This document shows positions 1-64,000 of a DNA stretch of 64,000 nt, one piece after another (within the stretch, counting starts at the first letter, position 1; the number at the start of each line of letters is the position of its first letter). This DNA is from Dermabacteraceae bacterium TAE3-ERU5. Its GTDB lineage: Bacteria > Actinomycetota > Actinomycetes > Actinomycetales > Dermabacteraceae. The position numbers and the translations under genes are program-made. The stretch covers positions 124,001-188,000 of the forward strand of contig JAHUUK010000003.1 of assembly GCA_019218375.1 (NCBI GenBank), written 5' to 3'. Below the pieces are notes generated by a model. The model was not told the origin of the DNA, made no database searches, and was given only the letters and a program-made list of their open reading frames with translations.

Positions 1-924
1 GGCGGTGTCGGCCACCAGGCCTATCAGCGCCTCCAGGTCGGCTGCCAGGGCGGGGCAGTTCAGCAGGCTGTCTGCGATCTCCGCGGATAGTTCCGTAAAT
101 ACCTGCTGCGGGTAACTGCCCGGCTTTTTTGCCTCCGGCAGCTTGCTTTCGGGGAAAGAGAAAGAGGCCACGCGCGCCCAATCGTCCCAGCGTGCGGTTT
201 CAGGCGTTGCCAGGCGGGTGCGGCGAAACTCCTCCAGGGTTAGCAGGGAGCCGGTCACGTTGCCGACGCTGCGTTTGGGAACCTCTCCCTGCCGTAGCTG
301 ATTGCGCAGTTCCTGCACGCAGGCGTCGTAATCTGCGAGCCATCTGGCGCGCATATCCTCCCCTGCGGGCGGCAAAAGTTTTGCCAGTTCCCGCCAGCTT
401 TCCCGCGCCTGTTCACGCAGCGCTTGCGCGTCGATCAGGTTCGTGCGGGCACGATTAACCAGGGTTTGGACGCTTTTGCGCCAGTCCACGACCGTGCTGT
501 TAGGGGATGCGTATTCCGCATCGTGGCCGGTGCGCCGCAGCAGCGCCGCGTGCTGCCGGTAGGTGCTCGCGCAGACGCCGTCCACCGCGGTATGGAACGC
601 TTCGCTCTGCGCTGCCTCCGGCAGTAGCCGCAGATCCGGGGATAGGCCGCCGTCTATCGCGTATTCCCGCAGGATCTGTTCCGCAACGGAATTAACGGTG
701 CCGATCAGCGCAGCGGGAAGTGAAGCGGCCGCTTCCAGTCGGCCCTCCTCCAAAAGTTTCCGGTTGATGCGCTCACGTAGTTCCTGCGCGGCCTTGCGGG
801 AAAACGTGGTGGCGATTATCTGATCCGGGCGCAGCCCCTCGGTGCGGATCTTCTCCGCGATCACGTTCATTAGCCGGAACGTTTTGCCCGAACCCGCAGA
901 AGCGGTAATCACACGAAAAGTCAT
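1..924 (-). CDS. UvrD/Rep-family ATP-dependent helicase, AddA-like (3' end outside window)
   Basis: Superfamily 1A DNA helicase; 308 N-terminal codons are visible and the frame stays open to the window edge. The start at 924 gives MTFRVITASAGSGKTF, with a Walker A motif (ASAGSGKT) at residues 8-15 and a UvrD motif Ia (TTFSRKAAQELR) near 39-50. It lies 11 bp downstream of the preceding AddB-like gene on the same strand, so the two are probably one operon acting together in double-strand break resection, as AddAB, RexAB or AdnAB do. The later helicase motifs and any C-terminal nuclease domain are outside the window, so whether it is AddA, RecB or AdnB type cannot be settled. Confidence 0.85.
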   Translation of the reverse strand, partial: MTFRVITASAGSGKTFRLMNVIAEKIRTEGLRPDQIIATTFSRKAAQELRERINRKLLEEGRLEAAASLPAALIGTVNSVAEQILREYAIDGGLSPDLRLLPEAAQSEAFHTAVDGVCASTYRQHAALLRRTGHDAEYASPNSTVVDWRKSVQTLVNRARTNLIDAQALREQARESWRELAKLLPPAGEDMRARWLADYDACVQELRNQLRQGEVPKRSVGNVTGSLLTLEEFRRTRLATPETARWDDWARVASFSFPESKLPEAKKPGSYPQQVFTELSAEIADSLLNCPALAADLEALIGLVADTA

Positions 925-935
925 CTCGGTCCCTC

Positions 936-3644
936 TCAAACTGTTTCTGCGGGAAGTGCAATCTCGAACAGGGCGCAGAACGGGCAGGCGAAAGACGACG
1001 CCTCCGCGCCGGGTTTCGTGGCGTGCCTACCCTCGGTGAATATGGGGGAGGCAAACAGCGGATGCGGTTCCTGCTCCGCAACGTGCCCGCTAAGCACGGC
1101 GGGGGGAGTGATCTGCCCCTTTTCCAATTCGCGCAACCGCTGCGCCAAAAGTTCGCGTAGCTGCGGCCAAAACTGCGCCATGCGGCTGTTTTCCGGCGTG
1201 TACGCCTCGCCCTGGCGGAGCATGTAAAAGGACGTTTCCGGAGCCTGGCCGGGAGTTTCCATGCCTACGCTCCAGGAATACACGGCAAGTTGCAAAGCCT
1301 GCGCCGCCGCGGCCTGATCGCGGTATTGCTCCGGGTGCCGGGTCCACTTGAGGTCGATTACGCCGGGATTTCCACGCGCATCGGTCACATCAACATCGCG
1401 CGAACCGCGCACGGTAACGGTGTGCCCGGCAATATCCAGTTCATGCGCAAACTTGACCTCGCAGCCGCTCACCCGCAGCCCCCTGCTCAGCAGGTAATCA
1501 AACAGTTGGCGCATCGCTGTCACGGCATCGGCGCAGGCGCGTTCCTTTTCGTGTTCGCGCCCCGGCAACAGCAGCTCGCCCGCATAGCGCGGCAGCAGAT
1601 CGGTAAACGCCGCACGGATCGTATCGGGGGACGGCATATCGCGCACCCCGTCGGCCACCAGCTTCTCGAACACCGCGTGCAGCAGGGTGCCGATCATGCG
1701 CGGGCCGGTAGCGATCTGCGCCAGGCTGCCCTCCTTCACCCGCAGCCGCCGCTGTAAAACCCAGGCCAGCGGGCACTCGAGTAGCTCCTTGATCTGCGTG
1801 GCCGACAGTTCCTCCGGCAGCAAAGCCCCTTCGGGAGTCGTAAGCACGAATATTTTCGGGGCGGTAGCGGCAGACTCGCGCATACGCGCGGGGCTTTCGT
1901 GCAGCGGTAGCGACGTTTCGGAAAGCGACCAGGCGGCTTCGGCTACCTGGGCAGCGTCGCCGCCCGGAGATTCGCACAGTGCGGTGGCCGGGATGCTGAG
2001 CCTTCGCAAAGCATGGGAGATCTGTTCGCCGGGCTCGGCGTATCCCCTGGCTAAATAGGTAAGAAGCGGGCTCGGTTCGCCGGGCTGGCCATCCCGGCTA
2101 CGCGGCAGGAACGCCACGATGCGCTGCCCGGCGGTGAGCGGCGTTAGCTGGCAGGAAAGGTCCAGGCGGGCATATTCCATGTTGGTAAGCAGGTGCGCAC
2201 CGCCCGCTTTAAGCGCGTCAGCCTCCGAGTCATCCCAGGGGGTCTGGCGCGGCAGCGCAGACGCTAGGGCCTGCCACCAAACCACGAGCGGGCCAGCGGG
2301 GCCCAGGTGCGCGGGGGAGGCAATGTTTTGCCACGGGCATGCCTGCGCCTGCACATCCGGTGTGGCGGCGTCCCGATCGCATTCCGCAACCAGGCGCAGC
2401 ACCTCGGTGAGGGGCAGCGTTTCGCGTCCGGCCGCGAGCAGAGCCAAGACGTCGAGCATCGTCTGCAGCGAATCCGCGTAAGGGAATAGGTGTTCCCCGC
2501 CGGGCAGCACGGCCAGCTTGGCGGCACGTTTTTTAACCAGCCGAATGGCCTCGCCGACCAGGTTCAGCGGCACCTCGGGATTGTTAAGCGGAACGGCGGG
2601 CACGAAGGCTATAAGCGCCAGCAGCGCGTTCTCGTCGGCGGAAAGCACCCTACCGTCCGGGCCGTGGAGCGAACCGTCGGCCAACTCGGAAACCCGCTGC
2701 TGCCAAAGCGAATCGGTATCACCCGCACGACCAACTCCCGGCTCGCTACGCAGCGCCTCCAACAGGCGCGAGGTAGCCCAGCCCGGGAGCAACCCGGCTC
2801 CGGCGCAGAGGTTGAGTTGCAGCAGCGTGACAAGCTGGGGCACGTCGGTAGGGGAGCACAACAACCGCAGCAGCAGCGGCAGAGCCTGCTGATAGCCGCG
2901 CCCGCTCGCCTTTTCGCAGGCACCAACCGCGGGCAGGCCGCGCCGATTAAGTTCCCGATCCAGCGGGGCAGTTTCGCCTCCCGCCAGCACCACGGTTTGC
3001 GCGGCCAGCCCCGCCGCCTGCCGGGACACCAGCAAACGGGCGGCCGACGTCGCGGCGGCCCATTCGTCCTCGCACTCCACCACCGTTAAAGCGCCGGTGG
3101 CCGGGGTTGACGGGAGGACACAAACCTCCACGCCAAGCTCGCGCAGGGAGGCAAACACGCGCGGCCACAGATACGGTAAAAGCGCCGGATCCTCCCGGCA
3201 CATGAGCCTCGATATGCCCAGCGGCCAGTCCTGCTCGGGGGCGTGTGTGAGTTCTTCCAGCCGTGCGGTGACTTCCGCCAGCAGGTCGGCCTCTCCAGCC
3301 GGAAGCCCCTCCCAAATAGCAGCCACGGCAGCAAGCCGAGGGGGCAGGTCATTCCCCCCGTCGGCCCCCTGCCAGCCCGCCGCGCGGGCCTCGTCGCGCA
3401 GACGCAGCAGCTCCCGTGCGGTTCCCCAGGAATCCACCGCAAAAGAAGTAGCGCACCAGCCGGGGGTCGCGTCGGCCAAGCGTGCCCGTGCCGCAGCGAC
3501 GCGCAGCGCGGGCGGAACCTCTGGGCGGGAAAGCCCGAGCCGGGTGGCGAGGAGGCGCAGCAGGCCGCGCGGCCCCAGGGCCAGCTTGCCCGTGCCCTCC
3601 GGCCAAGCAGCTCCGTCCAGGGCGAAACCGAACGTTACCTCCAC
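936..3644 (-). CDS. PD-(D/E)XK nuclease family protein, AddB-like recombination subunit
   Basis: 902-residue protein, likely the helicase-like/nuclease partner of the downstream UvrD-type helicase. No intact Walker A is visible at the N-terminus (MEVTFGFALDGAAW). The C-terminal third carries a RecB-type nuclease fold: a His in GTLLHAVFE (H656), an acidic stretch DVDV, the D-x-K pair in GVIDLKW (about 764-766), and a QxxxY motif in LQLAVYS. Cys624 (LLECPL) and Cys887/Cys890 (CPFCALF) match three of the four iron-sulfur ligands of AddB-type nucleases; the expected fourth Cys just downstream is not seen. Family placement is secure; AddB versus RexB naming is inference. It is divergent from the permease gene at 3776. 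Confidence 0.8.
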   Translation of the reverse strand: MEVTFGFALDGAAWPEGTGKLALGPRGLLRLLATRLGLSRPEVPPALRVAAARARLADATPGWCATSFAVDSWGTARELLRLRDEARAAGWQGADGGNDLPPRLAAVAAIWEGLPAGEADLLAEVTARLEELTHAPEQDWPLGISRLMCREDPALLPYLWPRVFASLRELGVEVCVLPSTPATGALTVVECEDEWAAATSAARLLVSRQAAGLAAQTVVLAGGETAPLDRELNRRGLPAVGACEKASGRGYQQALPLLLRLLCSPTDVPQLVTLLQLNLCAGAGLLPGWATSRLLEALRSEPGVGRAGDTDSLWQQRVSELADGSLHGPDGRVLSADENALLALIAFVPAVPLNNPEVPLNLVGEAIRLVKKRAAKLAVLPGGEHLFPYADSLQTMLDVLALLAAGRETLPLTEVLRLVAECDRDAATPDVQAQACPWQNIASPAHLGPAGPLVVWWQALASALPRQTPWDDSEADALKAGGAHLLTNMEYARLDLSCQLTPLTAGQRIVAFLPRSRDGQPGEPSPLLTYLARGYAEPGEQISHALRRLSIPATALCESPGGDAAQVAEAAWSLSETSLPLHESPARMRESAATAPKIFVLTTPEGALLPEELSATQIKELLECPLAWVLQRRLRVKEGSLAQIATGPRMIGTLLHAVFEKLVADGVRDMPSPDTIRAAFTDLLPRYAGELLLPGREHEKERACADAVTAMRQLFDYLLSRGLRVSGCEVKFAHELDIAGHTVTVRGSRDVDVTDARGNPGVIDLKWTRHPEQYRDQAAAAQALQLAVYSWSVGMETPGQAPETSFYMLRQGEAYTPENSRMAQFWPQLRELLAQRLRELEKGQITPPAVLSGHVAEQEPHPLFASPIFTEGRHATKPGAEASSFACPFCALFEIALPAETV

Positions 3645-3775
3645 GCTGCTGCCTCCTTAACGGCCGCTGAAGAATGAGATAACGCCAGCTTAGAGCAGGG
3701 GTGTGACGGGATAGACGTTTCTGTGTATAAACTGTGCTGGTCACCCCTCCCACCCTCTCGTGAGAAAGCCGCGTA

Positions 3776-5710
3776 ATGACCGCTGCCTCGAGCCCAGTGA
3801 CCGCCTCGACCCCCGTTCATCCCGTGGATCAAGTTCCCCCCGCCGGGCGCTTGACCGTCCTCTCCTTCCAGCACGTACTCGCGTTTTACGCGGGTGCCGT
3901 AGTTGTTCCCCTCCTAATTTCTGCGGGCCTCAAACTGACCCCGGAACAGACAATTCACCTAATTAATGCCGACCTGTTCACCTGTGGCATAGCCACCCTG
4001 ATCCAGTCGGTTGGATTCTGGAAGGTGGGCGTTCGCCTACCGATCATTCAGGGTGTAACCACCACCGCTATATCCCCGATCATCGCAATTGGCCTTGCCG
4101 TTACCGGCGGCGAGGGTGGAGTCGAGTCGCTACCCGCGATCTACGGCTCCATTATTATTGCGGGCCTCTTTACGTTCTTCGCGGCCCCCTACTTCGCGAA
4201 GTTCCTGAAGTTCTTCCCGCCCGTCGTAATCGGCACCGTGCTCACCACCATGGGCATCACCCTGCTGGGCGTGTCGGCAAACGACATCACCAACTACGCG
4301 GAGGGCGTGCCAGCCAGCAAGGACCTGCTCTACGCAGGCTTCACCCTCGCCATCATCATCCTGATGCAGCGTTTCTTCCGCGGCTTCCTCGGCACCATCT
4401 CGATCCTGGTCGGCCTCGTTATCGGCACCGGGGTCGCGTTTGCGTTCGGTGACACCAGCTTCGACAAGGTAGTAACGGCCGACTGGGTAGGCGTGACCAC
4501 CCCGTTCTACTTCGGCCTGCCCCAGTTCACCCTGACCGGCGCGATCTCCATGATCGTGGTCATGCTGATCACGATGGTGGAAACCACCGGCGACGTTTTC
4601 GCGGCCGGTGAGATCGTCGGCAAGCGCATCACCAAGAAGCACGTTTCCGCCGCTCTGCGCGCCGACGGTCTTTCCACCACCCTGGGCGGTGTGCTGAACT
4701 CCTTCCCCTACACCTGCTTCGCGCAGAACGTGGGCCTGGTGCGCCTGACCCGCGTGCGTTCGCGCTGGGTGGTCGCCGGTGCGGGCGTCATCATGATCAT
4801 TCTCGGCCTGCTACCCAAGGCCGGCGCGGTCGTTGCTTCGATTCCGTCCCCGGTTTTGGGCGCGGCCTCCCTGGCCCTGTTCGCGAACGTGGCGCTGGTC
4901 GGCGTGCAGACCCTGACCAAGGTCGATCTGCGCGATAACCGCAACGCCGTCATCGTGACCATCTCGCTCGGCCTGGCCATGCTGGTGTCGTTCGAACCGG
5001 GTGTGGCCGGGGTATTCCCGGCCTGGGCGCAGGTCATCTTCGCCTCCGGCGTGACCATGGGCTCGCTCACCGCAATCGTGCTGAACCTGCTGTTCTTCCA
5101 CGTCGGCCGCCAGTCCGGCATGGACATTGCCACCGACGCTGCGGGTAAGCGCCTGGGCCTGGCACAGGTGAACGCAATGGACCGCGACACCTTCGTGGAT
5201 ACCTTCGCGCCGCTGTTCAACAACGTCACCTGGCCGCTGGAGATCGCTCACGAGAGCGCGCCGTTTAACGACGTGCACGAACTGCGCAGCGCCATCCAGG
5301 GAGCGGTGCTCACCGCTTCGCCCGATAAGCAGCGCGCGCTCATCAACGATTACCCGGATATGGCCGAGCTGCTGCTGGCCGACGAGGAACGCGCCGCCGA
5401 GATCGCTAGCGACGCGGGTTCGCTGGCGCTCGACCAGATGGACGATGCGGAGCAGGAACAGCTCAGCGAGCTGGCGCAGCGCTACCGTGACCGCTTCGGG
5501 ATGCCGTTCGTGGCCTGCCTGGGACGCATGGACTCGCGCCAGCAGATCATCTCGGGCGGCGTGCGCAGGCTCGACAACTCGCCGGAGCAGGAGCACGTGG
5601 TGGCCCTGACCGAGGTAGTCGAGATCGCCAACGATCGTTTCGCGATCATGATTGCCGACGCCAACCCCGTCGGCAGCGCCTGGGCGCGAAAGTTCGAGCA
5701 GCTCGCGTAA
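3776..5710 (+). CDS. NCS2 xanthine/uracil-type permease fused to an OHCU-decarboxylase-like domain
   Basis: 644 residues in two parts. Residues ~1-450 are a nucleobase:cation symporter-2 with about a dozen hydrophobic segments and the NAT signature QNVGLVRLTR (~317-326), pointing to uptake of a purine such as xanthine or urate, or of uracil. Residues ~468-640 resemble 2-oxo-4-hydroxy-4-carboxy-5-ureidoimidazoline decarboxylase, the last step of urate to allantoin conversion; RFGMPFV (573-579) fits its RFGFPF block. The usual catalytic HPDL is YPDM here (Tyr526), and the SxxEQ element is changed, so this domain may be inactive or regulatory. ATG at 3776 is used; no strong Shine-Dalgarno precedes it. 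A terminator follows at 5795. Confidence 0.88.
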   Translation: MTAASSPVTASTPVHPVDQVPPAGRLTVLSFQHVLAFYAGAVVVPLLISAGLKLTPEQTIHLINADLFTCGIATLIQSVGFWKVGVRLPIIQGVTTTAISPIIAIGLAVTGGEGGVESLPAIYGSIIIAGLFTFFAAPYFAKFLKFFPPVVIGTVLTTMGITLLGVSANDITNYAEGVPASKDLLYAGFTLAIIILMQRFFRGFLGTISILVGLVIGTGVAFAFGDTSFDKVVTADWVGVTTPFYFGLPQFTLTGAISMIVVMLITMVETTGDVFAAGEIVGKRITKKHVSAALRADGLSTTLGGVLNSFPYTCFAQNVGLVRLTRVRSRWVVAGAGVIMIILGLLPKAGAVVASIPSPVLGAASLALFANVALVGVQTLTKVDLRDNRNAVIVTISLGLAMLVSFEPGVAGVFPAWAQVIFASGVTMGSLTAIVLNLLFFHVGRQSGMDIATDAAGKRLGLAQVNAMDRDTFVDTFAPLFNNVTWPLEIAHESAPFNDVHELRSAIQGAVLTASPDKQRALINDYPDMAELLLADEERAAEIASDAGSLALDQMDDAEQEQLSELAQRYRDRFGMPFVACLGRMDSRQQIISGGVRRLDNSPEQEHVVALTEVVEIANDRFAIMIADANPVGSAWARKFEQLA

Positions 5711-5794
5711 GCGCGCCGCGCCGCCGTGCACGGGAGCGGCCCTGGTAACGGGGTGACGAGCCGCCACCCGGCATATAAGCGCTAAACAAACCCT

Positions 5795-5831
5795 GGGAGG
5801 GGCGGAGCCGAAAGGCCCGCCCCTCCCTTTT
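5795..5831 (+). terminator. Rho-independent terminator after the permease gene
   Basis: Perfect 11-bp GC-rich stem (GGGAGGGGCGG at 5795-5805 with its complement at 5817-5827) followed by TTTT, 85 bp after the permease stop codon. Confidence 0.85.
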
Positions 5832-5929
5832 GTGCACCTAGAGAAGCCTGTGCAGTAGGTATTCGCGTATTCCGGAGAGTTATCCACCGGCGCATATCGG
5901 CTGCTCCGCCGCTGTGATGGACTATTCCC

Positions 5930-6586
5930 ATGGATACCCCGAAAGACGAAACCGCAGCGGGCGGGGCCGTGCTGTGCGATGACGGCCTAAAACGCACCCC
6001 CTGGGCTGCCAGCGATCCGCTGCTGCGGGATTACTACGATTCCGAATGGGGGATGCCCGTCTGGGATGAAGCCGGGCTGTTTGAGAGGCTCAGCCTGGAG
6101 GGTTTCCAGGCGGGGCTTTCCTGGCTCACCGTGCTACGTAAGCGTGAAGCGTTTAGGGAAGCGTTCGCCGGTTTTAATCCCGACAAAGTAGCGGCATTTA
6201 CCGACGCAGACGTGGCGCGGCTGCTCACCGATGCACGGCTAATTCGCAACCGGGCAAAAATAGCGGCCACGCTGAATAACGCGCGCGTCACCGTCGGCCT
6301 GCGCGAAAGCGGCGGTTTACCCGCCCTCATCTGGTCACACCTGCCGGAAAGGACGCCCCTACCCCGCACCGTGGGGGAGGTGCCTACCACCAGCCCGGAA
6401 TCGGTGGCGTTAGCGAAAGCGCTGCGGCGGGAGGGCTTTAAGTTCGTCGGCCCCACCACGGTATTCGCATTCATGGAAGCCGTGGGCATGGTGGATACGC
6501 ACCTGCTCGATTCTCACCGGAGGGGATGCTCCGGGATATGGGGGAGCGACGGCAAACGCCTTCCCGGGTTCGGTCTACCCGCTTAG
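5930..6586 (+). CDS. tag: DNA-3-methyladenine glycosylase I, lacking most zinc ligands
   Basis: 218-residue Tag-family glycosylase that excises 3-methyladenine from alkylated DNA to begin base-excision repair. Family hallmarks are SEWGMPVWD (38-46), the LEGFQAGLSW block with catalytic Glu57, and FKFVGPTTVFAFMEAVGMVDTH near the C-terminus. E. coli Tag binds a structural zinc through Cys4, His17, His175 and Cys179. Here the corresponding residues are Thr23, Tyr36, His191 and Ser195, so only one ligand remains and a zinc-free fold is likely. ATG at 5930 is taken as start. The last 4 bases overlap the convergent lipoprotein gene. The family is certain; loss of the zinc site is read from an alignment made by eye. 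Confidence 0.93.
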   Translation: MDTPKDETAAGGAVLCDDGLKRTPWAASDPLLRDYYDSEWGMPVWDEAGLFERLSLEGFQAGLSWLTVLRKREAFREAFAGFNPDKVAAFTDADVARLLTDARLIRNRAKIAATLNNARVTVGLRESGGLPALIWSHLPERTPLPRTVGEVPTTSPESVALAKALRREGFKFVGPTTVFAFMEAVGMVDTHLLDSHRRGCSGIWGSDGKRLPGFGLPA

Positions 6587-7722
6587 AACGGGTAATAACC
6601 GCTGCGGTTCATAAACGCGCCGTGCCCGGTCTTGGCGTTCCAGCAGGTGAGGCCGTTCTTTTCGGAGGCGCAGGCATAATCGCCGTGCCTGTACACGCTG
6701 CCGTAAGGGGCTACCTTTCCGGGAGCCTCGGCGATGAATGCCGGGGCGTCTCCCTTGGGGAAGATTCCCGGAACGCCAGCTTCGCTCAAGTCGACCCACC
6801 AGGCGGCATCCTCCGGGCCGGCCGGGTAGAGATTGTCGGTAATGAACGACTGCACGCCGCATCCGGCTTGGCCGTCCGCATAGAAATCGCAGCCGATGTT
6901 TCCGCTCGGGGTAACCAGAATCGCCGTTCCCTTTGATTGCGCGTCTGTAAACGCGGTGATCGGTTTTGCATTAGCGGGGATCGGCCCGCCCGCGCCGGGA
7001 TAGGCCCCCGCAGGGAGGGCGACCGGGCTAGGCGCAGCCTGCTGAGTTAGCGCAATGGGCTTGTCGGCCCTAAAAGCACGGTAAGCACCATCGAGCACAC
7101 CCAGGCCGGGGCGCATAAAAACGCCCATCCCGGTGGACTGATCCCAGCACGACAGCCCTTCGTCACCCGCGCCGCAGGCAAAGTTACGGTAGGTGCCAGA
7201 CTCCCCCGGTTTGATAACGGTAGGGGTGCGCTGTCCGGGGGCGAACTCCGGCTGGCTGGGGTTGATCGTTAGCAGCACCCCGGAAGTAGGGCCGTCGCCG
7301 GTGTCATCGAACTTGAGCCACCAGAGGTGTTCCCCGTCTGGAGCCTGGGGAGCGTTCTTTGCCGCGTCCAGGGAGCCGCAGTTTGCCTTGCCATCGGCGG
7401 AAAGCAGGCAGCCGACGCGTCCGCTGGCGTCCGTAACCACAGCGTATTCCGGTCCACCGCTACCGTCGCTATAAAGCGCGGTGATGCTCGGGGTATCGGG
7501 GCCGAGCTTAGTGCCCGCGCCGGGAAAAGCGCCTGGTACCGGTGGATTCGGCTTCGGGTCCGCCACCTGCTGCGGCTGCGCGCTCGCCGTGGGGGAGGGC
7601 TTCGGCTTAGCGGTTTCCGGGGTAGGCGTCGCTTTCTCCGGGCCGGATCCTGTTAGGCCGCAGCCGCTAAGTAGCAATGTCAGGGAAGCTAAACCGATGG
7701 CCGCTTTGCGTAGTTTCCTCAT
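6583..7722 (-). CDS. Two-domain secreted lipoprotein of unknown function
   Basis: 379 residues. The N-terminus is a lipoprotein signal peptide with lipobox LSGC (Cys21), so the protein should be anchored on the outer face of the membrane. A Pro/Thr/Ala-rich linker (~22-65) follows. Two related domains come next, about 67-225 and 230-379. Each begins GAGxxxxxxxxPSITA or PITAF-like, has a G(R/N)(V/I)GC strand, a Cys pair, a WW element, and ends with (L/T)CW....G.(G/H)(V/A)FM. The paired cysteines suggest disulfides. No enzymatic motif is recognised. The ATG at 7722 is used. The gene converges on tag with a 4-bp overlap; no operon partner is evident. Confidence 0.75.
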   Translation of the reverse strand: MRKLRKAAIGLASLTLLLSGCGLTGSGPEKATPTPETAKPKPSPTASAQPQQVADPKPNPPVPGAFPGAGTKLGPDTPSITALYSDGSGGPEYAVVTDASGRVGCLLSADGKANCGSLDAAKNAPQAPDGEHLWWLKFDDTGDGPTSGVLLTINPSQPEFAPGQRTPTVIKPGESGTYRNFACGAGDEGLSCWDQSTGMGVFMRPGLGVLDGAYRAFRADKPIALTQQAAPSPVALPAGAYPGAGGPIPANAKPITAFTDAQSKGTAILVTPSGNIGCDFYADGQAGCGVQSFITDNLYPAGPEDAAWWVDLSEAGVPGIFPKGDAPAFIAEAPGKVAPYGSVYRHGDYACASEKNGLTCWNAKTGHGAFMNRSGYYPF

Positions 7723-7764
7723 GTTCTGCCTTCCCCGTTGTAGACCTAGGATTCCTTAAATCCT

Positions 7765-7785
7765 AGCCCCCTGTGAGCGGGGGCT
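7765..7785. terminator. GC-rich hairpin upstream of the lipoprotein gene
   Basis: AGCCCCC (7765-7771) pairs with GGGGGCT (7779-7785), followed on the plus strand by TTGCG. A second weaker inverted repeat (CTAGGAT/ATCCTAG, ~7746-7766) abuts it. It could be a remnant terminator or part of the neighbouring repeat element; no plus-strand gene ends here. Confidence 0.4.
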
Positions 7786-7798
7786 TTGCGCCGCACCC

Positions 7799-7855
7799 TG
7801 ACGTTTGGGTGCAGTTAGTGCTGGTAATCCCCACGCCTTAACGTTTGGGTGAAAC
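7799..7855 (+). repeat. Half copy of a dispersed intergenic palindromic element
   Basis: Two copies of ACGTTTGGGTG (7801, 7841) are separated by GCAGTTAGTGCTGGTAATCC and CCACGCCTTA. The stretch closely matches the reverse complement of 28933-28990, including spacing and spacer sequence. It is therefore one arm of the element described at 28473-28610 and 28853-28990. Confidence 0.75.
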
Positions 7856-7964
7856 TAAGTACACCTCCTGAGCATAGGGGGCATAGTTACAATCACCGAT
7901 AGCCCCGGGAACCTGCGCACAGGGTTTACGCGCCGAATCGTTGTTTACCCGGAGTTCGCCCGTA

Positions 7965-8505
7965 CAGGCTCAGATGAGCTCACTGCGGCATCCACCTCTA
8001 CCCACGCTTGTCGAAGCACCGCCGCGACGGGGTCGATGCTGTCGAACGATAGCGACTCGACCTGTTACGCAAGCTAAGCGCTGCGGGCTGCTGGACGGTT
8101 CTGGAGGAGTACATCGACAACGATTCAGCCAGCGCCTTGGCGCTGCGTAATCGTAAGGGGTGGCGGCAGTTTAACCAAGGCATCTAGGCAGGCAAGGTGC
8201 CTGCCGTGGCCTTCTGGAAGCTGGACCGCACCAACCGAATCGCTTCATAGTGCATCGAGTGGATCGGACAGTGTCAAAGGGGTTTGTGTGTACTTGGTCT
8301 TGCACGAGGACGGTGACCAGGAACTGAACACTGCGACAGCGGTCACGAAGTTAATCACAGGCATCAAGGTTCTCTTGGCGGAAGTTGAGACTGGCTCGAT
8401 GAGCGAATGGCAGCCCGCTGCAAAGTGACACCTGGCGGAAGCAGGGTTCCATAACGGAAGAGCGTCACCCTTGGGTGAATGGCAGGCCCTTGCATCACCT
8501 ACGAC
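7965..8505 (+). pseudogene. Decayed serine recombinase (phage/ICE-type integrase remnant)
   Basis: No intact frame exists, but conceptual translation shows a large serine recombinase N-terminal half. From about 8059 it reads LLRKLSAAGCWTVLEEYID, then NDSASALALRNRKGWRQF, an in-frame TAG, AGKVPAVAFWKLDRTNRIAS, and a further TAG. After a frameshift near 8270 it continues with LLAEVETGSMSEWQPAAK, a TGA, and HLAEAGFHNGRASPLGEW. The blocks EEYxDNDxSAS, VxFWKLDRTNR and AEVETGxxSE are diagnostic of the family. An STSTxxCRS-like patch near 8000 may be the degraded SIERQR element. The catalytic N-terminal serine region and the DNA-binding C-terminus are not recovered. It marks past integration of a mobile element. 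Confidence 0.8.
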
Positions 8506-8611
8506 TATGGACGCAGTGGCGTTCGCTTCTGTCGGTTCCACGAGTTATGTTGCGAAGTGTCTACTCAAGGACACAGAGGTGCCATAAAACAGCAGGCATA
8601 CACTCGCATAC

Positions 8612-8628
8612 GTACGTGCCGCACGTAC
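8612..8628. repeat. Perfect 7-bp inverted repeat
   Basis: GTACGTG-CCG-CACGTAC lies 11 bp beyond the 3' end of the methyltransferase gene. No T-run follows on either strand, so it is not an ordinary terminator. It could be a protein-binding site or part of a recombination site; this is speculative. Confidence 0.45.
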
Positions 8629-8639
8629 ATGGGTAACAG

Positions 8640-9518
8640 CTATGCCGACACCCACGAGGCATTGGCAGCTTTGAGAAGTCGGATACTATCAACGTAGAGT
8701 CGCTCACTGAATACAACTATTTCCGTGCCGATATGTTGGCGTTGCGCGGTATGAGCGATGTTAAATCGTGCCATGCGCAGCCCGGAATAGAGTTCTTCGG
8801 TAATGCGCTCACTGACGTCATAGGTCAGCATCCATGGGGTTGGGGACTCGCGCAGTTGTTCTGCGAGGAGTCGGTGATCATCGGGTGACAATGAATCGAG
8901 GTATAGACCTTCGCCCTGAACAATGTAGGGAGGATCAACATAGGCGAACGCGTCCTGTCCTAGATGTTCGAGAGTCTTCATGAAGTCCCGTCCATCCAGT
9001 TGAGAGACCTCTACCCGCCTGCGGTACTGCCCTAGGCGGCGCACTCGTTCCGCAAGGTCCACCCGGTTGAATCGTGCGTCAATTTTCCACTTGCCGGTCT
9101 GATTCATCCCCCCGATTGGGCGTGCCGTGAGGATGCCGGAGCGATTGCATCTGTTCAAGAAGAACGTCGCGAATCCTAGTTCGAGGTCCGTGCGATCAGA
9201 GGGACTCTGAAATACTTGACGTGCTTGTTCCCAGTGCTCTAGGTCAACAACGGCTGTTTCTACCTGTCGAGCGAACCGTTCAGTGTCATAGAAGACGCAC
9301 CTCCAGAAGGCCGCGATTCCTGGCGAAAGGTCGTTGATGCGTACCGAGCGCACTTGCTCATCGATGAGTAGACGAAGGGCCGCGCCTGCGCCACCAGCGA
9401 AGGGCTCTGCATAGATCGTGGGCCGAGGGGACTGCGTGCGCATCAGCGATGCGAGATAAGGGGCAACACGGGCTTTGCCGCCCGGATACCGAAGTGGACT
9501 GAGAAATGGATGACTCAC
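8640..9518 (-). CDS. D12-class DNA adenine N6-methyltransferase (Dam family)
   Basis: 292 residues. It transfers a methyl group from S-adenosylmethionine to N6 of adenine in double-stranded DNA. The D12 layout is complete: LRYPGGK at 9-15, the SAM-binding EPFAGGAG at 38-45, the NRCNRSG and NQTGKWKIDARFN blocks (~122-151), and catalytic DPPY at 195-198. The target-recognition segment is unassigned, so the methylated sequence is unknown. GTG at 9518 is the start; it overlaps the TGA of the upstream ParB-like gene (GTGA), implying translational coupling. The pair lies in AT-richer DNA next to recombinase debris. No restriction endonuclease is recognisable nearby. Confidence 0.93.
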   Translation of the reverse strand: MSHPFLSPLRYPGGKARVAPYLASLMRTQSPRPTIYAEPFAGGAGAALRLLIDEQVRSVRINDLSPGIAAFWRCVFYDTERFARQVETAVVDLEHWEQARQVFQSPSDRTDLELGFATFFLNRCNRSGILTARPIGGMNQTGKWKIDARFNRVDLAERVRRLGQYRRRVEVSQLDGRDFMKTLEHLGQDAFAYVDPPYIVQGEGLYLDSLSPDDHRLLAEQLRESPTPWMLTYDVSERITEELYSGLRMARFNIAHTAQRQHIGTEIVVFSERLYVDSIRLLKAANASWVSA

Positions 9519-11023
9519 GCCGCGCTATTACCAATGAGTTCGTTTAGGCCTTCTAGCACCGGGCGGAACGTTTGGCTCAGGTTTCGCACTTCACTAGGGG
9601 CCGCATTACCCTGGATATTGTGAACGAAAGCATTCAAGGACTGGATAGCCAACCCGTCGTTATCTTGAGTTCTGATCCAGGCCATTTCCAGTGACTTATC
9701 TCGTTTAGTCGGGCTGCTACATTCAGGGTCAAGTGTCAATAGCGCGCAGCGAACCTTCTTTTTGAGAGAATCACCCTCCTTTGCGTCGAGCACAACTCCG
9801 AGCTTAATAGCCTCCGTAACCGTGAGTTCCAGGAGTACACGTACCAGTATCCCGCTGACAGGCGCCGCATCAACGATATTGATCTTCTGGGACATGCTGA
9901 GCAGTTCTCTAATCTGTGGGTTCAGGTAAGGCATCTTCAACGATTTAAAGATCACGTTCTCCTGAGGTGAAGTCTTCCCGCCCCGGCCCCTTCTGGAGGC
10001 TCCGCCGCCGTTGTTCGGCTCGCTACCGCCCGACGCTCTGTTTCTGTTTCCGCCTGTTACCGGGGCGCTCCCCGGATCGGTTCCAGCCCCGGACGTACCA
10101 CTAGCGCCACCAGCGGTACCGACACCGTCATTCCTATCCTCATCCGGCTTATCTGATTTGTAGTGCTCTCCGGGACGCCTGGGAACGGAGAGTCGGTTCG
10201 CTCGATTGGGGAGCACCTCAGAGCGATCGGCAACGTACTTAGACCGTTGGGCTTTCGACTTGATATCAGTAACGCTTACACCACCGGTTCTCGCCGCGAG
10301 GTCACTGAAGATACGACTTACGCTAGCGCGAAGGTCGTCAGTTTCATATTCAAAGAGCAGTTCGTCATCGTCGAACCGGAACCCGAACTCACGACGCACG
10401 TCCGGGTCTGCGACCAAACGCCCTAGGGTTGTCAAGCGTGCTTGACGTACTTCCGCTACATCAGACATAAGCTGGGTCTCGCCCGAGAAATCAACCTCGA
10501 CCGCCTCACAGAATAGCGCGGCACGGTCGGCCTGACTGCCTCTCCTGCGCCGGTAGTTATTGACCTGCCATGGTTTCCACCCAATGACACCCACGCCATC
10601 GTTCTCGCCGGTGTGGCGCAGTTCAATCCAATGTCGGGCAGCCTCGCGGTTCTCCGCCTGAAAAGCATTAATTGATTCCGGACCGGTGCCAACCTTCTGG
10701 AGCGCCTTGAACTTCTTGACGAGGGGTGTGCCCAACTCGGCTGCTGCCGTCGCTGCGAGGTCGGGATTGCGAAGTAGTTTTAGCGCGGCGAGCCGCCGGT
10801 TTCCCTCAATAACCACCAAATCACCATCTTCCTCAATGATCACTGGGAGTTCTGTTGGGTTGAGCGATCCCTCCGTTGCGATGTCCTGAGCAAGGCTGAA
10901 GAGTTTGTCGGCGGAGTCTAGAAGGAGGGCGGTGATTGCTTCATCCTGTCCATTAACTTGCTCTTGAAACCGAGGATTTTGTTCGTCTAAGAGTAGGCTG
11001 GACACAGCCTCGTTGATGACCAC
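9515..11023 (-). CDS. ParB/Srx-fold protein coupled to the adenine methyltransferase
   Basis: 502 residues, function unknown. The N-terminal ~110 residues resemble a ParB/sulfiredoxin domain: LLDEQNPRF (11-19) and LPVIIEEDGDLVVIEGNRRLAAL, with the signature EGNRR at 73-77. A mostly helical middle region (~110-290) is followed by a Gly/Ser/Asn-rich disordered linker (~290-365). The C-terminal domain (~366-502) has a conserved-looking LNAFVHN motif. It lacks the helix-turn-helix arrangement of partition ParB, and there is no parA nearby, so plasmid partitioning is unlikely. ParB-like folds act as nucleases or NTPases in some modification-dependent defence proteins; a role linked to the coupled methyltransferase is inference. 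GTG at 11023 has AAGGGG seven bases upstream. Confidence 0.75.
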   Translation of the reverse strand: MVINEAVSSLLLDEQNPRFQEQVNGQDEAITALLLDSADKLFSLAQDIATEGSLNPTELPVIIEEDGDLVVIEGNRRLAALKLLRNPDLAATAAAELGTPLVKKFKALQKVGTGPESINAFQAENREAARHWIELRHTGENDGVGVIGWKPWQVNNYRRRRGSQADRAALFCEAVEVDFSGETQLMSDVAEVRQARLTTLGRLVADPDVRREFGFRFDDDELLFEYETDDLRASVSRIFSDLAARTGGVSVTDIKSKAQRSKYVADRSEVLPNRANRLSVPRRPGEHYKSDKPDEDRNDGVGTAGGASGTSGAGTDPGSAPVTGGNRNRASGGSEPNNGGGASRRGRGGKTSPQENVIFKSLKMPYLNPQIRELLSMSQKINIVDAAPVSGILVRVLLELTVTEAIKLGVVLDAKEGDSLKKKVRCALLTLDPECSSPTKRDKSLEMAWIRTQDNDGLAIQSLNAFVHNIQGNAAPSEVRNLSQTFRPVLEGLNELIGNSAA

Positions 11024-12029
11024 TCGCGCCCCTTACCTGGTGTACCCATTAACCATCACAGGGTATCATCGTGAGCCCCTCGTTACGGGGTCGTCGACAA
11101 GGTGCGTGACCGGCCGCGAGAACGAGAGAGGGAACGCTTGGGCGCCCCAAACGCACACTTCATCCCCGGTCAGGAGAGTGACTCCGTGGCCTTCGGGCCC
11201 TTGAGTGCCGTAGCGGCAAAGGAGCCGTCATGGTGCACGACGTCGGCGCTGCCGAGATGCGTGTCTCCCTGTTGAGGCTCAGTGCTGTGTATGGGGGATC
11301 GCGTGTAGCAAGCAAAGTGACGATTCTGCCCCAGTCAGCGCGAGCCAGAATCGCTGTATGTCCAACGCCAGAGGACAACATGGAGTCACTGTTGTCTCCA
11401 GCTGCCGTCGACGTGGGACCCCCGCAGTGTGCGCTTTGACTGTTCTGTAGCTCGTGCCGGAGAACCGCTATGCCCAAGCCAGTGCCGCCTCACGGTCGGG
11501 AACATCGCATGGACCAGGGCTGCCTTAGTCGCTGGGAAGGGACCGTCTTCGATGACTATCTTTCCGCTGTGTCGCATCACCGTTTAGGCGGTCAGCGACG
11601 GGGTGAGCATTTTGGTGGCAACCTGACTCCGGATGCCTCGAGTGTGTCGGCAAACTTGGTCATCAACTGCCGCATCTCGGGCGTCTCCTCTGTCGAAGGC
11701 CGCTCCAGAGGGCTGAGGCTTGGTTCCTCAGCTTGGAAAGCCAGTGCGTATCGCACATTGGAGTTCCCCTTATTATCACTACTCAGGGAGAGTCCCATTC
11801 GCCCTCCTGCACTAGAGACGGTTCAACGACCTCACTTTTGACATCTGCCACACGCTCCTCCGGGTGGACAGGCCCTGCACTGCTGTGCAGTTCCCTCCGG
11901 GCGTGATCCTGTGACCCGCACCAGGCTAATGTTGTGTCTCCATTGGGGGCTTTCTATCTGGTGGCGAGGGATGTATTGGGATGGGGTGGATGGGTGCAGA
12001 AGGATGGGGGCGGGGGCAGACATAGCAAA
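11024..12029. other. Gene-free, probably degraded stretch of the island
   Basis: About 1 kb with no convincing intact gene. Short open stretches on the minus strand (11592-11798, 11386-11580, 11160-11477) have plausible amino-acid composition, e.g. TPEMRQLMTKFADTLEASG and VIEDGPFPATKAALVHAMF, but lie in different frames with stops between them. This would fit an eroded gene upstream of the ParB-like gene. None matches a family I recognise. Confidence 0.45.
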
Positions 12030-12059
12030 AGGCCCCGTCCGGGAAACCGGACGGGGCCT
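12030..12059 (-). terminator. Terminator after tRNA-Ser
   Basis: Stem AGGCCCCGTCCGG / CCGGACGGGGCCT around a short GAAA-type loop. On the minus strand it is followed by TTTTGC and lies just downstream of the tRNA 3' end. Confidence 0.8.
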
Positions 12060-12065
12060 CATCTG

Positions 12066-12150
12066 CGGAGGATGGGGGATTTGAACCCCCGAGGGCTTGC
12101 ACCCAACACGCGTTCCAGGCGTGCGCCATAGGCCGCTAGGCGAATCCTCC
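12066..12150 (-). tRNA. tRNA-Ser (anticodon GGA)
   Basis: Minus-strand cloverleaf with acceptor stem GGAGGAT/ATCCTCC, anticodon stem-loop CACGC-CTGGAAC-GCGTG (anticodon GGA), a long variable arm typical of tRNA-Ser, and T-arm GGGGGTTCAAATCCCCC. Discriminator base is G and CCA is not encoded. It bounds the island on the right. Confidence 0.95.
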
Positions 12151-12271
12151 AGTACTCATAATGAGTAGTTACATAGTACCGGATGGTCAAGGGGTAAGGG
12201 AAATCGCTTCGGGGTAGGTCACAGTTGGCTCGCCCTCGTCTGCCCGGTTTTAGCTGCCCGCGGGCAAAGAT

Positions 12272-12307
12272 AAGGCCCCGCCCCCGGTGCGTGCGGGGCG
12301 GGGCCTT
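12272..12307 (-). terminator. Terminator after metS
   Basis: 13-bp stem AAGGCCCCGCCCC / GGGGCGGGGCCTT. On the minus strand it is followed by ATCTTTG, 22 bp after the metS stop codon. Confidence 0.8.
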
Positions 12308-12328
12308 AATCCTTTATGCGGCAGAACC

Positions 12329-12436
12329 TCAGTCGGTTTCTTCCGGGGTGCGCATGAGGTGAACCACCGAGGCGGCAAGGCCGCCCCAGATGATCACGAT
12401 CGAGCCCACGAGCATTGCGATAGCGGAAGCGCTCAT
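12329..12436 (-). CDS. metS: Methionine/alanine importer small subunit MetS
   Basis: 35-residue single-span membrane peptide (MSASAIAMLVGSIVIIWGGL, then AASVVHLMRTPEETD). Small MetS peptides are required partners of MetP, the sodium-coupled NSS-family importer of methionine and alanine described in corynebacteria. The ATG at 12436 is preceded by AAGGAG, and the gene starts 12 bp after the metP stop on the same strand, so it is the second gene of a metPS operon that ends at the terminator at 12272. Size, hydrophobic helix and position all agree. Confidence 0.9.
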   Translation of the reverse strand: MSASAIAMLVGSIVIIWGGLAASVVHLMRTPEETD

Positions 12437-12448
12437 CTTGGGTTCTCC

Positions 12449-14125
12449 TTACTTGCTAGGGGCAACGGTGCGGTGAGCAACGTCGCTGGTTAGTGCGGAG
12501 GTGTCGACGGTCGGATCGGACTCGACCTGCTCGATGCGCTGAGCGTCGAGGATCGGGTCGAGGACCGGCGGGGGCAGCATGTCGCCGTCGGAATCGAGCG
12601 CGTTTGCGTTCGAGGCCTTGGCCCAGGGTAGGGCCGACATAACCAGGGCGATCACGACGACCCCGATCACGAGTCCCCAGCCGAAGGTGTTCACGAAGCC
12701 GGACGGCATGCCGCCGTAGCCTTCCTTCAGAACCTTCTGGACCTCGTCGATCAGCATGTAGCCGAGCACCACGGGGACGATGCCGCCCACCAGGAGCTGC
12801 CAGCCGCGGCCGACCTTGATCGAGCTAACCGAGTTCAGGTGCAGGCGCAGGGTGGGCAGTGCGCCGATGGCGGCGGCCAGGACGATGCAGCAAACCAGGG
12901 CGCCCGCGACGATGCCGAAGCTGTTGATGAACTTGTCCACCACGTCCAGCAGGTTCAGGCCGGTGGTGGTCGGGAACAGCAGCACCGACAGCAGGCCGGT
13001 GGGAACGCCCACGGCCAGCACGCTGGCGACGCGGCCGAGGCCCAGCTTGTCCTGCACAGCGGAGATGATTACCTCAAGCAGGGAAACCATCGAGGAGAAC
13101 GCCGCGAACACCAGGGAGCCGAAGAACAGCACGCCCACCAGAACGCCCAGGGGAGCCTGGTTGATGATGGTCGGGAAAGCGATGAACGCCAGGCCGATGC
13201 CGGAAGAGGCAACGTCGGAAACTTCCTTGCCCGCAGCCTGCGCCATGAAGCCCAGGGCGGCGAACACGCCGATGCCGGCGAGGATCTCGAACGAGGAGTT
13301 AGCGAAGCCAACCACCAGGCCGGAGCTGGTCAGGTCCGACTTCTTCTTCAGGTAGGAAGAGTAGGTGACCATGATGCCGAAAGCTACGGAGAGAGAGAAG
13401 AAGATCTGGCCGTAGGCCGCGATCCACACACTGCCGTTGCTCAGAGCCGACCAGTTCGGGGTGAACAGGGCCTCCAGACCCTTGGTTGCGCCGGGCAGGG
13501 TCAGCGAGTAAACCACCAGCACCAGGAACATCACCAGCAGCACGGGCATGAAGACCATGTTGGAGGCCGCGATGCCGCGCTGCACGCCGAGGGCGAGGAT
13601 GCCGATCAGCAGTACCCAGATGAGTACCAGCGGGATCATGATGCCGCCGACGAAGTCGAAGCCGAGGTGGGCCTGGTCGCCGGGGATGGACTGGGTGTAC
13701 TGGCCGATGAAGAAGCCGGCCGGATCGTCTCCCCACGCCTGGGTGAAGGAGAAGAAGAAGTAGGAAACGGCCCAGGCGAGTACTACCGCGTAGTAAGCCG
13801 AAATGACGACACAGACGAGTACGTTCCACCAGCCGATGGGTTCCGCGATTCGGTGAAGGCGGCGGAAGGCTAGGGGAGCGGAGGCGCGGTAACGGTGCCC
13901 GATTGCGAAGTCGAGGAACAGCATGGGAATGCCGGCCGTAAGCAACGCAATGATGTAGGGAAGAATGAAGGCGCCGCCACCGTTTTCGAAAGCAACATAC
14001 GGGAAACGCCAGATATTTCCGAGCCCGACGGCGGATCCGATCGCGGCCAACAGGAAGGCCGTGCGACCGGAAAACGCGCCGCGCGAGGCGCGAGAAACAC
14101 TCTGGTTCTCGGCGGTCTGCGACAT
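12449..14125 (-). CDS. metP: Sodium-dependent NSS-family amino-acid transporter, MetP-like
   Basis: 558-residue neurotransmitter:sodium symporter homologue with about twelve membrane helices. The first helix region [22 protein letters not shown] holds the unwound Na+/substrate segment ([14 protein letters not shown]) typical of the LeuT fold. The presence of the tiny metS gene directly downstream indicates a methionine/alanine importer rather than another substrate. The C-terminal tail (~505-558) is hydrophilic and acidic. ATG at 14125 has only a weak AAAGAG upstream. Divergent from the SRP RNA/dnaX block. Confidence 0.88.
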
Positions 14126-14336
14126 TGTGCGCTCTTTTCGGTAGAAGAAAAACTTATGCTAGTGAAGCAACTATCAGTATTCACACGGTTCGCGAGTTGG
14201 ACAGACGTGTTTCACGATGTGAGACGCAATATGTCGGAAGGGTAACTTTTGCCCTCTCGCGTGCAGTTTCTTGGCCGCAAAACAGCGCTTTTGTGGCTGG
14301 CGTCACGACAAATGTTGCGATCTTATTTCGACGGGT

Positions 14337-14366
14337 TGTCAGTGTTCGCTCCGGCTTTGCTAGAGT
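14337..14366 (+). promoter_or_regulatory. Promoter of the SRP RNA
   Basis: TTGTCA (-35-like) and TAGAGT (14361-14366, -10) are separated by 19 bases. The RNA begins about 6-7 bases after the -10 element. Confidence 0.55.
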
Positions 14367-14372
14367 TGGCAG

Positions 14373-14464
14373 CGGACTCCCCGTGCGGTGTCACCTCACT
14401 GAACTCCCCCAGGGCTTGACGGCAGCAAGGGCAGGTGGGCTCTGGCAGGTGTGCGGGGAGTTCG
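14373..14464 (+). ncRNA. ffs: Signal recognition particle RNA (small bacterial type)
   Basis: Ends pair as GGACTCCCCG with CGGGGAGTTC. Between them lies the conserved apical region with the GGCAGCAAGGGCAG-type tetraloop and internal loops (14410-14435). It binds Ffh for co-translational membrane targeting. Position directly before dnaX is typical for actinobacteria. Confidence 0.93.
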
Positions 14465-14558
14465 TTTATTTACGCTCTCTGTTATTTGCGCTCTGTGCAC
14501 AAAATCTTCCCGAAGCGGCGATCCGGGTGGATGGCGCCCGCGCGTCGGAACCCTCCCG

Positions 14559-14564
14559 TAGTCT
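14559..14564 (+). promoter_or_regulatory. -10 element of leaderless dnaX
   Basis: TAGTCT ends six bases before the GTG start at 14571 and no Shine-Dalgarno is present, so transcription probably begins at the start codon. Confidence 0.55.
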
Positions 14565-14570
14565 AGGTGT

Positions 14571-17402
14571 GTGGTTACCGCTCTCTATCGTCGCTATCGC
14601 CCCGAATCGTTTGCCGACGTCATCGGCCAGGCGCACGTTACCGAACCCCTCATGCGCGCGCTGCGCAACAACCGGGTCGGCCACGCCTATCTTTTTTCCG
14701 GGCCGCGCGGCTGCGGAAAGACGACCTCGGCGCGTATTCTGGCGCGCTGCCTGAACTGCGCCGAGGGGCCGACGGATACCCCCTGCGGAACCTGCGATTC
14801 GTGCCGTGACCTGGCGCGGGGAGGCTCCGGGAGCCTGGATGTGGTGGAGATCGACGCCGCGAGCCACGGCGGCGTGGACGACGCGCGCGAGCTGCGCGAA
14901 AGGGCCACCTTCGCCCCGGCGCGCGACCGCTACAAAATCTTCATCATCGACGAAGCCCACATGGTGACCGCCGCCGGTTTCAACGCCCTGCTGAAACTGG
15001 TTGAGGAACCGCCGGAACACGTCAAATTCGTTTTCGCGACCACGGAGCCGGAAAAGGTAATCGGCACGATCCGCTCCCGCACCCATCACTATCCCTTCCG
15101 CTTGGTGCCGCCGCAGACGCTGATTCCGTTCCTGGAGGGCATGTGCGAACAGGAGCAGGTGCGCGTGGAACGGGGCGTACTGCCCCTGGTTGTGCGGGCC
15201 GGTGGTGGTTCCGTTCGCGACACGCTTTCCGTGCTTGATCAGTTAATCGCCGGTGCGGGCGAGCGCGGCGTCGGCTACGCCATGGCGACCGCGTTGCTCG
15301 GCTTTACCGACACTGACCTGCTGGATCGTTTCGTGACCGGGATCGGTAGCGCGGACGGCGCCGAGGTTTATGGTGCCGTGGAGCGCGTGGTGGCCACCGG
15401 GCAGGAGCCGCGCCGTTTCGTGGAGGATGTTTTGGAACGCCTGCGCGATCTCATCGTCTACGCGGCGGTGCCGGATCGTCCGGCGGATCTTTTGCCCGAC
15501 GTTCCCGCTGACCAGCTTGAACGCATGGGGGAGCAGGTAAAGCTGTTTACCCCGGTGGAGCTTTCGCGGGCCGGTGATGTTGTGGATGCTTCGCTGACCT
15601 CGATGGTCGGCGCGACTTCCCCCCGGCTGCACCTGGAGCTGCTGTGTGCGCGTCTGCTGCTGCTTTCCTCGCCTGCGGGCGGGGAGAACTCCGAGCCTGC
15701 CGATGCGAAAACCGCGCGCAGCGGCATCGAGCAGGTGCGTGCCATCACCAGGGCGCAGGCGAAACGCAACCGCGAGGACGCGGCGGAAGAAAAGCCCGCG
15801 CCGCCGGTGGCACAGCCCGCTAAACGCGGCGACGCCGTGGCCGCCGCCGTTGCCGAGAGCGCTGCCCCCGCGAGCGACGCGCAGGAACGGTCCGCGCAGC
15901 CCGTGGCGCAGGCTCAGGAAACTCAATCTCAGAAAACACAGGCTCAGGAAACGCAGGAAAAACCGGTAGCTGCTTCCCCGGCGGCTGCGGTAGCGGATTG
16001 GGAACCCGCAGCACCCGCAGGAAAACGGGATGCCGCGCCCTCCCAGGCGGTCGCGGAGCAGGCGGCGACGCCGGAATCTTCCGCGCCCACACCTGCCCCG
16101 GCGGCATCGCCCGTTCGTCAGGCCCCGCCCGCAGTGGGAATGGCCGAACTGGAATCGCACTGGTCGGCCATCATGGATGCCCTGCAACTGATCCGACGCG
16201 CCTGCCATGCGCTGGTGGCGCAGAACGCGCGCGTGCTTTCCTTCGACGGGCAGGAACTCGTGCTCGGTTTCCGCAGCATCGGCCTGGTGAACGCGTTTAT
16301 GCGTGGCGCTAACGCGCAGAACGTGGCCGACGCGGTAAAGAAGATCATGCGCCTGGATGTGCAGGTATTTGCGCAGGTTGGGGACCAGCCCGAACCTTTC
16401 CAGAGCCAGCCTCAGCCGCAGACTCCGGCGCGGCCGCAGGAGGCGAGCGCCGCACGCGAATCCGGCGCGGGTGGCTCGGTTCCGCAGCGTAACGCTGCAC
16501 CCGCGCAGGCCAACGCTGACGCGCACGCTAATGCGCAGGGCCAAAGCGCACAGGGTCAAGGTGCACAGCGGCAAGGCGCGCTGACACAGAGTGCGCCGGT
16601 GCAAAACGCACCGGCTCCGGTAGCGGATCTTCCCGAGCCTCCTTTCGATGAGGAACCGCCGCCGGAAGACGACGCCCCCTATCCGGACGACTACTACGCC
16701 GCGCCGCCCGTAGCGAAAAGCGCTCCGCCGTCGCAGGCGCGCCCTACGGCGGCAGAGAGGGCGGCTCGCAACGCCGCCGCGCTGCGTGGGGCTGCCCCGG
16801 CGTCTCATTCTCCGCAGGAAACGGCGAAGCCATCTGCCGCGCAGGCAGACGAAGGCGCACCGCAGCCCGCAGTCGTTGATTACGGTAGCGTGCAGATGCC
16901 GCCCTCGCCCGGCCCCGACGGCCTCCCGGACGGCCAGCCTCGTACCCACGGCGCGGGCGCCCTGCGCGCAGCTCTTGCGGCTTATCGCGATGGCGGCAAT
17001 CCGCTGACCGCCGCGGCTGAACAGCTACGTTCCTTGCCCGCTGCCGGTGAACAGCGAGAACCGCAGCCCACCACCACCGCTGCCGTCACCGCTGCCACTT
17101 CGCAGACAGCCCCTGTGCAGTCGGGCACCGGGCAACCTGCCCCCGTGCAGGCGGTGCCGGAGGCAGAAGCGAAACTTTCCGGCGCGGCCATGGCCCGGGA
17201 AGCAGCGCGCCGCTATGCGCAGGAACGGCAGGCCGCGGCGGAAAACCCCGATCCCGGCTATAACGACGAAACCGGCGGCGCCTCCAGGGACGATGCCGAC
17301 CTAGACGTGCAATCCAGCGGCATAGCCGTGGTGGAGCAGGTGCTGGGCGGCAGCGTGATCGAGGTGCTGGACGAAAACGGGCAGGTGGTGCGGAACCGCT
17401 AA
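14571..17402 (+). CDS. dnaX: DNA polymerase III subunits gamma and tau
   Basis: 943-residue clamp-loader ATPase. The first ~370 residues form the AAA+ and helical domains: Walker A GPRGCGKT (44-51), a zinc module with Cys63, Cys72, Cys75 and Cys78, Walker B IIDEAHM, and the SRC-like TIRSRTHH. From ~385 the protein is dominated by Ala/Pro/Gln-rich low-complexity sequence with an embedded globular segment (~520-605, VGMAELESHWSAIMDAL onward) that resembles the tau C-terminal domain. It is long for DnaX because of these linkers. GTG at 14571 has a -10 hexamer six bases upstream and no ribosome site. Upstream lies SRP RNA, downstream recR. Confidence 0.96.
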   Translation: MVTALYRRYRPESFADVIGQAHVTEPLMRALRNNRVGHAYLFSGPRGCGKTTSARILARCLNCAEGPTDTPCGTCDSCRDLARGGSGSLDVVEIDAASHGGVDDARELRERATFAPARDRYKIFIIDEAHMVTAAGFNALLKLVEEPPEHVKFVFATTEPEKVIGTIRSRTHHYPFRLVPPQTLIPFLEGMCEQEQVRVERGVLPLVVRAGGGSVRDTLSVLDQLIAGAGERGVGYAMATALLGFTDTDLLDRFVTGIGSADGAEVYGAVERVVATGQEPRRFVEDVLERLRDLIVYAAVPDRPADLLPDVPADQLERMGEQVKLFTPVELSRAGDVVDASLTSMVGATSPRLHLELLCARLLLLSSPAGGENSEPADAKTARSGIEQVRAITRAQAKRNREDAAEEKPAPPVAQPAKRGDAVAAAVAESAAPASDAQERSAQPVAQAQETQSQKTQAQETQEKPVAASPAAAVADWEPAAPAGKRDAAPSQAVAEQAATPESSAPTPAPAASPVRQAPPAVGMAELESHWSAIMDALQLIRRACHALVAQNARVLSFDGQELVLGFRSIGLVNAFMRGANAQNVADAVKKIMRLDVQVFAQVGDQPEPFQSQPQPQTPARPQEASAARESGAGGSVPQRNAAPAQANADAHANAQGQSAQGQGAQRQGALTQSAPVQNAPAPVADLPEPPFDEEPPPEDDAPYPDDYYAAPPVAKSAPPSQARPTAAERAARNAAALRGAAPASHSPQETAKPSAAQADEGAPQPAVVDYGSVQMPPSPGPDGLPDGQPRTHGAGALRAALAAYRDGGNPLTAAAEQLRSLPAAGEQREPQPTTTAAVTAATSQTAPVQSGTGQPAPVQAVPEAEAKLSGAAMAREAARRYAQERQAAAENPDPGYNDETGGASRDDADLDVQSSGIAVVEQVLGGSVIEVLDENGQVVRNR

Positions 17403-17423
17403 AGCGGCCCGCCCTCTTTGCCG

Positions 17424-17451
17424 AGACGCGACATAACTAGACGCGACATAA
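17424..17451 (+). repeat. 13-bp direct repeat before recR
   Basis: AGACGCGACATAA occurs at 17424-17436 and again at 17439-17451. The second copy leads into the AAGGAC ribosome-binding site of recR. Confidence 0.6.
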
Positions 17452-17463
17452 GGACAAAACAGC

Positions 17464-18057
17464 GTGTACGAAGGCATAGTGCAGGATCTGATCGACGAAC
17501 TGGGCAGGCTGCCCGGCGTCGGCCCCAAGGGTGCGCAAAGGATCGCTTTCCACGTGCTAGATGCCGATCCGCAGCGGATTCAGCGCCTCGCGGAGGTGCT
17601 GGTGAACGTGAAGGAAACCGTGCGTTTTTGCGACGTCTGCGGCAACATCACCCAGTCCCAGAAGTGCCGTATCTGCCAGGACCCAAAGCGCAATGCGGAG
17701 ATCATTTGCGTGGTCGAGGAATCCAAAGACATAGTCGCGATCGAACGCATCCGCGAGTTCCGCGGCCTCTACCACGTGCTGGGGGGAGCGATTGACCCCA
17801 TCGGCGGTGTCGGCCCGAATGACCTGCGTATTCGGGAGCTGATGGCGCGGCTGGCGGGAGGCGAAACACAGGAGGTAATCCTGGCGATGGACCCCAACAT
17901 CGAGGGCGAAGCTACGGCCGCCTACCTTTCCCGCCTGATCGCGCCGCTCGGCGTTAGCGTGACCCGGCTCGCCTCCGGCCTGCCCGTGGGCGGGGACCTG
18001 GACTACGCCGACGAGATCACGCTGGGCCGCGCCTTCACGGGCCGCCGCGCCATGTGA
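17464..18057 (+). CDS. recR: Recombination mediator RecR
   Basis: 197 residues. RecR works with RecF/RecO to load RecA on gapped DNA. Visible features are the N-terminal helix-hairpin-helix [17 protein letters not shown] (14-30), the zinc finger with Cys56, Cys59, Cys68 and Cys71, a Toprim domain beginning [10 protein letters not shown], and the C-terminal Walker-B-like [10 protein letters not shown]. Full family length. GTG at 17464 is preceded by AAGGAC at nine bases. It follows dnaX by about 60 bp, the usual actinobacterial order, and is closed by a strong terminator. Confidence 0.96.
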
Positions 18058-18107
18058 GCGGCCCGCGTCGGCCCGCAAAAACTAAGCCCGCACCGGACGT
18101 AAAGAAA

Positions 18108-18146
18108 CCGCCCCGGCCGCGCCTTGTTTAGGCGCGGCCGGGGCGG
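18108..18146. terminator. Bidirectional terminator between recR and the ABC genes
   Basis: Perfect 17-bp stem (18108-18124 with 18130-18146) around loop TGTTT, flanked by A-rich and T-containing sequence. It serves convergent recR and the ABC permease. Confidence 0.88.
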
Positions 18147-18176
18147 CCTGTTTCCCTTACCCTTCCCCGCACACCG

Positions 18177-19301
18177 TTAGGCGATGCGGAAACCTTTCGG
18201 CAGGTGCTTCACCGGGGTGCGCAGCCTGCGTGTAGCGCCCCACAGGGAGAACATGGCAGCCAGGGTCCACAGCGCGGCGCCGTACTGCCATACCGGGGTT
18301 AGCTCATTAGGTTTGATGTCGCTATCCGGGGGAGTGTAGCCGGTGTCGAGTATTTCGACGTATTTCTGCCCCGGTACGCATTCATTGCCGGCGTAGGAGG
18401 GTTGTTTGGCGGCTTTTTCATGCCCCAGGTAACGAACGCCGCCGCTGATCATGGACAGGATGTTGTAGGCCTCGGGGTTGAAGTGATCGATCCGCCGCCC
18501 CCTATCGCCGACAAGCTTGCTCTGATCGAAGCCCATTGAGCTGAAGTCCGAAATCACCACGTACGGGTTCGGGAACAGCAGCCAGCGGGTGTACTGGTTA
18601 GGCAGATGAGTTACCCGGTTAGTCGTCTGCTGACAGGTTGGGATTTCCGTGGCGTAGTCCCACTGGTAAACCTTCTCTTCGCTGTAGCTCGCGAAGGCGA
18701 CCGTGGCCAGGCCGGTGGCAATCGGGCTGATGAAGGTAGTGGCGACGATCAGCAGGTAGGCCAGGACCACGGAGCCGAGGGGCTTTTTAGTCCAGGCCGA
18801 TAGCCCGACGCCGATGGCGGTGATGCAGAGCATCAGGAAGCTGGTGGAGATCACCATCAGCGCAACCGAGAGCGGGTGCACCCGCTCCGAGAACGTGGCG
18901 TAGAAAACGAACGGCAGCGCCAGGCCGAAGAACACCATGCCTGTGACCCAGCCGGCCAGGGTCTTGCCGATTACGATCTCGAACGGTGAAACCAGGGTGG
19001 CCTGCAGGGTTGCCAGGGTGCCCGCGTTACGGTCGCCGTTGATGGTGGCCGACGTCTGCGCCGGGATCACCACCAGCATCATGAAGATGACCAGCATCGT
19101 GATCGCGGAATAAAGCACTTCGAAGTTGCCGGGGTCCGGGTTGGCGGAGCTGGTGCCGATGGCTGCCGTGAGTAGCGCCGTCATCAGGAACAGGAACAGC
19201 ACCCAAATGCCGAGGCCGATCAGCCAGCCGCGCGAGCGAACGCGCTGTCTAAGTTCCAGCGTGATGATCGTCAGTAGCGGACGTGCGCGTAGTTTCCACA
19301 T
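18177..19301 (-). CDS. ABC-2 type transporter permease
   Basis: 374 residues. Five hydrophobic helices lie in residues ~25-215, followed by a large, probably extracellular loop of about 130 residues containing several Cys and Pro, and a final helix near 340-358 (WQYGAALWTLAAMFSLW). This is the shape of an ABC-2 exporter permease; the ARTLATLQATLVSP-type region (NAGTLATLQATLVSP) is the usual cytoplasmic coupling segment. Its ATG overlaps the TGA of the upstream ATPase gene (TGATG), so the two are translationally coupled. The substrate cannot be told from sequence; drug, peptide or sodium export are all possible. Confidence 0.88.
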   Translation of the reverse strand: MWKLRARPLLTIITLELRQRVRSRGWLIGLGIWVLFLFLMTALLTAAIGTSSANPDPGNFEVLYSAITMLVIFMMLVVIPAQTSATINGDRNAGTLATLQATLVSPFEIVIGKTLAGWVTGMVFFGLALPFVFYATFSERVHPLSVALMVISTSFLMLCITAIGVGLSAWTKKPLGSVVLAYLLIVATTFISPIATGLATVAFASYSEEKVYQWDYATEIPTCQQTTNRVTHLPNQYTRWLLFPNPYVVISDFSSMGFDQSKLVGDRGRRIDHFNPEAYNILSMISGGVRYLGHEKAAKQPSYAGNECVPGQKYVEILDTGYTPPDSDIKPNELTPVWQYGAALWTLAAMFSLWGATRRLRTPVKHLPKGFRIA

Positions 19302-20263
19302 CAGAGGGCACCTTTCTCACGATCTGCGGAGTCCTTCAGGAACGCAGATTCGAGCCTGCCGTGGGCGGGACCGCTGCCCACCAGCTGTACGTCTTTTTCT
19401 GCCAGGCGCTGCAAGAGCAGGGCCGCGTGGCGCAGGTCCCGCACGGTCACGTAGGCCTCGGCCTCGCCCGTGATGGAATCCGCGATGGGAACGAACTTTT
19501 CCGGTTCCGCGCCCAGCGAGCTGAGCGCCTCGCGCAGCATTCCTTCGTGTAGGCCGCTGAAGCGCCACAGGGTGCTGGATTCGGCAAGCTCGCGTACCTG
19601 ACGCTGGGCGACGCAGGTGCCGTGCTCCATCATCACCACCGCGTCGGCCATTTCTTCCAGTTCCGACAGAATGTGGCTGGAGATCAGGACGCTGCCGCCC
19701 TGCTCCGCGAACTGGCGCACCAGGCGGCGCAGGTTGCGGCGCGAGGCCGGGTCGAGGCCGCTGGCCGGTTCGTCCAGCACCAGCACCTCCGGCTCGTGGA
19801 TCAGCGCGCGGGCCAGGCCGAGCCGCTGCTTCTGACCGCGCGAAAGCACGTGCGCGGATTCGTCGGCCAGGGAGGAAAGATCGAGCAGTTCCAGCAGCAT
19901 CTCCGCGCGCTGTCGGCAATCATCGCGATCCAGGAAATAGGTGGCGCCGACGGTGGTCAGCACCTCCCGCACCGTCAGGTTGTCCCAGGTGCCGAACTGA
20001 TCGGGCATCCAGCCGATCCGTCGGCGCACCTCCTCGGACTGCGTGAGCGGGTCGTAACCGCAGACGCGAATGTTGCCCTGGTTCGGGGCCAGTAGCGCGG
20101 TCAGCATCAGCATCAACGTAGATTTGCCGCAGCCGTTCGGCCCGACGAGCGCGGTGACGCGCCCCTGTTCCGCGGTGAACGTGAGGTCTTTGACGGCCTC
20201 TAGTTTTCCGAAGCGCCGGGTCACTCCCGACACCTCTATGGCGGGGGGTATTGCTGCTGGCAT
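19301..20263 (-). CDS. ABC transporter ATP-binding protein
   Basis: 320-residue ATPase of an ABC-2 exporter. Walker A is GPNGCGKST, the signature is LSRGQKQRL, Walker B is VLVLDEPASGLD, and the switch His is in ISSHILSE. The C-terminal ~90 residues form an accessory domain usual in this subfamily. An upstream ATG exists at 20284, but the ATG at 20263 has CAAGGAGC a few bases before it and gives MPAAIPPAIEVSG, so 20263 is preferred. It pairs with the overlapping permease gene. It is transcribed away from nadE. Confidence 0.93.
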   Translation of the reverse strand: MPAAIPPAIEVSGVTRRFGKLEAVKDLTFTAEQGRVTALVGPNGCGKSTLMLMLTALLAPNQGNIRVCGYDPLTQSEEVRRRIGWMPDQFGTWDNLTVREVLTTVGATYFLDRDDCRQRAEMLLELLDLSSLADESAHVLSRGQKQRLGLARALIHEPEVLVLDEPASGLDPASRRNLRRLVRQFAEQGGSVLISSHILSELEEMADAVVMMEHGTCVAQRQVRELAESSTLWRFSGLHEGMLREALSSLGAEPEKFVPIADSITGEAEAYVTVRDLRHAALLLQRLAEKDVQLVGSGPAHGRLESAFLKDSADREKGAL

Positions 20264-20334
20264 TTGTGCTCCTTGGGAAAACATTGGCGTGTGTTGCCGC
20301 GCCGGTTGCGTTCATTCTTACACCGGGTTCTTGC

Positions 20335-20340
20335 TAGTTT
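20335..20340 (+). promoter_or_regulatory. -10 element of leaderless nadE
   Basis: TAGTTT ends exactly six bases before the GTG at 20347. Confidence 0.5.
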
Positions 20341-20346
20341 GAGGGG

Positions 20347-22422
20347 GTGAACAAAGAATCATCCCCAGGTATGAGTGGCGTGTACGGCCACGGGTTTGCG
20401 CGGGTCGCGGCGGTTACGCTGCCGGTAGCACTGGCCGACCCCGCAACTAACGCCCAGCGCCATTTAGAGCAGGCGCGGCTGCTGCACGAACAGGCCGTGA
20501 GCCTCGCCGTTTTTTGCGAACTGGGGATCTCCGGCTATTCGCTGGACGATCTGTTTCTGCAGGCGCCGCTGCTTGATGCGGTGGAGGAAGCGCTACTCAC
20601 CGTGGCCGACGGTAGCCGCGGCCTCAGCCCCCTCCTGCTGGTAGGAGCGCCCCTGCGCTGGCGTAACCGCATCTACAACTGCGCGGTAGCGATCCGGGAC
20701 GGGCAGATTCTCGCGGCGGTGCCGAAAGCGAGCCTGCCGAACTACCGCGAGTTCTACGAACGCCGCCACTTCGCGCCGGGGGATGACATCGCCGGTGAAA
20801 CGCTGAGCATCGCGGGCCGCGAGGTGCCGTTCGGCGTGCGCCAGCTCTTTACCGCGACCGACCTGCCGGGCTTCACCGTGCACGTCGAGGTTTGCGAGGA
20901 CATGTGGGTGCCGGTGCCGCCGAGCGCGCGGGCCGCGCTCGCCGGGGCAACCATCCTGACCAACCTGTCGGGCAGCCCCATCACCGTCGGTAAGGCCCGC
21001 GACAGGAAGCTGCTCGCCGCGTCGGCCTCCTCCCGCTGCGCCGCCGCCTACGTTTTCGCCGCCGCCGGGGAGGGTGAATCGAGCACCGACGTCACCTGGG
21101 ACGGCCAGACGTTCATCTATGAGGCGGGCGATCTGCTCGCCGAAACGGAGCGTTTCCCGCAGGGCGCGCGCGCCGCGATTGCCGACGTGGACCTGGACCG
21201 GCTCACCGGGGAACGCTACCGGCAGGGCAGCTTCGACGATAACCGGCGAGCACACCCGGACGGCGACTACCTGGTGCACGAGTTCACCTTCGGGGTCGCC
21301 GCGCAGCCCGACGCGGGCGCGCTGCGCCGCGAGGTAGACCGTTTCCCGTTCGTGCCGAACGACACCGAACAGCTGGCGCAGGACTGCTACGAGGCCTACA
21401 ACATTCAGGTGTCGGCCCTGGTACAGCGGCTGCGTTCCATCGGCGGAGACAAGCCGGGCGGCATCCGCCCCGTGATCGGGGTTTCCGGCGGCCTGGACTC
21501 CACGCAGGCGCTGATCGTGTGCGCCCGCGCGATGGATCTGCTGGGACGCTCCCGCAGCGACATTCTGGCCATCACCATGCCGGGCTTCGCCACCAGCAAA
21601 GAGACCCGTTCCAATGCGGAGGAACTCTCCACCCGCCTCGGCTGCACGTTCGAGGAACTGGATATTCGCCCCGCCGCCACCAGCATGTTGAAAGCGATGG
21701 GGCATCCGGCGGGCGACGGCGAGCCCGTCTACGACGTCACGTTCGAGAACGTGCAGGCGGGCCTGCGCTACGACTATCTGTTCCGTATCGCAAACCAGCG
21801 GCGCGGCATAGTCGTCGGCACCGGCGACCTTTCGGAGCTGGCGCTCGGCTGGTGCACCTACGGGGTGGGGGACCACATGTCCCATTACACGGTGAACAGC
21901 GGCGTCCCCAAGACCCTGATGCAGCACCTGATCCGCTGGGTGGTCAATTCGCAGCAGTTCGATGCCGACACCTCGCGGGTGCTCACCGCAATCCTGGAAA
22001 CCGAGATCAGCCCCGAACTGATTCCGGTGGCCGACGGCGCGAAGCCGCAGTCCACAGAGGACTCCATCGGCCCCTACGCGCTGCACGACTTCACCCTCTA
22101 CCATCTGCTGCGGCGCGGTTACGGCCCCGGCAAGATTGCCTATCTGGCCCGCCACGCCTGGGCCGACGTAGCGCGGGGCGACTGGCCGACCGGCTATCCG
22201 GAGGCAGACCGCACCGCTTACACGGCGGGGGAGATCCGGCACTGGCTGGAGGTATTCATTCGCCGCTTCTTCGGTAACCAGTTCAAGCGTTCCGCGATCC
22301 CGAACGGCCCGAAAGTGGTGGCGGGCGGATCGCTTTCGCCGCGCGGCGACTGGCGGATGCCCTCCGACGCCACCGCGCGCGCCTGGCTGGACGCGCTCGA
22401 GAGGGATGTGCCCCGCGACTAG
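20347..22422 (+). CDS. nadE: Glutamine-dependent NAD+ synthetase
   Basis: 691 residues. It makes NAD+ from nicotinic acid adenine dinucleotide, ATP and glutamine. The N-terminal nitrilase-like glutaminase domain carries the triad Glu58 (FCELGISGY), Lys127 ([14 protein letters not shown]) and Cys183 (VEVCEDMW). The C-terminal synthetase has the pyrophosphatase loop SGGLDST at 380-386. Length matches the actinobacterial enzyme. GTG at 20347 is favoured because a -10 hexamer sits six bases upstream; ATG nine codons later is the alternative. The family assignment is certain. Confidence 0.96.
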
Positions 22423-22489
22423 GTGGGGTGGCGCACTACCCGCCCGCTAACTCACCTCCCCGGCTAGGGGCGTGGGAAGGTGGGCGCGT

Positions 22490-22495
22490 AGAATG
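22490..22495 (+). promoter_or_regulatory. Putative -10 element of the lysC-asd operon
   Basis: TAGAAT lies about 50 bp upstream of the lysC ATG. No clear -35 is seen. Confidence 0.4.
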
Positions 22496-22541
22496 GCGGC
22501 GTCGCAGCTACAGGCAGCAGAAAAGAATTGCGGGTAAACGT

Positions 22542-24949
<2,408 letters not shown>

Positions 24950-24969
24950 TTTCTCTGTTTTCGCTTTTG

Positions 24970-25004
24970 CGCCCCCGGAATACGGTTATTTCCGGGGGCG
25001 CTTT
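24970..25004 (+). terminator. Terminator after asd
   Basis: 11-bp stem CGCCCCCGGAA / TTCCGGGGGCG, followed by CTTTG. Confidence 0.75.
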
Positions 25005-25035
25005 GCGCGATAGTGCTCACTGATACGCGTCGGGC

Positions 25036-25071
25036 ATGTCCAGAAGTAGTCATATGTCAGATACTGGACAT

Positions 25072-25074
<3 letters not shown>
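25036..25074 (+). promoter_or_regulatory. Inverted repeats and -10 element at the rmlA start
   Basis: ATGTCCAG (25036-25043) is repeated inverted as CTGGACAT (25064-25071), and CATATGTC (25051) as GACATATG (25067). GATACT (25060-25065) ends six bases before the ATG at 25072 and may be the -10 of a leaderless transcript. An operator is possible but unproven. Confidence 0.45.
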
Positions 25075-28368
<3,294 letters not shown>

Positions 28369-28391
28369 GGCTAAAGCCGCAGAGCTAAAAG

Positions 28392-28432
28392 AGAAGGGCC
28401 CCGGGGTGGAATCACCCCGGGGCCCTTCTTTC
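28392..28432 (+). terminator. Terminator of the rml operon
   Basis: Perfect 17-bp stem (28392-28408 with 28413-28429), loop GAAT, then TTTC. Confidence 0.9.
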
Positions 28433-28472
28433 GCGTTCCAGTTTCTCTTGGGCCCTGTCCCTCGTCCCCGCC

Positions 28473-28610
28473 TTAACGTTCGTGTGCACTTTCCGCAGCT
28501 AACCCCCACCCCCTAACGCCTGGGTGCACTAAACGCTACGAAAACACGGTTTAACCCACCAAAAGTGCACCCAAACGTAAGGCCCAACCAAAACTGCACC
28601 CAAACGTCAC
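28473..28610. repeat. Palindromic intergenic repeat element, copy A
   Basis: Contains four copies of a TAACGTTTGGGTGCACT-like motif: two direct (28474, 28514, both degenerate) and two inverted (28565, 28594). Read in reverse it aligns over about 137 bp with 28853-28990, with roughly four of five bases matching by eye. Confidence 0.8.
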
Positions 28611-28850
28611 CCCACCTACTCAACGCTTCCCAGCCACCCCTTCCAACGCTCGCCCTCTTTAGCGCTCCGCCCTTTTAATGCTTAGCCCCACGCTCCTTTC
28701 CTCCCCTCTTCAACGCTCCCTATCTCCTTTCCCCCGAAACGGTGGAAGAAGTTTTCGATAGGGACGGGGTAGAGAACGCTCTCCGCTGAGCTAACCAAGA
28801 AGAGGAGAACATCCGGGGTGATTTCTTTGAGTTGTTTACCCCTGGGGCGG
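28611..28850. other. Spacer between the two palindromic elements
   Basis: About 240 bp, pyrimidine-rich on the left with several AACGCT-type repeats. No start codon with a credible coding frame, no tRNA and no promoter that I can defend. Confidence 0.5.
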
Positions 28851-28852
28851 GA

Positions 28853-28990
28853 TTACGTTTGGGTGCACTTTTGGTTGCTCCTAACGTTTAGGTGCACTTT
28901 CGGTGGGTTAAACCGACTTTTCGTAGCCGTTAGTGCACCCAAACGTTAATGGGTGGGGATTAACAGCGCTAACTGCACCCAAACGTCACC
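28853..28990. repeat. Palindromic intergenic repeat element, copy B
   Basis: Two direct motifs (28854, 28882) and two inverted motifs (28933, 28973) flank a centre with GGTGGGTTAAACC and TTTTCGTAG, both shared with copy A in inverted orientation. The outer half also recurs at 7799-7855. Confidence 0.8.
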
Positions 28991-29074
28991 GGGCGCCAAT
29001 AAACACCGGATTCAGAGGCAAGAGTCGGAAGAAACCTGGAGAAACCCGGAAGAAACCGGGGGCAGCCCGGCAGA

Positions 29075-29210
29075 GCCAAATGGTGGGAACGAACATCACT
29101 CGGCCACAAGGGGCACCCGGCTGGATCAGGCCAAGCCAAACGGTGAGAGCGAACATCACTCGGCCACGAGCAGCAGCCCGGCTAGATCAGATCAAGCCAA
29201 GCGGTTAGGG
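29075..29210. repeat. Imperfect 60-bp tandem repeat
   Basis: Two near-complete units begin at 29075 and 29135 (GCCAAA-GGTG-GA-CGAACATCACTCGGCCAC and CCCGGCT-GATCA blocks), with a partial third at 29196. It spans overlapping short open frames that I take as non-coding. Confidence 0.75.
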
Positions 29211-29381
29211 CGACCAGCCCCTGATCCCTAGCAGGCCGGTCAGGCATGCATCGGGAAGAAGGTGGGGCTGCGCCCCGCTCCTTTTCCGGGCGGTCGGCCC
29301 ATGTCGGAACCAAATCACCGGCGCAAAGCCGCGCGGGCGCTTTCACCCAACGCCCGCGCCGCCCCGCCTCCCGCGCCGCGC
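29211..29381. other. Intergenic stretch downstream of the NADH dehydrogenase gene
   Basis: GC-rich, without a recognisable gene or clear terminator. Confidence 0.4.
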
Positions 29382-30698
29382 CTAGTTCTGCGGTTTGCCC
29401 TGCGAGCGGATATCGCCCAGGATCGGGTTCGGCTGGTGCGAGGAACGGGTGCCGCCGTAAAGCGAGAGCAGGTTGCTCATCACGGCCTTACGGTTGCGGT
29501 GGCCCAGCATGGCTTTTACGTGCACCAGAATCCAAGCCAGCCAGCCAACCGACCCGGAAAGGGTGGGCAGGCCCGGCATCTCGGCCAGTGCCGCCCGGCG
29601 GCCGATGGTGGCCATGATGCCCAGGTTCTTGTAGGTGAATGGCTCAGCGGGTTCGCCGCGCAGCTCGCGGGCGATGTTTTCGCCAACCCATGCTCCCTGC
29701 TGTAGCGCGGGCTGAGCCAGCTGTGGCAGCGGCTCGGGGGTGAGGGCGATATCTCCGGCGGCGTAGGTGTTCTTGAGGCCCTTGACCCGCAGGTATTCGT
29801 CGGTCTCTACCCGGCCGCCCTTGCCCTGGGGCAGGCCCCAGTTAGCCACCGCCTCGTCAACTCCGACGCCGGCCGCCCAGATGGTGATATCGGAGGGGAC
29901 GCTGCTGCCGTCGGCCAGCTTGATGGAGCGCTCTCCGACCTCCTCCACTCCCAGGCCTAGCCGCAGGGTGACACCGCGCTTTTCCAGCTCTTTCGCGGCG
30001 TAGCGGCGGGAACCGGCGCGGTAGGGCTTGAGCAGTTCCTTGCCGCGCTGCAGCAGCGTTATCTCTAGCGTGCCGGGATCGATCTCCGGGTAGAGAATGT
30101 CCAGTTCCTGGGCGCGGAAGTCGGCCAGCGCGCCCGCGATCTCCACCCCGGTGGGGCCACCGCCGACGATAGAGACGCGCAGCCTGCGGCCGTCGCTACG
30201 CCGGGCGGCGCGCTCCAGCTCCTGGAAGATGCGGTCCCTGATCGCCACGGCCTGCACGCGGGTGTACATCGGCATGGCGTTTTCCGCCGCTCCGGGGGTG
30301 CCGAAAAAGTTTGTGGTGGCGCCGCTGGCGATCACCAGGTGGTCGTAGGGCATGTGGGCGCCGTCGGCCATCAGCACCTCCCGCGCCTCATGGTCGATCC
30401 CGACCACGTTGCCCTGCCAAAACCGCAGGTTCGGGGAGCGTAGCGAGAAACTGCGCAGGCTCATGGTGACGTCTCCGGGGTTTAGCCCCGCGGTTGCCAC
30501 CTGGAACAGGAGCGGCTGAAAAGTCTTGTAAACATTCCTGTCTACCAGGGTCACCTGCACGCGTTCCCTACGCAGGGCGCGCACCGTGCCGACTCCCGCG
30601 AAACCGCCGCCCAGCACCACCACGTGCGGCCAGGAACCGGCCTTACCGGGGGCCTTTGGGCGCGGGGAAAAGCTCTTAAACAGGTCTTTTATAAACAT
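29382..30698 (-). CDS. ndh: Type II NADH dehydrogenase (NAD(P)/FAD-dependent oxidoreductase)
   Basis: 438-residue two-dinucleotide-fold flavoprotein. It passes electrons from NADH to quinone without pumping protons. VVVLGGGFAGVGTVRAL (26-42) binds FAD, VSIVGGGPTGVEIAGAL (~173-189) binds NADH, and NTYAAGDIALTPEPLPQLAQPALQ, quoted in part, is the FAD-contacting C-terminal block with the AQ motif of NDH-2. The C-terminal ~60 residues contain a hydrophobic stretch (SVGWLAWILVHVKAML) for membrane association. ATG at 30698 is used. The gene is divergent from sbcD. Confidence 0.92.
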   Translation of the reverse strand: MFIKDLFKSFSPRPKAPGKAGSWPHVVVLGGGFAGVGTVRALRRERVQVTLVDRNVYKTFQPLLFQVATAGLNPGDVTMSLRSFSLRSPNLRFWQGNVVGIDHEAREVLMADGAHMPYDHLVIASGATTNFFGTPGAAENAMPMYTRVQAVAIRDRIFQELERAARRSDGRRLRVSIVGGGPTGVEIAGALADFRAQELDILYPEIDPGTLEITLLQRGKELLKPYRAGSRRYAAKELEKRGVTLRLGLGVEEVGERSIKLADGSSVPSDITIWAAGVGVDEAVANWGLPQGKGGRVETDEYLRVKGLKNTYAAGDIALTPEPLPQLAQPALQQGAWVGENIARELRGEPAEPFTYKNLGIMATIGRRAALAEMPGLPTLSGSVGWLAWILVHVKAMLGHRNRKAVMSNLLSLYGGTRSSHQPNPILGDIRSQGKPQN

Positions 30699-30803
30699 GG
30701 CTACGTTTCACCTAGGGGAGAAGTCTTCCGGCTAACCCTATATCCCCATTTATGCCGTGCCTATTCGCAGCGCGCCGCGCCTTACGGTGTCGGTGGGGAA
30801 AAG

Positions 30804-30809
30804 TAGGCT
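30804..30809 (+). promoter_or_regulatory. -10 element of leaderless sbcD
   Basis: TAGGCT ends six bases before the ATG at 30816; no Shine-Dalgarno is present. Confidence 0.55.
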
Positions 30810-30815
30810 TGCACC

Positions 30816-32018
30816 ATGCTGATCTTGCACACCTCCGACTGGCATCTGGGACGCACCCTGCACGGGGTTGATCTCAGCGAATACCAACGCGCGTTCCAAG
30901 AGTTTCTGCTGCATCTGGTGCGGGAACGCAAAGTGGATGCGGTGGTCATTCCGGGGGACGTGTATGACCGCGCGGTGCCGCCGCTGGACGCGGTGCGGCT
31001 GCTGAACGAGACGCTGGCGGCGCTCGCCAAGGAAACCACGGTGATCTTGACCCCCGGCAACCACGATTCGGCCACCCGGCTGGGATTCGGCCGGGAACTG
31101 ATGCGTTCCGGTATCCATCTGCTGACGGACACGGCGGGGATCGCGCACCCGGTGGAAATGGCCGACGAACACGGCCCCGTGCTGTTCTTCGGGCTGCCGT
31201 ACCTGGAACCGGACATGGCACGCTACGAACTGGCCGGGGAGGACGGCGAACTGCTGGCCCGCAGCCACGAGGCGGTAACCCGCGCGGCCATGGCACGGGT
31301 GCGGGGCAGGCTGGAAGAGTATTCGCTGACCCACGGGATACAGCCGCGCGCGGTGGTGTTGGCACACACCTTCGTAACCGGCGGTAGCGGCTGCGATTCG
31401 GAACGTGACCTGCGCGTAGGCGGCGTAGACAGCGTGGGTGCGGCCGCGTTCCACGGGGTGGATTACGTGGCGCTCGGCCACCTGCACGGTCAGCAGTGCG
31501 TGCCCGCGCAGGACGGCCCCGGCAAAAACCCGCTGCTCTACTATTCCGGTTCTCCGCTGGCCTATTCCTTCTCCGAAAAGAACCACCGCAAGGGCGTTTT
31601 GCTGGTGGAACTGGGGGCGCCGGGGGCCGACGGCACGCGGGCGCGGATAGAGGTGGAGAAGGTGGCGGCTCCCGTGCCGCGCAGGTTGAGCGAGGTGCGC
31701 GGCAGCCTGGAGGAAATCCTGGCGCTTGCGGAAACGTACGGTGACGATTGGCTGCACGCGGTGGTGACCGATCCGCAACGGCCCGCGCAGATGCAGGAGC
31801 GGCTGCGCGCGGCTTTCCCGCACCTGTTGCTGCTGGAGTACCGCCCGCAGGGCGGGGAGCATCGGCACGGCGTGAAGCGGGTCAGTTCCGCCAGGGACCC
31901 GCGCGAGGTGATGGACGAGTTCTATCGCTACTTCCTGGGGGCCGACCCCGACGAAAAGGCGCGCGAGGTGCTGGCGGCGGCATACGAACGCGCACGGGGA
32001 GAGGAATGCAGCGCATGA
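30816..32018 (+). CDS. sbcD: Exonuclease SbcCD subunit D
   Basis: 400-residue metallophosphoesterase nuclease, the Mre11 homologue that with SbcC cleaves hairpins and processes DNA ends. Metal-binding motifs are HTSDWHLGR (5-13), PGDVYDRAVPP, LTPGNHDSATRLG and ALGHLHGQQ. The C-terminal capping domain follows. It overlaps the sbcC start by 4 bp (ATGA), so SbcC synthesis is coupled. The ATG at 30816 appears leaderless. Confidence 0.95.
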   Translation: MLILHTSDWHLGRTLHGVDLSEYQRAFQEFLLHLVRERKVDAVVIPGDVYDRAVPPLDAVRLLNETLAALAKETTVILTPGNHDSATRLGFGRELMRSGIHLLTDTAGIAHPVEMADEHGPVLFFGLPYLEPDMARYELAGEDGELLARSHEAVTRAAMARVRGRLEEYSLTHGIQPRAVVLAHTFVTGGSGCDSERDLRVGGVDSVGAAAFHGVDYVALGHLHGQQCVPAQDGPGKNPLLYYSGSPLAYSFSEKNHRKGVLLVELGAPGADGTRARIEVEKVAAPVPRRLSEVRGSLEEILALAETYGDDWLHAVVTDPQRPAQMQERLRAAFPHLLLLEYRPQGGEHRHGVKRVSSARDPREVMDEFYRYFLGADPDEKAREVLAAAYERARGEECSA

Positions 32019-35000
32019 GGCTACACCGGCTTAAACTGCGCGGCATCGGGCCGTTCCGGGAAGAGTTCGAGATCGACTTCTCCCGCCTGGGAGCGTCGGG
32101 TCTGTTCCTGCTGGAGGGGCCGACCGGCTCGGGCAAATCCACGGTGCTGGATGCGATCGTGTTTGCCCTCTACGGGGACGTAGCGGGGGAGGCGCGGGGC
32201 AAGGGCAGGATTCGTTCGCAGTATTCGCGCCCGAGCGAGCCCAGTATGGTTGATCTGGTGTTTGAGACGGGCAGCGGCATCTACCGGGTCTGGCGCAGCC
32301 CGGAGTACCAGCGTCCCAAGCAACGCGGCGAGGGCTTCACCAAGGAACAGGCAAAGGCCAAACTTTGGCGCATCACCAGCCCGGACGCAATCGCCGCGGT
32401 GATGGCCGACGATTCTCGTGCGTTCGGCGGAATTGAACCCGTAGCTACCCGGATAGACGAGGTGGGGCGGGAAATCACCGCCGCCGTCGGACTGAACCGG
32501 GAACAGTTCAGCCAGACAGTGGTGCTGCCGCAGGGCGAGTTCGCGCGCTTCCTGCGAGCCAAAACTGACGAACGCCGCGCCGTGCTACAGAAAATCTTTG
32601 CCACGGAAATCTATGAGCGGATCGAGGATCAGCTCGCGCAGGACCGCAGGGGAGTGGAGCGCGAACGCGAAGAGGCGCTTACGAAACTGCGCGCGGCCCT
32701 GGGCAGCCTGTGCGATGCGGCGCGCCTGGACGAAGAAAAAGCGGCGGAGCTGGAGGAAAGCCTGGGCAGCGACGAGGTGACGCGGGAACTGTGCGCGCAG
32801 GTTCTGACCGACCTCACCGAAAAGCGCGACACCGCCGCCGAGCAGCTTCAGGCCGCCGATGAGCGCCGTGCGGCCAGCGAAAAGGCCCGCGATACCGCCA
32901 GGCAGGCCAGCGCTCTGGCACAGCAGAAAGCGCAGCTGGACGGCCTGGAAAAGCGCCTCTCCGAAGGGCGTGAGGAAAATACGCGGCTACGGGAACTGCT
33001 GGCCACGGACGAACGCACCAACGCTGCCGCCCCGGCCCTGCGGGAAGAAACGCAGGCGGGGGAAGCGCTGCGCGGGGCACAAGGAGACCTGCGCGCGGCC
33101 TGGGAGCGGGCCGAGCGGGACGGCGAAGCGCCGACGCACGCCGATGACGCTTTGGCTGCCCGGCTGGAAAGCGAAGCCGACGCCGCATCACGCGCGGCGG
33201 GCGCGCTGGAGGCTGCCTTGCGGCTTGAAGCGGGGCTGGACGAGCGCGAAAAAGCCATCGCAGCGGAGGAAACCCGGCTAGAAGAACAGCGGGAATTACT
33301 GGAAAAAGACGCGGCCACGCTGAAGCAGCGGCCCGAGGAAGAAAAGAGCCTGCGAGAGCGACTCGCCGCGCAGGAAAACCTGGCGCGCGGCGAAAACGAG
33401 GCGCGCGAACGGTTGGCTGCCGCGGAACTGGTAAAAACGGCTGCGGAAGAGGCTCAGCAACTCGCCAAACAGGTGCAAGCGGCGGAGTCGGCCCTGGAAG
33501 AACTGGCCAAACATGCCTCCGCGGCGGTGACGGAAGAAGCCCGGCTGCGCCGGGCCCGGATCGCGGCGGTGGCGTTTGACCTGGCGGAAAACCTGAACGA
33601 CGGGGAACCCTGCCCGGTGTGTGGCAGCGCCGAGCACCCGCAGCCCGCGCAAAGCGACGGCCCCAAGCCGAGCGATGCCGACGTGGAGGCGGCCGAAGAA
33701 ACGCGCGCCGCTGCGGAAACGGACTTCAATAACGCCCGCACCGCCCTAGCAGGGGATACGGAACGGCTGCGCGGCCTGCGGGAAAAGAGCCAGCAGCTGA
33801 CCCCGCAGCAGGCGGCCGAGGCGGTGGCGGAAAGAAAAACCCGGCTCGCCCAGGCAAAGAAAGCGGCAGCAGAGAAACGGGAACTAGAGAAAACGCTGGC
33901 CGACTACGCCGACGAAACCCTGCGACTGGATAAGGCGTTGCAAGAGGGGCGCGTAAACTTGGCGGCCGCTAAGAGCGCGCTCGCGGAAAAGAAAACCGCC
34001 CTGGCGGCAGACCAAAAAACCTGCGCGGAGGGCAAAGCGGAATACCCCAGCGTGAAAGCGCGGGTGGAGGCCCTGCGCGTGCAGGAAAGATACTGCCGGG
34101 AACTGTCGGGCCTCATGCGAGGGCTGGGCAGCGCAGAAAAGCAGTTGGCGCGGCGGCGGGAAACGCTGGCCGCCACGCTCGCGGAAAACGGTTTCGCGAA
34201 CGCGCAGGCGGCTCGGCAGGCGCAGTTGTCGGCGCAGCAGCGAGATGCCTACCGGGAAAACGTTGCGCGCTACGATTCTGACGCGCAGCGCCTCGCAGTC
34301 GGCCTGGAAGCGCCGGGCGTGGCGGAGGCCGACGGCAGCGCGGAGAACCTGCGGCGCCTCGGCGAAGCTCTCGCCGAAAAAAGCGCGGCGCTGGAAGAAG
34401 CGAACGCTTGCGCAGGAACCGCCCGTTCCGCCGCCGCGCTGGCGCAAGACACCCTGACGCGCGCCGAAACGGCACGGCAGCGCCTGGAGGATGCCCTACG
34501 GGAGGGCGCTGCGGTGCGCGAACGCGCCGACCTGATCTACCGCGTGGCGCAGCTTGCCACCGGCAACGACAAGACGGCGGGCGCGGTACGGCTTTCCACG
34601 TTCGTGCTCATGCGCCGTTTCGATGACGTGCTCGGCGCGGCCAACAGCCACCTCAGCAAAATGTCGCAGGGGCAGTTCGAGATCGCGCGAAGCGCGGGCA
34701 GCGGCCGGGGCAAGACCGGCCTCGACGTCGAAGTGATCGATGCCCTGACGGGCCGTGCGCGCCCGGCCGACACCCTCTCCGGCGGCGAAACGTTCTACGT
34801 CTCGCTCTCCCTCGCGCTCGGCCTGGCCGACGTGGTGACAGCAGAAGCGGGCGGGATCGAACTGGGCACCCTGTTCATTGATGAGGGCTTCGGTTCGCTC
34901 GACGGCGAACGGCTCGACACCGTGATGTCGGACCTGCTGAGCCTGAGCAGTCACGGCCGCACCGTCGGGCTGGTCAGTCACGTCGAGGAACTCAAGCGCA

Positions 35001-35068
35001 GCATCCCCGACCGGATCCGGGTCCGCCGGGGCAGGGACGGCGCCTCCACCCTCGAAGTTGTTGCTTGA
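32015..35068 (+). CDS. sbcC: Exonuclease SbcCD subunit C
   Basis: 1017-residue SMC-like ATPase, the Rad50 homologue. Walker A is GPTGSGKST (35-43). A long Glu/Ala/Arg-rich coiled coil fills ~190-880 and is broken at the zinc hook CPVC (Cys533, Cys536). The C-terminal lobe has the ABC signature LSGGETFYVSLSLALG (~919) and Walker B LFIDEGFGSLD (~953). The frame is open upstream within sbcD, but ATG at 32015 overlaps the sbcD stop and begins the conserved MRLHRLKLRGIGPF. ATG at 32006 is a possible alternative. Full length for the family. Confidence 0.95.
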   Translation: MRLHRLKLRGIGPFREEFEIDFSRLGASGLFLLEGPTGSGKSTVLDAIVFALYGDVAGEARGKGRIRSQYSRPSEPSMVDLVFETGSGIYRVWRSPEYQRPKQRGEGFTKEQAKAKLWRITSPDAIAAVMADDSRAFGGIEPVATRIDEVGREITAAVGLNREQFSQTVVLPQGEFARFLRAKTDERRAVLQKIFATEIYERIEDQLAQDRRGVEREREEALTKLRAALGSLCDAARLDEEKAAELEESLGSDEVTRELCAQVLTDLTEKRDTAAEQLQAADERRAASEKARDTARQASALAQQKAQLDGLEKRLSEGREENTRLRELLATDERTNAAAPALREETQAGEALRGAQGDLRAAWERAERDGEAPTHADDALAARLESEADAASRAAGALEAALRLEAGLDEREKAIAAEETRLEEQRELLEKDAATLKQRPEEEKSLRERLAAQENLARGENEARERLAAAELVKTAAEEAQQLAKQVQAAESALEELAKHASAAVTEEARLRRARIAAVAFDLAENLNDGEPCPVCGSAEHPQPAQSDGPKPSDADVEAAEETRAAAETDFNNARTALAGDTERLRGLREKSQQLTPQQAAEAVAERKTRLAQAKKAAAEKRELEKTLADYADETLRLDKALQEGRVNLAAAKSALAEKKTALAADQKTCAEGKAEYPSVKARVEALRVQERYCRELSGLMRGLGSAEKQLARRRETLAATLAENGFANAQAARQAQLSAQQRDAYRENVARYDSDAQRLAVGLEAPGVAEADGSAENLRRLGEALAEKSAALEEANACAGTARSAAALAQDTLTRAETARQRLEDALREGAAVRERADLIYRVAQLATGNDKTAGAVRLSTFVLMRRFDDVLGAANSHLSKMSQGQFEIARSAGSGRGKTGLDVEVIDALTGRARPADTLSGGETFYVSLSLALGLADVVTAEAGGIELGTLFIDEGFGSLDGERLDTVMSDLLSLSSHGRTVGLVSHVEELKRSIPDRIRVRRGRDGASTLEVVA

Positions 35069-35190
35069 AACACGGTTACTAGCCCGTCATAGCCGCAAAG
35101 TAAATATGTTTTAGCCCTTACTCGCTAACCATGGCCTAGCCAGGGCGTGCGTGGCAGCATGAATTACGCACCGCAAAGAAAGGGCCGGGA

Positions 35191-35697
35191 ATGGGACCAG
35201 TACAGGCCGAAACCCTAGTTGGGATTGGCACGCTAATCGTACTGGTGCTCGGCACGCTGGGAATTATTTTCCCGGTGCTGCCCGGCTCCCTGCTCGTGTT
35301 GGCGGGCCTCGGAATCTGGGCGTTTTTCATCCCCGGCTGGCACGGCTGGCTGCCCCTAGCGGTGGCTGGCCCGCTGGTCGTGGCGGGGGCGCTCGCCAGT
35401 TTCCTGCTCGCGGGGAAAACCGTGCGGGAAAGGCAGGTACCGCAGCGTTCCCTGCTGATAGCGGTGGTCGCAGCGATAGTCGGTATTTTCGTAATCCCGT
35501 TCCTGGGGCTATTCCTCGGGTTTGCGCTCGGCCTGCTCGGGGCGGAATACCTGCGCTTGAAAGCCGTCTATCCCGCTTGGGAATCCGCACTCGCGGTACT
35601 TAAATCCGTGGGGCTCGGAATCCTGCTTGAGCTGGCAGCCGCGCTGTCGGCACTCACCGTATGGAGCCTGGTGGCGTTGCACTTCTGGCTCGGCTAA
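35191..35697 (+). CDS. DUF456-family membrane protein
   Basis: 168 residues with four to five hydrophobic helices and little else. The first helix ends GIIFPVLPGSLLVLAG, the conserved PxLPG block of DUF456 proteins, and a second Gly-rich block (GLFLGFALGLLGAEYLR) is also typical. Function is unknown. ATG at 35191 has AAAGGG upstream. It lies alone between sbcC and the peptide transporter gene, 34 bp before the latter. Confidence 0.8.
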   Translation: MGPVQAETLVGIGTLIVLVLGTLGIIFPVLPGSLLVLAGLGIWAFFIPGWHGWLPLAVAGPLVVAGALASFLLAGKTVRERQVPQRSLLIAVVAAIVGIFVIPFLGLFLGFALGLLGAEYLRLKAVYPAWESALAVLKSVGLGILLELAAALSALTVWSLVALHFWLG

Positions 35698-35701
35698 GAA
35701 C

Positions 35702-35724
35702 CTCCCCGACGCTTTGGCGGGGAG
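35702..35724 (+). promoter_or_regulatory. Hairpin covering the ribosome-binding site of the peptide transporter gene
   Basis: CTCCCCG (35702-35708) pairs with CGGGGAG (35718-35724), whose GGGGAG is the Shine-Dalgarno for ATG 35731. It could restrain translation; alternatively it is a weak terminator for the DUF456 gene. Confidence 0.4.
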
Positions 35725-35730
35725 CGAGAA

Positions 35731-37197
35731 ATGAAAGAAAAGGTAGGCATGACCCAGCAAAACTCGGTCCGCGAAAAGTCCTTCTTTGGGCACCCCCCAA
35801 TGTTGGCGCGGCTGTTCAACGTCGAAATGTGGGAGCGGTTCTCGTTCTACGGCCTGCAGGGAATCCTGGTCCTCTACATCTACTGGGACGCCACCAAGGG
35901 CGGGCTTGGGCTTTCCGAAGGTATCGCCACCAGCATCGTCGGTGCCTACGGCGGTAGCGTCTTCCTGTTCACCATCGTGGGTGCTTTCGTGTCCGACAGG
36001 CTGCTCGGCCCCGAACGCACCATGTTCTACAGCGGCATTTTGATCATGGCGGGCCATATCTCGCTGGCTCTGCTCTCAGGGTTCACCGGCCTCGCCATCG
36101 GCCTGCTGCTGGTAGCCTCCGGTTCCGGTGGCCTGAAAGCCAGCATCGTGAACCTGGTCAGCTCCCTCTACAAGGTCGGTGACCCGCGCCGCGACTCCGG
36201 TTTCTCCATCTTCTACATGGGCCTCAACCTGGGCGCACTGGTCGGCCCCCTGCTGACCGGCTACGCCCAGAAGGAATACGGCTTCCACGTCGGTTTCGGC
36301 ATCGCCGCCGCGGGCATGTTCATCGGCCTGGTGCAGTACAGCCTGGCCCGCCGCAACCTACCCGCAAGCGTGCACGAGGTCCCGAACCCGCTGCCTGCGG
36401 CGCACCGCCTGCCGGTGTTGCTCGGCGCGATCGCCGTCTCCGCGCTGATTGCGTTCCTGCTCCTGGGTGGCTTTATCACGCCCGACCACTACTCGGACGC
36501 GATCATGTACGTCGCTATCGTGGCTGCAATCGTCATGTTTGGCATCCTGCTGACCTCGAAAAAGGTTACTTCCGAAGAACGCCCGCGCGTTTACGCATTC
36601 ATTCCGCTCTTCATGGGCATTTCCGTGTTCACCGCCCTGTTCCAGCAGGAATTCACCGTTATCACCCTGTACTCCGATAAGCGCCTGGACCGCGTGCTGT
36701 TCGGCTACGAAATCCCCGTCTCCTGGGTACAGTCCATCAACCCGGTCTACATCATTTTGCTGACCCCGCTGCTGGTGGCGCTGTGGACCAAGATGGGTAG
36801 CCGTCAGCCGGTCACGCCGGTGAAGTTCGCGTTCGGCCTGTTCCTGATCGGTACCGCGTTCCTGCTGTTCATCCCGATGGCGCACGTGGCTAAGGTGCCG
36901 TTCTACTGGATCTGCCTGATCCTGCTGGCCGCCACGATGGCCGAACTGCTGGTTTCGCCCGTCGGCCTGTCCCTTTCCACGAAACTGGCACCGAAGGCCT
37001 ACCCGGTGCTGATGGTGTCCCTGTTCTACATGTCGTGGGCGCTCGGCACCGCGCTTTCGGGCGTGCTGGCCGGTTACTACAGCACCGAGAACGAGATCAC
37101 CTACTTCGGCGTGCTCGGCACCATGGCCGTGGTTGCCGGTGTGCTTATGCTGGTTGGCGTGAAGCCGATCCATCGCGCCATGCGGGGCGTCGAATAA
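35731..37197 (+). CDS. POT/PTR-family peptide:proton symporter
   Basis: 488-residue major facilitator of the oligopeptide transporter family, importing di- and tripeptides with protons. The N-terminal signature EMWERFSFYGLQGILVLYI holds the ExxERFxYYG motif of POT proteins, and FSIFYMGLNLGALVGPLL is the PTR2 second signature. About fourteen hydrophobic segments are visible. ATG at 35731 has GGGGAG six bases upstream, inside a hairpin; ATG at 35749 is an alternative. A perfect hairpin follows at 37236. Confidence 0.93.
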   Translation: MKEKVGMTQQNSVREKSFFGHPPMLARLFNVEMWERFSFYGLQGILVLYIYWDATKGGLGLSEGIATSIVGAYGGSVFLFTIVGAFVSDRLLGPERTMFYSGILIMAGHISLALLSGFTGLAIGLLLVASGSGGLKASIVNLVSSLYKVGDPRRDSGFSIFYMGLNLGALVGPLLTGYAQKEYGFHVGFGIAAAGMFIGLVQYSLARRNLPASVHEVPNPLPAAHRLPVLLGAIAVSALIAFLLLGGFITPDHYSDAIMYVAIVAAIVMFGILLTSKKVTSEERPRVYAFIPLFMGISVFTALFQQEFTVITLYSDKRLDRVLFGYEIPVSWVQSINPVYIILLTPLLVALWTKMGSRQPVTPVKFAFGLFLIGTAFLLFIPMAHVAKVPFYWICLILLAATMAELLVSPVGLSLSTKLAPKAYPVLMVSLFYMSWALGTALSGVLAGYYSTENEITYFGVLGTMAVVAGVLMLVGVKPIHRAMRGVE

Positions 37198-37235
37198 GGG
37201 TGTTACACCCTCCCATCCCGCCGGTATCTAACCGG

Positions 37236-37271
37236 GAGCACCCGGCGCTCAGCAGCGAGCGCCGGGTGCTC
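37236..37271 (+). terminator. Perfect hairpin downstream of the peptide transporter gene
   Basis: 15-bp perfect stem (37236-37250 with 37257-37271), loop AGCAGC, but followed by CTTGCC rather than a T-run. It overlaps the presumed start of the methyltransferase gene. Confidence 0.55.
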
Positions 37272-37976
37272 CTTGCCGCCGCTTATTCGGGGCAGGGGCC
37301 GGAATACGACAGGCTGCGTCCCGGCTACCCGGCCGAGTTCGTCACCGAACTGGCGCGCATCGCCGGTCCTCTAGGGGCGGTGGACGTAGGCGCGGGAACG
37401 GGCAAACTGGCGGCCGCCCTGTCGGCGCGCGGCGTAGCTGTGACGGCGGTGGACCCGAGCGAAAAAATGCTCGCGCAAGTACCGGCCGGGATTACCGCGC
37501 TGACCGGCGGTGCGGAGACGCTGCCGCTACCGGGGCGCAGCGTCAGCCTCTACACCGCGGCGCAGGCCTGGCACTGGTTCGATACCACCGCCGCCTGCCG
37601 CGAGGCGGATCGGGTGTTGGCCGACGGTGGCACCCTGGCCCTGCTGTGGAACACCCTCGACGTTACGGTGCCGTGGGTACACCGGCTCAGCCGCATCATG
37701 CACGCGGGAGACATCCTGAAGGACGGCTTCGTGCCCCCGATGAACGCCCCGTTTCGCCTCAGCGAGCGGCGCGAGGTGCGCTGGGAACAGCGGATGAGCA
37801 CGGCCGACGTAACCCGCCTGGCCGCTACCCGCAGCTACTGGCAGCGCAGCGACGAAAAGACTCGCCGCCGGGTTGCGGCAAACCTGGACTGGTATCTGTA
37901 CGAGCACCTGGGCCACGCGCCGGATAGTGAAATCGCGCTGCTCTACCGCAGCGACCTGCTGCTGTACCGCCGTTAG
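37266..37976 (+). CDS. Class I SAM-dependent methyltransferase
   Basis: About 236 residues. PEYDRLRPGYPAEFV is followed by motif I VDVGAGTGKLA, then VTAVDPSEKML and the block AAQAWHWFD, which place it in the methyltransferase type 11 group (small-molecule acceptor unknown). The start is uncertain: GTG at 37266 lies within a perfect hairpin; GTG at 37200, 2 bp after the transporter stop, is in frame and would add 22 residues. No good ribosome site supports either. The gene ends shortly before the convergent DUF6318-like gene. Confidence 0.85.
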   Translation: MLLAAAYSGQGPEYDRLRPGYPAEFVTELARIAGPLGAVDVGAGTGKLAAALSARGVAVTAVDPSEKMLAQVPAGITALTGGAETLPLPGRSVSLYTAAQAWHWFDTTAACREADRVLADGGTLALLWNTLDVTVPWVHRLSRIMHAGDILKDGFVPPMNAPFRLSERREVRWEQRMSTADVTRLAATRSYWQRSDEKTRRRVAANLDWYLYEHLGHAPDSEIALLYRSDLLLYRR

Positions 37977-37992
37977 CGGGGAAAAGTAAACG

Positions 37993-38592
37993 CTATTCGC
38001 CGAGCGACATCGCGGTGGCGCGCCACGCCTTACCGTCCCAGCGTAAGGTGATATCCACGCTGCCGGTGGTGCCCTCCTCGCGGCGCGCGGGCAGGGTCGG
38101 TTCCTCTACGATCACGGCGGGATCGCTCGTGTAGGCGAGGGTGACCAGCACCGTGCCGTCCTTTTTACGGGTCGCGGAAGCATCGTTGACGTTGAATTTG
38201 CCGTCCACCTGGTAGCCGCCCTGCTTATGCAGCAGCACGGCGTTACCGATCAGCGCCTGACAGGGCTGGCAGTCGTCCGCCGTGTGCGCCTGCCAGGGGG
38301 CGATGTCCCCGGTCGCGTTCATATACGGGTAGCTGGCAAGCAGGTAACGCGCCGTCTGCTCCGCGCCCGCCTCGCTATCCTCGCGCAGCTTCTCGGGAGC
38401 CGCGGGAGGCGTGGTGGGGGAGGGCTTGGGCTGGCTGGCCGGATCGACACGTTCCTGCACGCCGTTTCCCGCCTGCTGCGCGGGCGTGGCGGCGGAAGGC
38501 GAAAACAGCTGGAAAATCCCCGCCGCGCCCACCGGCAGGATCAGTGTCAGGGCGATCAGCAGGACGACTACTTTTTGAATACGACGGCTCAC
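37993..38592 (-). CDS. Membrane-anchored DUF6318-like protein
   Basis: 199 residues. A basic start and one hydrophobic helix (~9-31) form a signal anchor, followed by a Pro/Thr/Gln-rich linker (~33-68) and a small extracellular domain. That domain has RYLLASYPYMNATGDIAPW and a close Cys pair DDCQPC (~106-109), resembling DUF6318 proteins of Actinomyces relatives. Function unknown. The start is GTG at 38592; TACCGT lies seven bases upstream and no Shine-Dalgarno is seen. Confidence 0.65.
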   Translation of the reverse strand: MSRRIQKVVVLLIALTLILPVGAAGIFQLFSPSAATPAQQAGNGVQERVDPASQPKPSPTTPPAAPEKLREDSEAGAEQTARYLLASYPYMNATGDIAPWQAHTADDCQPCQALIGNAVLLHKQGGYQVDGKFNVNDASATRKKDGTVLVTLAYTSDPAVIVEEPTLPARREEGTTGSVDITLRWDGKAWRATAMSLGE

Positions 38593-38599
38593 GCCTTAC

Positions 38600-38605
38600 A
38601 CGGTA
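38600..38605 (-). promoter_or_regulatory. -10 element of the DUF6318-like gene
   Basis: TACCGT (minus strand) seven bases before the GTG at 38592. Confidence 0.4.
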
Positions 38606-38675
38606 GCGAAGAAAAGCGCCCCACGGAAAAGAAACCTTTCGCAGCCTCTAGGCGTGTGTGGGTAATCGCTATCGT

Positions 38676-39779
38676 TCAATCTTTATCTCTGGCGCCCCTA
38701 AGCAGCCCCAGCCTGCGCAGCCCGTTGATCAGCCCGAAACCGTCCGGCGCGCTCACCGGATGGTGCTCGCTCCGGGAGGCCTTAAACGGCAGCGGGGAAA
38801 CACCGAAGTGGGAAAGCACCTGCTGCTGGGGCGAGAGCTGGCGAATCGCCACCCCCGCTACAGAATCCGGCAGCTCGGCCGCGAACTCGCCGTAAATCTC
38901 CGGGTCGTGCTGGCCGTCGTCCCCGATCAGCAGCCAGCGTATCTGCGGAAAATCGCGCGCCAAATGCCGCAGCGAATCGCGCTTATGCGCCCTGCCCGAG
39001 CGGAAGAAGCCCGTGTCCGTCGGCCCCCAGTCGGTCATGATCATAGGCCCGGTCGGATAGCCGTTGCGGTGCAGGAAACGCCGCAGCACGGGGTACGTGT
39101 TCCAGGCGCCGGTAGATAGGTAAAGGAACGGCGCCCCCGGATAGGTGCGGCGCAGCGTCTCGTAGAGGGCGGGCATGCCCGGCACCACGCGGCGTGAGGA
39201 CTGATGCACGATAAAGGCGTTCCAGAAGGCGAGCAGCGGGCGGGGCAGCATGGTAACCACCACCGTATCGTCCACGTCGCTAACTATGCCGATAGGTTGC
39301 GCGGGGTCAAAAACGGTGACGGGTGCCGACACGGCGCTGCCGTCACCCAGGGAAATCTCCACCGTGCATTCGCCGGGCGGCAGATCGGCGGGCAGGACCG
39401 CGTCGATAATGCCGGTTCTGTCGGCATTGACGGTGAAGCGCTGACCTCCCGCCGTCACCGTGGCGCTGTGGTGAATGGCCACGGAAGAGGTGAAAGAGCG
39501 AAACCCGCGCAGTGCCAGGCCGCGCATGTCATGCAGGGGGCGCGCGTAAAAATTAGCGGGGGAACCGGGAGGGGCGTACAGCAGTTTCGCTAATACGCGA
39601 ATCTTGCCCGGAGTGCCGTAACCGTGAAACGGCTGGATGCGCACCTGAAACCCGCAGGCACGCAGGAGGCCACCTACCGCCAGATTGACGCGGTTTTCTA
39701 CACGGGCAGCCCAGTGGGGGCGATCCGGCGCCTCGGGATGAGCACCCCCATCCCCGAAACCGGCGCAAGTCGGATCCAT
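38676..39779 (-). CDS. App1-like phosphatase domain protein (DUF2183)
   Basis: 367 residues. The C-terminal half is a HAD-type phosphatase of the App1/lipin-like family: IGIVSDVDDTVV supplies the DxDxT nucleophile motif, FLYLSTGAWNTYPVLRRFL the Ser/Thr motif II, KRDSLRHLA the motif III Lys, and LLIGDDGQHDPEIYGEFA motif IV. Eukaryotic App1 dephosphorylates phosphatidate; the bacterial substrate is unknown. The N-terminal ~160 residues form a beta-rich domain. ATG at 39779 has GGGAG five bases upstream. Confidence 0.85.
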   Translation of the reverse strand: MDPTCAGFGDGGAHPEAPDRPHWAARVENRVNLAVGGLLRACGFQVRIQPFHGYGTPGKIRVLAKLLYAPPGSPANFYARPLHDMRGLALRGFRSFTSSVAIHHSATVTAGGQRFTVNADRTGIIDAVLPADLPPGECTVEISLGDGSAVSAPVTVFDPAQPIGIVSDVDDTVVVTMLPRPLLAFWNAFIVHQSSRRVVPGMPALYETLRRTYPGAPFLYLSTGAWNTYPVLRRFLHRNGYPTGPMIMTDWGPTDTGFFRSGRAHKRDSLRHLARDFPQIRWLLIGDDGQHDPEIYGEFAAELPDSVAGVAIRQLSPQQQVLSHFGVSPLPFKASRSEHHPVSAPDGFGLINGLRRLGLLRGARDKD

Positions 39780-39900
39780 CCGTACTCCCGTCGTATTTGC
39801 TGCAACTAAATAACAGGGTAGTTGATAGGAACCCTGAGCGGATACGGCTTAGGGGCCGTGAACAGTCCCACGTCGCATAGAGAATCCCAGAGTGCACCTA

Positions 39901-39906
39901 GAGAAT
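39901..39906 (+). promoter_or_regulatory. -10-like element of the tyrosine phosphatase gene
   Basis: GAGAAT ends six bases before GTG 39913; it is part of TAGAGAATAG. Confidence 0.4.
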
Positions 39907-39912
39907 AGTCCG

Positions 39913-40437
39913 GTGAGTGTTTACCGCGTCCTTACGGTCTGTACCGGGAACGTCTGCCGCTCCCCGATGGGGGCGGCGCTGCTGCGTGCCGCGCTCGCCG
40001 GAACCCCGCTCGAAGATCGCGTGGTGGTGGAATCCTGCGGCACCAGTTGGGAAGCCGAAGGCGAACCCATAGACCCCCGCACGGCGGACGCCCTGGAAGA
40101 AATGGGCTGCCCCCTGCCCGAACATTCGGCGCGGGCCATGCGGCAGTCGGAGGTAGCGGAATGGGATCTGGTCCTCGCAATGACCGCTAACCACCTGGAA
40201 ACCGTGCGGCGAAAAATGGCTGCGCTGCCGGAGGATAGCCCCAAGCCGGATCTTTTCATGTGGCGGTATTTTGATCCGTCCGCGCCCGTTAATGCCCGCG
40301 ACGAAGAACTAGACGTGCCCGACCCCTGGTATTCGGGTCCGCGCGCGTTCCGGCGCACCGCAAAAACGCTAAACCGTGCGGTGCCGTCGATCATCCTCTA
40401 CATCAACCTGATGCTGCAACGGCGCGGTAGGGGATAG
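39913..40437 (+). CDS. Low-molecular-weight protein-tyrosine phosphatase
   Basis: 174 residues. The P-loop CTGNVCRS (Cys10, Arg16) begins almost at the N-terminus, as in the family, and the general-acid loop appears as DVPDPWYSG. Such enzymes dephosphorylate tyrosine-phosphorylated proteins, in actinobacteria often PtpA-like and in other bacteria Wzb-type regulators of polysaccharide export. The frame is open to 39892, but GTG at 39913 gives MSVYRVLTVCTGN, the expected distance to the P-loop. No Shine-Dalgarno is present. Specific physiological target cannot be inferred. Confidence 0.9.
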   Translation: MSVYRVLTVCTGNVCRSPMGAALLRAALAGTPLEDRVVVESCGTSWEAEGEPIDPRTADALEEMGCPLPEHSARAMRQSEVAEWDLVLAMTANHLETVRRKMAALPEDSPKPDLFMWRYFDPSAPVNARDEELDVPDPWYSGPRAFRRTAKTLNRAVPSIILYINLMLQRRGRG

Positions 40438-40452
40438 CCCCAAAACCGCACC

Positions 40453-40497
40453 GAAACAGGCGAGCCGGATACGGCAGCCAACCGCTCGCCCTGTTTC
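40453..40497 (+). terminator. Terminator-like inverted repeat after the phosphatase gene
   Basis: GAAACAGGCGAG pairs with CTCGCCCTGTTTC with one bulged base; a long loop lies between. Confidence 0.5.
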
Positions 40498-40517
40498 TCG
40501 CCCGTTTACGGGGCGAG
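40497..40517 (-). terminator. Terminator of the low-complexity surface protein gene
   Basis: CTCGCCC (40497-40503) pairs with GGGCGAG (40511-40517), 12 bp beyond the minus-strand stop. Confidence 0.55.
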
Positions 40518-40529
40518 CATTTTTATGCC

Positions 40530-42377
40530 TTAGCGCGAACGCCGATGGGTGGGGGTGCGCTTGGCTGCTACGGCGGCAGCGCCACCAGCAGCGGCCGCTG
40601 CGGTAGCCGTAATCGCGCCCCGGCTGCGCAGGGTGCCCGCGGTAACCGCACCGGCAACAGCGAAAGCCGCCACCAGGGCTACCCCCAGGGCAGCCTGCAG
40701 GCCCTGCAGAGAAACGTAACTGTCGGTACTGGAGGCCGCGCCAGCGACGTTAAGTACCTGTTCCCCGGCGGAAGTGCCGGAGCTGTCAGAATTACCGCTA
40801 CCTGCGATGGCCAGCGAGTTCTGCTCCTGGTCCGGCGTGGCCTGTTCGTTCTGTGCGGCCTGTTCGGCCCGCGCCGCTTCAGCGCCGGTCGTTGCCGCGT
40901 CGTGAACCTGGGTAGTTTCTGCGTTCTGGGGCGCTTCGGGGTTCTGGGGTGCTCCGGGCGCGGCCACAGTAGAATCGACGCTGCCAGCCTCCGGCGCGGG
41001 CGCGGCGAGAGCGCCGTTATCGCTCTGCGCGGTATCGCCGGTGCCGACGGCTGCTGCAGCGCTGAAACTATCCGGCGCAATGCTTGCCGCGCCGCGTGCG
41101 TGACGCCCCTGCACGGGGGCGCTCACCGGCACGGAAGTACCACGGGCGGACGGCAGGGAAAGCTCGCCGTTGCTAGCCAAAATATGCAGGCTATTGCTTT
41201 TTTCTGCGTGTTTTTCAGCGGAGGCTGCCGGGGCCGACCGATCTTGCGAAACAGCCGAACCAGATTCCGGGGCGGCCGCTTCGGCCGCTTCCTGGGAAGT
41301 TTCTTCCTGCGGGGACGCGGGCGTCGCCTCTGCTTCTTCAGCGGAAGAAGCCTGGCTTGCGCCACCCTCCTTTACCGAAACGGAGGTATTCGCGCTGTCT
41401 GTGCGGGGTGCGGGTTCCGCGGCAGCCTTGGCTTCGTCCGTACGAACCTCATCGTTATGCGCGGGCGTGGCAACAGCGGAAGTATCCGCTTTCGGGGTTT
41501 CAGCCAGCGGGGTATCGCTCTTTTTACGCTTGCCGCCGGTGCGCTGCGGCTTATCGGCCTCGCGCTTGGGACGTTTAGCATCGGTTTTTTCGCCAGCAGC
41601 CGGGATTGCTGCGGCGGGAGCGGCCGCGGTTTCGCCGCCGGAAGCGGGCAGGGAATCGGGCGAGGTCTGCGCAGGCTCCGCGTTCTCCGGGGTTGTTTCC
41701 TCGCCGCTCTTCTCGCTGTTCTTCTGGGTACCCTTCTGGGCGCGCTCGGCCCCTACGGTGGACTTCCCGGTGCTTTCAGCATCCTCTGCGCTTTCAGCAT
41801 CCTCTGCGGGCTTAGTGCCCTCAGCAGGCTCGGTGGCTTCCTGACCCTTGCTCTCGCCGCTGGTCCCTACAGAATCGGACCCTGCGGAATTGGCTTCGGC
41901 GGCATCGGCTGCGGCAGATGAGTCGGCGCTTGGCTGTTTTTCTGCGGGGGCGCCCGCTCCGTGCGAGCCTTTAAAGGAGATGCTGACGCCGGGAAGATCC
42001 AGCTTTACCGGCTTAAAGAACGCCGATCCGGTTTGTTCCTCACCGCCCTCACGCTCTGCGCCTTTGTGCGAGACGTGAGTTCCGGTGCCGACCACCACGC
42101 GGGTTACACCGGTGGTTTCGCCTTTCGTGGCGCTGCCGGTAACGGAAGCTTCCAGCTGCGCATCGGTGGATTCGAGGTCGGTGGATTCGAGGGCTGTGAC
42201 GGAGGTTTCGGGAGCGGCCACCGAGACTTCCAGGGAGGCATGCGGATCGTGGCTTAGCGATTCCCCTGCGGGCGCTTCTTCCGCTGCGTAGGCCGCGGTA
42301 GCGGGCAGCAAAACAAGCGCGCCCGAGGCCAGCAGTGTGGCGCGCAGACGCTTCGGGGGATACCAGGGGCCGTTCAC
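40530..42377 (-). CDS. Low-complexity secreted, membrane-anchored surface protein
   Basis: 615 residues. A signal peptide (~1-31, ending ATAAYAAEEA) leads into about 500 residues rich in Ala, Glu, Ser, Thr and Pro, with short repeats such as LESTDLESTD and EDAESAEDAES. No folded domain is recognised. The C-terminus has a hydrophobic helix (LGVALVAAFAVAGAVTAGT), an Ala-rich stretch, and a basic tail KRTPTHRRSR, which would anchor it in the membrane with a stalk through the wall. There is no LPxTG sorting signal. Start is GTG at 42377 with AAAGGAG upstream. Adhesion or wall-spacing roles are guesses. Confidence 0.75.
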   Translation of the reverse strand: MNGPWYPPKRLRATLLASGALVLLPATAAYAAEEAPAGESLSHDPHASLEVSVAAPETSVTALESTDLESTDAQLEASVTGSATKGETTGVTRVVVGTGTHVSHKGAEREGGEEQTGSAFFKPVKLDLPGVSISFKGSHGAGAPAEKQPSADSSAAADAAEANSAGSDSVGTSGESKGQEATEPAEGTKPAEDAESAEDAESTGKSTVGAERAQKGTQKNSEKSGEETTPENAEPAQTSPDSLPASGGETAAAPAAAIPAAGEKTDAKRPKREADKPQRTGGKRKKSDTPLAETPKADTSAVATPAHNDEVRTDEAKAAAEPAPRTDSANTSVSVKEGGASQASSAEEAEATPASPQEETSQEAAEAAAPESGSAVSQDRSAPAASAEKHAEKSNSLHILASNGELSLPSARGTSVPVSAPVQGRHARGAASIAPDSFSAAAAVGTGDTAQSDNGALAAPAPEAGSVDSTVAAPGAPQNPEAPQNAETTQVHDAATTGAEAARAEQAAQNEQATPDQEQNSLAIAGSGNSDSSGTSAGEQVLNVAGAASSTDSYVSLQGLQAALGVALVAAFAVAGAVTAGTLRSRGAITATAAAAAGGAAAVAAKRTPTHRRSR

Positions 42378-42470
42378 CTGTGTCTCCTTTCGGAAGCCGT
42401 GTCTTTCGAGAATAGTCGATTAACGCGGGCAATGCACTCAGGAAATTGTCACTAGCGAGGTGCGGCGGGA

Positions 42471-42476
42471 TACGCT
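42471..42476 (+). promoter_or_regulatory. -10 element of the leaderless yigZ-family gene
   Basis: TACGCT ends six bases before GTG 42483. Confidence 0.5.
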
Positions 42477-42482
42477 AATTGG

Positions 42483-43112
42483 GTGAAGATCGGAAACGTG
42501 GTGGCGCTGAAGAGCGAATATCGGGAAACCGAACTGGTCATCAAAAGATCTCGCTTCATCGCCCGCGCCGCCCGCATCAGTAACGAGGACGAATACAAGG
42601 CGTTCATTGACCGCGGCAGGCGCGAACATCACGCCTCCCGGCACGTTTGCTCCGCAGCGCTCTACCTGGACGGCGACCAGGTGATAACCCGCTCCAGCGA
42701 TGACGGCGAACCGTCGGGCACGGCGGGCAGGCCCATGCTGGACGTGGTGCAGGGCAGCGGGCTGGTGGACGTAGGCGTTATCGTGATCCGCTATTTCGGC
42801 GGCATTCTGCTCGGGGCCGGGGGACTGGTGCACGCCTACTCGGAGGCCACTTCCCAGGTGCTAGACGGAATCCCCACCAAGGAACGTGTGCGCCGTGAAA
42901 TTTGGCGGCTCAACCTCAATCATGCCGATGCGGGCCGGGTTGAATCGGAACTGCGCGCAGCCGGGGTGCACGTGGCCGACGTCAGCTATGCGAACCGCGT
43001 GAACCTGGACCTCATGGTCGCGGATGCCGACGCGACCCGCAGGCTAATCGCGGACATCACCAGGGGAGCCTGCACCCCGGAAGTGATGGGCGAAAGAACC
43101 CTGGAAATATAG
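42483..43112 (+). CDS. YigZ/IMPACT-family protein
   Basis: 209 residues. The N-terminal UPF0029/IMPACT domain shows KSRFIA-like IKRSRFIARAAR, HHASRHVCSAALY, SSDDGEPSGTAGRPML and VIRYFGGILLGAGGLVHAYSEA, all family signatures. A C-terminal ferredoxin-like domain (~140-209) follows. The family is widespread and thought to act on translation or RNA, but a biochemical function is not settled. The GTG start has a -10 hexamer directly upstream. It ends before a strong terminator facing pgm. Confidence 0.92.
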   Translation: MKIGNVVALKSEYRETELVIKRSRFIARAARISNEDEYKAFIDRGRREHHASRHVCSAALYLDGDQVITRSSDDGEPSGTAGRPMLDVVQGSGLVDVGVIVIRYFGGILLGAGGLVHAYSEATSQVLDGIPTKERVRREIWRLNLNHADAGRVESELRAAGVHVADVSYANRVNLDLMVADADATRRLIADITRGACTPEVMGERTLEI

Positions 43113-43132
43113 GCGAAACATCCCGCAAAGAT

Positions 43133-43178
43133 AGCGCTGGCCCGATCCGATATCCCGGAACGGGCCAGCGCTTTATTT
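43133..43178 (+). terminator. Terminator after the yigZ-family gene
   Basis: 12-bp stem AGCGCTGGCCCG / CGGGCCAGCGCT, followed by TTATTTAT. Confidence 0.85.
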
Positions 43179-43191
43179 ATGGATTAGCGAA

Positions 43192-44826
43192 TCAGGCCAG
43201 CGCGTCGGCCACTACCTGCTTGGCGGCCTCCTGCACCTGGCGCAGGTGCTCTTCGCCCAGGAATGACTCGGCATAAATCTTGTAGACGTCCTCCGTTCCC
43301 GACGGGCGGGCCGCGAACCAGGCGTTTTCGGTCGTCACCTTCAGGCCGCCGATGGCAGCGCCGTTGGATGCCTCGGTCTGCTTCGAGACGATCTTTTCTC
43401 CCGCCAGCTCACTCGCGCTCACCTGCGCGGGGGAAAGCGACTTCAGCTTCGCCTTCTCCTCGCGGCTTGCGGGCGCGTCGATGCGGGCGTAGGCGGAGGC
43501 CCCGTACTCGGCCACCAGCTCGGCGTGGCGCACGCTCGGCGACTTGCCCGTCACGGCCAGAATCTCGCTGGCCAGCAGCGCCAGGATGATGCCGTCCTTG
43601 TCGGTGCTCCACACGGTGCCGTCCTTGCGCAGGAACGAAGCTCCCGCGCTTTCCTCGCCGCCAAAGGCGACGCTCGCATCGAGCAGCCCCGGCACGAACC
43701 ACTTGAAGCCGACCGGCACCTCGTACAGTTCCCGGCCCAGGCCCGTGCAGACGCGGTCGATCAGGCTGGAAGAAACCACGGTCTTACCCACCTTCGCAGC
43801 GGCGGGCCACTCCGGGCGGTGCGTGAACAGGTAGTCGATAGCGACCGCCAGGAAGTGGTTCGGGTTCATCAAACCCGCATCGGGGGTGACGATGCCGTGA
43901 CGGTCCGAATCCGCGTCGTTACCCGTCGCGATGTCGTAGTGCTCGCGGGCCGAAACCAGGGAGGCCATGGCCGACGGGCTGGAGCAGTCCATGCGAATCT
44001 TGCCGTCCCAGTCCAGGGTCATGAAGCCGAAACGCGGGTCCACCTCGGGATTGACCACGGTCAGGTTCAGGCCGTGCATTTCCGCGATGAGACGCCAGTA
44101 ATCGACCGCCGCGCCGCCCAGAGGATCGGCCCCGATCACCACTCCCGCCTCGCGGATCGCGTCCAGATCGATCACGTTCGGCAGATCGGAAACGTATTCG
44201 TGTGCGTAGTCGTAGCGCTTCGCCGCCGCGAGGGCGCTCTCCAGATCGGTCCGCTGCACCCCCGCCAGGCCCGCGCGCAGTAGTTCATTGGCGCGGTCCG
44301 CGATCCAGCCGGTCGCGTCCGTGTCGGCAGGGCCGCCGTGGGGCGGGTTGTACTTGAAGCCACCATCGCGCGGCGGGTTGTGACTGGGGGTGACAACGAT
44401 GCCGTCGGCCCGCCCCGGTTCCTGCGCCGACAGTTCGCGGTTGAAACGCAAAATCGCGTGCGAAACGGCGGGCGTGGGGGTGTAGCCGTCACGTGCATCG
44501 ACCATCACCTCTACCCCGTTCGCGGCCAGCACCTCAAGCGCGGTGTGGAACGCGGGCAGGGAAAGCGCGTGCGTATCGCGGCCAATGAAAAGCGGCCCCG
44601 CGATGCCCTGTGCGGCGCGGTATTCCACGATTGCCTGCGTGATTGCGGCGATGTGATCGTCGTTGAAAGCGGTATCGAGTGCGCTACCCCGGTGACCGGA
44701 GGTGCCGAACGCTACCGCCTGTTCGGGTACATCAGGGTTTGGGTGCAGGTCGCGATACGCGGCCAGCAGCTCCTCAACGTCGATCAGATCTTCCGCTAGG
44801 GCTTTCTGCCCGGCGCGAGGGTGCAT
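43192..44826 (-). CDS. pgm: Phosphoglucomutase (alpha-D-glucose phosphate specific)
   Basis: 544 residues. It interconverts glucose-6-phosphate and glucose-1-phosphate, the substrate of RmlA and of glycogen synthesis. [16 protein letters not shown] (41-56) is the N-terminal signature, [14 protein letters not shown] holds the phosphoserine, DSDRHGIV binds the metal ion, and [11 protein letters not shown] plus [10 protein letters not shown] bind sugar and phosphate. Full family length. ATG at 44826 is preceded by AGGAGGTCACCC, an unusually good ribosome site for this window. Confidence 0.96.
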
Positions 44827-44940
44827 GGGTGACCTCCTGTGATGTCACTGTTTTTATCGGCTAATAACTTTCTACCCCAGTCGCGGCCCGCATGCACGGG
44901 ACAGGGCCGGGCCGGGCGTTTCCGGCCCTTAAAAGCGAAG

Positions 44941-44967
44941 CACCCCGAGCCTGTACGGCTCGGGGTG
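44941..44967 (-). terminator. Terminator of the following membrane-protein gene
   Basis: 11-bp stem CACCCCGAGCC / GGCTCGGGGTG; on the minus strand followed by CTTCGCTTTT. Confidence 0.8.
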
Positions 44968-44995
44968 CAGCTGCTGTGCGCGCTAAATCGGCTGC

Positions 44996-45952
44996 TTAGG
45001 CGTGCTTTTTGCTACGCACGAAACGCACGATGCCGATGATCACCAGGATCAGACCGATCAGACCAAACACGAGCAGGCCCAGAGCGCCACCGATCAGGGC
45101 CGCGCCGCCACCCAGCACGTTCACCGGGTCGTGCAGGAATGCCTGCTGGTTCTGACCGCATTCGATACGCGCCTCGCTGTCACCGGCAGCGGTGAAATTA
45201 ACGACCGGAACGTATTCCTCGTTGGTGCCTTCGGGAGTGAAAGCCAGCGCCTCGTTGGTCAGGGCATCGTCACGGTTTACCTCAATATTGCTGCCCTTAA
45301 CGGTGCAGGAGCCACCGGACTGCGCCTCAGAAACCGGCAGGGAAATCGTGTACATCTTGCCGGTCTTCACCGGAAGCTTGCCGGGAACCTGCACCAGCTG
45401 GCCCTCGTGGGAAGCAAAGCTGGCGGTAAGAGAGGCCGTAGCGGCGAACGCGCCCACCAGCGACAGGCCCGCGAGTACCAGGCAGACGACGCCCGCGATC
45501 AGGGTCTTAATTCCCTTACGCTTCTTCGGCTGGTTGGGCTGGTAGCCCTGCTGCCACTGGCCGGGCTGCTGCGAGCCACCCTGGTAGGGAGGCACCGGAG
45601 CTCCCGTCACCGGCTGCGCTGCCGACGGCGAAGCGCCGTAGGCGGGAGCGCTCGCCGGGGTGCCCGCCGACTGCGGGTAGTTCGGGCCGCCCTGGTTACC
45701 GGGGGCGTTATAGCCGGTCTGCGGAGAGAACTGTGCCTCCTGCCCAAAAGGAGAGGACTGCCCGGCCTGGCTAGCGGCCTGACCGTAGGGATAGTCGTTC
45801 TGCTGCGGCGCGGTGCCGAACGGGGAGGACGGCATCGGCGAAGCGGGCGTACCCAGCGGCGTAGCCTCACCTTCCGCAGCGGGTTCGGGCTGCTGCGGCG
45901 GGTTGCCCGGCAGGCCGTATTCGGGACGCTTCGCGTTGGTCTCGTCGGACAT
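44996..45952 (-). CDS. Membrane protein with Pro/Gln-rich cytoplasmic tail
   Basis: 318 residues. The N-terminal ~160 residues are Pro/Gln/Gly/Tyr-rich and disordered (QQPGQWQQGYQPNQP). A helix (~170-195) leads to a ~85-residue extracellular domain with two or more Cys (SCTVKGSNIEV, ARIECGQNQ), and a second hydrophobic stretch (~280-312) ends in a basic RSKKHA. No known domain is recognised. The frame extends to 45991, but ATG at 45952 has GAGGAG seven bases upstream and gives MSDETNAKRPEYG. Function unknown. Confidence 0.75.
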   Translation of the reverse strand: MSDETNAKRPEYGLPGNPPQQPEPAAEGEATPLGTPASPMPSSPFGTAPQQNDYPYGQAASQAGQSSPFGQEAQFSPQTGYNAPGNQGGPNYPQSAGTPASAPAYGASPSAAQPVTGAPVPPYQGGSQQPGQWQQGYQPNQPKKRKGIKTLIAGVVCLVLAGLSLVGAFAATASLTASFASHEGQLVQVPGKLPVKTGKMYTISLPVSEAQSGGSCTVKGSNIEVNRDDALTNEALAFTPEGTNEEYVPVVNFTAAGDSEARIECGQNQQAFLHDPVNVLGGGAALIGGALGLLVFGLIGLILVIIGIVRFVRSKKHA

Positions 45953-46058
45953 ATAGAGCTCCTCATTAAGGAAAACGGATACTTGCCGCAAGCCTACGCC
46001 AGAAAGAAAAACCGAAAATAGCTACGAAGGTATAAAAATTTTTAGCAAACGCTGCTGG

Positions 46059-47042
46059 CTACCGAACAAAAAGCGACGTCAGACAGGCGGCCAGCGCCGC
46101 GCAGAAAAGCGGTGTGGCAAGCCAGGTAAGCATGATTTTGCCGAGCAGAGGCCAGCGCAGGGAACCCGGCCCGGCAGCCAGCCCCGCCCCCGCGACGCTG
46201 GCCGTCAGCACATGGGTGGTGGAGGCCGGAAAGCCCGGCAGAATGCTGGTGCCGTAGAGCAGAACCGCCGTGGCCGACTCCGCAGCCAGCCCCTGGGGCG
46301 TAGAAAGATCGCTGAGGCGGCGGCCGATGGTGCGAATAATGCGACGGCCGCCAAGCAGCGTACCGCCGCCTATCGCGAACGCGGCGGCTAACGCTGCGGG
46401 AGCGCTGAAATCGGCCTCCACCCCGCTTAAAAGCAGCACCGCAGCCAGCAGGGCCGTGCAGCGCAGGCCGTCCTGTAACCCGTGGCCCGCAGCCACGGCC
46501 CCGGCAGACATGGTTTGCAGCAGGCGCAGCTGGCGCGGCGTGAGGGAAAGCGCCTCCGCGAAACGCGCGAACAGGTGCAGGCCGCCCAGCGCCATAGCTG
46601 CCGCGAGCAGCGGCAACACCAGCAGCGGTATCACTAGCGCGAGGGGCGCGATCGGTTCCAGCAGGTTCCTATCCGAAACCAGACAGGCACCCCACAGCGC
46701 GGCCAGCAGGGCATGGGAAGAAGAACTCGGCATCCCCCACCACCAGGTGAGCAGGTTCCAACAAATCGCGGCGGTGATAGCGCAGCAAATAAGCAGCAGC
46801 CCGGTCGCGTCGGCCCCGCCGGGCACCGCGAAAGAAGCGAAATGCAGCAGGCTACTACCGCTTGCCAGCACAATCCCGAACGCCAGGCAGGTGCCGAGGA
46901 AATTGAGCACCGCAGCCATCACCAGGGCGGTGCGTTCACGCAGCGCTTTTGTCACGATAGAGGTAGCGACCGCGTTCGAAGCATCGTGGAAACCGTTGCA
47001 GACCGTGAACGCCAGCGCTAGAAAGACACCCAGTGCGAGCAC
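46059..47042 (-). CDS. PiT-family inorganic phosphate transporter
   Basis: 327-residue membrane permease for phosphate, probably as a metal-phosphate with protons. Both PiT signatures are present: CNGFHDASNAVATSIVT near the N-terminus and GFPASTTHVLTASVAGA in the C-terminal half. About nine to ten helices are visible; it is at the short end for the family. GTG at 47042 directly abuts the stop of the DUF47 gene. The gene order DUF47 then PiT is common, and DUF47 proteins are thought to regulate PiT transporters. Confidence 0.92.
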   Translation of the reverse strand: MLALGVFLALAFTVCNGFHDASNAVATSIVTKALRERTALVMAAVLNFLGTCLAFGIVLASGSSLLHFASFAVPGGADATGLLLICCAITAAICWNLLTWWWGMPSSSSHALLAALWGACLVSDRNLLEPIAPLALVIPLLVLPLLAAAMALGGLHLFARFAEALSLTPRQLRLLQTMSAGAVAAGHGLQDGLRCTALLAAVLLLSGVEADFSAPAALAAAFAIGGGTLLGGRRIIRTIGRRLSDLSTPQGLAAESATAVLLYGTSILPGFPASTTHVLTASVAGAGLAAGPGSLRWPLLGKIMLTWLATPLFCAALAACLTSLFVR

Positions 47043-47663
47043 TCAGGAATCCTTGACTCGGAGACGATCCGCCAAACGCACAAACCGCTCGTGGCACAGC
47101 GCCACCTCGCGCATTCCCTCCACCACGTCGCGCAGCTGCAACAGCGAAACGGGGTCGGTTTTTTCCGCGTAGATTTCGTGCAGTGCCTGTCGGCACAGCC
47201 CCTCCGTGTTCCCCAGCTGGCGGGGCATGTCCACGCAGAAGGCATCTATGGCCGACATATCGGATAGTTTCCAAAGCACGTCCGCCGTGCTGTTCGAGAG
47301 CCGGATCAGATCCTCGACCACATCCAGCACCCGGCTGGGCAGCGAACCCATTCGGAAAGTAACCACGAGGGAAGAAACCCGTTCCAGCCGATTCACCGCG
47401 TCTGACAGGCAGTGGGCCATCCCGAGCAGCACGTCCGCCTCAAAAGGGGTGATGAGAGCGCTCGCCAAGCGGTTACTGACCCGGCGGCTTAGATCGGCGG
47501 CCTCGCGCCGAGAGGAATCGAGGCGACGCGCCAATACCGGGCGTTCCTCGTCCGCGCTACCCAGGCAACGGGCCAGGGTCTGGCTCGACTCCGCAACCAA
47601 ATGGGCGGTATCGCCCAACAAATCATGTACGGAGCGTTCCCGCTGCGCGGAGAAAAACTTCAA
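47043..47663 (-). CDS. DUF47/PhoU-like partner of the phosphate transporter
   Basis: 206-residue all-helical protein. The first residues KFFSAQRERSVHDLLGDTAHLV match the start of DUF47 proteins, which share the PhoU fold and usually sit next to PiT genes. The frame is open to 47741, but TTG at 47663, with AGGGGA a few bases upstream, gives the conserved N-terminus; TTG starts are uncommon, so this is uncertain. It ends directly at the PiT start. A role in adjusting phosphate uptake is inferred from genomic context. Confidence 0.82.
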   Translation of the reverse strand: MKFFSAQRERSVHDLLGDTAHLVAESSQTLARCLGSADEERPVLARRLDSSRREAADLSRRVSNRLASALITPFEADVLLGMAHCLSDAVNRLERVSSLVVTFRMGSLPSRVLDVVEDLIRLSNSTADVLWKLSDMSAIDAFCVDMPRQLGNTEGLCRQALHEIYAEKTDPVSLLQLRDVVEGMREVALCHERFVRLADRLRVKDS

Positions 47664-47864
47664 GACGTCCCCTAGCGCTAAAAAGTTAAGGTGCGCCGGG
47701 CCGGGAGCGCCTGTCGGCGCGAAGGCCGCTCGTAGCGGCAAATGTTGGAGCCCGGGGCTGCCGCGACCCGACGCACTACCAGTCTATGTCAGGCCACCCC
47801 GCTCAGTGCAAAAATCGGCAAACTGCCTGGGAAGTGAGCAGGTGCGCCCTAGCTGAGGATGCGC

Positions 47865-48476
47865 CTAGCTGAGCAGGTTGCGCCGTTCCAGCTCCGCGCC
47901 TTCCGCCAGTTCCTCCGCCGTCGCCAGCAGGCGGTCTGCGGAAAGGGTGAGCTGCTGCGGATCGCCGCCATCGTCGGCCAGATGCGCCGTGCCGTAGGCA
48001 ACCAGGGTGACGACCGCGCTGGCGCGTTCCAACGCCAGGGAAAGATCGCCGGTGAAAACCCCGCGCATGATGTCATCCAGCGTGGCGCGGATCTGATCCA
48101 CCCCCGGCGGTTCCTCCACCCCGGCCAGGAAACGCAGGCCGGGGGCGGAAACTATGCCCGCCTGGTAGCGCCGCGCCACCTCCGCCGGATCGCTGTGCAC
48201 CCAGGCGTGTATCGCATACAGCCGCCACATCATGCCCGGCAGGGTCCCGGCGGGGGAATGGGACCAGAGGGCGGCTATGTCATCAATGCCTTCGCGCTGC
48301 ACCAGCCCGACTACGCGCTCCACCAGTTCCGGGTCCGCGCAGTCGCGGCGCACGCGGGACAGCAGGGCGGTGGCCGACGCGTGCGCCAGTTCGGTGTTAC
48401 CGGCGGGATCGGGCTCGCCCGGAATCTTCTCTTGACGTGCTAGGGAAAGCGAAGCGGGTCTACGAAACTGAGCCAT
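47865..48476 (-). CDS. Conserved actinobacterial hypothetical protein
   Basis: 203 residues, mostly helical, without signal peptide or membrane segment. It starts MAQFRRPASLSLARQE and contains LPGMMWRLYAIHAWVHSDPAEVARRY and GVEEPPGVDQIRATLDDIMRGVFTGDL, given in part; I recall similar actinobacterial proteins but no assigned function. ATG at 48476 has the minus-strand hexamer TAGAGT exactly six bases upstream, suggesting a leaderless mRNA. It diverges from the aminotransferase gene. Confidence 0.8.
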   Translation of the reverse strand: MAQFRRPASLSLARQEKIPGEPDPAGNTELAHASATALLSRVRRDCADPELVERVVGLVQREGIDDIAALWSHSPAGTLPGMMWRLYAIHAWVHSDPAEVARRYQAGIVSAPGLRFLAGVEEPPGVDQIRATLDDIMRGVFTGDLSLALERASAVVTLVAYGTAHLADDGGDPQQLTLSADRLLATAEELAEGAELERRNLLS

Positions 48477-48482
48477 GTCACC

Positions 48483-48488
48483 ACTCTA
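48483..48488 (-). promoter_or_regulatory. -10 element of the conserved hypothetical gene
   Basis: TAGAGT (minus strand) ends six bases before ATG 48476. Confidence 0.5.
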
Positions 48489-48554
48489 CGCGGCGGTGGC
48501 AGGGCCAGGGGGAGTACGCTTACCGAGTCAGTTGCAGTATCCAAAGGAGCACCC

Positions 48555-49763
48555 ATGATTTTCGAGCAGTCATCTAAGCTGCGTAACGTTTGCTACGAGA
48601 TCAGGGGACCGGTACCGGCCGAGGCCGCCCGGATGGAAGCCGCCGGCGAAAAAATCCTGAAACTGAACATTGGCAATCCCGCGCCATTCGGTTTTCAGGC
48701 CCCCGCCGAAATCGTCGCCGAAATGGTGCGCAGGCTGCCCGGTGCGGAAGGCTACTCCGATTCGCGCGGCATCCTGGAGGCCCGCGAAGCCGTGGCGCAG
48801 CGCGCACGCGAAAACGGGATCACCGACGCCCACCCGGACGACGTCTACCTGGGTAACGGCGTCAGCGAACTGATCCAGCTAGTCATGCAGGCGCTCGTAG
48901 ACACGGGTGACGAAGTGCTGGTTCCCGCCCCCGACTACCCGCTTTGGACTGCCTGCGTATCGCTCGCGGGTGGCCGCGCCGTGCACTACCGCTGCGACGA
49001 AGAAAACCACTGGTGGCCAGACCTCGCCGACATCGAGGCGAAGATCAGCCCGCGCACCAAGGCGCTGGTAATCATCAACCCGAACAATCCCACCGGAGCT
49101 GTCTATCCGAAGCACGTGCTGGAGGGAATGATCGGCCTGGCCCGCAAGCACGGCCTGCTGCTGTTGTCGGACGAAATCTATGACCAGATTCTTTACGACG
49201 GCGCGGTACACATCCCCACCGCAACCCTGGCCCCCGATCTTTTCTGCATTACTTTCAACGGCCTCTCCAAGGCCTACCGGCTGGCGGGTTTCCGCAGCGG
49301 CTGGATGCTGCTGAGCGGACCGCGCGAGCACGCAGAAAACTTCATCGAAGGCCTGAACATTCTTGCCAACATGCGCCTGTGTGCCAACGTGCCCGCCCAG
49401 CACGCCGTGGCCGCCGCGCTCTCCAGTAGCGACCTGGACAGCCTGCTGCTGCCCGGTGGCCGCCTGCTAGAGCAGCGCAACCTGGCCCACAGGATGCTGA
49501 ACGAAATCGACGGCATTTCCTGCGAACAGGCCGCAGGCGCCCTCTACCTTTTCCCGCGCATCGAACGGGAAAAGTTCCGTATTGATTCCGACGAACAGTT
49601 CGCCCTCGATCTGCTGCGCGAAAAGAAAATCTTGGTGGTGCACGGCACCGGCTTCAACTGGCCGGAACCCGACCATTTCCGCGTGGTGACGCTGCCCGAT
49701 ACGGACACCCTCGAACAGGCGCTCACGCGAATGGGGGAGTTCCTCGATAGCGTGCGCCGCTGA
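48555..49763 (+). CDS. PLP-dependent aminotransferase, AlaA/AspC-like
   Basis: 402-residue class I aminotransferase. NIGNPAPFGF, YSDSRGILEAREAVAQ, VPAPDYPLWTACV, IINPNNPTGAVY and the PLP-binding lysine in FNGLSKAYRLAGFRSGWM are all present. The block pattern is closest to the alanine transaminase AlaA/AlaT group, which makes alanine from pyruvate and glutamate, but aspartate activity cannot be ruled out. ATG at 48555 has AAAGGAG seven bases upstream. It ends at a bidirectional terminator shared with the convergent ferredoxin reductase gene. Confidence 0.92.
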   Translation: MIFEQSSKLRNVCYEIRGPVPAEAARMEAAGEKILKLNIGNPAPFGFQAPAEIVAEMVRRLPGAEGYSDSRGILEAREAVAQRARENGITDAHPDDVYLGNGVSELIQLVMQALVDTGDEVLVPAPDYPLWTACVSLAGGRAVHYRCDEENHWWPDLADIEAKISPRTKALVIINPNNPTGAVYPKHVLEGMIGLARKHGLLLLSDEIYDQILYDGAVHIPTATLAPDLFCITFNGLSKAYRLAGFRSGWMLLSGPREHAENFIEGLNILANMRLCANVPAQHAVAAALSSSDLDSLLLPGGRLLEQRNLAHRMLNEIDGISCEQAAGALYLFPRIEREKFRIDSDEQFALDLLREKKILVVHGTGFNWPEPDHFRVVTLPDTDTLEQALTRMGEFLDSVRR

Positions 49764-49779
49764 CCTAACCAGGTAAGCA

Positions 49780-49820
49780 AAAAGGGGTGGCCCCGGCACT
49801 AGCGCCGGGGCCACCCTTTT
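49780..49820. terminator. Bidirectional terminator
   Basis: 13-bp stem GGGTGGCCCCGGC / GCCGGGGCCACCC with A-rich left and TTTT right flanks, between convergent genes. Confidence 0.88.
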
Positions 49821-49835
49821 ATCGTTTGGGGGTGA

Positions 49836-51269
49836 TCAGGAGTTGCTGATCCGCACCATTTCTTCGCGGGAAACAACCTTCACGCGCTCGCGCGGGTTAC
49901 CTTCCGCGTCCAGGGCGGCGGCACCGAGGGCCTGCTCGTGCTCCTCCAGTTTCAGCCAGCCCTCCCAGGTGGTGTACTGCACGCCCTTGCTTTCCAGCAG
50001 GCGCAGCGTCGATTCGGGATCGCGGTCCTTCGCCGGGGTCAGGGTCGGCAGGTCCTCCAGCATGCAGGTGACCGTTTCGAGCGCGTCGGACTTGGTGGCA
50101 CCGATCAGGCCGACGGGACCGCGCTTGATCCAGCCGTTCGCGTAGACGCCCTCGATGTGCTTGCCGTTTTCGTCGAGCACGCGACCGAGTTCGTTCTTAA
50201 CCACGCCACGGTCGGCATCGTACGGCACGCCCGCCAGTTCACTACCGAAGTAGCCGATGGCGCGGTAAACGGCCCCCAGTTCGTAATCGACCATTTCGCC
50301 GGTGCCGACCAGGTTGCCGTCCTCGTCCAGGCGGGTGCGCTCAAAACGCATGCCGGTCATGACGCCGTCCTCGCCCAGCACCTCCACGGGGCGGTGCCAG
50401 AAGTGCAGGTGCAGACGGCGCTGTACCGGGTTGCCGTGATGGTCGGTCGGTTCGCTGCCGTTCGCTTCGCGTTCGTTCTGCTCGTTGAGCCAGCCCACGA
50501 AGGTATCCACAACCTGCTTCTGGCGGTTGTCCTTGGCGATAGCTTCCCATTCGGCCTCGCTCACCTGGTCGAAATCGCGCTGGTCGAGCACCATCTGCAC
50601 GCCCTGCGGGTGCGCCAGTTCGCGGGTCTCCAGCGGGGTGAACTTAACCTGGGTCGGGCCGCGGCGGCCGAAAACGTGGACGTCGGTGACGGGGGAGGCC
50701 TTCATGCCCTCGTAAACGTTCGCGGGGATCTCGGTCTTGAGCAGTTCGTCGGCGCTCTTAGCGAGCACGCGAGCGACGTCGAGGGCGACGTTACCGTTGC
50801 CGAGAACGGCCACCTTCTCGTGCTTGAGCGGCCAGGTGAGGGGGTAATCCGGGTTGCCGTCGTACCAGGCCACGAAGTCGGCCGCGCCGTAGCTTCCGTC
50901 CAGGTCAATACCGGGAATGTCCAGGGCGGCATCCTTGATCGCGCCGGTTGCGAAAACGATCACGTCGTAGTGTTCGCGCAGTTCCTCCAGCGTCAGATCG
51001 GTGCCGAATTCGACGTTACCGAAGAAGCGAATATCGCCCCGGCCGAGGATGCGGCGCAGGGCGGTCATGATGCCCTTAATGCGGGGGTGATCGGGGGCCA
51101 CGCCGTAACGGATCAGGCCGAACGGGGCGGGCAGGCGGTCAAACAGATCGATTGCGACCGGTAGTTCACCGGACTTGACCTGCTCGGTCTTGGTGAGGGT
51201 TTCCGCGGCGTAAATGCCTGCGGGGCCAGCGCCGATGACGGCCATGCGGAGCGGAGCAGAAGAAAACAT
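49836..51269 (-). CDS. fprA: Ferredoxin/adrenodoxin-type NADP reductase FprA
   Basis: 477-residue flavoprotein related to mycobacterial FprA and mitochondrial adrenodoxin reductase. It moves electrons between NADPH and ferredoxins. AVIGAGPAGIYAAETL (10-25) binds FAD, RLPAPFGLIRYGVAPDH is a family hallmark, VAVLGNGNVALDVARVL binds NADP, and RGPVGLIGATKSDA is the C-terminal FAD block. Length is normal. ATG at 51269; the ribosome site is weak. Confidence 0.93.
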   Translation of the reverse strand: MFSSAPLRMAVIGAGPAGIYAAETLTKTEQVKSGELPVAIDLFDRLPAPFGLIRYGVAPDHPRIKGIMTALRRILGRGDIRFFGNVEFGTDLTLEELREHYDVIVFATGAIKDAALDIPGIDLDGSYGAADFVAWYDGNPDYPLTWPLKHEKVAVLGNGNVALDVARVLAKSADELLKTEIPANVYEGMKASPVTDVHVFGRRGPTQVKFTPLETRELAHPQGVQMVLDQRDFDQVSEAEWEAIAKDNRQKQVVDTFVGWLNEQNEREANGSEPTDHHGNPVQRRLHLHFWHRPVEVLGEDGVMTGMRFERTRLDEDGNLVGTGEMVDYELGAVYRAIGYFGSELAGVPYDADRGVVKNELGRVLDENGKHIEGVYANGWIKRGPVGLIGATKSDALETVTCMLEDLPTLTPAKDRDPESTLRLLESKGVQYTTWEGWLKLEEHEQALGAAALDAEGNPRERVKVVSREEMVRISNS

Positions 51270-51294
51270 CGGTCCTCGTTATCAAAGCCGGGGG

Positions 51295-51345
51295 ACAAAA
51301 ACAGTGGAGGGCCCGCGCGCGTTAGCGCGCAGCCCCTCCACTTTA
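51295..51345 (-). terminator. Terminator of the formate/nitrite transporter gene
   Basis: AGTGGAGG pairs with CCTCCACT around an inner GCGCGC/GCGCGC stem; on the minus strand followed by GTTTTTG. Confidence 0.85.
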
Positions 51346-51410
51346 TAGCTGCCGGTGGCCGTGGGTCGCGTTCGCGTGTCCCACCCCACCGTTAGGCAGG
51401 TGAACCTTAC

Positions 51411-52289
51411 TTATGCGTTCTTGTAGTTGTTGCGGCGGTAGACAACCCAGAAGTACACGCCGACGAAGATCGCGCCACCGATGATGTTGCCGATGGTGAC
51501 CGGGATGATGTTGTTCCAGATCGCGGAGCCGATGGTGAGGCCGTCGTAGTCAGCGATGGTCTTACCCGCGGCCTTCACCGCGTCGGAGGTCCAGAAGGCG
51601 TCGCCACCGAAGGCCTTGATCATGAGGCCCATCGGCAGCATGAACATGTTGGCGATCGAGTGCTCGAAACCGCTGGCTACGAACAGCGAGATGGGCAGCA
51701 TGATCGCGATGACCTTGTCCATCGTGTTGCGGCCGGAGACAGCCATCCAAACGGCCAGGCAGACCGCGAAGTTAGCCAGGAGGCCGAGGAAGACGCATTC
51801 CAGCCAGGTGTGGTGAATCTTTGCGTTGGAAACGTTCATCACGACCAGGCCCCACGCGCCCTTGTTGGACTTGTAGACGCCGGCCAGCAGGATCAGCACG
51901 GCCAGAATCAGCGAACCAATCAGGTTGCCAAAGTAGGAAACCGCCCAGTGCTTAAGCATCTGAGCGGTGGTGATGCGGCCCGACATACGGGGCATGACGG
52001 TCAGGGTGGTGCCGGTGAACAGGTCCGAGCCGGAAATGATGACGAGCACCAGGCCGACCGAGAAGGTCATGCCGCCGAGCACCTTAGCGAAACCGGTCGG
52101 GACGCCGGTCATGCCCTGCTGGGAGGTGACGTAGTAGATGAAACCGAGGGCGATGAAGCCGCCGCCGGTGAGGGCGAGCAGGAACATGTCCAGGAAAGGC
52201 TTGGTGGCCTTCGCGTAGAGGCCGTCTTCCATCGTCTTCGCCATTGCGGGCGGAGCCGGTGCGGTAACTTTCGTTGCCAGATCTTCCAT
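51411..52289 (-). CDS. Formate/nitrite transporter family channel
   Basis: 292-residue FNT-family pentameric channel for formate, nitrite or hydrosulfide. Six helices are visible, with FDMFLLALTGGGFIALGF-type helix 1, SGSDLFTGTTLTVMPR (the Omega-loop region after helix 2), NLIGSLILA and GFEHSIANMFMLP, a conserved FNT segment. The frame is open to 52358, but ATG at 52289 has AAAGGAG seven bases upstream and yields MEDLATKVTAPA. The substrate cannot be assigned. Confidence 0.92.
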   Translation of the reverse strand: MEDLATKVTAPAPPAMAKTMEDGLYAKATKPFLDMFLLALTGGGFIALGFIYYVTSQQGMTGVPTGFAKVLGGMTFSVGLVLVIISGSDLFTGTTLTVMPRMSGRITTAQMLKHWAVSYFGNLIGSLILAVLILLAGVYKSNKGAWGLVVMNVSNAKIHHTWLECVFLGLLANFAVCLAVWMAVSGRNTMDKVIAIMLPISLFVASGFEHSIANMFMLPMGLMIKAFGGDAFWTSDAVKAAGKTIADYDGLTIGSAIWNNIIPVTIGNIIGGAIFVGVYFWVVYRRNNYKNA

Positions 52290-52480
52290 AAATACTCCTT
52301 TAGGTTGCTGCCCGCTCTGGGCACGGTGCCGGGCACACGTTCGGGCGCGACAGTGCACCCGAACAGGCGCGGGGTCAAAGAGACGCTATTACCCTACCCG
52401 TCGTTTTAAGCTCGTTCGGGCAAAACGGCAAAAAGCGATATTAAAACGCAACCTAAATTAGAGAATTAGCTAAGCCTTGC

Positions 52481-53158
52481 CTAACTGGAAATTGTGTGTT
52501 GCGGGCCTTCGCTCGGCTGCACCACCACGAAACCGGGGCCGTGGAAGGCCAGCTGGAAAGCTTCGCCGCTGCCCCGCCCAATCAGCGCGCCCGCCTTAAA
52601 GGTGCTTTTCAAGGTGGGGGAAAGGTTCGCTGACCAGCAAACGGCGGCGTTGGGATCAACGAAGGTCGGCTGCTGCGAGCAGTCGAGCAACAGCGGGTTG
52701 CCGTCGCTCGTGACGGCAACCATGCCGTGCCCCTTTAACTCAAAATTAAATAGCCCGCCGGCCATTATTCCGGCGCCACCCATGCCGCGAATGTCCCAGT
52801 CGAGCGAGGAATCAAAAGCCAACACATTGCGGGTATTAAGGGTTAAAGCATCGCCCTCTAGCTGGATCAGGAAAATATTTGCCGCGTTGCGCGCGAAAAA
52901 CACCTCGCCGCTTCCGGAAACGCGCATCAGGTTGTGGCCCTCGCCCGTCACCATTTTCTTGAGCAGCCGCATGCCGCCGCCCGCGCCCTGGTAGGAGAAG
53001 TCGATCTGCCCCTGGTAGGCGACCATCGCCCCCTGGGTGGCGATTAGCTCGGAGTTGCCCGCGTTCAGGGCGCAGCGGAGCATGCGCGGCGACTGCAGCA
53101 GCCAACGTTCCTGGGACTGATTTTCCTGGTGGTCTGCCGCGAATAGGGTGCTGCGCAT
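52481..53158 (-). CDS. AIM24-family protein
   Basis: 225-residue beta-rich protein of the AIM24/TRAP-like fold. GAMVAYQGQIDFSYQGAGGG, LKKMVTGEGHNLMRVSG and GAGIMAGGLFNFELKGHGM, quoted in part, are family blocks. Molecular function of the bacterial proteins is unknown; they may bind membranes or oligomerise. The frame is open to 53191, but ATG at 53158 directly follows GGAGGAAAC and gives MRSTLFAADHQENQ. It lies 57 bp from the copA stop, same strand, possibly part of the copper operon or separately transcribed. Confidence 0.88.
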   Translation of the reverse strand: MRSTLFAADHQENQSQERWLLQSPRMLRCALNAGNSELIATQGAMVAYQGQIDFSYQGAGGGMRLLKKMVTGEGHNLMRVSGSGEVFFARNAANIFLIQLEGDALTLNTRNVLAFDSSLDWDIRGMGGAGIMAGGLFNFELKGHGMVAVTSDGNPLLLDCSQQPTFVDPNAAVCWSANLSPTLKSTFKAGALIGRGSGEAFQLAFHGPGFVVVQPSEGPQHTISS

Positions 53159-53215
53159 GTTTCCTCCTTGGCTTGGCCGTAGTTTGTGCACAGCCTAGCC
53201 CCGCAGGGGCGAGAC

Positions 53216-55408
53216 TTACAGGTCCCAGCCGCGCAGGCGCAGGGAATTTGCAACCACGAACAGGCTTGAGCAAGCCATGGCCGCGCCCGCAATCATCGGA
53301 TTTAGCAATCCCGCCACGGCCAGCGGAATGGCCACCAGGTTGTAGATAAAGGCCCAGAGCAGGTTCCAACGGATCGTGTTCACCGTGGCGCGCGAAAGCC
53401 CGAACGCCTTGGGCAGTAGCGCGATGTCTCCGCCCGACAGCACGATGTCTCCGTTAGCGATGGCCGCGTCGGTGCCGCTGCCCAGCGCAACCCCCAGATC
53501 GGCGGCGGCGAGGGCGGCGGTGTCGTTGATGCCATCGCCCAGCATTGCCACGTGCCTGCCCTGGCTGCGCAGCTCATTAACTAGGCGCAATTTATCCGCC
53601 GGAGTCAGCTTCGCGTGAACCTCGCTAATACCGGTAGCGGCGGCCACTTTATGCGCGGCGGCCAGGTTGTCCCCGGTAGCAAGCACCGGCGTAACGCCCT
53701 GCTCGCGCAGCGCCGCGACTATCGCGGCAGAACTTTCGCGCAGGGTATCGCCGCAACCGAACAGGGCGCAGGCCTCGCCGTCTACCTCAAGCAGGCTGAG
53801 CGTTTCGCCCGCGCGCGCGGCTGCCTCGGCGCTTTCGGTCAGCTCTTGCGGCAGTGTCTCTGCCTGGCGCAGGCTACGCAGCCGCACCTTTTTACCCGCA
53901 ACTACGGCGCTTACGCCGTCCCCCGCCTGGGCCTGGGCATCCTGCGCGGCGGGAACCTCCCCCTGCCAGGCGGACGTGATCGCGCGGGCGATCGGATGGT
54001 TGCTGTGCGCCTCCACGGCGGCCGCCAAGCGCAGCGCCGAGTCCTCTTGCCAGCCCGCGCGCACCGCCATGCGTGTTAGCTGCATTTCGCCGCGCGTCAG
54101 GGTGCCGGTCTTATCGAACACCACGGTATCCACCGCGCGTGATTCCTCCAGCGCGTGCGCGGAACGCACCAGTATGCCCAGCTTCGCGCCGCGACCGGTG
54201 CCGACCATGATCGCGGTGGGGGTGGCCAGGCCGAGCGCGCAGGGGCAAGCGATAACGAGCACCGAAACGGCGGTGGTGAAAGCCGCCTCCCAGCCCGCTC
54301 CGGCGAAGAACCAGCCAAGCCCGGTAAACAGGCTCAACGCGATTACCGTCGGCACAAAAATCGCGGAAATGCGATCCACCAGGTGTTGAATCGGTGCCTT
54401 CGAGGTCTGCGCCTCCTCCACCAGGCGGGCGATCTGCGCGAGCTGGGTGTCCTCTCCCACCCTGGTCGCGCGCACCACCAGGCGGCCCACGGTATTAACC
54501 GTGGCGCCCTCGACCGTGTCTCCCGCGCCGACGTCTTCCGGCAGGGACTCCCCGGTGAGCAGAGAGCGATCAATCGCGCTAGAGCCTGCGATAACCGTGC
54601 CATCGGTGGCAATCTTCTCTCCCGGCAGCACCGCGAAAGTATCACCCACCACTAGCTCCGACGCCGGAACCAGGCGCTCCACCGGCTGGCCGTTGCTTCC
54701 CGGCTCCAGGAGCCGCGCCTGCTTCGCTCCCGCCAGGGAAAGCGCACGCACGCCGTCCGCCGCGCTGGCGAGCGCGCGGTCCTGCGCGTAGCGTCCGGCC
54801 AGCACCAGGGTGGTAATTACCGCCGCGGACTCGAAGTAGAGGTGGTCGCCAGCGCCGCGCCAGAGGGCCCACAGGGAAAGCGCGTAGGCAGCGCTGACGC
54901 CGAGGCTGACCAGCGTGTCCATCGTGCTGGTGCCGTGGCGCAGATTTATCAGTGCCTTGGCGTGGAAAGGCCAGGCGCAGTAGGTGGCCACCAGGGTAGT
55001 CAGGAGCGCAATCGTGGGTTGCCAGAACGGAAAGTGCAGGGCCGGAATCATGGATACCGGCATCACTATTGCGGTACAGGCCGCTGCCGTAATGAGGCGG
55101 GGTAGCAGCGGATCGCTGCTCGGTGCCGAAACGGTCTCGCTTTGTTCCGGCGTGCCGGGCGCACGTAGGGAGGCATCGTAACCGGCCTTTTCTACGGTGG
55201 CGACCAGCTCTGCGTCGCTAACCTCGCTAGAAACCTCAACGCGAGCGCGCGCCAGCGCTAGGTTCACACTGGCCCGCACTCCCGGTAGCTTTTGCAGTTT
55301 TTTCTCCACCCGGCCCACGCAGGAGGCGCAGGTCATGCCGGTGACGTTAAGCGTCACCACCCGGGTGGGGGAGGTGGTCTGCGCATCTGCCGCGGGAGTG
55401 GTGGACAT
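53216..55408 (-). CDS. copA: Copper-translocating P1B-type ATPase
   Basis: 730-residue heavy-metal exporter. One N-terminal metal-binding domain carries GMTCASC (24-30). Eight helices include the CPC transport site in IACPCALG. The cytoplasmic motor has VFDKTGTLT (phosphorylated Asp), the SNHPIARA HP motif, and MLGDGINDTAAL. The CPC site and the copZ neighbour indicate Cu(I) export. ATG at 55408 lies 6 bp after the copZ stop, so the two are one operon. A CsoR-like operator precedes copZ. Confidence 0.95.
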   Translation of the reverse strand: MSTTPAADAQTTSPTRVVTLNVTGMTCASCVGRVEKKLQKLPGVRASVNLALARARVEVSSEVSDAELVATVEKAGYDASLRAPGTPEQSETVSAPSSDPLLPRLITAAACTAIVMPVSMIPALHFPFWQPTIALLTTLVATYCAWPFHAKALINLRHGTSTMDTLVSLGVSAAYALSLWALWRGAGDHLYFESAAVITTLVLAGRYAQDRALASAADGVRALSLAGAKQARLLEPGSNGQPVERLVPASELVVGDTFAVLPGEKIATDGTVIAGSSAIDRSLLTGESLPEDVGAGDTVEGATVNTVGRLVVRATRVGEDTQLAQIARLVEEAQTSKAPIQHLVDRISAIFVPTVIALSLFTGLGWFFAGAGWEAAFTTAVSVLVIACPCALGLATPTAIMVGTGRGAKLGILVRSAHALEESRAVDTVVFDKTGTLTRGEMQLTRMAVRAGWQEDSALRLAAAVEAHSNHPIARAITSAWQGEVPAAQDAQAQAGDGVSAVVAGKKVRLRSLRQAETLPQELTESAEAAARAGETLSLLEVDGEACALFGCGDTLRESSAAIVAALREQGVTPVLATGDNLAAAHKVAAATGISEVHAKLTPADKLRLVNELRSQGRHVAMLGDGINDTAALAAADLGVALGSGTDAAIANGDIVLSGGDIALLPKAFGLSRATVNTIRWNLLWAFIYNLVAIPLAVAGLLNPMIAGAAMACSSLFVVANSLRLRGWDL

Positions 55409-55414
55409 GGGCGA

Positions 55415-55636
55415 TTAGGCCTCGGTGACGGTGTAGTCGTCGGAGGCCTCGGCAATCGCTGCCTGCACCGCCGCGAAATCGGGGGTCTGCGGGCCGGTCA
55501 CGGTAACGCGAGATTCGCCGCCCGCAACCAGATCGACGTGCACGGATTCGATGCCGGTGACCTCGCTCAGCTCGGAGGTGACCGCGTTGACGCAGTGCTG
55601 GCAGGTGAGGCCGGTGACCAGGTAGACGGTGTCCAT
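55415..55636 (-). CDS. copZ: Copper chaperone (heavy-metal-associated domain)
   Basis: 73-residue single HMA domain. The Cu(I)-binding motif is GLTCQHC (Cys12, Cys15), followed by the ferredoxin-like fold expected for CopZ/Atx1 chaperones that hand copper to CopA. Several acidic residues at the C-terminus are usual. ATG at 55636 has GGAAGGA upstream. It is the first gene of the operon and sits just downstream of the operator at 55671. Confidence 0.93.
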   Translation of the reverse strand: MDTVYLVTGLTCQHCVNAVTSELSEVTGIESVHVDLVAGGESRVTVTGPQTPDFAAVQAAIAEASDDYTVTEA

Positions 55637-55670
55637 GATTTTTCCTTCCGGGGTGATTAAGCGCTTTCAC

Positions 55671-55689
55671 AATACCCCTAGGGGGTATT
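55671..55689 (-). promoter_or_regulatory. CsoR-like copper operator
   Basis: AATACCCC-TAG-GGGGTATT, an 8-bp inverted repeat with a 3-bp spacer. GC-run palindromes flanked by TA pairs of this kind are bound by CsoR-type copper repressors. It lies 35 bp upstream of copZ and 32 bp upstream of the divergent kinase start. Confidence 0.7.
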
Positions 55690-55708
55690 CCGGGCAAGGG
55701 TGACTGGC

Positions 55709-55714
55709 TACCAT
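55709..55714 (+). promoter_or_regulatory. -10 element of the leaderless kinase gene
   Basis: TACCAT ends six bases before ATG 55721. Confidence 0.5.
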
Positions 55715-55720
55715 GGCCAC

Positions 55721-57796
55721 ATGAGTTCCTCCGAAAACACTCCCGTAGCCTCCTGGGTAAGCGCGCAGCTCCCCCTGTTAGAGGACTCCGGATACCGGAT
55801 CGGTCGCACCATCGGCAGCGGCGGCATGGGGATCGTCTACGAGGCGGTAGACGCAGATTCCCGCACGGTCGCCCTGAAAGTGCTGCGTCCGGGAGTCGGC
55901 CACGACCCCAGCGCCCGCAGCAGGCTGGCCAGGGAAGTAGACGCGCTGAAACGGGTTAAGAGCGACAACATTGCTCGCGTGCTGGATGCGGAATTGGAAG
56001 AGCAGCTCGCGTTCGTAGTCACCGAGTACATCGCGGGGCCAACGCTGGAGGATGCCGTGCAGCGGCTCGGAGGCCTGCACCCGGAGGTGGTGCGCGAGAT
56101 CGGCCTCATCCTGGGCGAAACCCTGCGCGATATTCACGCCGCCGGGCTGATCCACCGCGACCTCAAGCCCTCCAACATCATGCTGCGCGAGGCGCGCGAT
56201 GAGGACCTCACTAATTACGACCCCCAGGGCGCTGGGGTGGACCCCGTAATCATCGACTTTGGCATTGCGCAGGTGGCCGACGATTCCCGCCTGACATCCA
56301 CGGGAATGCTGATGGGAACCGCTTCGTTCCTGGACCCGCACGTGGCGCGCAGCAACACCATTCAGCCGAGCGCCGACTGGTGGGCCTGGGCGGCGGTGCT
56401 GGCCTACGCTGCCACCGGCAGGGAGCCGTTTGGTGCAGGCAGGGCGGATCACGTGTTCCTGCGTGCAAGCCAGGGCGAAGTAGACCTGGCGGGCATTCCC
56501 GAGCAGCTCGCCGCGTTCCTGCGGCTGGCGCTTTCGCCCGACGTTTCCGCACGCCCCAGCCCCGACGAATTGCTTTACGCCCTAGAACGCCTGGAACTGG
56601 ACCCAGACAGCACCAGGGTGCTGCGCACGCCGATGGTCGGCGTGAGTGGGCCGACCGAGGCAATGCGGATGCGTGAGGAGGAGATCGCGCGCGAGTCCCG
56701 CGAAATTCGTGAGGAACAGGGCACCACTGTGCTAGCGGCCCTCGCGGCAGATGCGCAGCAGCAGGACCGGGAAGCCGGTCAGGAAGAGGCTGACAAAACC
56801 GAGATGCTGCCCGCTTTGTCGGACACGCAGAGCCAGGCGGAAAGGGATGCGGAACGCACGCAGGTGCTGCCCGCCCTGGACGATGAATGGCGGGAAGAAG
56901 AAGAGTGCACGCAGGCGCTGCCGGTAGCCGGGGACGCGGAAAATACCGCGGCGCTGCCCGTGGACCGCACGGAGGTGCTGCCCGCCGTAGCGCCGCTGGA
57001 GGCCACCCGCCCGCTGCCGTTGATGCGCCCCGCGCCGCAGCAGGAGGCCGCTCCCGCAGCCAGCCCCGCCTGGGACGCGAGCGCCGATCCTTATGCGCAG
57101 CCGAGCGCGTTCCCCGTTCCCATGGCGGAGCGCGGCGCGGTTCCCGCTGATTCCGCCAGTGCGCCGCTTCCTCCCGGTTACGTGCCGCCGCCACGCAGGC
57201 ACCACCTGCTGGTCTGGGTGGCGCACCTATCCCTGACCGCAGTCGCGGCCGTGGTGCCGCTGATCGCGGTTGCCGTGCTGCTGCTTATGACGGCGCTGGT
57301 GCGCACCATCGCCCGCACCCGGCGTCACATGGTGCTGCGCACCGGCATGGGCAAGGGGCGGGTAGGCACCTCCTGGGTGGTGGGGCTGGCGCTCCCGCTA
57401 CGTTTCGCCTGGGCGGTGGTGGAGACGCTGCTGATAGCGATTATCCCCGCCGTACTGGGAATTGGACTGGCGGGTTCGCTGGATGCGCTACTCATCATCA
57501 CCGGCACCTACACGCTGCCGGAGGGTGCGGTGAGCGCGCTCGCCTTCTTCGTGATGCTGGTCAGCATGTGGCTCGGGATCGGGGGCCGCACCACGCGGGA
57601 TGGCGCGCACGTCCTGGCCGACGCGGCGGCCCCGAATGCCCTCTGGGGAGTGGCCGTCGGCGGCCTGCTGTTGCTCTTTGGCGGGGCCGCAATCACCGCT
57701 TTCCTGGCCCGCTCGGGCGCTGTCGATCTCGCCCCGCTGGTTACCAGCTACAGCATGTCGGACTTGCCCTGGCGGTCCCTTCCCGGCTCCCGGTGA
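55721..57796 (+). CDS. Membrane Ser/Thr protein kinase with repeated TxxLP motifs
   Basis: 691 residues. A Hanks-type kinase domain (~28-290) has the Gly loop IGSGGMGIVYEA, VALKVLRPG (ATP Lys), IHRDLKPSNIML, IDFGIA and the activation-loop MGTASFLDP. The linker carries five related motifs, KTEMLP, RTQVLP, CTQALP, RTEVLP and ATRPLP (~358-436), which could be phosphorylation sites read by an FHA protein. The C-terminal third (~490-685) has several hydrophobic helices and no PASTA repeats, unlike PknB. The frame is open to 55700, but ATG 55721 has a -10 hexamer six bases upstream. Confidence 0.9.
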   Translation: MSSSENTPVASWVSAQLPLLEDSGYRIGRTIGSGGMGIVYEAVDADSRTVALKVLRPGVGHDPSARSRLAREVDALKRVKSDNIARVLDAELEEQLAFVVTEYIAGPTLEDAVQRLGGLHPEVVREIGLILGETLRDIHAAGLIHRDLKPSNIMLREARDEDLTNYDPQGAGVDPVIIDFGIAQVADDSRLTSTGMLMGTASFLDPHVARSNTIQPSADWWAWAAVLAYAATGREPFGAGRADHVFLRASQGEVDLAGIPEQLAAFLRLALSPDVSARPSPDELLYALERLELDPDSTRVLRTPMVGVSGPTEAMRMREEEIARESREIREEQGTTVLAALAADAQQQDREAGQEEADKTEMLPALSDTQSQAERDAERTQVLPALDDEWREEEECTQALPVAGDAENTAALPVDRTEVLPAVAPLEATRPLPLMRPAPQQEAAPAASPAWDASADPYAQPSAFPVPMAERGAVPADSASAPLPPGYVPPPRRHHLLVWVAHLSLTAVAAVVPLIAVAVLLLMTALVRTIARTRRHMVLRTGMGKGRVGTSWVVGLALPLRFAWAVVETLLIAIIPAVLGIGLAGSLDALLIITGTYTLPEGAVSALAFFVMLVSMWLGIGGRTTRDGAHVLADAAAPNALWGVAVGGLLLLFGGAAITAFLARSGAVDLAPLVTSYSMSDLPWRSLPGSR

Positions 57797-57857
57797 GGCC
57801 TAAAAACTACCGCTAGGCTGTATTAATGTTTTTGCGCAACAAGGTGGAGGAATATCT

Positions 57858-58643
57858 ATGACGCAAGAAAACCGCAATGCTCCCGAAAGCAAGAAGGAGC
57901 GGCGTCTGCAGGCGCGCGAAGAACTGCGCAAGCAGCGCGAGGCCGAGGTGGCCAAGAAGCAGCGCACCAAGGTCGCCATCATCGCCGCCGTGGTCGTGCT
58001 CGCGCTGGTGATCGTGGTCGGGGTCGGCTACGCGCTCAGTAAGCGCGGCGGAAACTCGGTGGGCGCGGTGCAAAACCCCGGCACGGTAGCGGAGGGGCAG
58101 AGCTACCTGGAGTTCGGCGCTAAGGCCGACAAGCCGGTGGTGGATGTTTACCTCGATTTCCTCTGCCCCTACTGCAAGCTGTTTGCGGAGGCCCAGTCCG
58201 AGAACCTGCAGCAGCAGGCTGAAAAGGGCGACATCACCCTGCGCCTGCATCCGCGCATGATGCTTGATTCCTTCAGCACCCCCGCGGGCTACTCGCAGCG
58301 CAGCGCGAACGCCGCGATCTGCGTCTACAACCAGGACCGCAACAAGTTCTTCGCTATGGAGAAGCTGCTGTTTGAGAACCAGCCGCGGGAAGGCGGCGCC
58401 GGGCTGGATGACGCCAGGCTGAAGGAGCTAGCCAAGCAGGCCGGGGCCGACGCCTCCGTAGACAAGTGCATTGACGACAGGCAGTTCGTTCCCTGGATCA
58501 GTGCGAACGTGGAGCCGGAGGCGCTGGAAACCACGCGCGGCACCCCGACCGTGAAGATCAACGGCACCATCTGGGAGGGCAACCTGGGTGACGCTGCGGC
58601 CCTGAACGCTGCGATTAAGGCTGCGGGTGCTCCTAAGCAGTAA
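57858..58643 (+). CDS. Membrane-anchored DsbA-like thiol oxidoreductase
   Basis: 261 residues. A charged, coiled N-terminal tail (KKERRLQAREELRKQREAE) precedes one helix (~41-61), placing a thioredoxin domain outside the cell. The active site is CPYC in DFLCPYCKLFAE (~98-106), with a cis-Pro loop RGTPTVKI. An inserted helical region with Cys (AAICVYN, DKCIDD) fits the DsbA/TlpA-like Thioredoxin_4 family of actinobacteria, which form disulfides in secreted proteins. ATG at 57858 follows GTGGAGGAA. It is followed by tRNA-Thr. Confidence 0.92.
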   Translation: MTQENRNAPESKKERRLQAREELRKQREAEVAKKQRTKVAIIAAVVVLALVIVVGVGYALSKRGGNSVGAVQNPGTVAEGQSYLEFGAKADKPVVDVYLDFLCPYCKLFAEAQSENLQQQAEKGDITLRLHPRMMLDSFSTPAGYSQRSANAAICVYNQDRNKFFAMEKLLFENQPREGGAGLDDARLKELAKQAGADASVDKCIDDRQFVPWISANVEPEALETTRGTPTVKINGTIWEGNLGDAAALNAAIKAAGAPKQ

Positions 58644-58689
58644 CTAGAAGCGGCCCCCTGGGGCCAGCCCTGGTACACTGCTAGGGCGC

Positions 58690-58762
58690 GCTGGAGTGGC
58701 GCAATTGGTAGCGCACCCGACTTGTAATCGGGCGGTTGTGGGTTCGAGTCCCATCTCCAGCT
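58690..58762 (+). tRNA. tRNA-Thr (anticodon TGT)
   Basis: Acceptor GCTGGAG/CTCCAGC, D-arm GCGC..GCGC, anticodon stem CCCGA with loop containing TGT, T-arm with GGTTCGAGTCC. Discriminator T; CCA not encoded. Confidence 0.96.
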
Positions 58763-58767
58763 CTCTC

Positions 58768-58804
58768 ATCGCCGTGGGTAACATCACCCACGGCGATATT
58801 TTTT
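58768..58804 (+). terminator. Terminator after tRNA-Thr
   Basis: 12-bp stem ATCGCCGTGGGT / ACCCACGGCGAT followed by ATTTTTTT. Confidence 0.9.
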
Positions 58805-58905
58805 GTCCGGGTAGGCAAATTTTAATTTTTCCGTTGCCACCTGCCCGAAAACTTCACGAGGAAAATTAACTAAATACTAAATGGGCTAAAAATGGCTTAT
58901 GTCAC

Positions 58906-58936
58906 TAAGGTTCGCCTTGGCTTTCCTGGGTAGTAT
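58906..58936 (+). promoter_or_regulatory. IdeR/DtxR-like box and promoter of the efe operon
   Basis: TAAGGTTCGCCTTGGCTTT (58906-58924) matches 12 of 19 positions of the IdeR/DtxR consensus. TAGTAT (58931-58936) just downstream is a good -10, so the box would overlap the promoter. Iron repression is inferred. Confidence 0.5.
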
Positions 58937-58982
58937 CACTGCTCGGTGCATAAAACGGTGCATACCTTTTTGAAAGAGTCTC

Positions 58983-59849
58983 GTGTTTTCCCCAAATTTC
59001 CTGGCTAATTTCATCATCGCCCTACGTGAAGGGCTTGAGATGGTGCTGGTAGTGGGCATAATTGCCGCATACCTGAGAAAAACCGATAGGCAGTGCGCGC
59101 TACCTAAAATGTGGCTGGGAGTTTCGCTCGCCGCGCTACTCCCATTAGGACTTGGCGCAATTTTGACTTACGGCCCTAAAGGACTTTCGTTTACGGCGCA
59201 GGAAACAATCGGTGGCGTATTGTCCGTAGTTGCGACTGCGATGATTACCGGAATGCTTTTTTGGATGGGCAAACAAGCGCGCCACCAAAAACGCGAATTA
59301 GAGGGAAAAATTGAGGACGCGCTGGCAAACGGCAGCGACTGGGCCTTGGTCAGCATCGCCGTCATAGCCGTCGGGCGTGAGGGCCTGGAAACCGCTCTGA
59401 TGGTCTGGGCTACCGTCAAATCTTCCGTGGATAACAGTGTGGCCGCGACCAGTGTCGGTCTGTTTAGCGGGTTCGCGGTGGCGATCGTGCTCGGATACCT
59501 GATCTATCGCGGGGCGCTGCACCTGAACCTGCGCCTGTTCTTCGTTTTCACCGGCTACTTCCTGATCCTGGTAGCGGCCGGAATCCTTTCCTACGGCGTG
59601 CATGACCTCCAGGAAGCGGGCCTCCTACCGGGGCTAAACAGCTACGCCTGGGATCTCAGCGCGCACTACCCGGCGCAGGGCTCTTTCGCCCACTTCGCCT
59701 ACATCGCGCTGAACGCGATGTTCCAGTTCCACCTGCAGCCGAGCGTGCTGCAGGTCGTGGCCTGGCTTATCTACGCGCTTCCGGTAACGGTGCTGTTCGC
59801 GCGGGCTACCAAAATCCCTACCCCCAAGACCGTGTCCACCAGGGCATAA
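58983..59849 (+). CDS. efeU: FTR1-family iron permease EfeU
   Basis: 288-residue, seven-helix high-affinity iron permease. Both REGLE motifs of the Ftr1/EfeU family are present, ALREGLEMVLVV (13-24) and VGREGLETALMV (~127-138), whose Glu residues guide ferric iron. It forms the membrane part of the EfeUOB ferrous iron uptake system. Start is GTG at 58983 with GAAAGAG upstream. efeO follows after a few bases. The proximal part of the gene is AT-richer than its neighbours. Confidence 0.94.
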   Translation: MFSPNFLANFIIALREGLEMVLVVGIIAAYLRKTDRQCALPKMWLGVSLAALLPLGLGAILTYGPKGLSFTAQETIGGVLSVVATAMITGMLFWMGKQARHQKRELEGKIEDALANGSDWALVSIAVIAVGREGLETALMVWATVKSSVDNSVAATSVGLFSGFAVAIVLGYLIYRGALHLNLRLFFVFTGYFLILVAAGILSYGVHDLQEAGLLPGLNSYAWDLSAHYPAQGSFAHFAYIALNAMFQFHLQPSVLQVVAWLIYALPVTVLFARATKIPTPKTVSTRA

Positions 59850-59874
59850 CCAAAATATGAAAGGCATTTCCCCC

Positions 59875-61164
59875 ATGCGTAAACCCCTCATGACGGCATC
59901 CGTGCTGCTGCTCGCCCTCGGATTCTCCGGCTGCGTGGACAACGGTTCCTCGGCCAAGCAGGCCGAAGGACCCCTCAAGGTCACCATCACCGACACCGAA
60001 TGCAAGGTTTCGGGCAACACCGCTCCTTCCGGCAAGATCGTTTTCAAGGTGACCAACGAAGGCACCGTGCCCAACGAGTTCGAGATCCTGGCCGCAGACA
60101 AGCTGCAGATCATGAGCGAAAAGGAAAACATCGGCCCCGGCACCAGCGTCGAGCTGACCACCGCCCTGGGTGAGGGCGAATACTTCACCGCCTGCAAGCC
60201 GAACATGGTCGGTGCCCTGGTGGGAGACGCCAAGTTCACCGTCACCAAGGGTGAAGAGGTGCAGATTTCGGCCGACCAGAAGAAGGTAGAAGAGGCCGCG
60301 GTCGCCAACTACACCGCGTACGTCAAGGACCAGACCGGCATCCTGCTGGATAAGACCAAGCAGTTCGCGCAGGCCTACCAGTCCGGTGACATGGACACCG
60401 CCCGCAAGCTCTACCCCGTGGCTCGCGTGTTCTACGAGCGTATCGAGCCGACCGCTGAGGCTTTCGGCATCGAAGAGCCGGGCGACCTCGACGGCGCTCT
60501 CGACCTGCGTATCCAGGACCTCGCTAACGACGAGCACAAGCAGGTGACCGATCCCGAGCTGCTCAAGCAGTGGACCGGCTGGCACCGCATCGAAGCCGAC
60601 CTGTTTGCGCAGGACCCGGCGTTCAAGTTCCAGGACGATGCCGCCCGCAAGGCCGAGGCCGAGCTGCTGGTCAAGAACACCCAGGCCCTGTACGACCTGG
60701 TTTACGACAAGGTGGACGGCCCGAACGGCAAGAAGTTCACCGTCAGCCTCGAGGACGTCACCACCGGCGCTAGCGGCCTGCTCGAAGAGGTTGCCCTCGG
60801 CAAGATCGTCGGCGAAGAAGAGACCTTCTCCCACACCGACCTCTCCGATTTCCAGGCCAACCTGGACGGCGCGCGCGTGGCCTACGGCAACGTAAAGCCG
60901 CTGGTAGAAGCCAAGGATCCGAAGCTGGCCGAGAAGATCGACGCGGGCTTCAAGGAGATCCAGGGCATGCTCGATAGCCACCGTAACGGTGAGGTCGATG
61001 GCGTGCCGACGTTCGTTGATTACTCGACCATCGCCGCCGTCCAGAAGGACGCGGGCGTAGCTCCCGGCGACGCCGATTACACCGCTGAGCAGCGCAAGTT
61101 CTCCGACGCGGTAAATGGCCTGGCCGAAAACCTGGCCAAGGTGCAGGGAATCATCCTGCACTGA
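59875..61164 (+). CDS. efeO: Iron uptake lipoprotein EfeO
   Basis: About 429 residues. A lipobox LGFSGC at the end of the signal peptide anchors it to the membrane. The N-terminal cupredoxin domain (TITDTECKVSG... GEYFTACKPNM) and the C-terminal M75 domain with HxxE in GWHRIEADLF are both present, so this is the full two-domain EfeO that binds iron and passes it to EfeU. ATG at 59875 (MRKPLMTASV) has AAAGG ten bases upstream; ATG at 59857 would add six residues. Middle gene of efeUOB. Confidence 0.94.
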   Translation: MRKPLMTASVLLLALGFSGCVDNGSSAKQAEGPLKVTITDTECKVSGNTAPSGKIVFKVTNEGTVPNEFEILAADKLQIMSEKENIGPGTSVELTTALGEGEYFTACKPNMVGALVGDAKFTVTKGEEVQISADQKKVEEAAVANYTAYVKDQTGILLDKTKQFAQAYQSGDMDTARKLYPVARVFYERIEPTAEAFGIEEPGDLDGALDLRIQDLANDEHKQVTDPELLKQWTGWHRIEADLFAQDPAFKFQDDAARKAEAELLVKNTQALYDLVYDKVDGPNGKKFTVSLEDVTTGASGLLEEVALGKIVGEEETFSHTDLSDFQANLDGARVAYGNVKPLVEAKDPKLAEKIDAGFKEIQGMLDSHRNGEVDGVPTFVDYSTIAAVQKDAGVAPGDADYTAEQRKFSDAVNGLAENLAKVQGIILH

Positions 61165-61204
61165 TTCAGGCAGTAAACGGCACAGATTGTAGGTAGGCAA
61201 CACC

Positions 61205-62575
61205 ATGGATGAACGCGATAACACCAAGCAGTATGAGGTCCCGCAGCAGCCGGGCCCGGTGGCTCCCGCCGCGCCCCAGGAGACGGAGGAAAACCACTCC
61301 GGCGGTCTGGGCAGGCGGGCACTCCTAGGGGCGGCCGGAGCCGGGATAGCGGCGGCGGGGATCGGCGGCTACGCCCTCGGGCGCAGCGGCGGTCCTAACG
61401 CGCAGGACCCGGTCACGCTCAGGTACGACTATCGCGGACAGCGCCAGTCGGGCATTCTTACCCCCGCCCAGGACTACATGTTCACGGCAGCCTACGATCT
61501 GCGCACCACCTCTCGGGAACAGCTCATCGATCTGCTCGGCCGCTGGAGCGTGGCCGCCGAACAGATGATGGCAGGGGACCTGGTGGGCGGCGAGCCGCTC
61601 GCCAACCGCCAGGCCCCTCCCGTGGACACCGGCGAGGCCTGGGGCTACCCGCCCAGCGGCCTCACCATCACCTTCGGCTTCGGAGCCACCCTCTTCCAGA
61701 CCGCAGACGGCCAGGACAGGTTCGGGGTTGCCGACAAAATGCCGCAGGTGCTCAAAGACGGCACCCCCCGCTTCGCTAACGAGGCGCTGCGCCCCGAAGA
61801 GTGCGACGGTGACCTGCTGATCCAGGCTTGCAGCAACGACGCCCAGGTGGCGATGCACGCGGTGCGCAACCTGACCCGTATTGCCTTCGGCACGGCGCGT
61901 CTGCGCTGGAGCCAGATGGGGTACGGTCGCACCTCCTCCACCACCGTGCAGCAGGAGACTCCGCGCAACCTGTTCGGTTTCAAGGACGGCACCAACAACC
62001 TGAAGGTGGAGGCGGGCGAAGAAGCGCTCAACAAGCACCTTTGGGTAGCCGAGGGCGATGATCCGGCGGCCGACTGGATGGCGGGCGGTACCTACTACGC
62101 GGCCCGTAAGATCCGCATGCTGCTGGAAATCTGGGACCGCCTGCGCCTGGTGGAGCAGGAGGAAGTAATCGGACGGGACAAGCGCCACGGCGCGCCGCTC
62201 AACATTCCCTCCCCGCACGGTAAGGACGAGTTCCAGCCCGTCGGCCTGGAAGAAATGGACGCCGAAGGCTCCCCGGTGATCCCGATGGACGCCCACGTAC
62301 GGCTCGTTTCCCCGTCGGCCAACAACGGCGCCACCATGCTGCGCCGCGGCTACAACTACACCAACGGCAACGACTCCCTGGGCAGAATCAACGCGGGCCT
62401 GTTCTTCATCGCTTTCGTGCGCGACCCGCGCAAGGACTTCTTCCCGGTACTGCGCCGCATGACCAACGAGGACGCCCTCACCGAATACATCCAGCACCAC
62501 GCGAGCGCGCTGTTTGCCATCCCACCGGGCATGGGAAGCGCCGACACGTTCGTGGGGCAGAAACTGTTTTCCTAG
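61205..62575 (+). CDS. efeB: Deferrochelatase/DyP-type peroxidase EfeB
   Basis: 456-residue heme peroxidase exported folded by the Tat system: the twin arginines are in GLGRRALLGAAGAG (R37, R38). GFKDGTNN (~256-263) is the DyP GxxDG motif with the distal Asp, and DAHVRLVSPSANNG contains the proximal heme His and conserved Arg region. EfeB oxidises ferrous iron or takes iron from heme for EfeU/EfeO. The ~35-residue hydrophilic stretch before the twin arginines is longer than usual. Third gene of efeUOB, closed by a hairpin. Confidence 0.95.
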   Translation: MDERDNTKQYEVPQQPGPVAPAAPQETEENHSGGLGRRALLGAAGAGIAAAGIGGYALGRSGGPNAQDPVTLRYDYRGQRQSGILTPAQDYMFTAAYDLRTTSREQLIDLLGRWSVAAEQMMAGDLVGGEPLANRQAPPVDTGEAWGYPPSGLTITFGFGATLFQTADGQDRFGVADKMPQVLKDGTPRFANEALRPEECDGDLLIQACSNDAQVAMHAVRNLTRIAFGTARLRWSQMGYGRTSSTTVQQETPRNLFGFKDGTNNLKVEAGEEALNKHLWVAEGDDPAADWMAGGTYYAARKIRMLLEIWDRLRLVEQEEVIGRDKRHGAPLNIPSPHGKDEFQPVGLEEMDAEGSPVIPMDAHVRLVSPSANNGATMLRRGYNYTNGNDSLGRINAGLFFIAFVRDPRKDFFPVLRRMTNEDALTEYIQHHASALFAIPPGMGSADTFVGQKLFS

Positions 62576-62588
62576 ACGGACGCTGAAC

Positions 62589-62630
62589 GAGGGCCGCAGG
62601 CGTGGCAGGAACATCACGCTCGCGGCCCTC
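62589..62630 (+). terminator. Terminator of the efe operon
   Basis: GAGGGCCGC pairs with GCGGCCCTC, with an inner CGTG/CACG and an outer GACGG/CCGTC; no T-run. Confidence 0.6.
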
Positions 62631-62651
62631 TGCCGTCCCCGCCCCCGGTGC

Positions 62652-62657
62652 TAGATT
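62652..62657 (+). promoter_or_regulatory. -10 element of the trkH-like gene
   Basis: TAGATT ends seven bases before the in-frame GTG at 62665. Confidence 0.45.
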
Positions 62658-62658
62658 G

Positions 62659-64000
62659 ATGCCCGTGCCTTATTCGGGAAACCTGCGCAGCAGGTTAAAA
62701 CCGCCGCAGCGTATCGCCCTTGCCATGCTCGCGGTGATGATAGCCGGTACCATCGCGCTGTCGCTGCCGGTAGCCTCCTATCCGCAGGCCCGCCCGCGCT
62801 TCATAGACTCCCTTTTCACGGCCGCCTCCGCGCTTTCCGTTACCGGCCTGATTACACAGGACACCCCCACCTTCTGGACGCCCTTCGGGCAGCTGGTGAT
62901 TCTCTGCCTAATCCAGGTGGGTGGCTTCGGAGTGATGGCGCTGGCCACCCTGCTTTCCCTGGCTACCGCCCGCAAGATCGGTTTGCAGGCGCGCATGAAC
63001 GCCGCCAACGAAACCAAGTCCGAAAGGATGGGGCAGGCCGCCTCCGCCGTGCGCGGCATCCTCATCATCACGATCATCGTGGAAACCACGGTGGCCGTGG
63101 TGCTCGGGCTGCGTTTCCATTACGGCTACGAAATGAGCCCCGGCCAGGCCGCCTGGAACGGCATATTCCACTCCGTCAGCGCCTTCAACAACGCGGGCTT
63201 TGCGCTGTTTAGTGACAGCCTGATGGGCTTCGCGGGCGACCCGCTAATCCTGCTCACCATCTCCTTCGCGGTGATAGTCGGCGGCATCGGTTTCCCGGTG
63301 ATCTTCGAACTGCTCAAGCGCTACCGCATGCCGCACTTCTGGTCGATGCACACCAAGCTCGTGCTCTCCGGCACGGCCGCGCTGCTGGCCATCGGCTGGC
63401 TCTACTGCCTGCTGCTGGAATGGAACAACCCGGACACGCTCGGCCCCATGCCCACCTGGCAAAAAATACTGGGCGGTTTCTTCCAGTCCGTCACCTCCCG
63501 CACGGCGGGCTTCAACGCGATGGATACCGGTCTGATGGAGCCGGGAAGCTGGCTCGGCACCGACATTTTGATGTTCATCGGAGCCAGCCCCGCAGGCACC
63601 GGCGGCGGCCTCAAAGTCACCACCCTGCTCGTCATCTTCTTCATCATGCGCAGCGAACTGCGTGCCGACAGGGCGGTGCTGATCTTCGGCAAACGCCTTT
63701 CGCGTTCCGTGCACCGCCAGGCGATCACGGTCATGTTCTTGATGATCGTGCTCGTGATTATCGCCAGCGTGATCCTGCTCGACCTCGAAGGGCAGCCGCT
63801 GGACAGGGTGCTGTTTGAGGTGGTGTCGGCCATCTCCACCACCGGGCTATCTACCGGAATCACGGCCAGCCTGCACGATGTTTCCAAACTCGTCCTGGTG
63901 ACGTTGATGTTCATAGGTAGGGTCGGCCCGATCACCCTCGGCACCGCCCTCGCGATTAGGCATCGCCCCGTCCTCTACACCCCCTCTAAGGAAAGGCCGA
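62659..64000 (+). CDS. TrkH/KtrB-family potassium uptake channel (3' end outside window)
   Basis: At least 447 codons, open to the window edge. Four selectivity-filter repeats of the Trk/Ktr/HKT superfamily are visible: SALSVTGLI, SAFNNAGFAL, SRTAGFNAM and SAISTTGLSTG. TSRTAGF and GxxxGGGLKVTT fit a TrkH/KtrB subunit that would work with a cytoplasmic TrkA/KtrA; none is seen before the edge. ATG at 62659 and GTG at 62665 are both possible; the -10 hexamer spacing favours the GTG as a leaderless start. Confidence 0.93.
   Translation, partial: MPVPYSGNLRSRLKPPQRIALAMLAVMIAGTIALSLPVASYPQARPRFIDSLFTAASALSVTGLITQDTPTFWTPFGQLVILCLIQVGGFGVMALATLLSLATARKIGLQARMNAANETKSERMGQAASAVRGILIITIIVETTVAVVLGLRFHYGYEMSPGQAAWNGIFHSVSAFNNAGFALFSDSLMGFAGDPLILLTISFAVIVGGIGFPVIFELLKRYRMPHFWSMHTKLVLSGTAALLAIGWLYCLLLEWNNPDTLGPMPTWQKILGGFFQSVTSRTAGFNAMDTGLMEPGSWLGTDILMFIGASPAGTGGGLKVTTLLVIFFIMRSELRADRAVLIFGKRLSRSVHRQAITVMFLMIVLVIIASVILLDLEGQPLDRVLFEVVSAISTTGLSTGITASLHDVSKLVLVTLMFIGRVGPITLGTALAIRHRPVLYTPSKERP

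Follow-up and report, generated by a model that had tools for sequence, protein, structure and literature searches.

PD-Lambda-5 was found by phage challenge in P2-like prophages of E. coli, where it was validated as blocking phage, and its authors regard it as an RM+Abi system in compacted, prophage form (Vassallo 2022; PMC9519451). It was tested in an E. coli host without the mrr region, and protection was strongest against T-even phages, whose DNA is modified (PMC9519451); the selection that yielded it was made with lambda, whose DNA is neither glucosylated nor hydroxymethylated. The system is listed among those with a HEPN domain (PMC11811056), and in Actinobacteria it has been noted to reside frequently in prophages (PMC10482375). 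The literature that we searched gave no biochemical mechanism for it. Other described systems share some of its features. GmrSD, SspE and DndI join a DUF262 ParB-like module to an HNH effector (PMC11662687, PMC12839542), and a survey of HEPN proteins reported ParB-HEPN fusions as well as a MAE_28990 HEPN in an operon with a ParB nuclease and a DNA methylase (Anantharaman 2013; PMC3710099).

A divergent actinobacterial copy of a known defence system

The stretch analysed here (64,000 nucleotides from Dermabacteraceae bacterium TAE3-ERU5, hereafter the window) carries gene A (9515..11023, minus strand, 502 aa, GTG start) and gene B (8640..9518, minus strand, 292 aa, GTG start), which overlap by 4 bp reading GTGA. 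Gene B encodes a D12-class adenine DNA methyltransferase with intact FAGGAG and DPPY motifs; its D12 domain is confirmed by Pfam and it also matches PADLOC MTase_II (Type II D12 class, E=7.6e-73). B is the sole D12 methyltransferase of the host genome, in which no paralogue of A was found. Gene A comprises a ParB/Srx-like N-domain (residues about 1-137, EGNRR at 73-77), a helical middle (about 150-290), a disordered linker (about 297-350, low-confidence in the AlphaFold model) and a HEPN/DUF4145-like C-domain with the LNAFVHN motif (about 353-502; R395, E399, H468). A sequence-only reading of this DNA had already given both this layout (a 502-aa ParB-like protein overlapping a complete D12 methyltransferase by 4 bp) and this anatomy of A (EGNRR, disordered linker, LNAFVHN C-domain), correctly in each case.

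Both proteins match PADLOC models over their full length, A the PD-Lambda-5_A model (PDLC04007, E=1.3e-168, residues 4-499) and B the PD-Lambda-5_B model (PDLC04018, E=3.3e-106, residues 5-281), and the genes are adjacent, as is required of PD-Lambda-5, through their 4-bp overlap. Judged by these profiles, the pair is almost certainly a PD-Lambda-5 system, distant but intact, actinobacterial and of phage-defence type. This identification removes a candidate "undescribed system": the proposal of an undescribed modification or defence module was right as to modification-linked defence (PADLOC PD-Lambda-5, the E. coli version being phage-protective; PMC9519451) and wrong as to undescribed. What is new in the window is a divergent actinobacterial copy of a known defence system, not a new system.

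The E. coli system likewise consists of two genes, a ParB-like A with a HEPN-like C-domain and a D12 methyltransferase B immediately downstream, and fits the same PADLOC models, at 27% (A) and 41% (B) identity to the window proteins. Its genes are, however, separated by 69 bp, in contrast to the 4-bp translational overlap in the window, and they are flanked by the replication endonuclease and portal genes of a P2-like prophage, whereas the island of the window pair is small, actinobacterial and devoid of phage genes. At an identity of at least 99%, the E. coli pair is present in 22 of 5,426 complete E. coli genomes; 105 further records match only part of the query, at 60-80% identity.

Compared by description of layout, GmrSD, SspE and DndI share with A a ParB/Srx-fold module, a comparable acidic-Gly-polar-x-Arg motif and a joined effector domain, but that effector is HNH, not HEPN-like as in A, and they have no cognate D12 methyltransferase. 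The ParB-HEPN and MAE_28990 proteins of the 2013 survey show the same combination of domain types as the window (Saro_3948 and MAE_28990 being matched by domain types only, not as orthologues); most of these proteins have an intact HEPN motif, whereas A does not. As in Type II restriction-modification, a D12-class methyltransferase is tightly coupled to one partner gene; unlike there, the partner A is no known restriction endonuclease, and neither A nor the neighbours scanned with Pfam showed an endonuclease family.

The pair lies on a small island beside a tRNA gene

A congeneric sister species has about 103 bp in place of window positions 7859..12012, between the same flanking genes (91-94% DNA identity), which delimits an island of about 4.15 kb holding the A/B pair. 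The pair thus lies in a recent 4.15-kb insertion, unless the sister species had a deletion. GC content is 55-57% in the 8-11 kb region versus 62-68% around it, and an intact tRNA-Ser (GGA) (12065..12150, minus strand), also present at the sister's empty site, stands beside the island; the AT-richer DNA and adjoining tRNA gene of the sequence-only reading are thus both borne out. No direct or att-like repeat of the tRNA end was found at the island borders, and no phage genes were seen on the island. Its only trace of mobility is a stop-ridden serine recombinase N-domain remnant (8048..8260, plus strand, VLEEYIDND...FWKLDRTNR), in which a stretch of 58 aa gives a PF00239 (Resolvase) match with E=0.0048, below the curated cut-off. 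The decayed serine recombinase reported earlier therefore corresponds to this remnant, at about 8.05-8.25 kb, and is a likely but weakly supported assignment.

Some relatives of the pair reside in P2-like prophages, others on a conjugative plasmid or in viral contigs. On the plasmid, from Kosakonia (L005 1939-4800), an intact serine resolvase gene directly precedes the A-B pair; the window pair sits beside a decayed one.

The neighbours of the pair in the window encode a purine permease, a Tag glycosylase, a secreted-looking protein and an SNF symporter, and no parA was seen among them. Promoter and terminator signals at the locus did not clearly exceed shuffle expectation. Just outside the island, 21-nt repeats with the core ACGTTTGGGTG occur at window positions 7791-7811 and 7831-7851; they are kept at the sister's empty site, plus an inverted imperfect third copy, and are possible operator sites.

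Both genes are under selection and A is paired with B

A pair from Leucobacter luti has the identical 4-bp overlap and shares 79% (A) and 91% (B) amino acid identity with the window pair, against about 60-62% identity at third codon positions; dN/dS is about 0.18 for A and 0.05 for B. Given these low ratios, and the excess of protein identity over that at third positions, the genes are maintained by selection and are not decaying: A and B are not chance ORFs, and both are under purifying selection. The suggestion that the pair might be the remains of a larger cassette finds no support, since both genes are intact and selected and the two-gene relatives show no third gene. The range of PD-Lambda-5 now includes a small-genome actinobacterium, in which the unit is intact and under selection and the empty site of the sister species provides a clean control.

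Homologues of A were gathered independently of B, by a profile search with the EGNRR region and from actinobacterial genomes. B lies directly downstream (overlapping or within 85 bp) in 57 of 58 distinct full-length A homologues, with 42 of the 57 pairs co-directional and 15 convergent. A common operon is impossible for convergent genes, so the link between A and B is functional and not merely transcriptional. The sequence-only reading had named two grounds for abandoning its proposal: homologues mostly lacking the methyltransferase are not what we see, and a match to a characterised family is, the family being a known defence system. The sole A without B belongs to Vibrio phage 10N.286.54.E5_PE002 (L007 1-3284), where the gene downstream is convergent and encodes a 426-aa protein whose end is HNH-like. 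When viral contigs were scanned with the A sequence alone no match appeared; the profile scan did give matches.

This pairing also bears on a type IV-like, modification-dependent restriction, in which A would attack modified phage DNA and B would have a separate role. The layout of a ParB-like sensor with an effector does parallel that of GmrSD, SspE and DndI (PMC11662687, PMC12839542), and E. coli PD-Lambda-5 acts best against T-even phages with modified DNA. Yet such systems need no methyltransferase, while A has one in all but one of its 58 homologues, and the selection succeeded with lambda, whose DNA carries neither of the two modifications named above; we consider this reading improbable.

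At one further locus (L030 6887-10651), the A homologue stops before the C-domain and reads into a RecD-like helicase ORF, which is probably a fusion or a truncated system.

The N-domain of A has a ParB/sulfiredoxin fold

In an alignment of 70 distinct full-length homologues of A, the invariant or nearly invariant positions are D13, N16, R18, G52, E73-G74-N75-R76-R77, H137, W149, R395 and H468; within EGNRR, E is kept in 67, G in 69 and N-R-R in all 70. An AlphaFold2 model of A built with 39 homologues reached a mean pLDDT of 85.5, and Foldseek matched its N-terminal part to nucleotide-bound ParB structures and sulfiredoxin (7bnk, 6sdk, 6ky4) with probabilities of 0.94-1.00. As modelled, the N-domain has a ParB/sulfiredoxin fold with a nucleotide-binding motif. 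In partition ParB proteins, the Glu of GERR serves CTP hydrolysis. In A, this Glu is replaced by Asn (GNRR) in 70 of 70 homologues, so that NTP binding is predicted as likely while hydrolysis is uncertain and may differ or be lacking.

The ParB/Srx fold could in principle mark a remnant of a plasmid partitioning (ParABS) locus. The invariant GNRR in place of GERR, the lack of any ParB match to A in Pfam or NCBIfam and the absence of parA from the neighbouring genes listed above all speak against such an origin, which we give practically no credence. Searches of A against the PDB with phmmer and hmmsearch gave no convincing homologue, and a Pfam match to DNA_pol_B_thumb (E=0.17) was judged to be chance.

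The C-domain of A is related to DUF4145-type HEPN domains

Modelled alone, residues 353-502 of A form a confident helical domain (pLDDT 90.8, pTM 0.87). Foldseek gave no significant match for this domain alone, with HEPN proteins (Csm6, a HEPN toxin) among the better-probability hits. When aligned with hhalign to a profile of 27 DUF4145 domains, the C-domain matched over 108 columns (P=3.6e-5, prob 71) with a score of 33.8, against 14.4 for the reversed control and 16.2 for the best of 50 shuffles, and the alignment pairs R395/E399 and the N-x3-H468 motif. DUF4145 is part of the HEPN superfamily (PMC3710099), and at the profile level the C-domain is akin to HEPN domains of the DUF4145 type. 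A lacks, however, the canonical Rx4-6H motif of HEPN RNases: H468 is present in all 70 homologues and an Arg at H-5 to H-7 in 2 of them, R395 and H468 sitting on different helices. Since this motif is missing, RNase activity of A is not to be assumed. Other candidates were rejected, namely PDB matches of the C-domain to coiled-coil or designed proteins and an alignment to DUF5677 (P=0.16).

A HEPN-like domain would also suit an abortive toxin-antitoxin or addiction module, in which A is a toxin checked by B or by its methylation, the pair mainly stabilises the island and phage defence is secondary. The island carries almost nothing besides A and B, B accompanies A in 57 of 58 cases, and DUF4145/HEPN domains are known in Abi and RM contexts (PMC3710099). 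Against this, the homologous E. coli system was found and validated by phage challenge (PMC9519451), and the RNase motif of A is not canonical. As the main function, addiction thus seems rather unlikely, although it overlaps with defence by self-marking.

A proposed mechanism for the pair

In the account that we propose, an actinobacterium acquired this PD-Lambda-5 anti-phage system with a small island, and B self-marks while A senses and acts; taken as a whole, it is probably right. B would methylate adenine within a short motif of host DNA as a self-mark, a role that we consider quite probable. With the invariant E-G-N-R-R of its ParB/sulfiredoxin-fold domain, A would bind an NTP, and it would survey DNA or the infection state. 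On meeting unmarked, replicating phage DNA, it would act through the HEPN-like C-domain (invariant R395 and H468), with the outcome that the invader's nucleic acid is destroyed, the cell is shut down, or both; B would then double as an RM-type modification enzyme and an antidote to A. That the HEPN-like domain is the effector is a fairly good bet, and missing methylation is slightly favoured as the trigger over another infection signal. Family membership, domain make-up, pairing, selection and presence or absence in the sister species were computed, and from these we infer the marking by B and the sensing by A.

Mrr cuts some m6A-modified DNA (PMC12707154), and the mrr-deleted host is consistent with an active methyltransferase in E. 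coli PD-Lambda-5, a connection between mrr and methylation that is ours. If the deletion reflects B activity, the E. coli B should methylate a motif sensitive to Mrr; GATC alone is improbable, because Dam-methylated K-12 tolerates Mrr. The comparative data break PD-Lambda-5 down into parts that can be tested separately: the domain that would read methylation, the candidate acting residues (R395, H468, EGNRR) and a possible exchange of methyltransferases between effectors.

Related methyltransferases have exchanged their partners

Outside the window, close relatives of B without A have directly upstream an AAA_15/AAA_21 ATPase (510-580 aa) that resembles AriA/PtuA/GajA (OLD/AriA-like) and has a TOPRIM-like C-part (L121, L122, L123, L127, L129, L139, L140, L142, L147, L148, L153, L154). 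Other loci carry a short A homologue (A', 360-395 aa) without the HEPN-like domain, followed by gene X (~330 aa) and a methyltransferase, often convergent. This methyltransferase is of D12 class at L088, L089, L096, L098, L099, L101, L105, L109, L116 and L143, of cytosine-5 type (classed by motif) at L100, L102, L106-L108, L111-L115 and L117, and of N4/N6 type (classed by Pfam) at L087. Protein X has a conserved KDxGID...QVASGxNW..K, PD-(D/E)XK-like by eye, and gave nothing beyond marginal chance matches in Pfam, NCBIfam and PADLOC; these loci look like an undescribed restriction-modification-like system. The C-domain of A showed no kinship to X (P=0.39), and a lead from the PDC-M38A model ended at an AAA ATPase protein, not an A'-X fusion.

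A tree of 100 B proteins requires at least 11 partner changes among three states, a soft count because a few "short A" labels are full-length genes cut off, though the starred branches alone force several. Two methyltransferases that are 82% identical have A as partner on one contig and an OLD/AriA-like ATPase on the other. That the methyltransferase stays while the effector changes, and that the sensor accepts methyltransferases of differing chemistry, supports methylation as the self-mark.

The same exchange bears on an orphan methylation regulator, in which A governs the expression or access of B without being an anti-phage effector. A and B are tightly coupled, and a regulatory role has been suggested for some ParB/Srx proteins, DndB among them (PMC10853773). 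However, A is exchanged for ATPase or nuclease-like partners, its HEPN-like C-terminal domain is conserved, 15 of the 57 pairs are convergent and hence non-operonic, and the E. coli homologue is protective, which makes pure regulation very unlikely.

Tentatively, one D12 lineage may serve as the self-mark while three kinds of effector are repeatedly swapped: ParB-HEPN, an ATPase of OLD/AriA-like type that has a TOPRIM-like part, and a short ParB plus a separate PD-(D/E)XK-like protein, the short ParB working with methyltransferases of m6A, m5C or N4/N6 class; we regard this as possible but less likely than not. If true, the ParB-like module would serve generally to read the absence of methylation and could license different killers. 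Neither the partner exchange nor the ParB-X-methyltransferase arrangement was found described as such in the databases and literature searched, and we offer both as leads. In one genome of the window host's own family (L023 8481-11972, G012), the order is A-B-A': a single methyltransferase stands between a full-length A on one side and a short A' on the other, and all the genes overlap.
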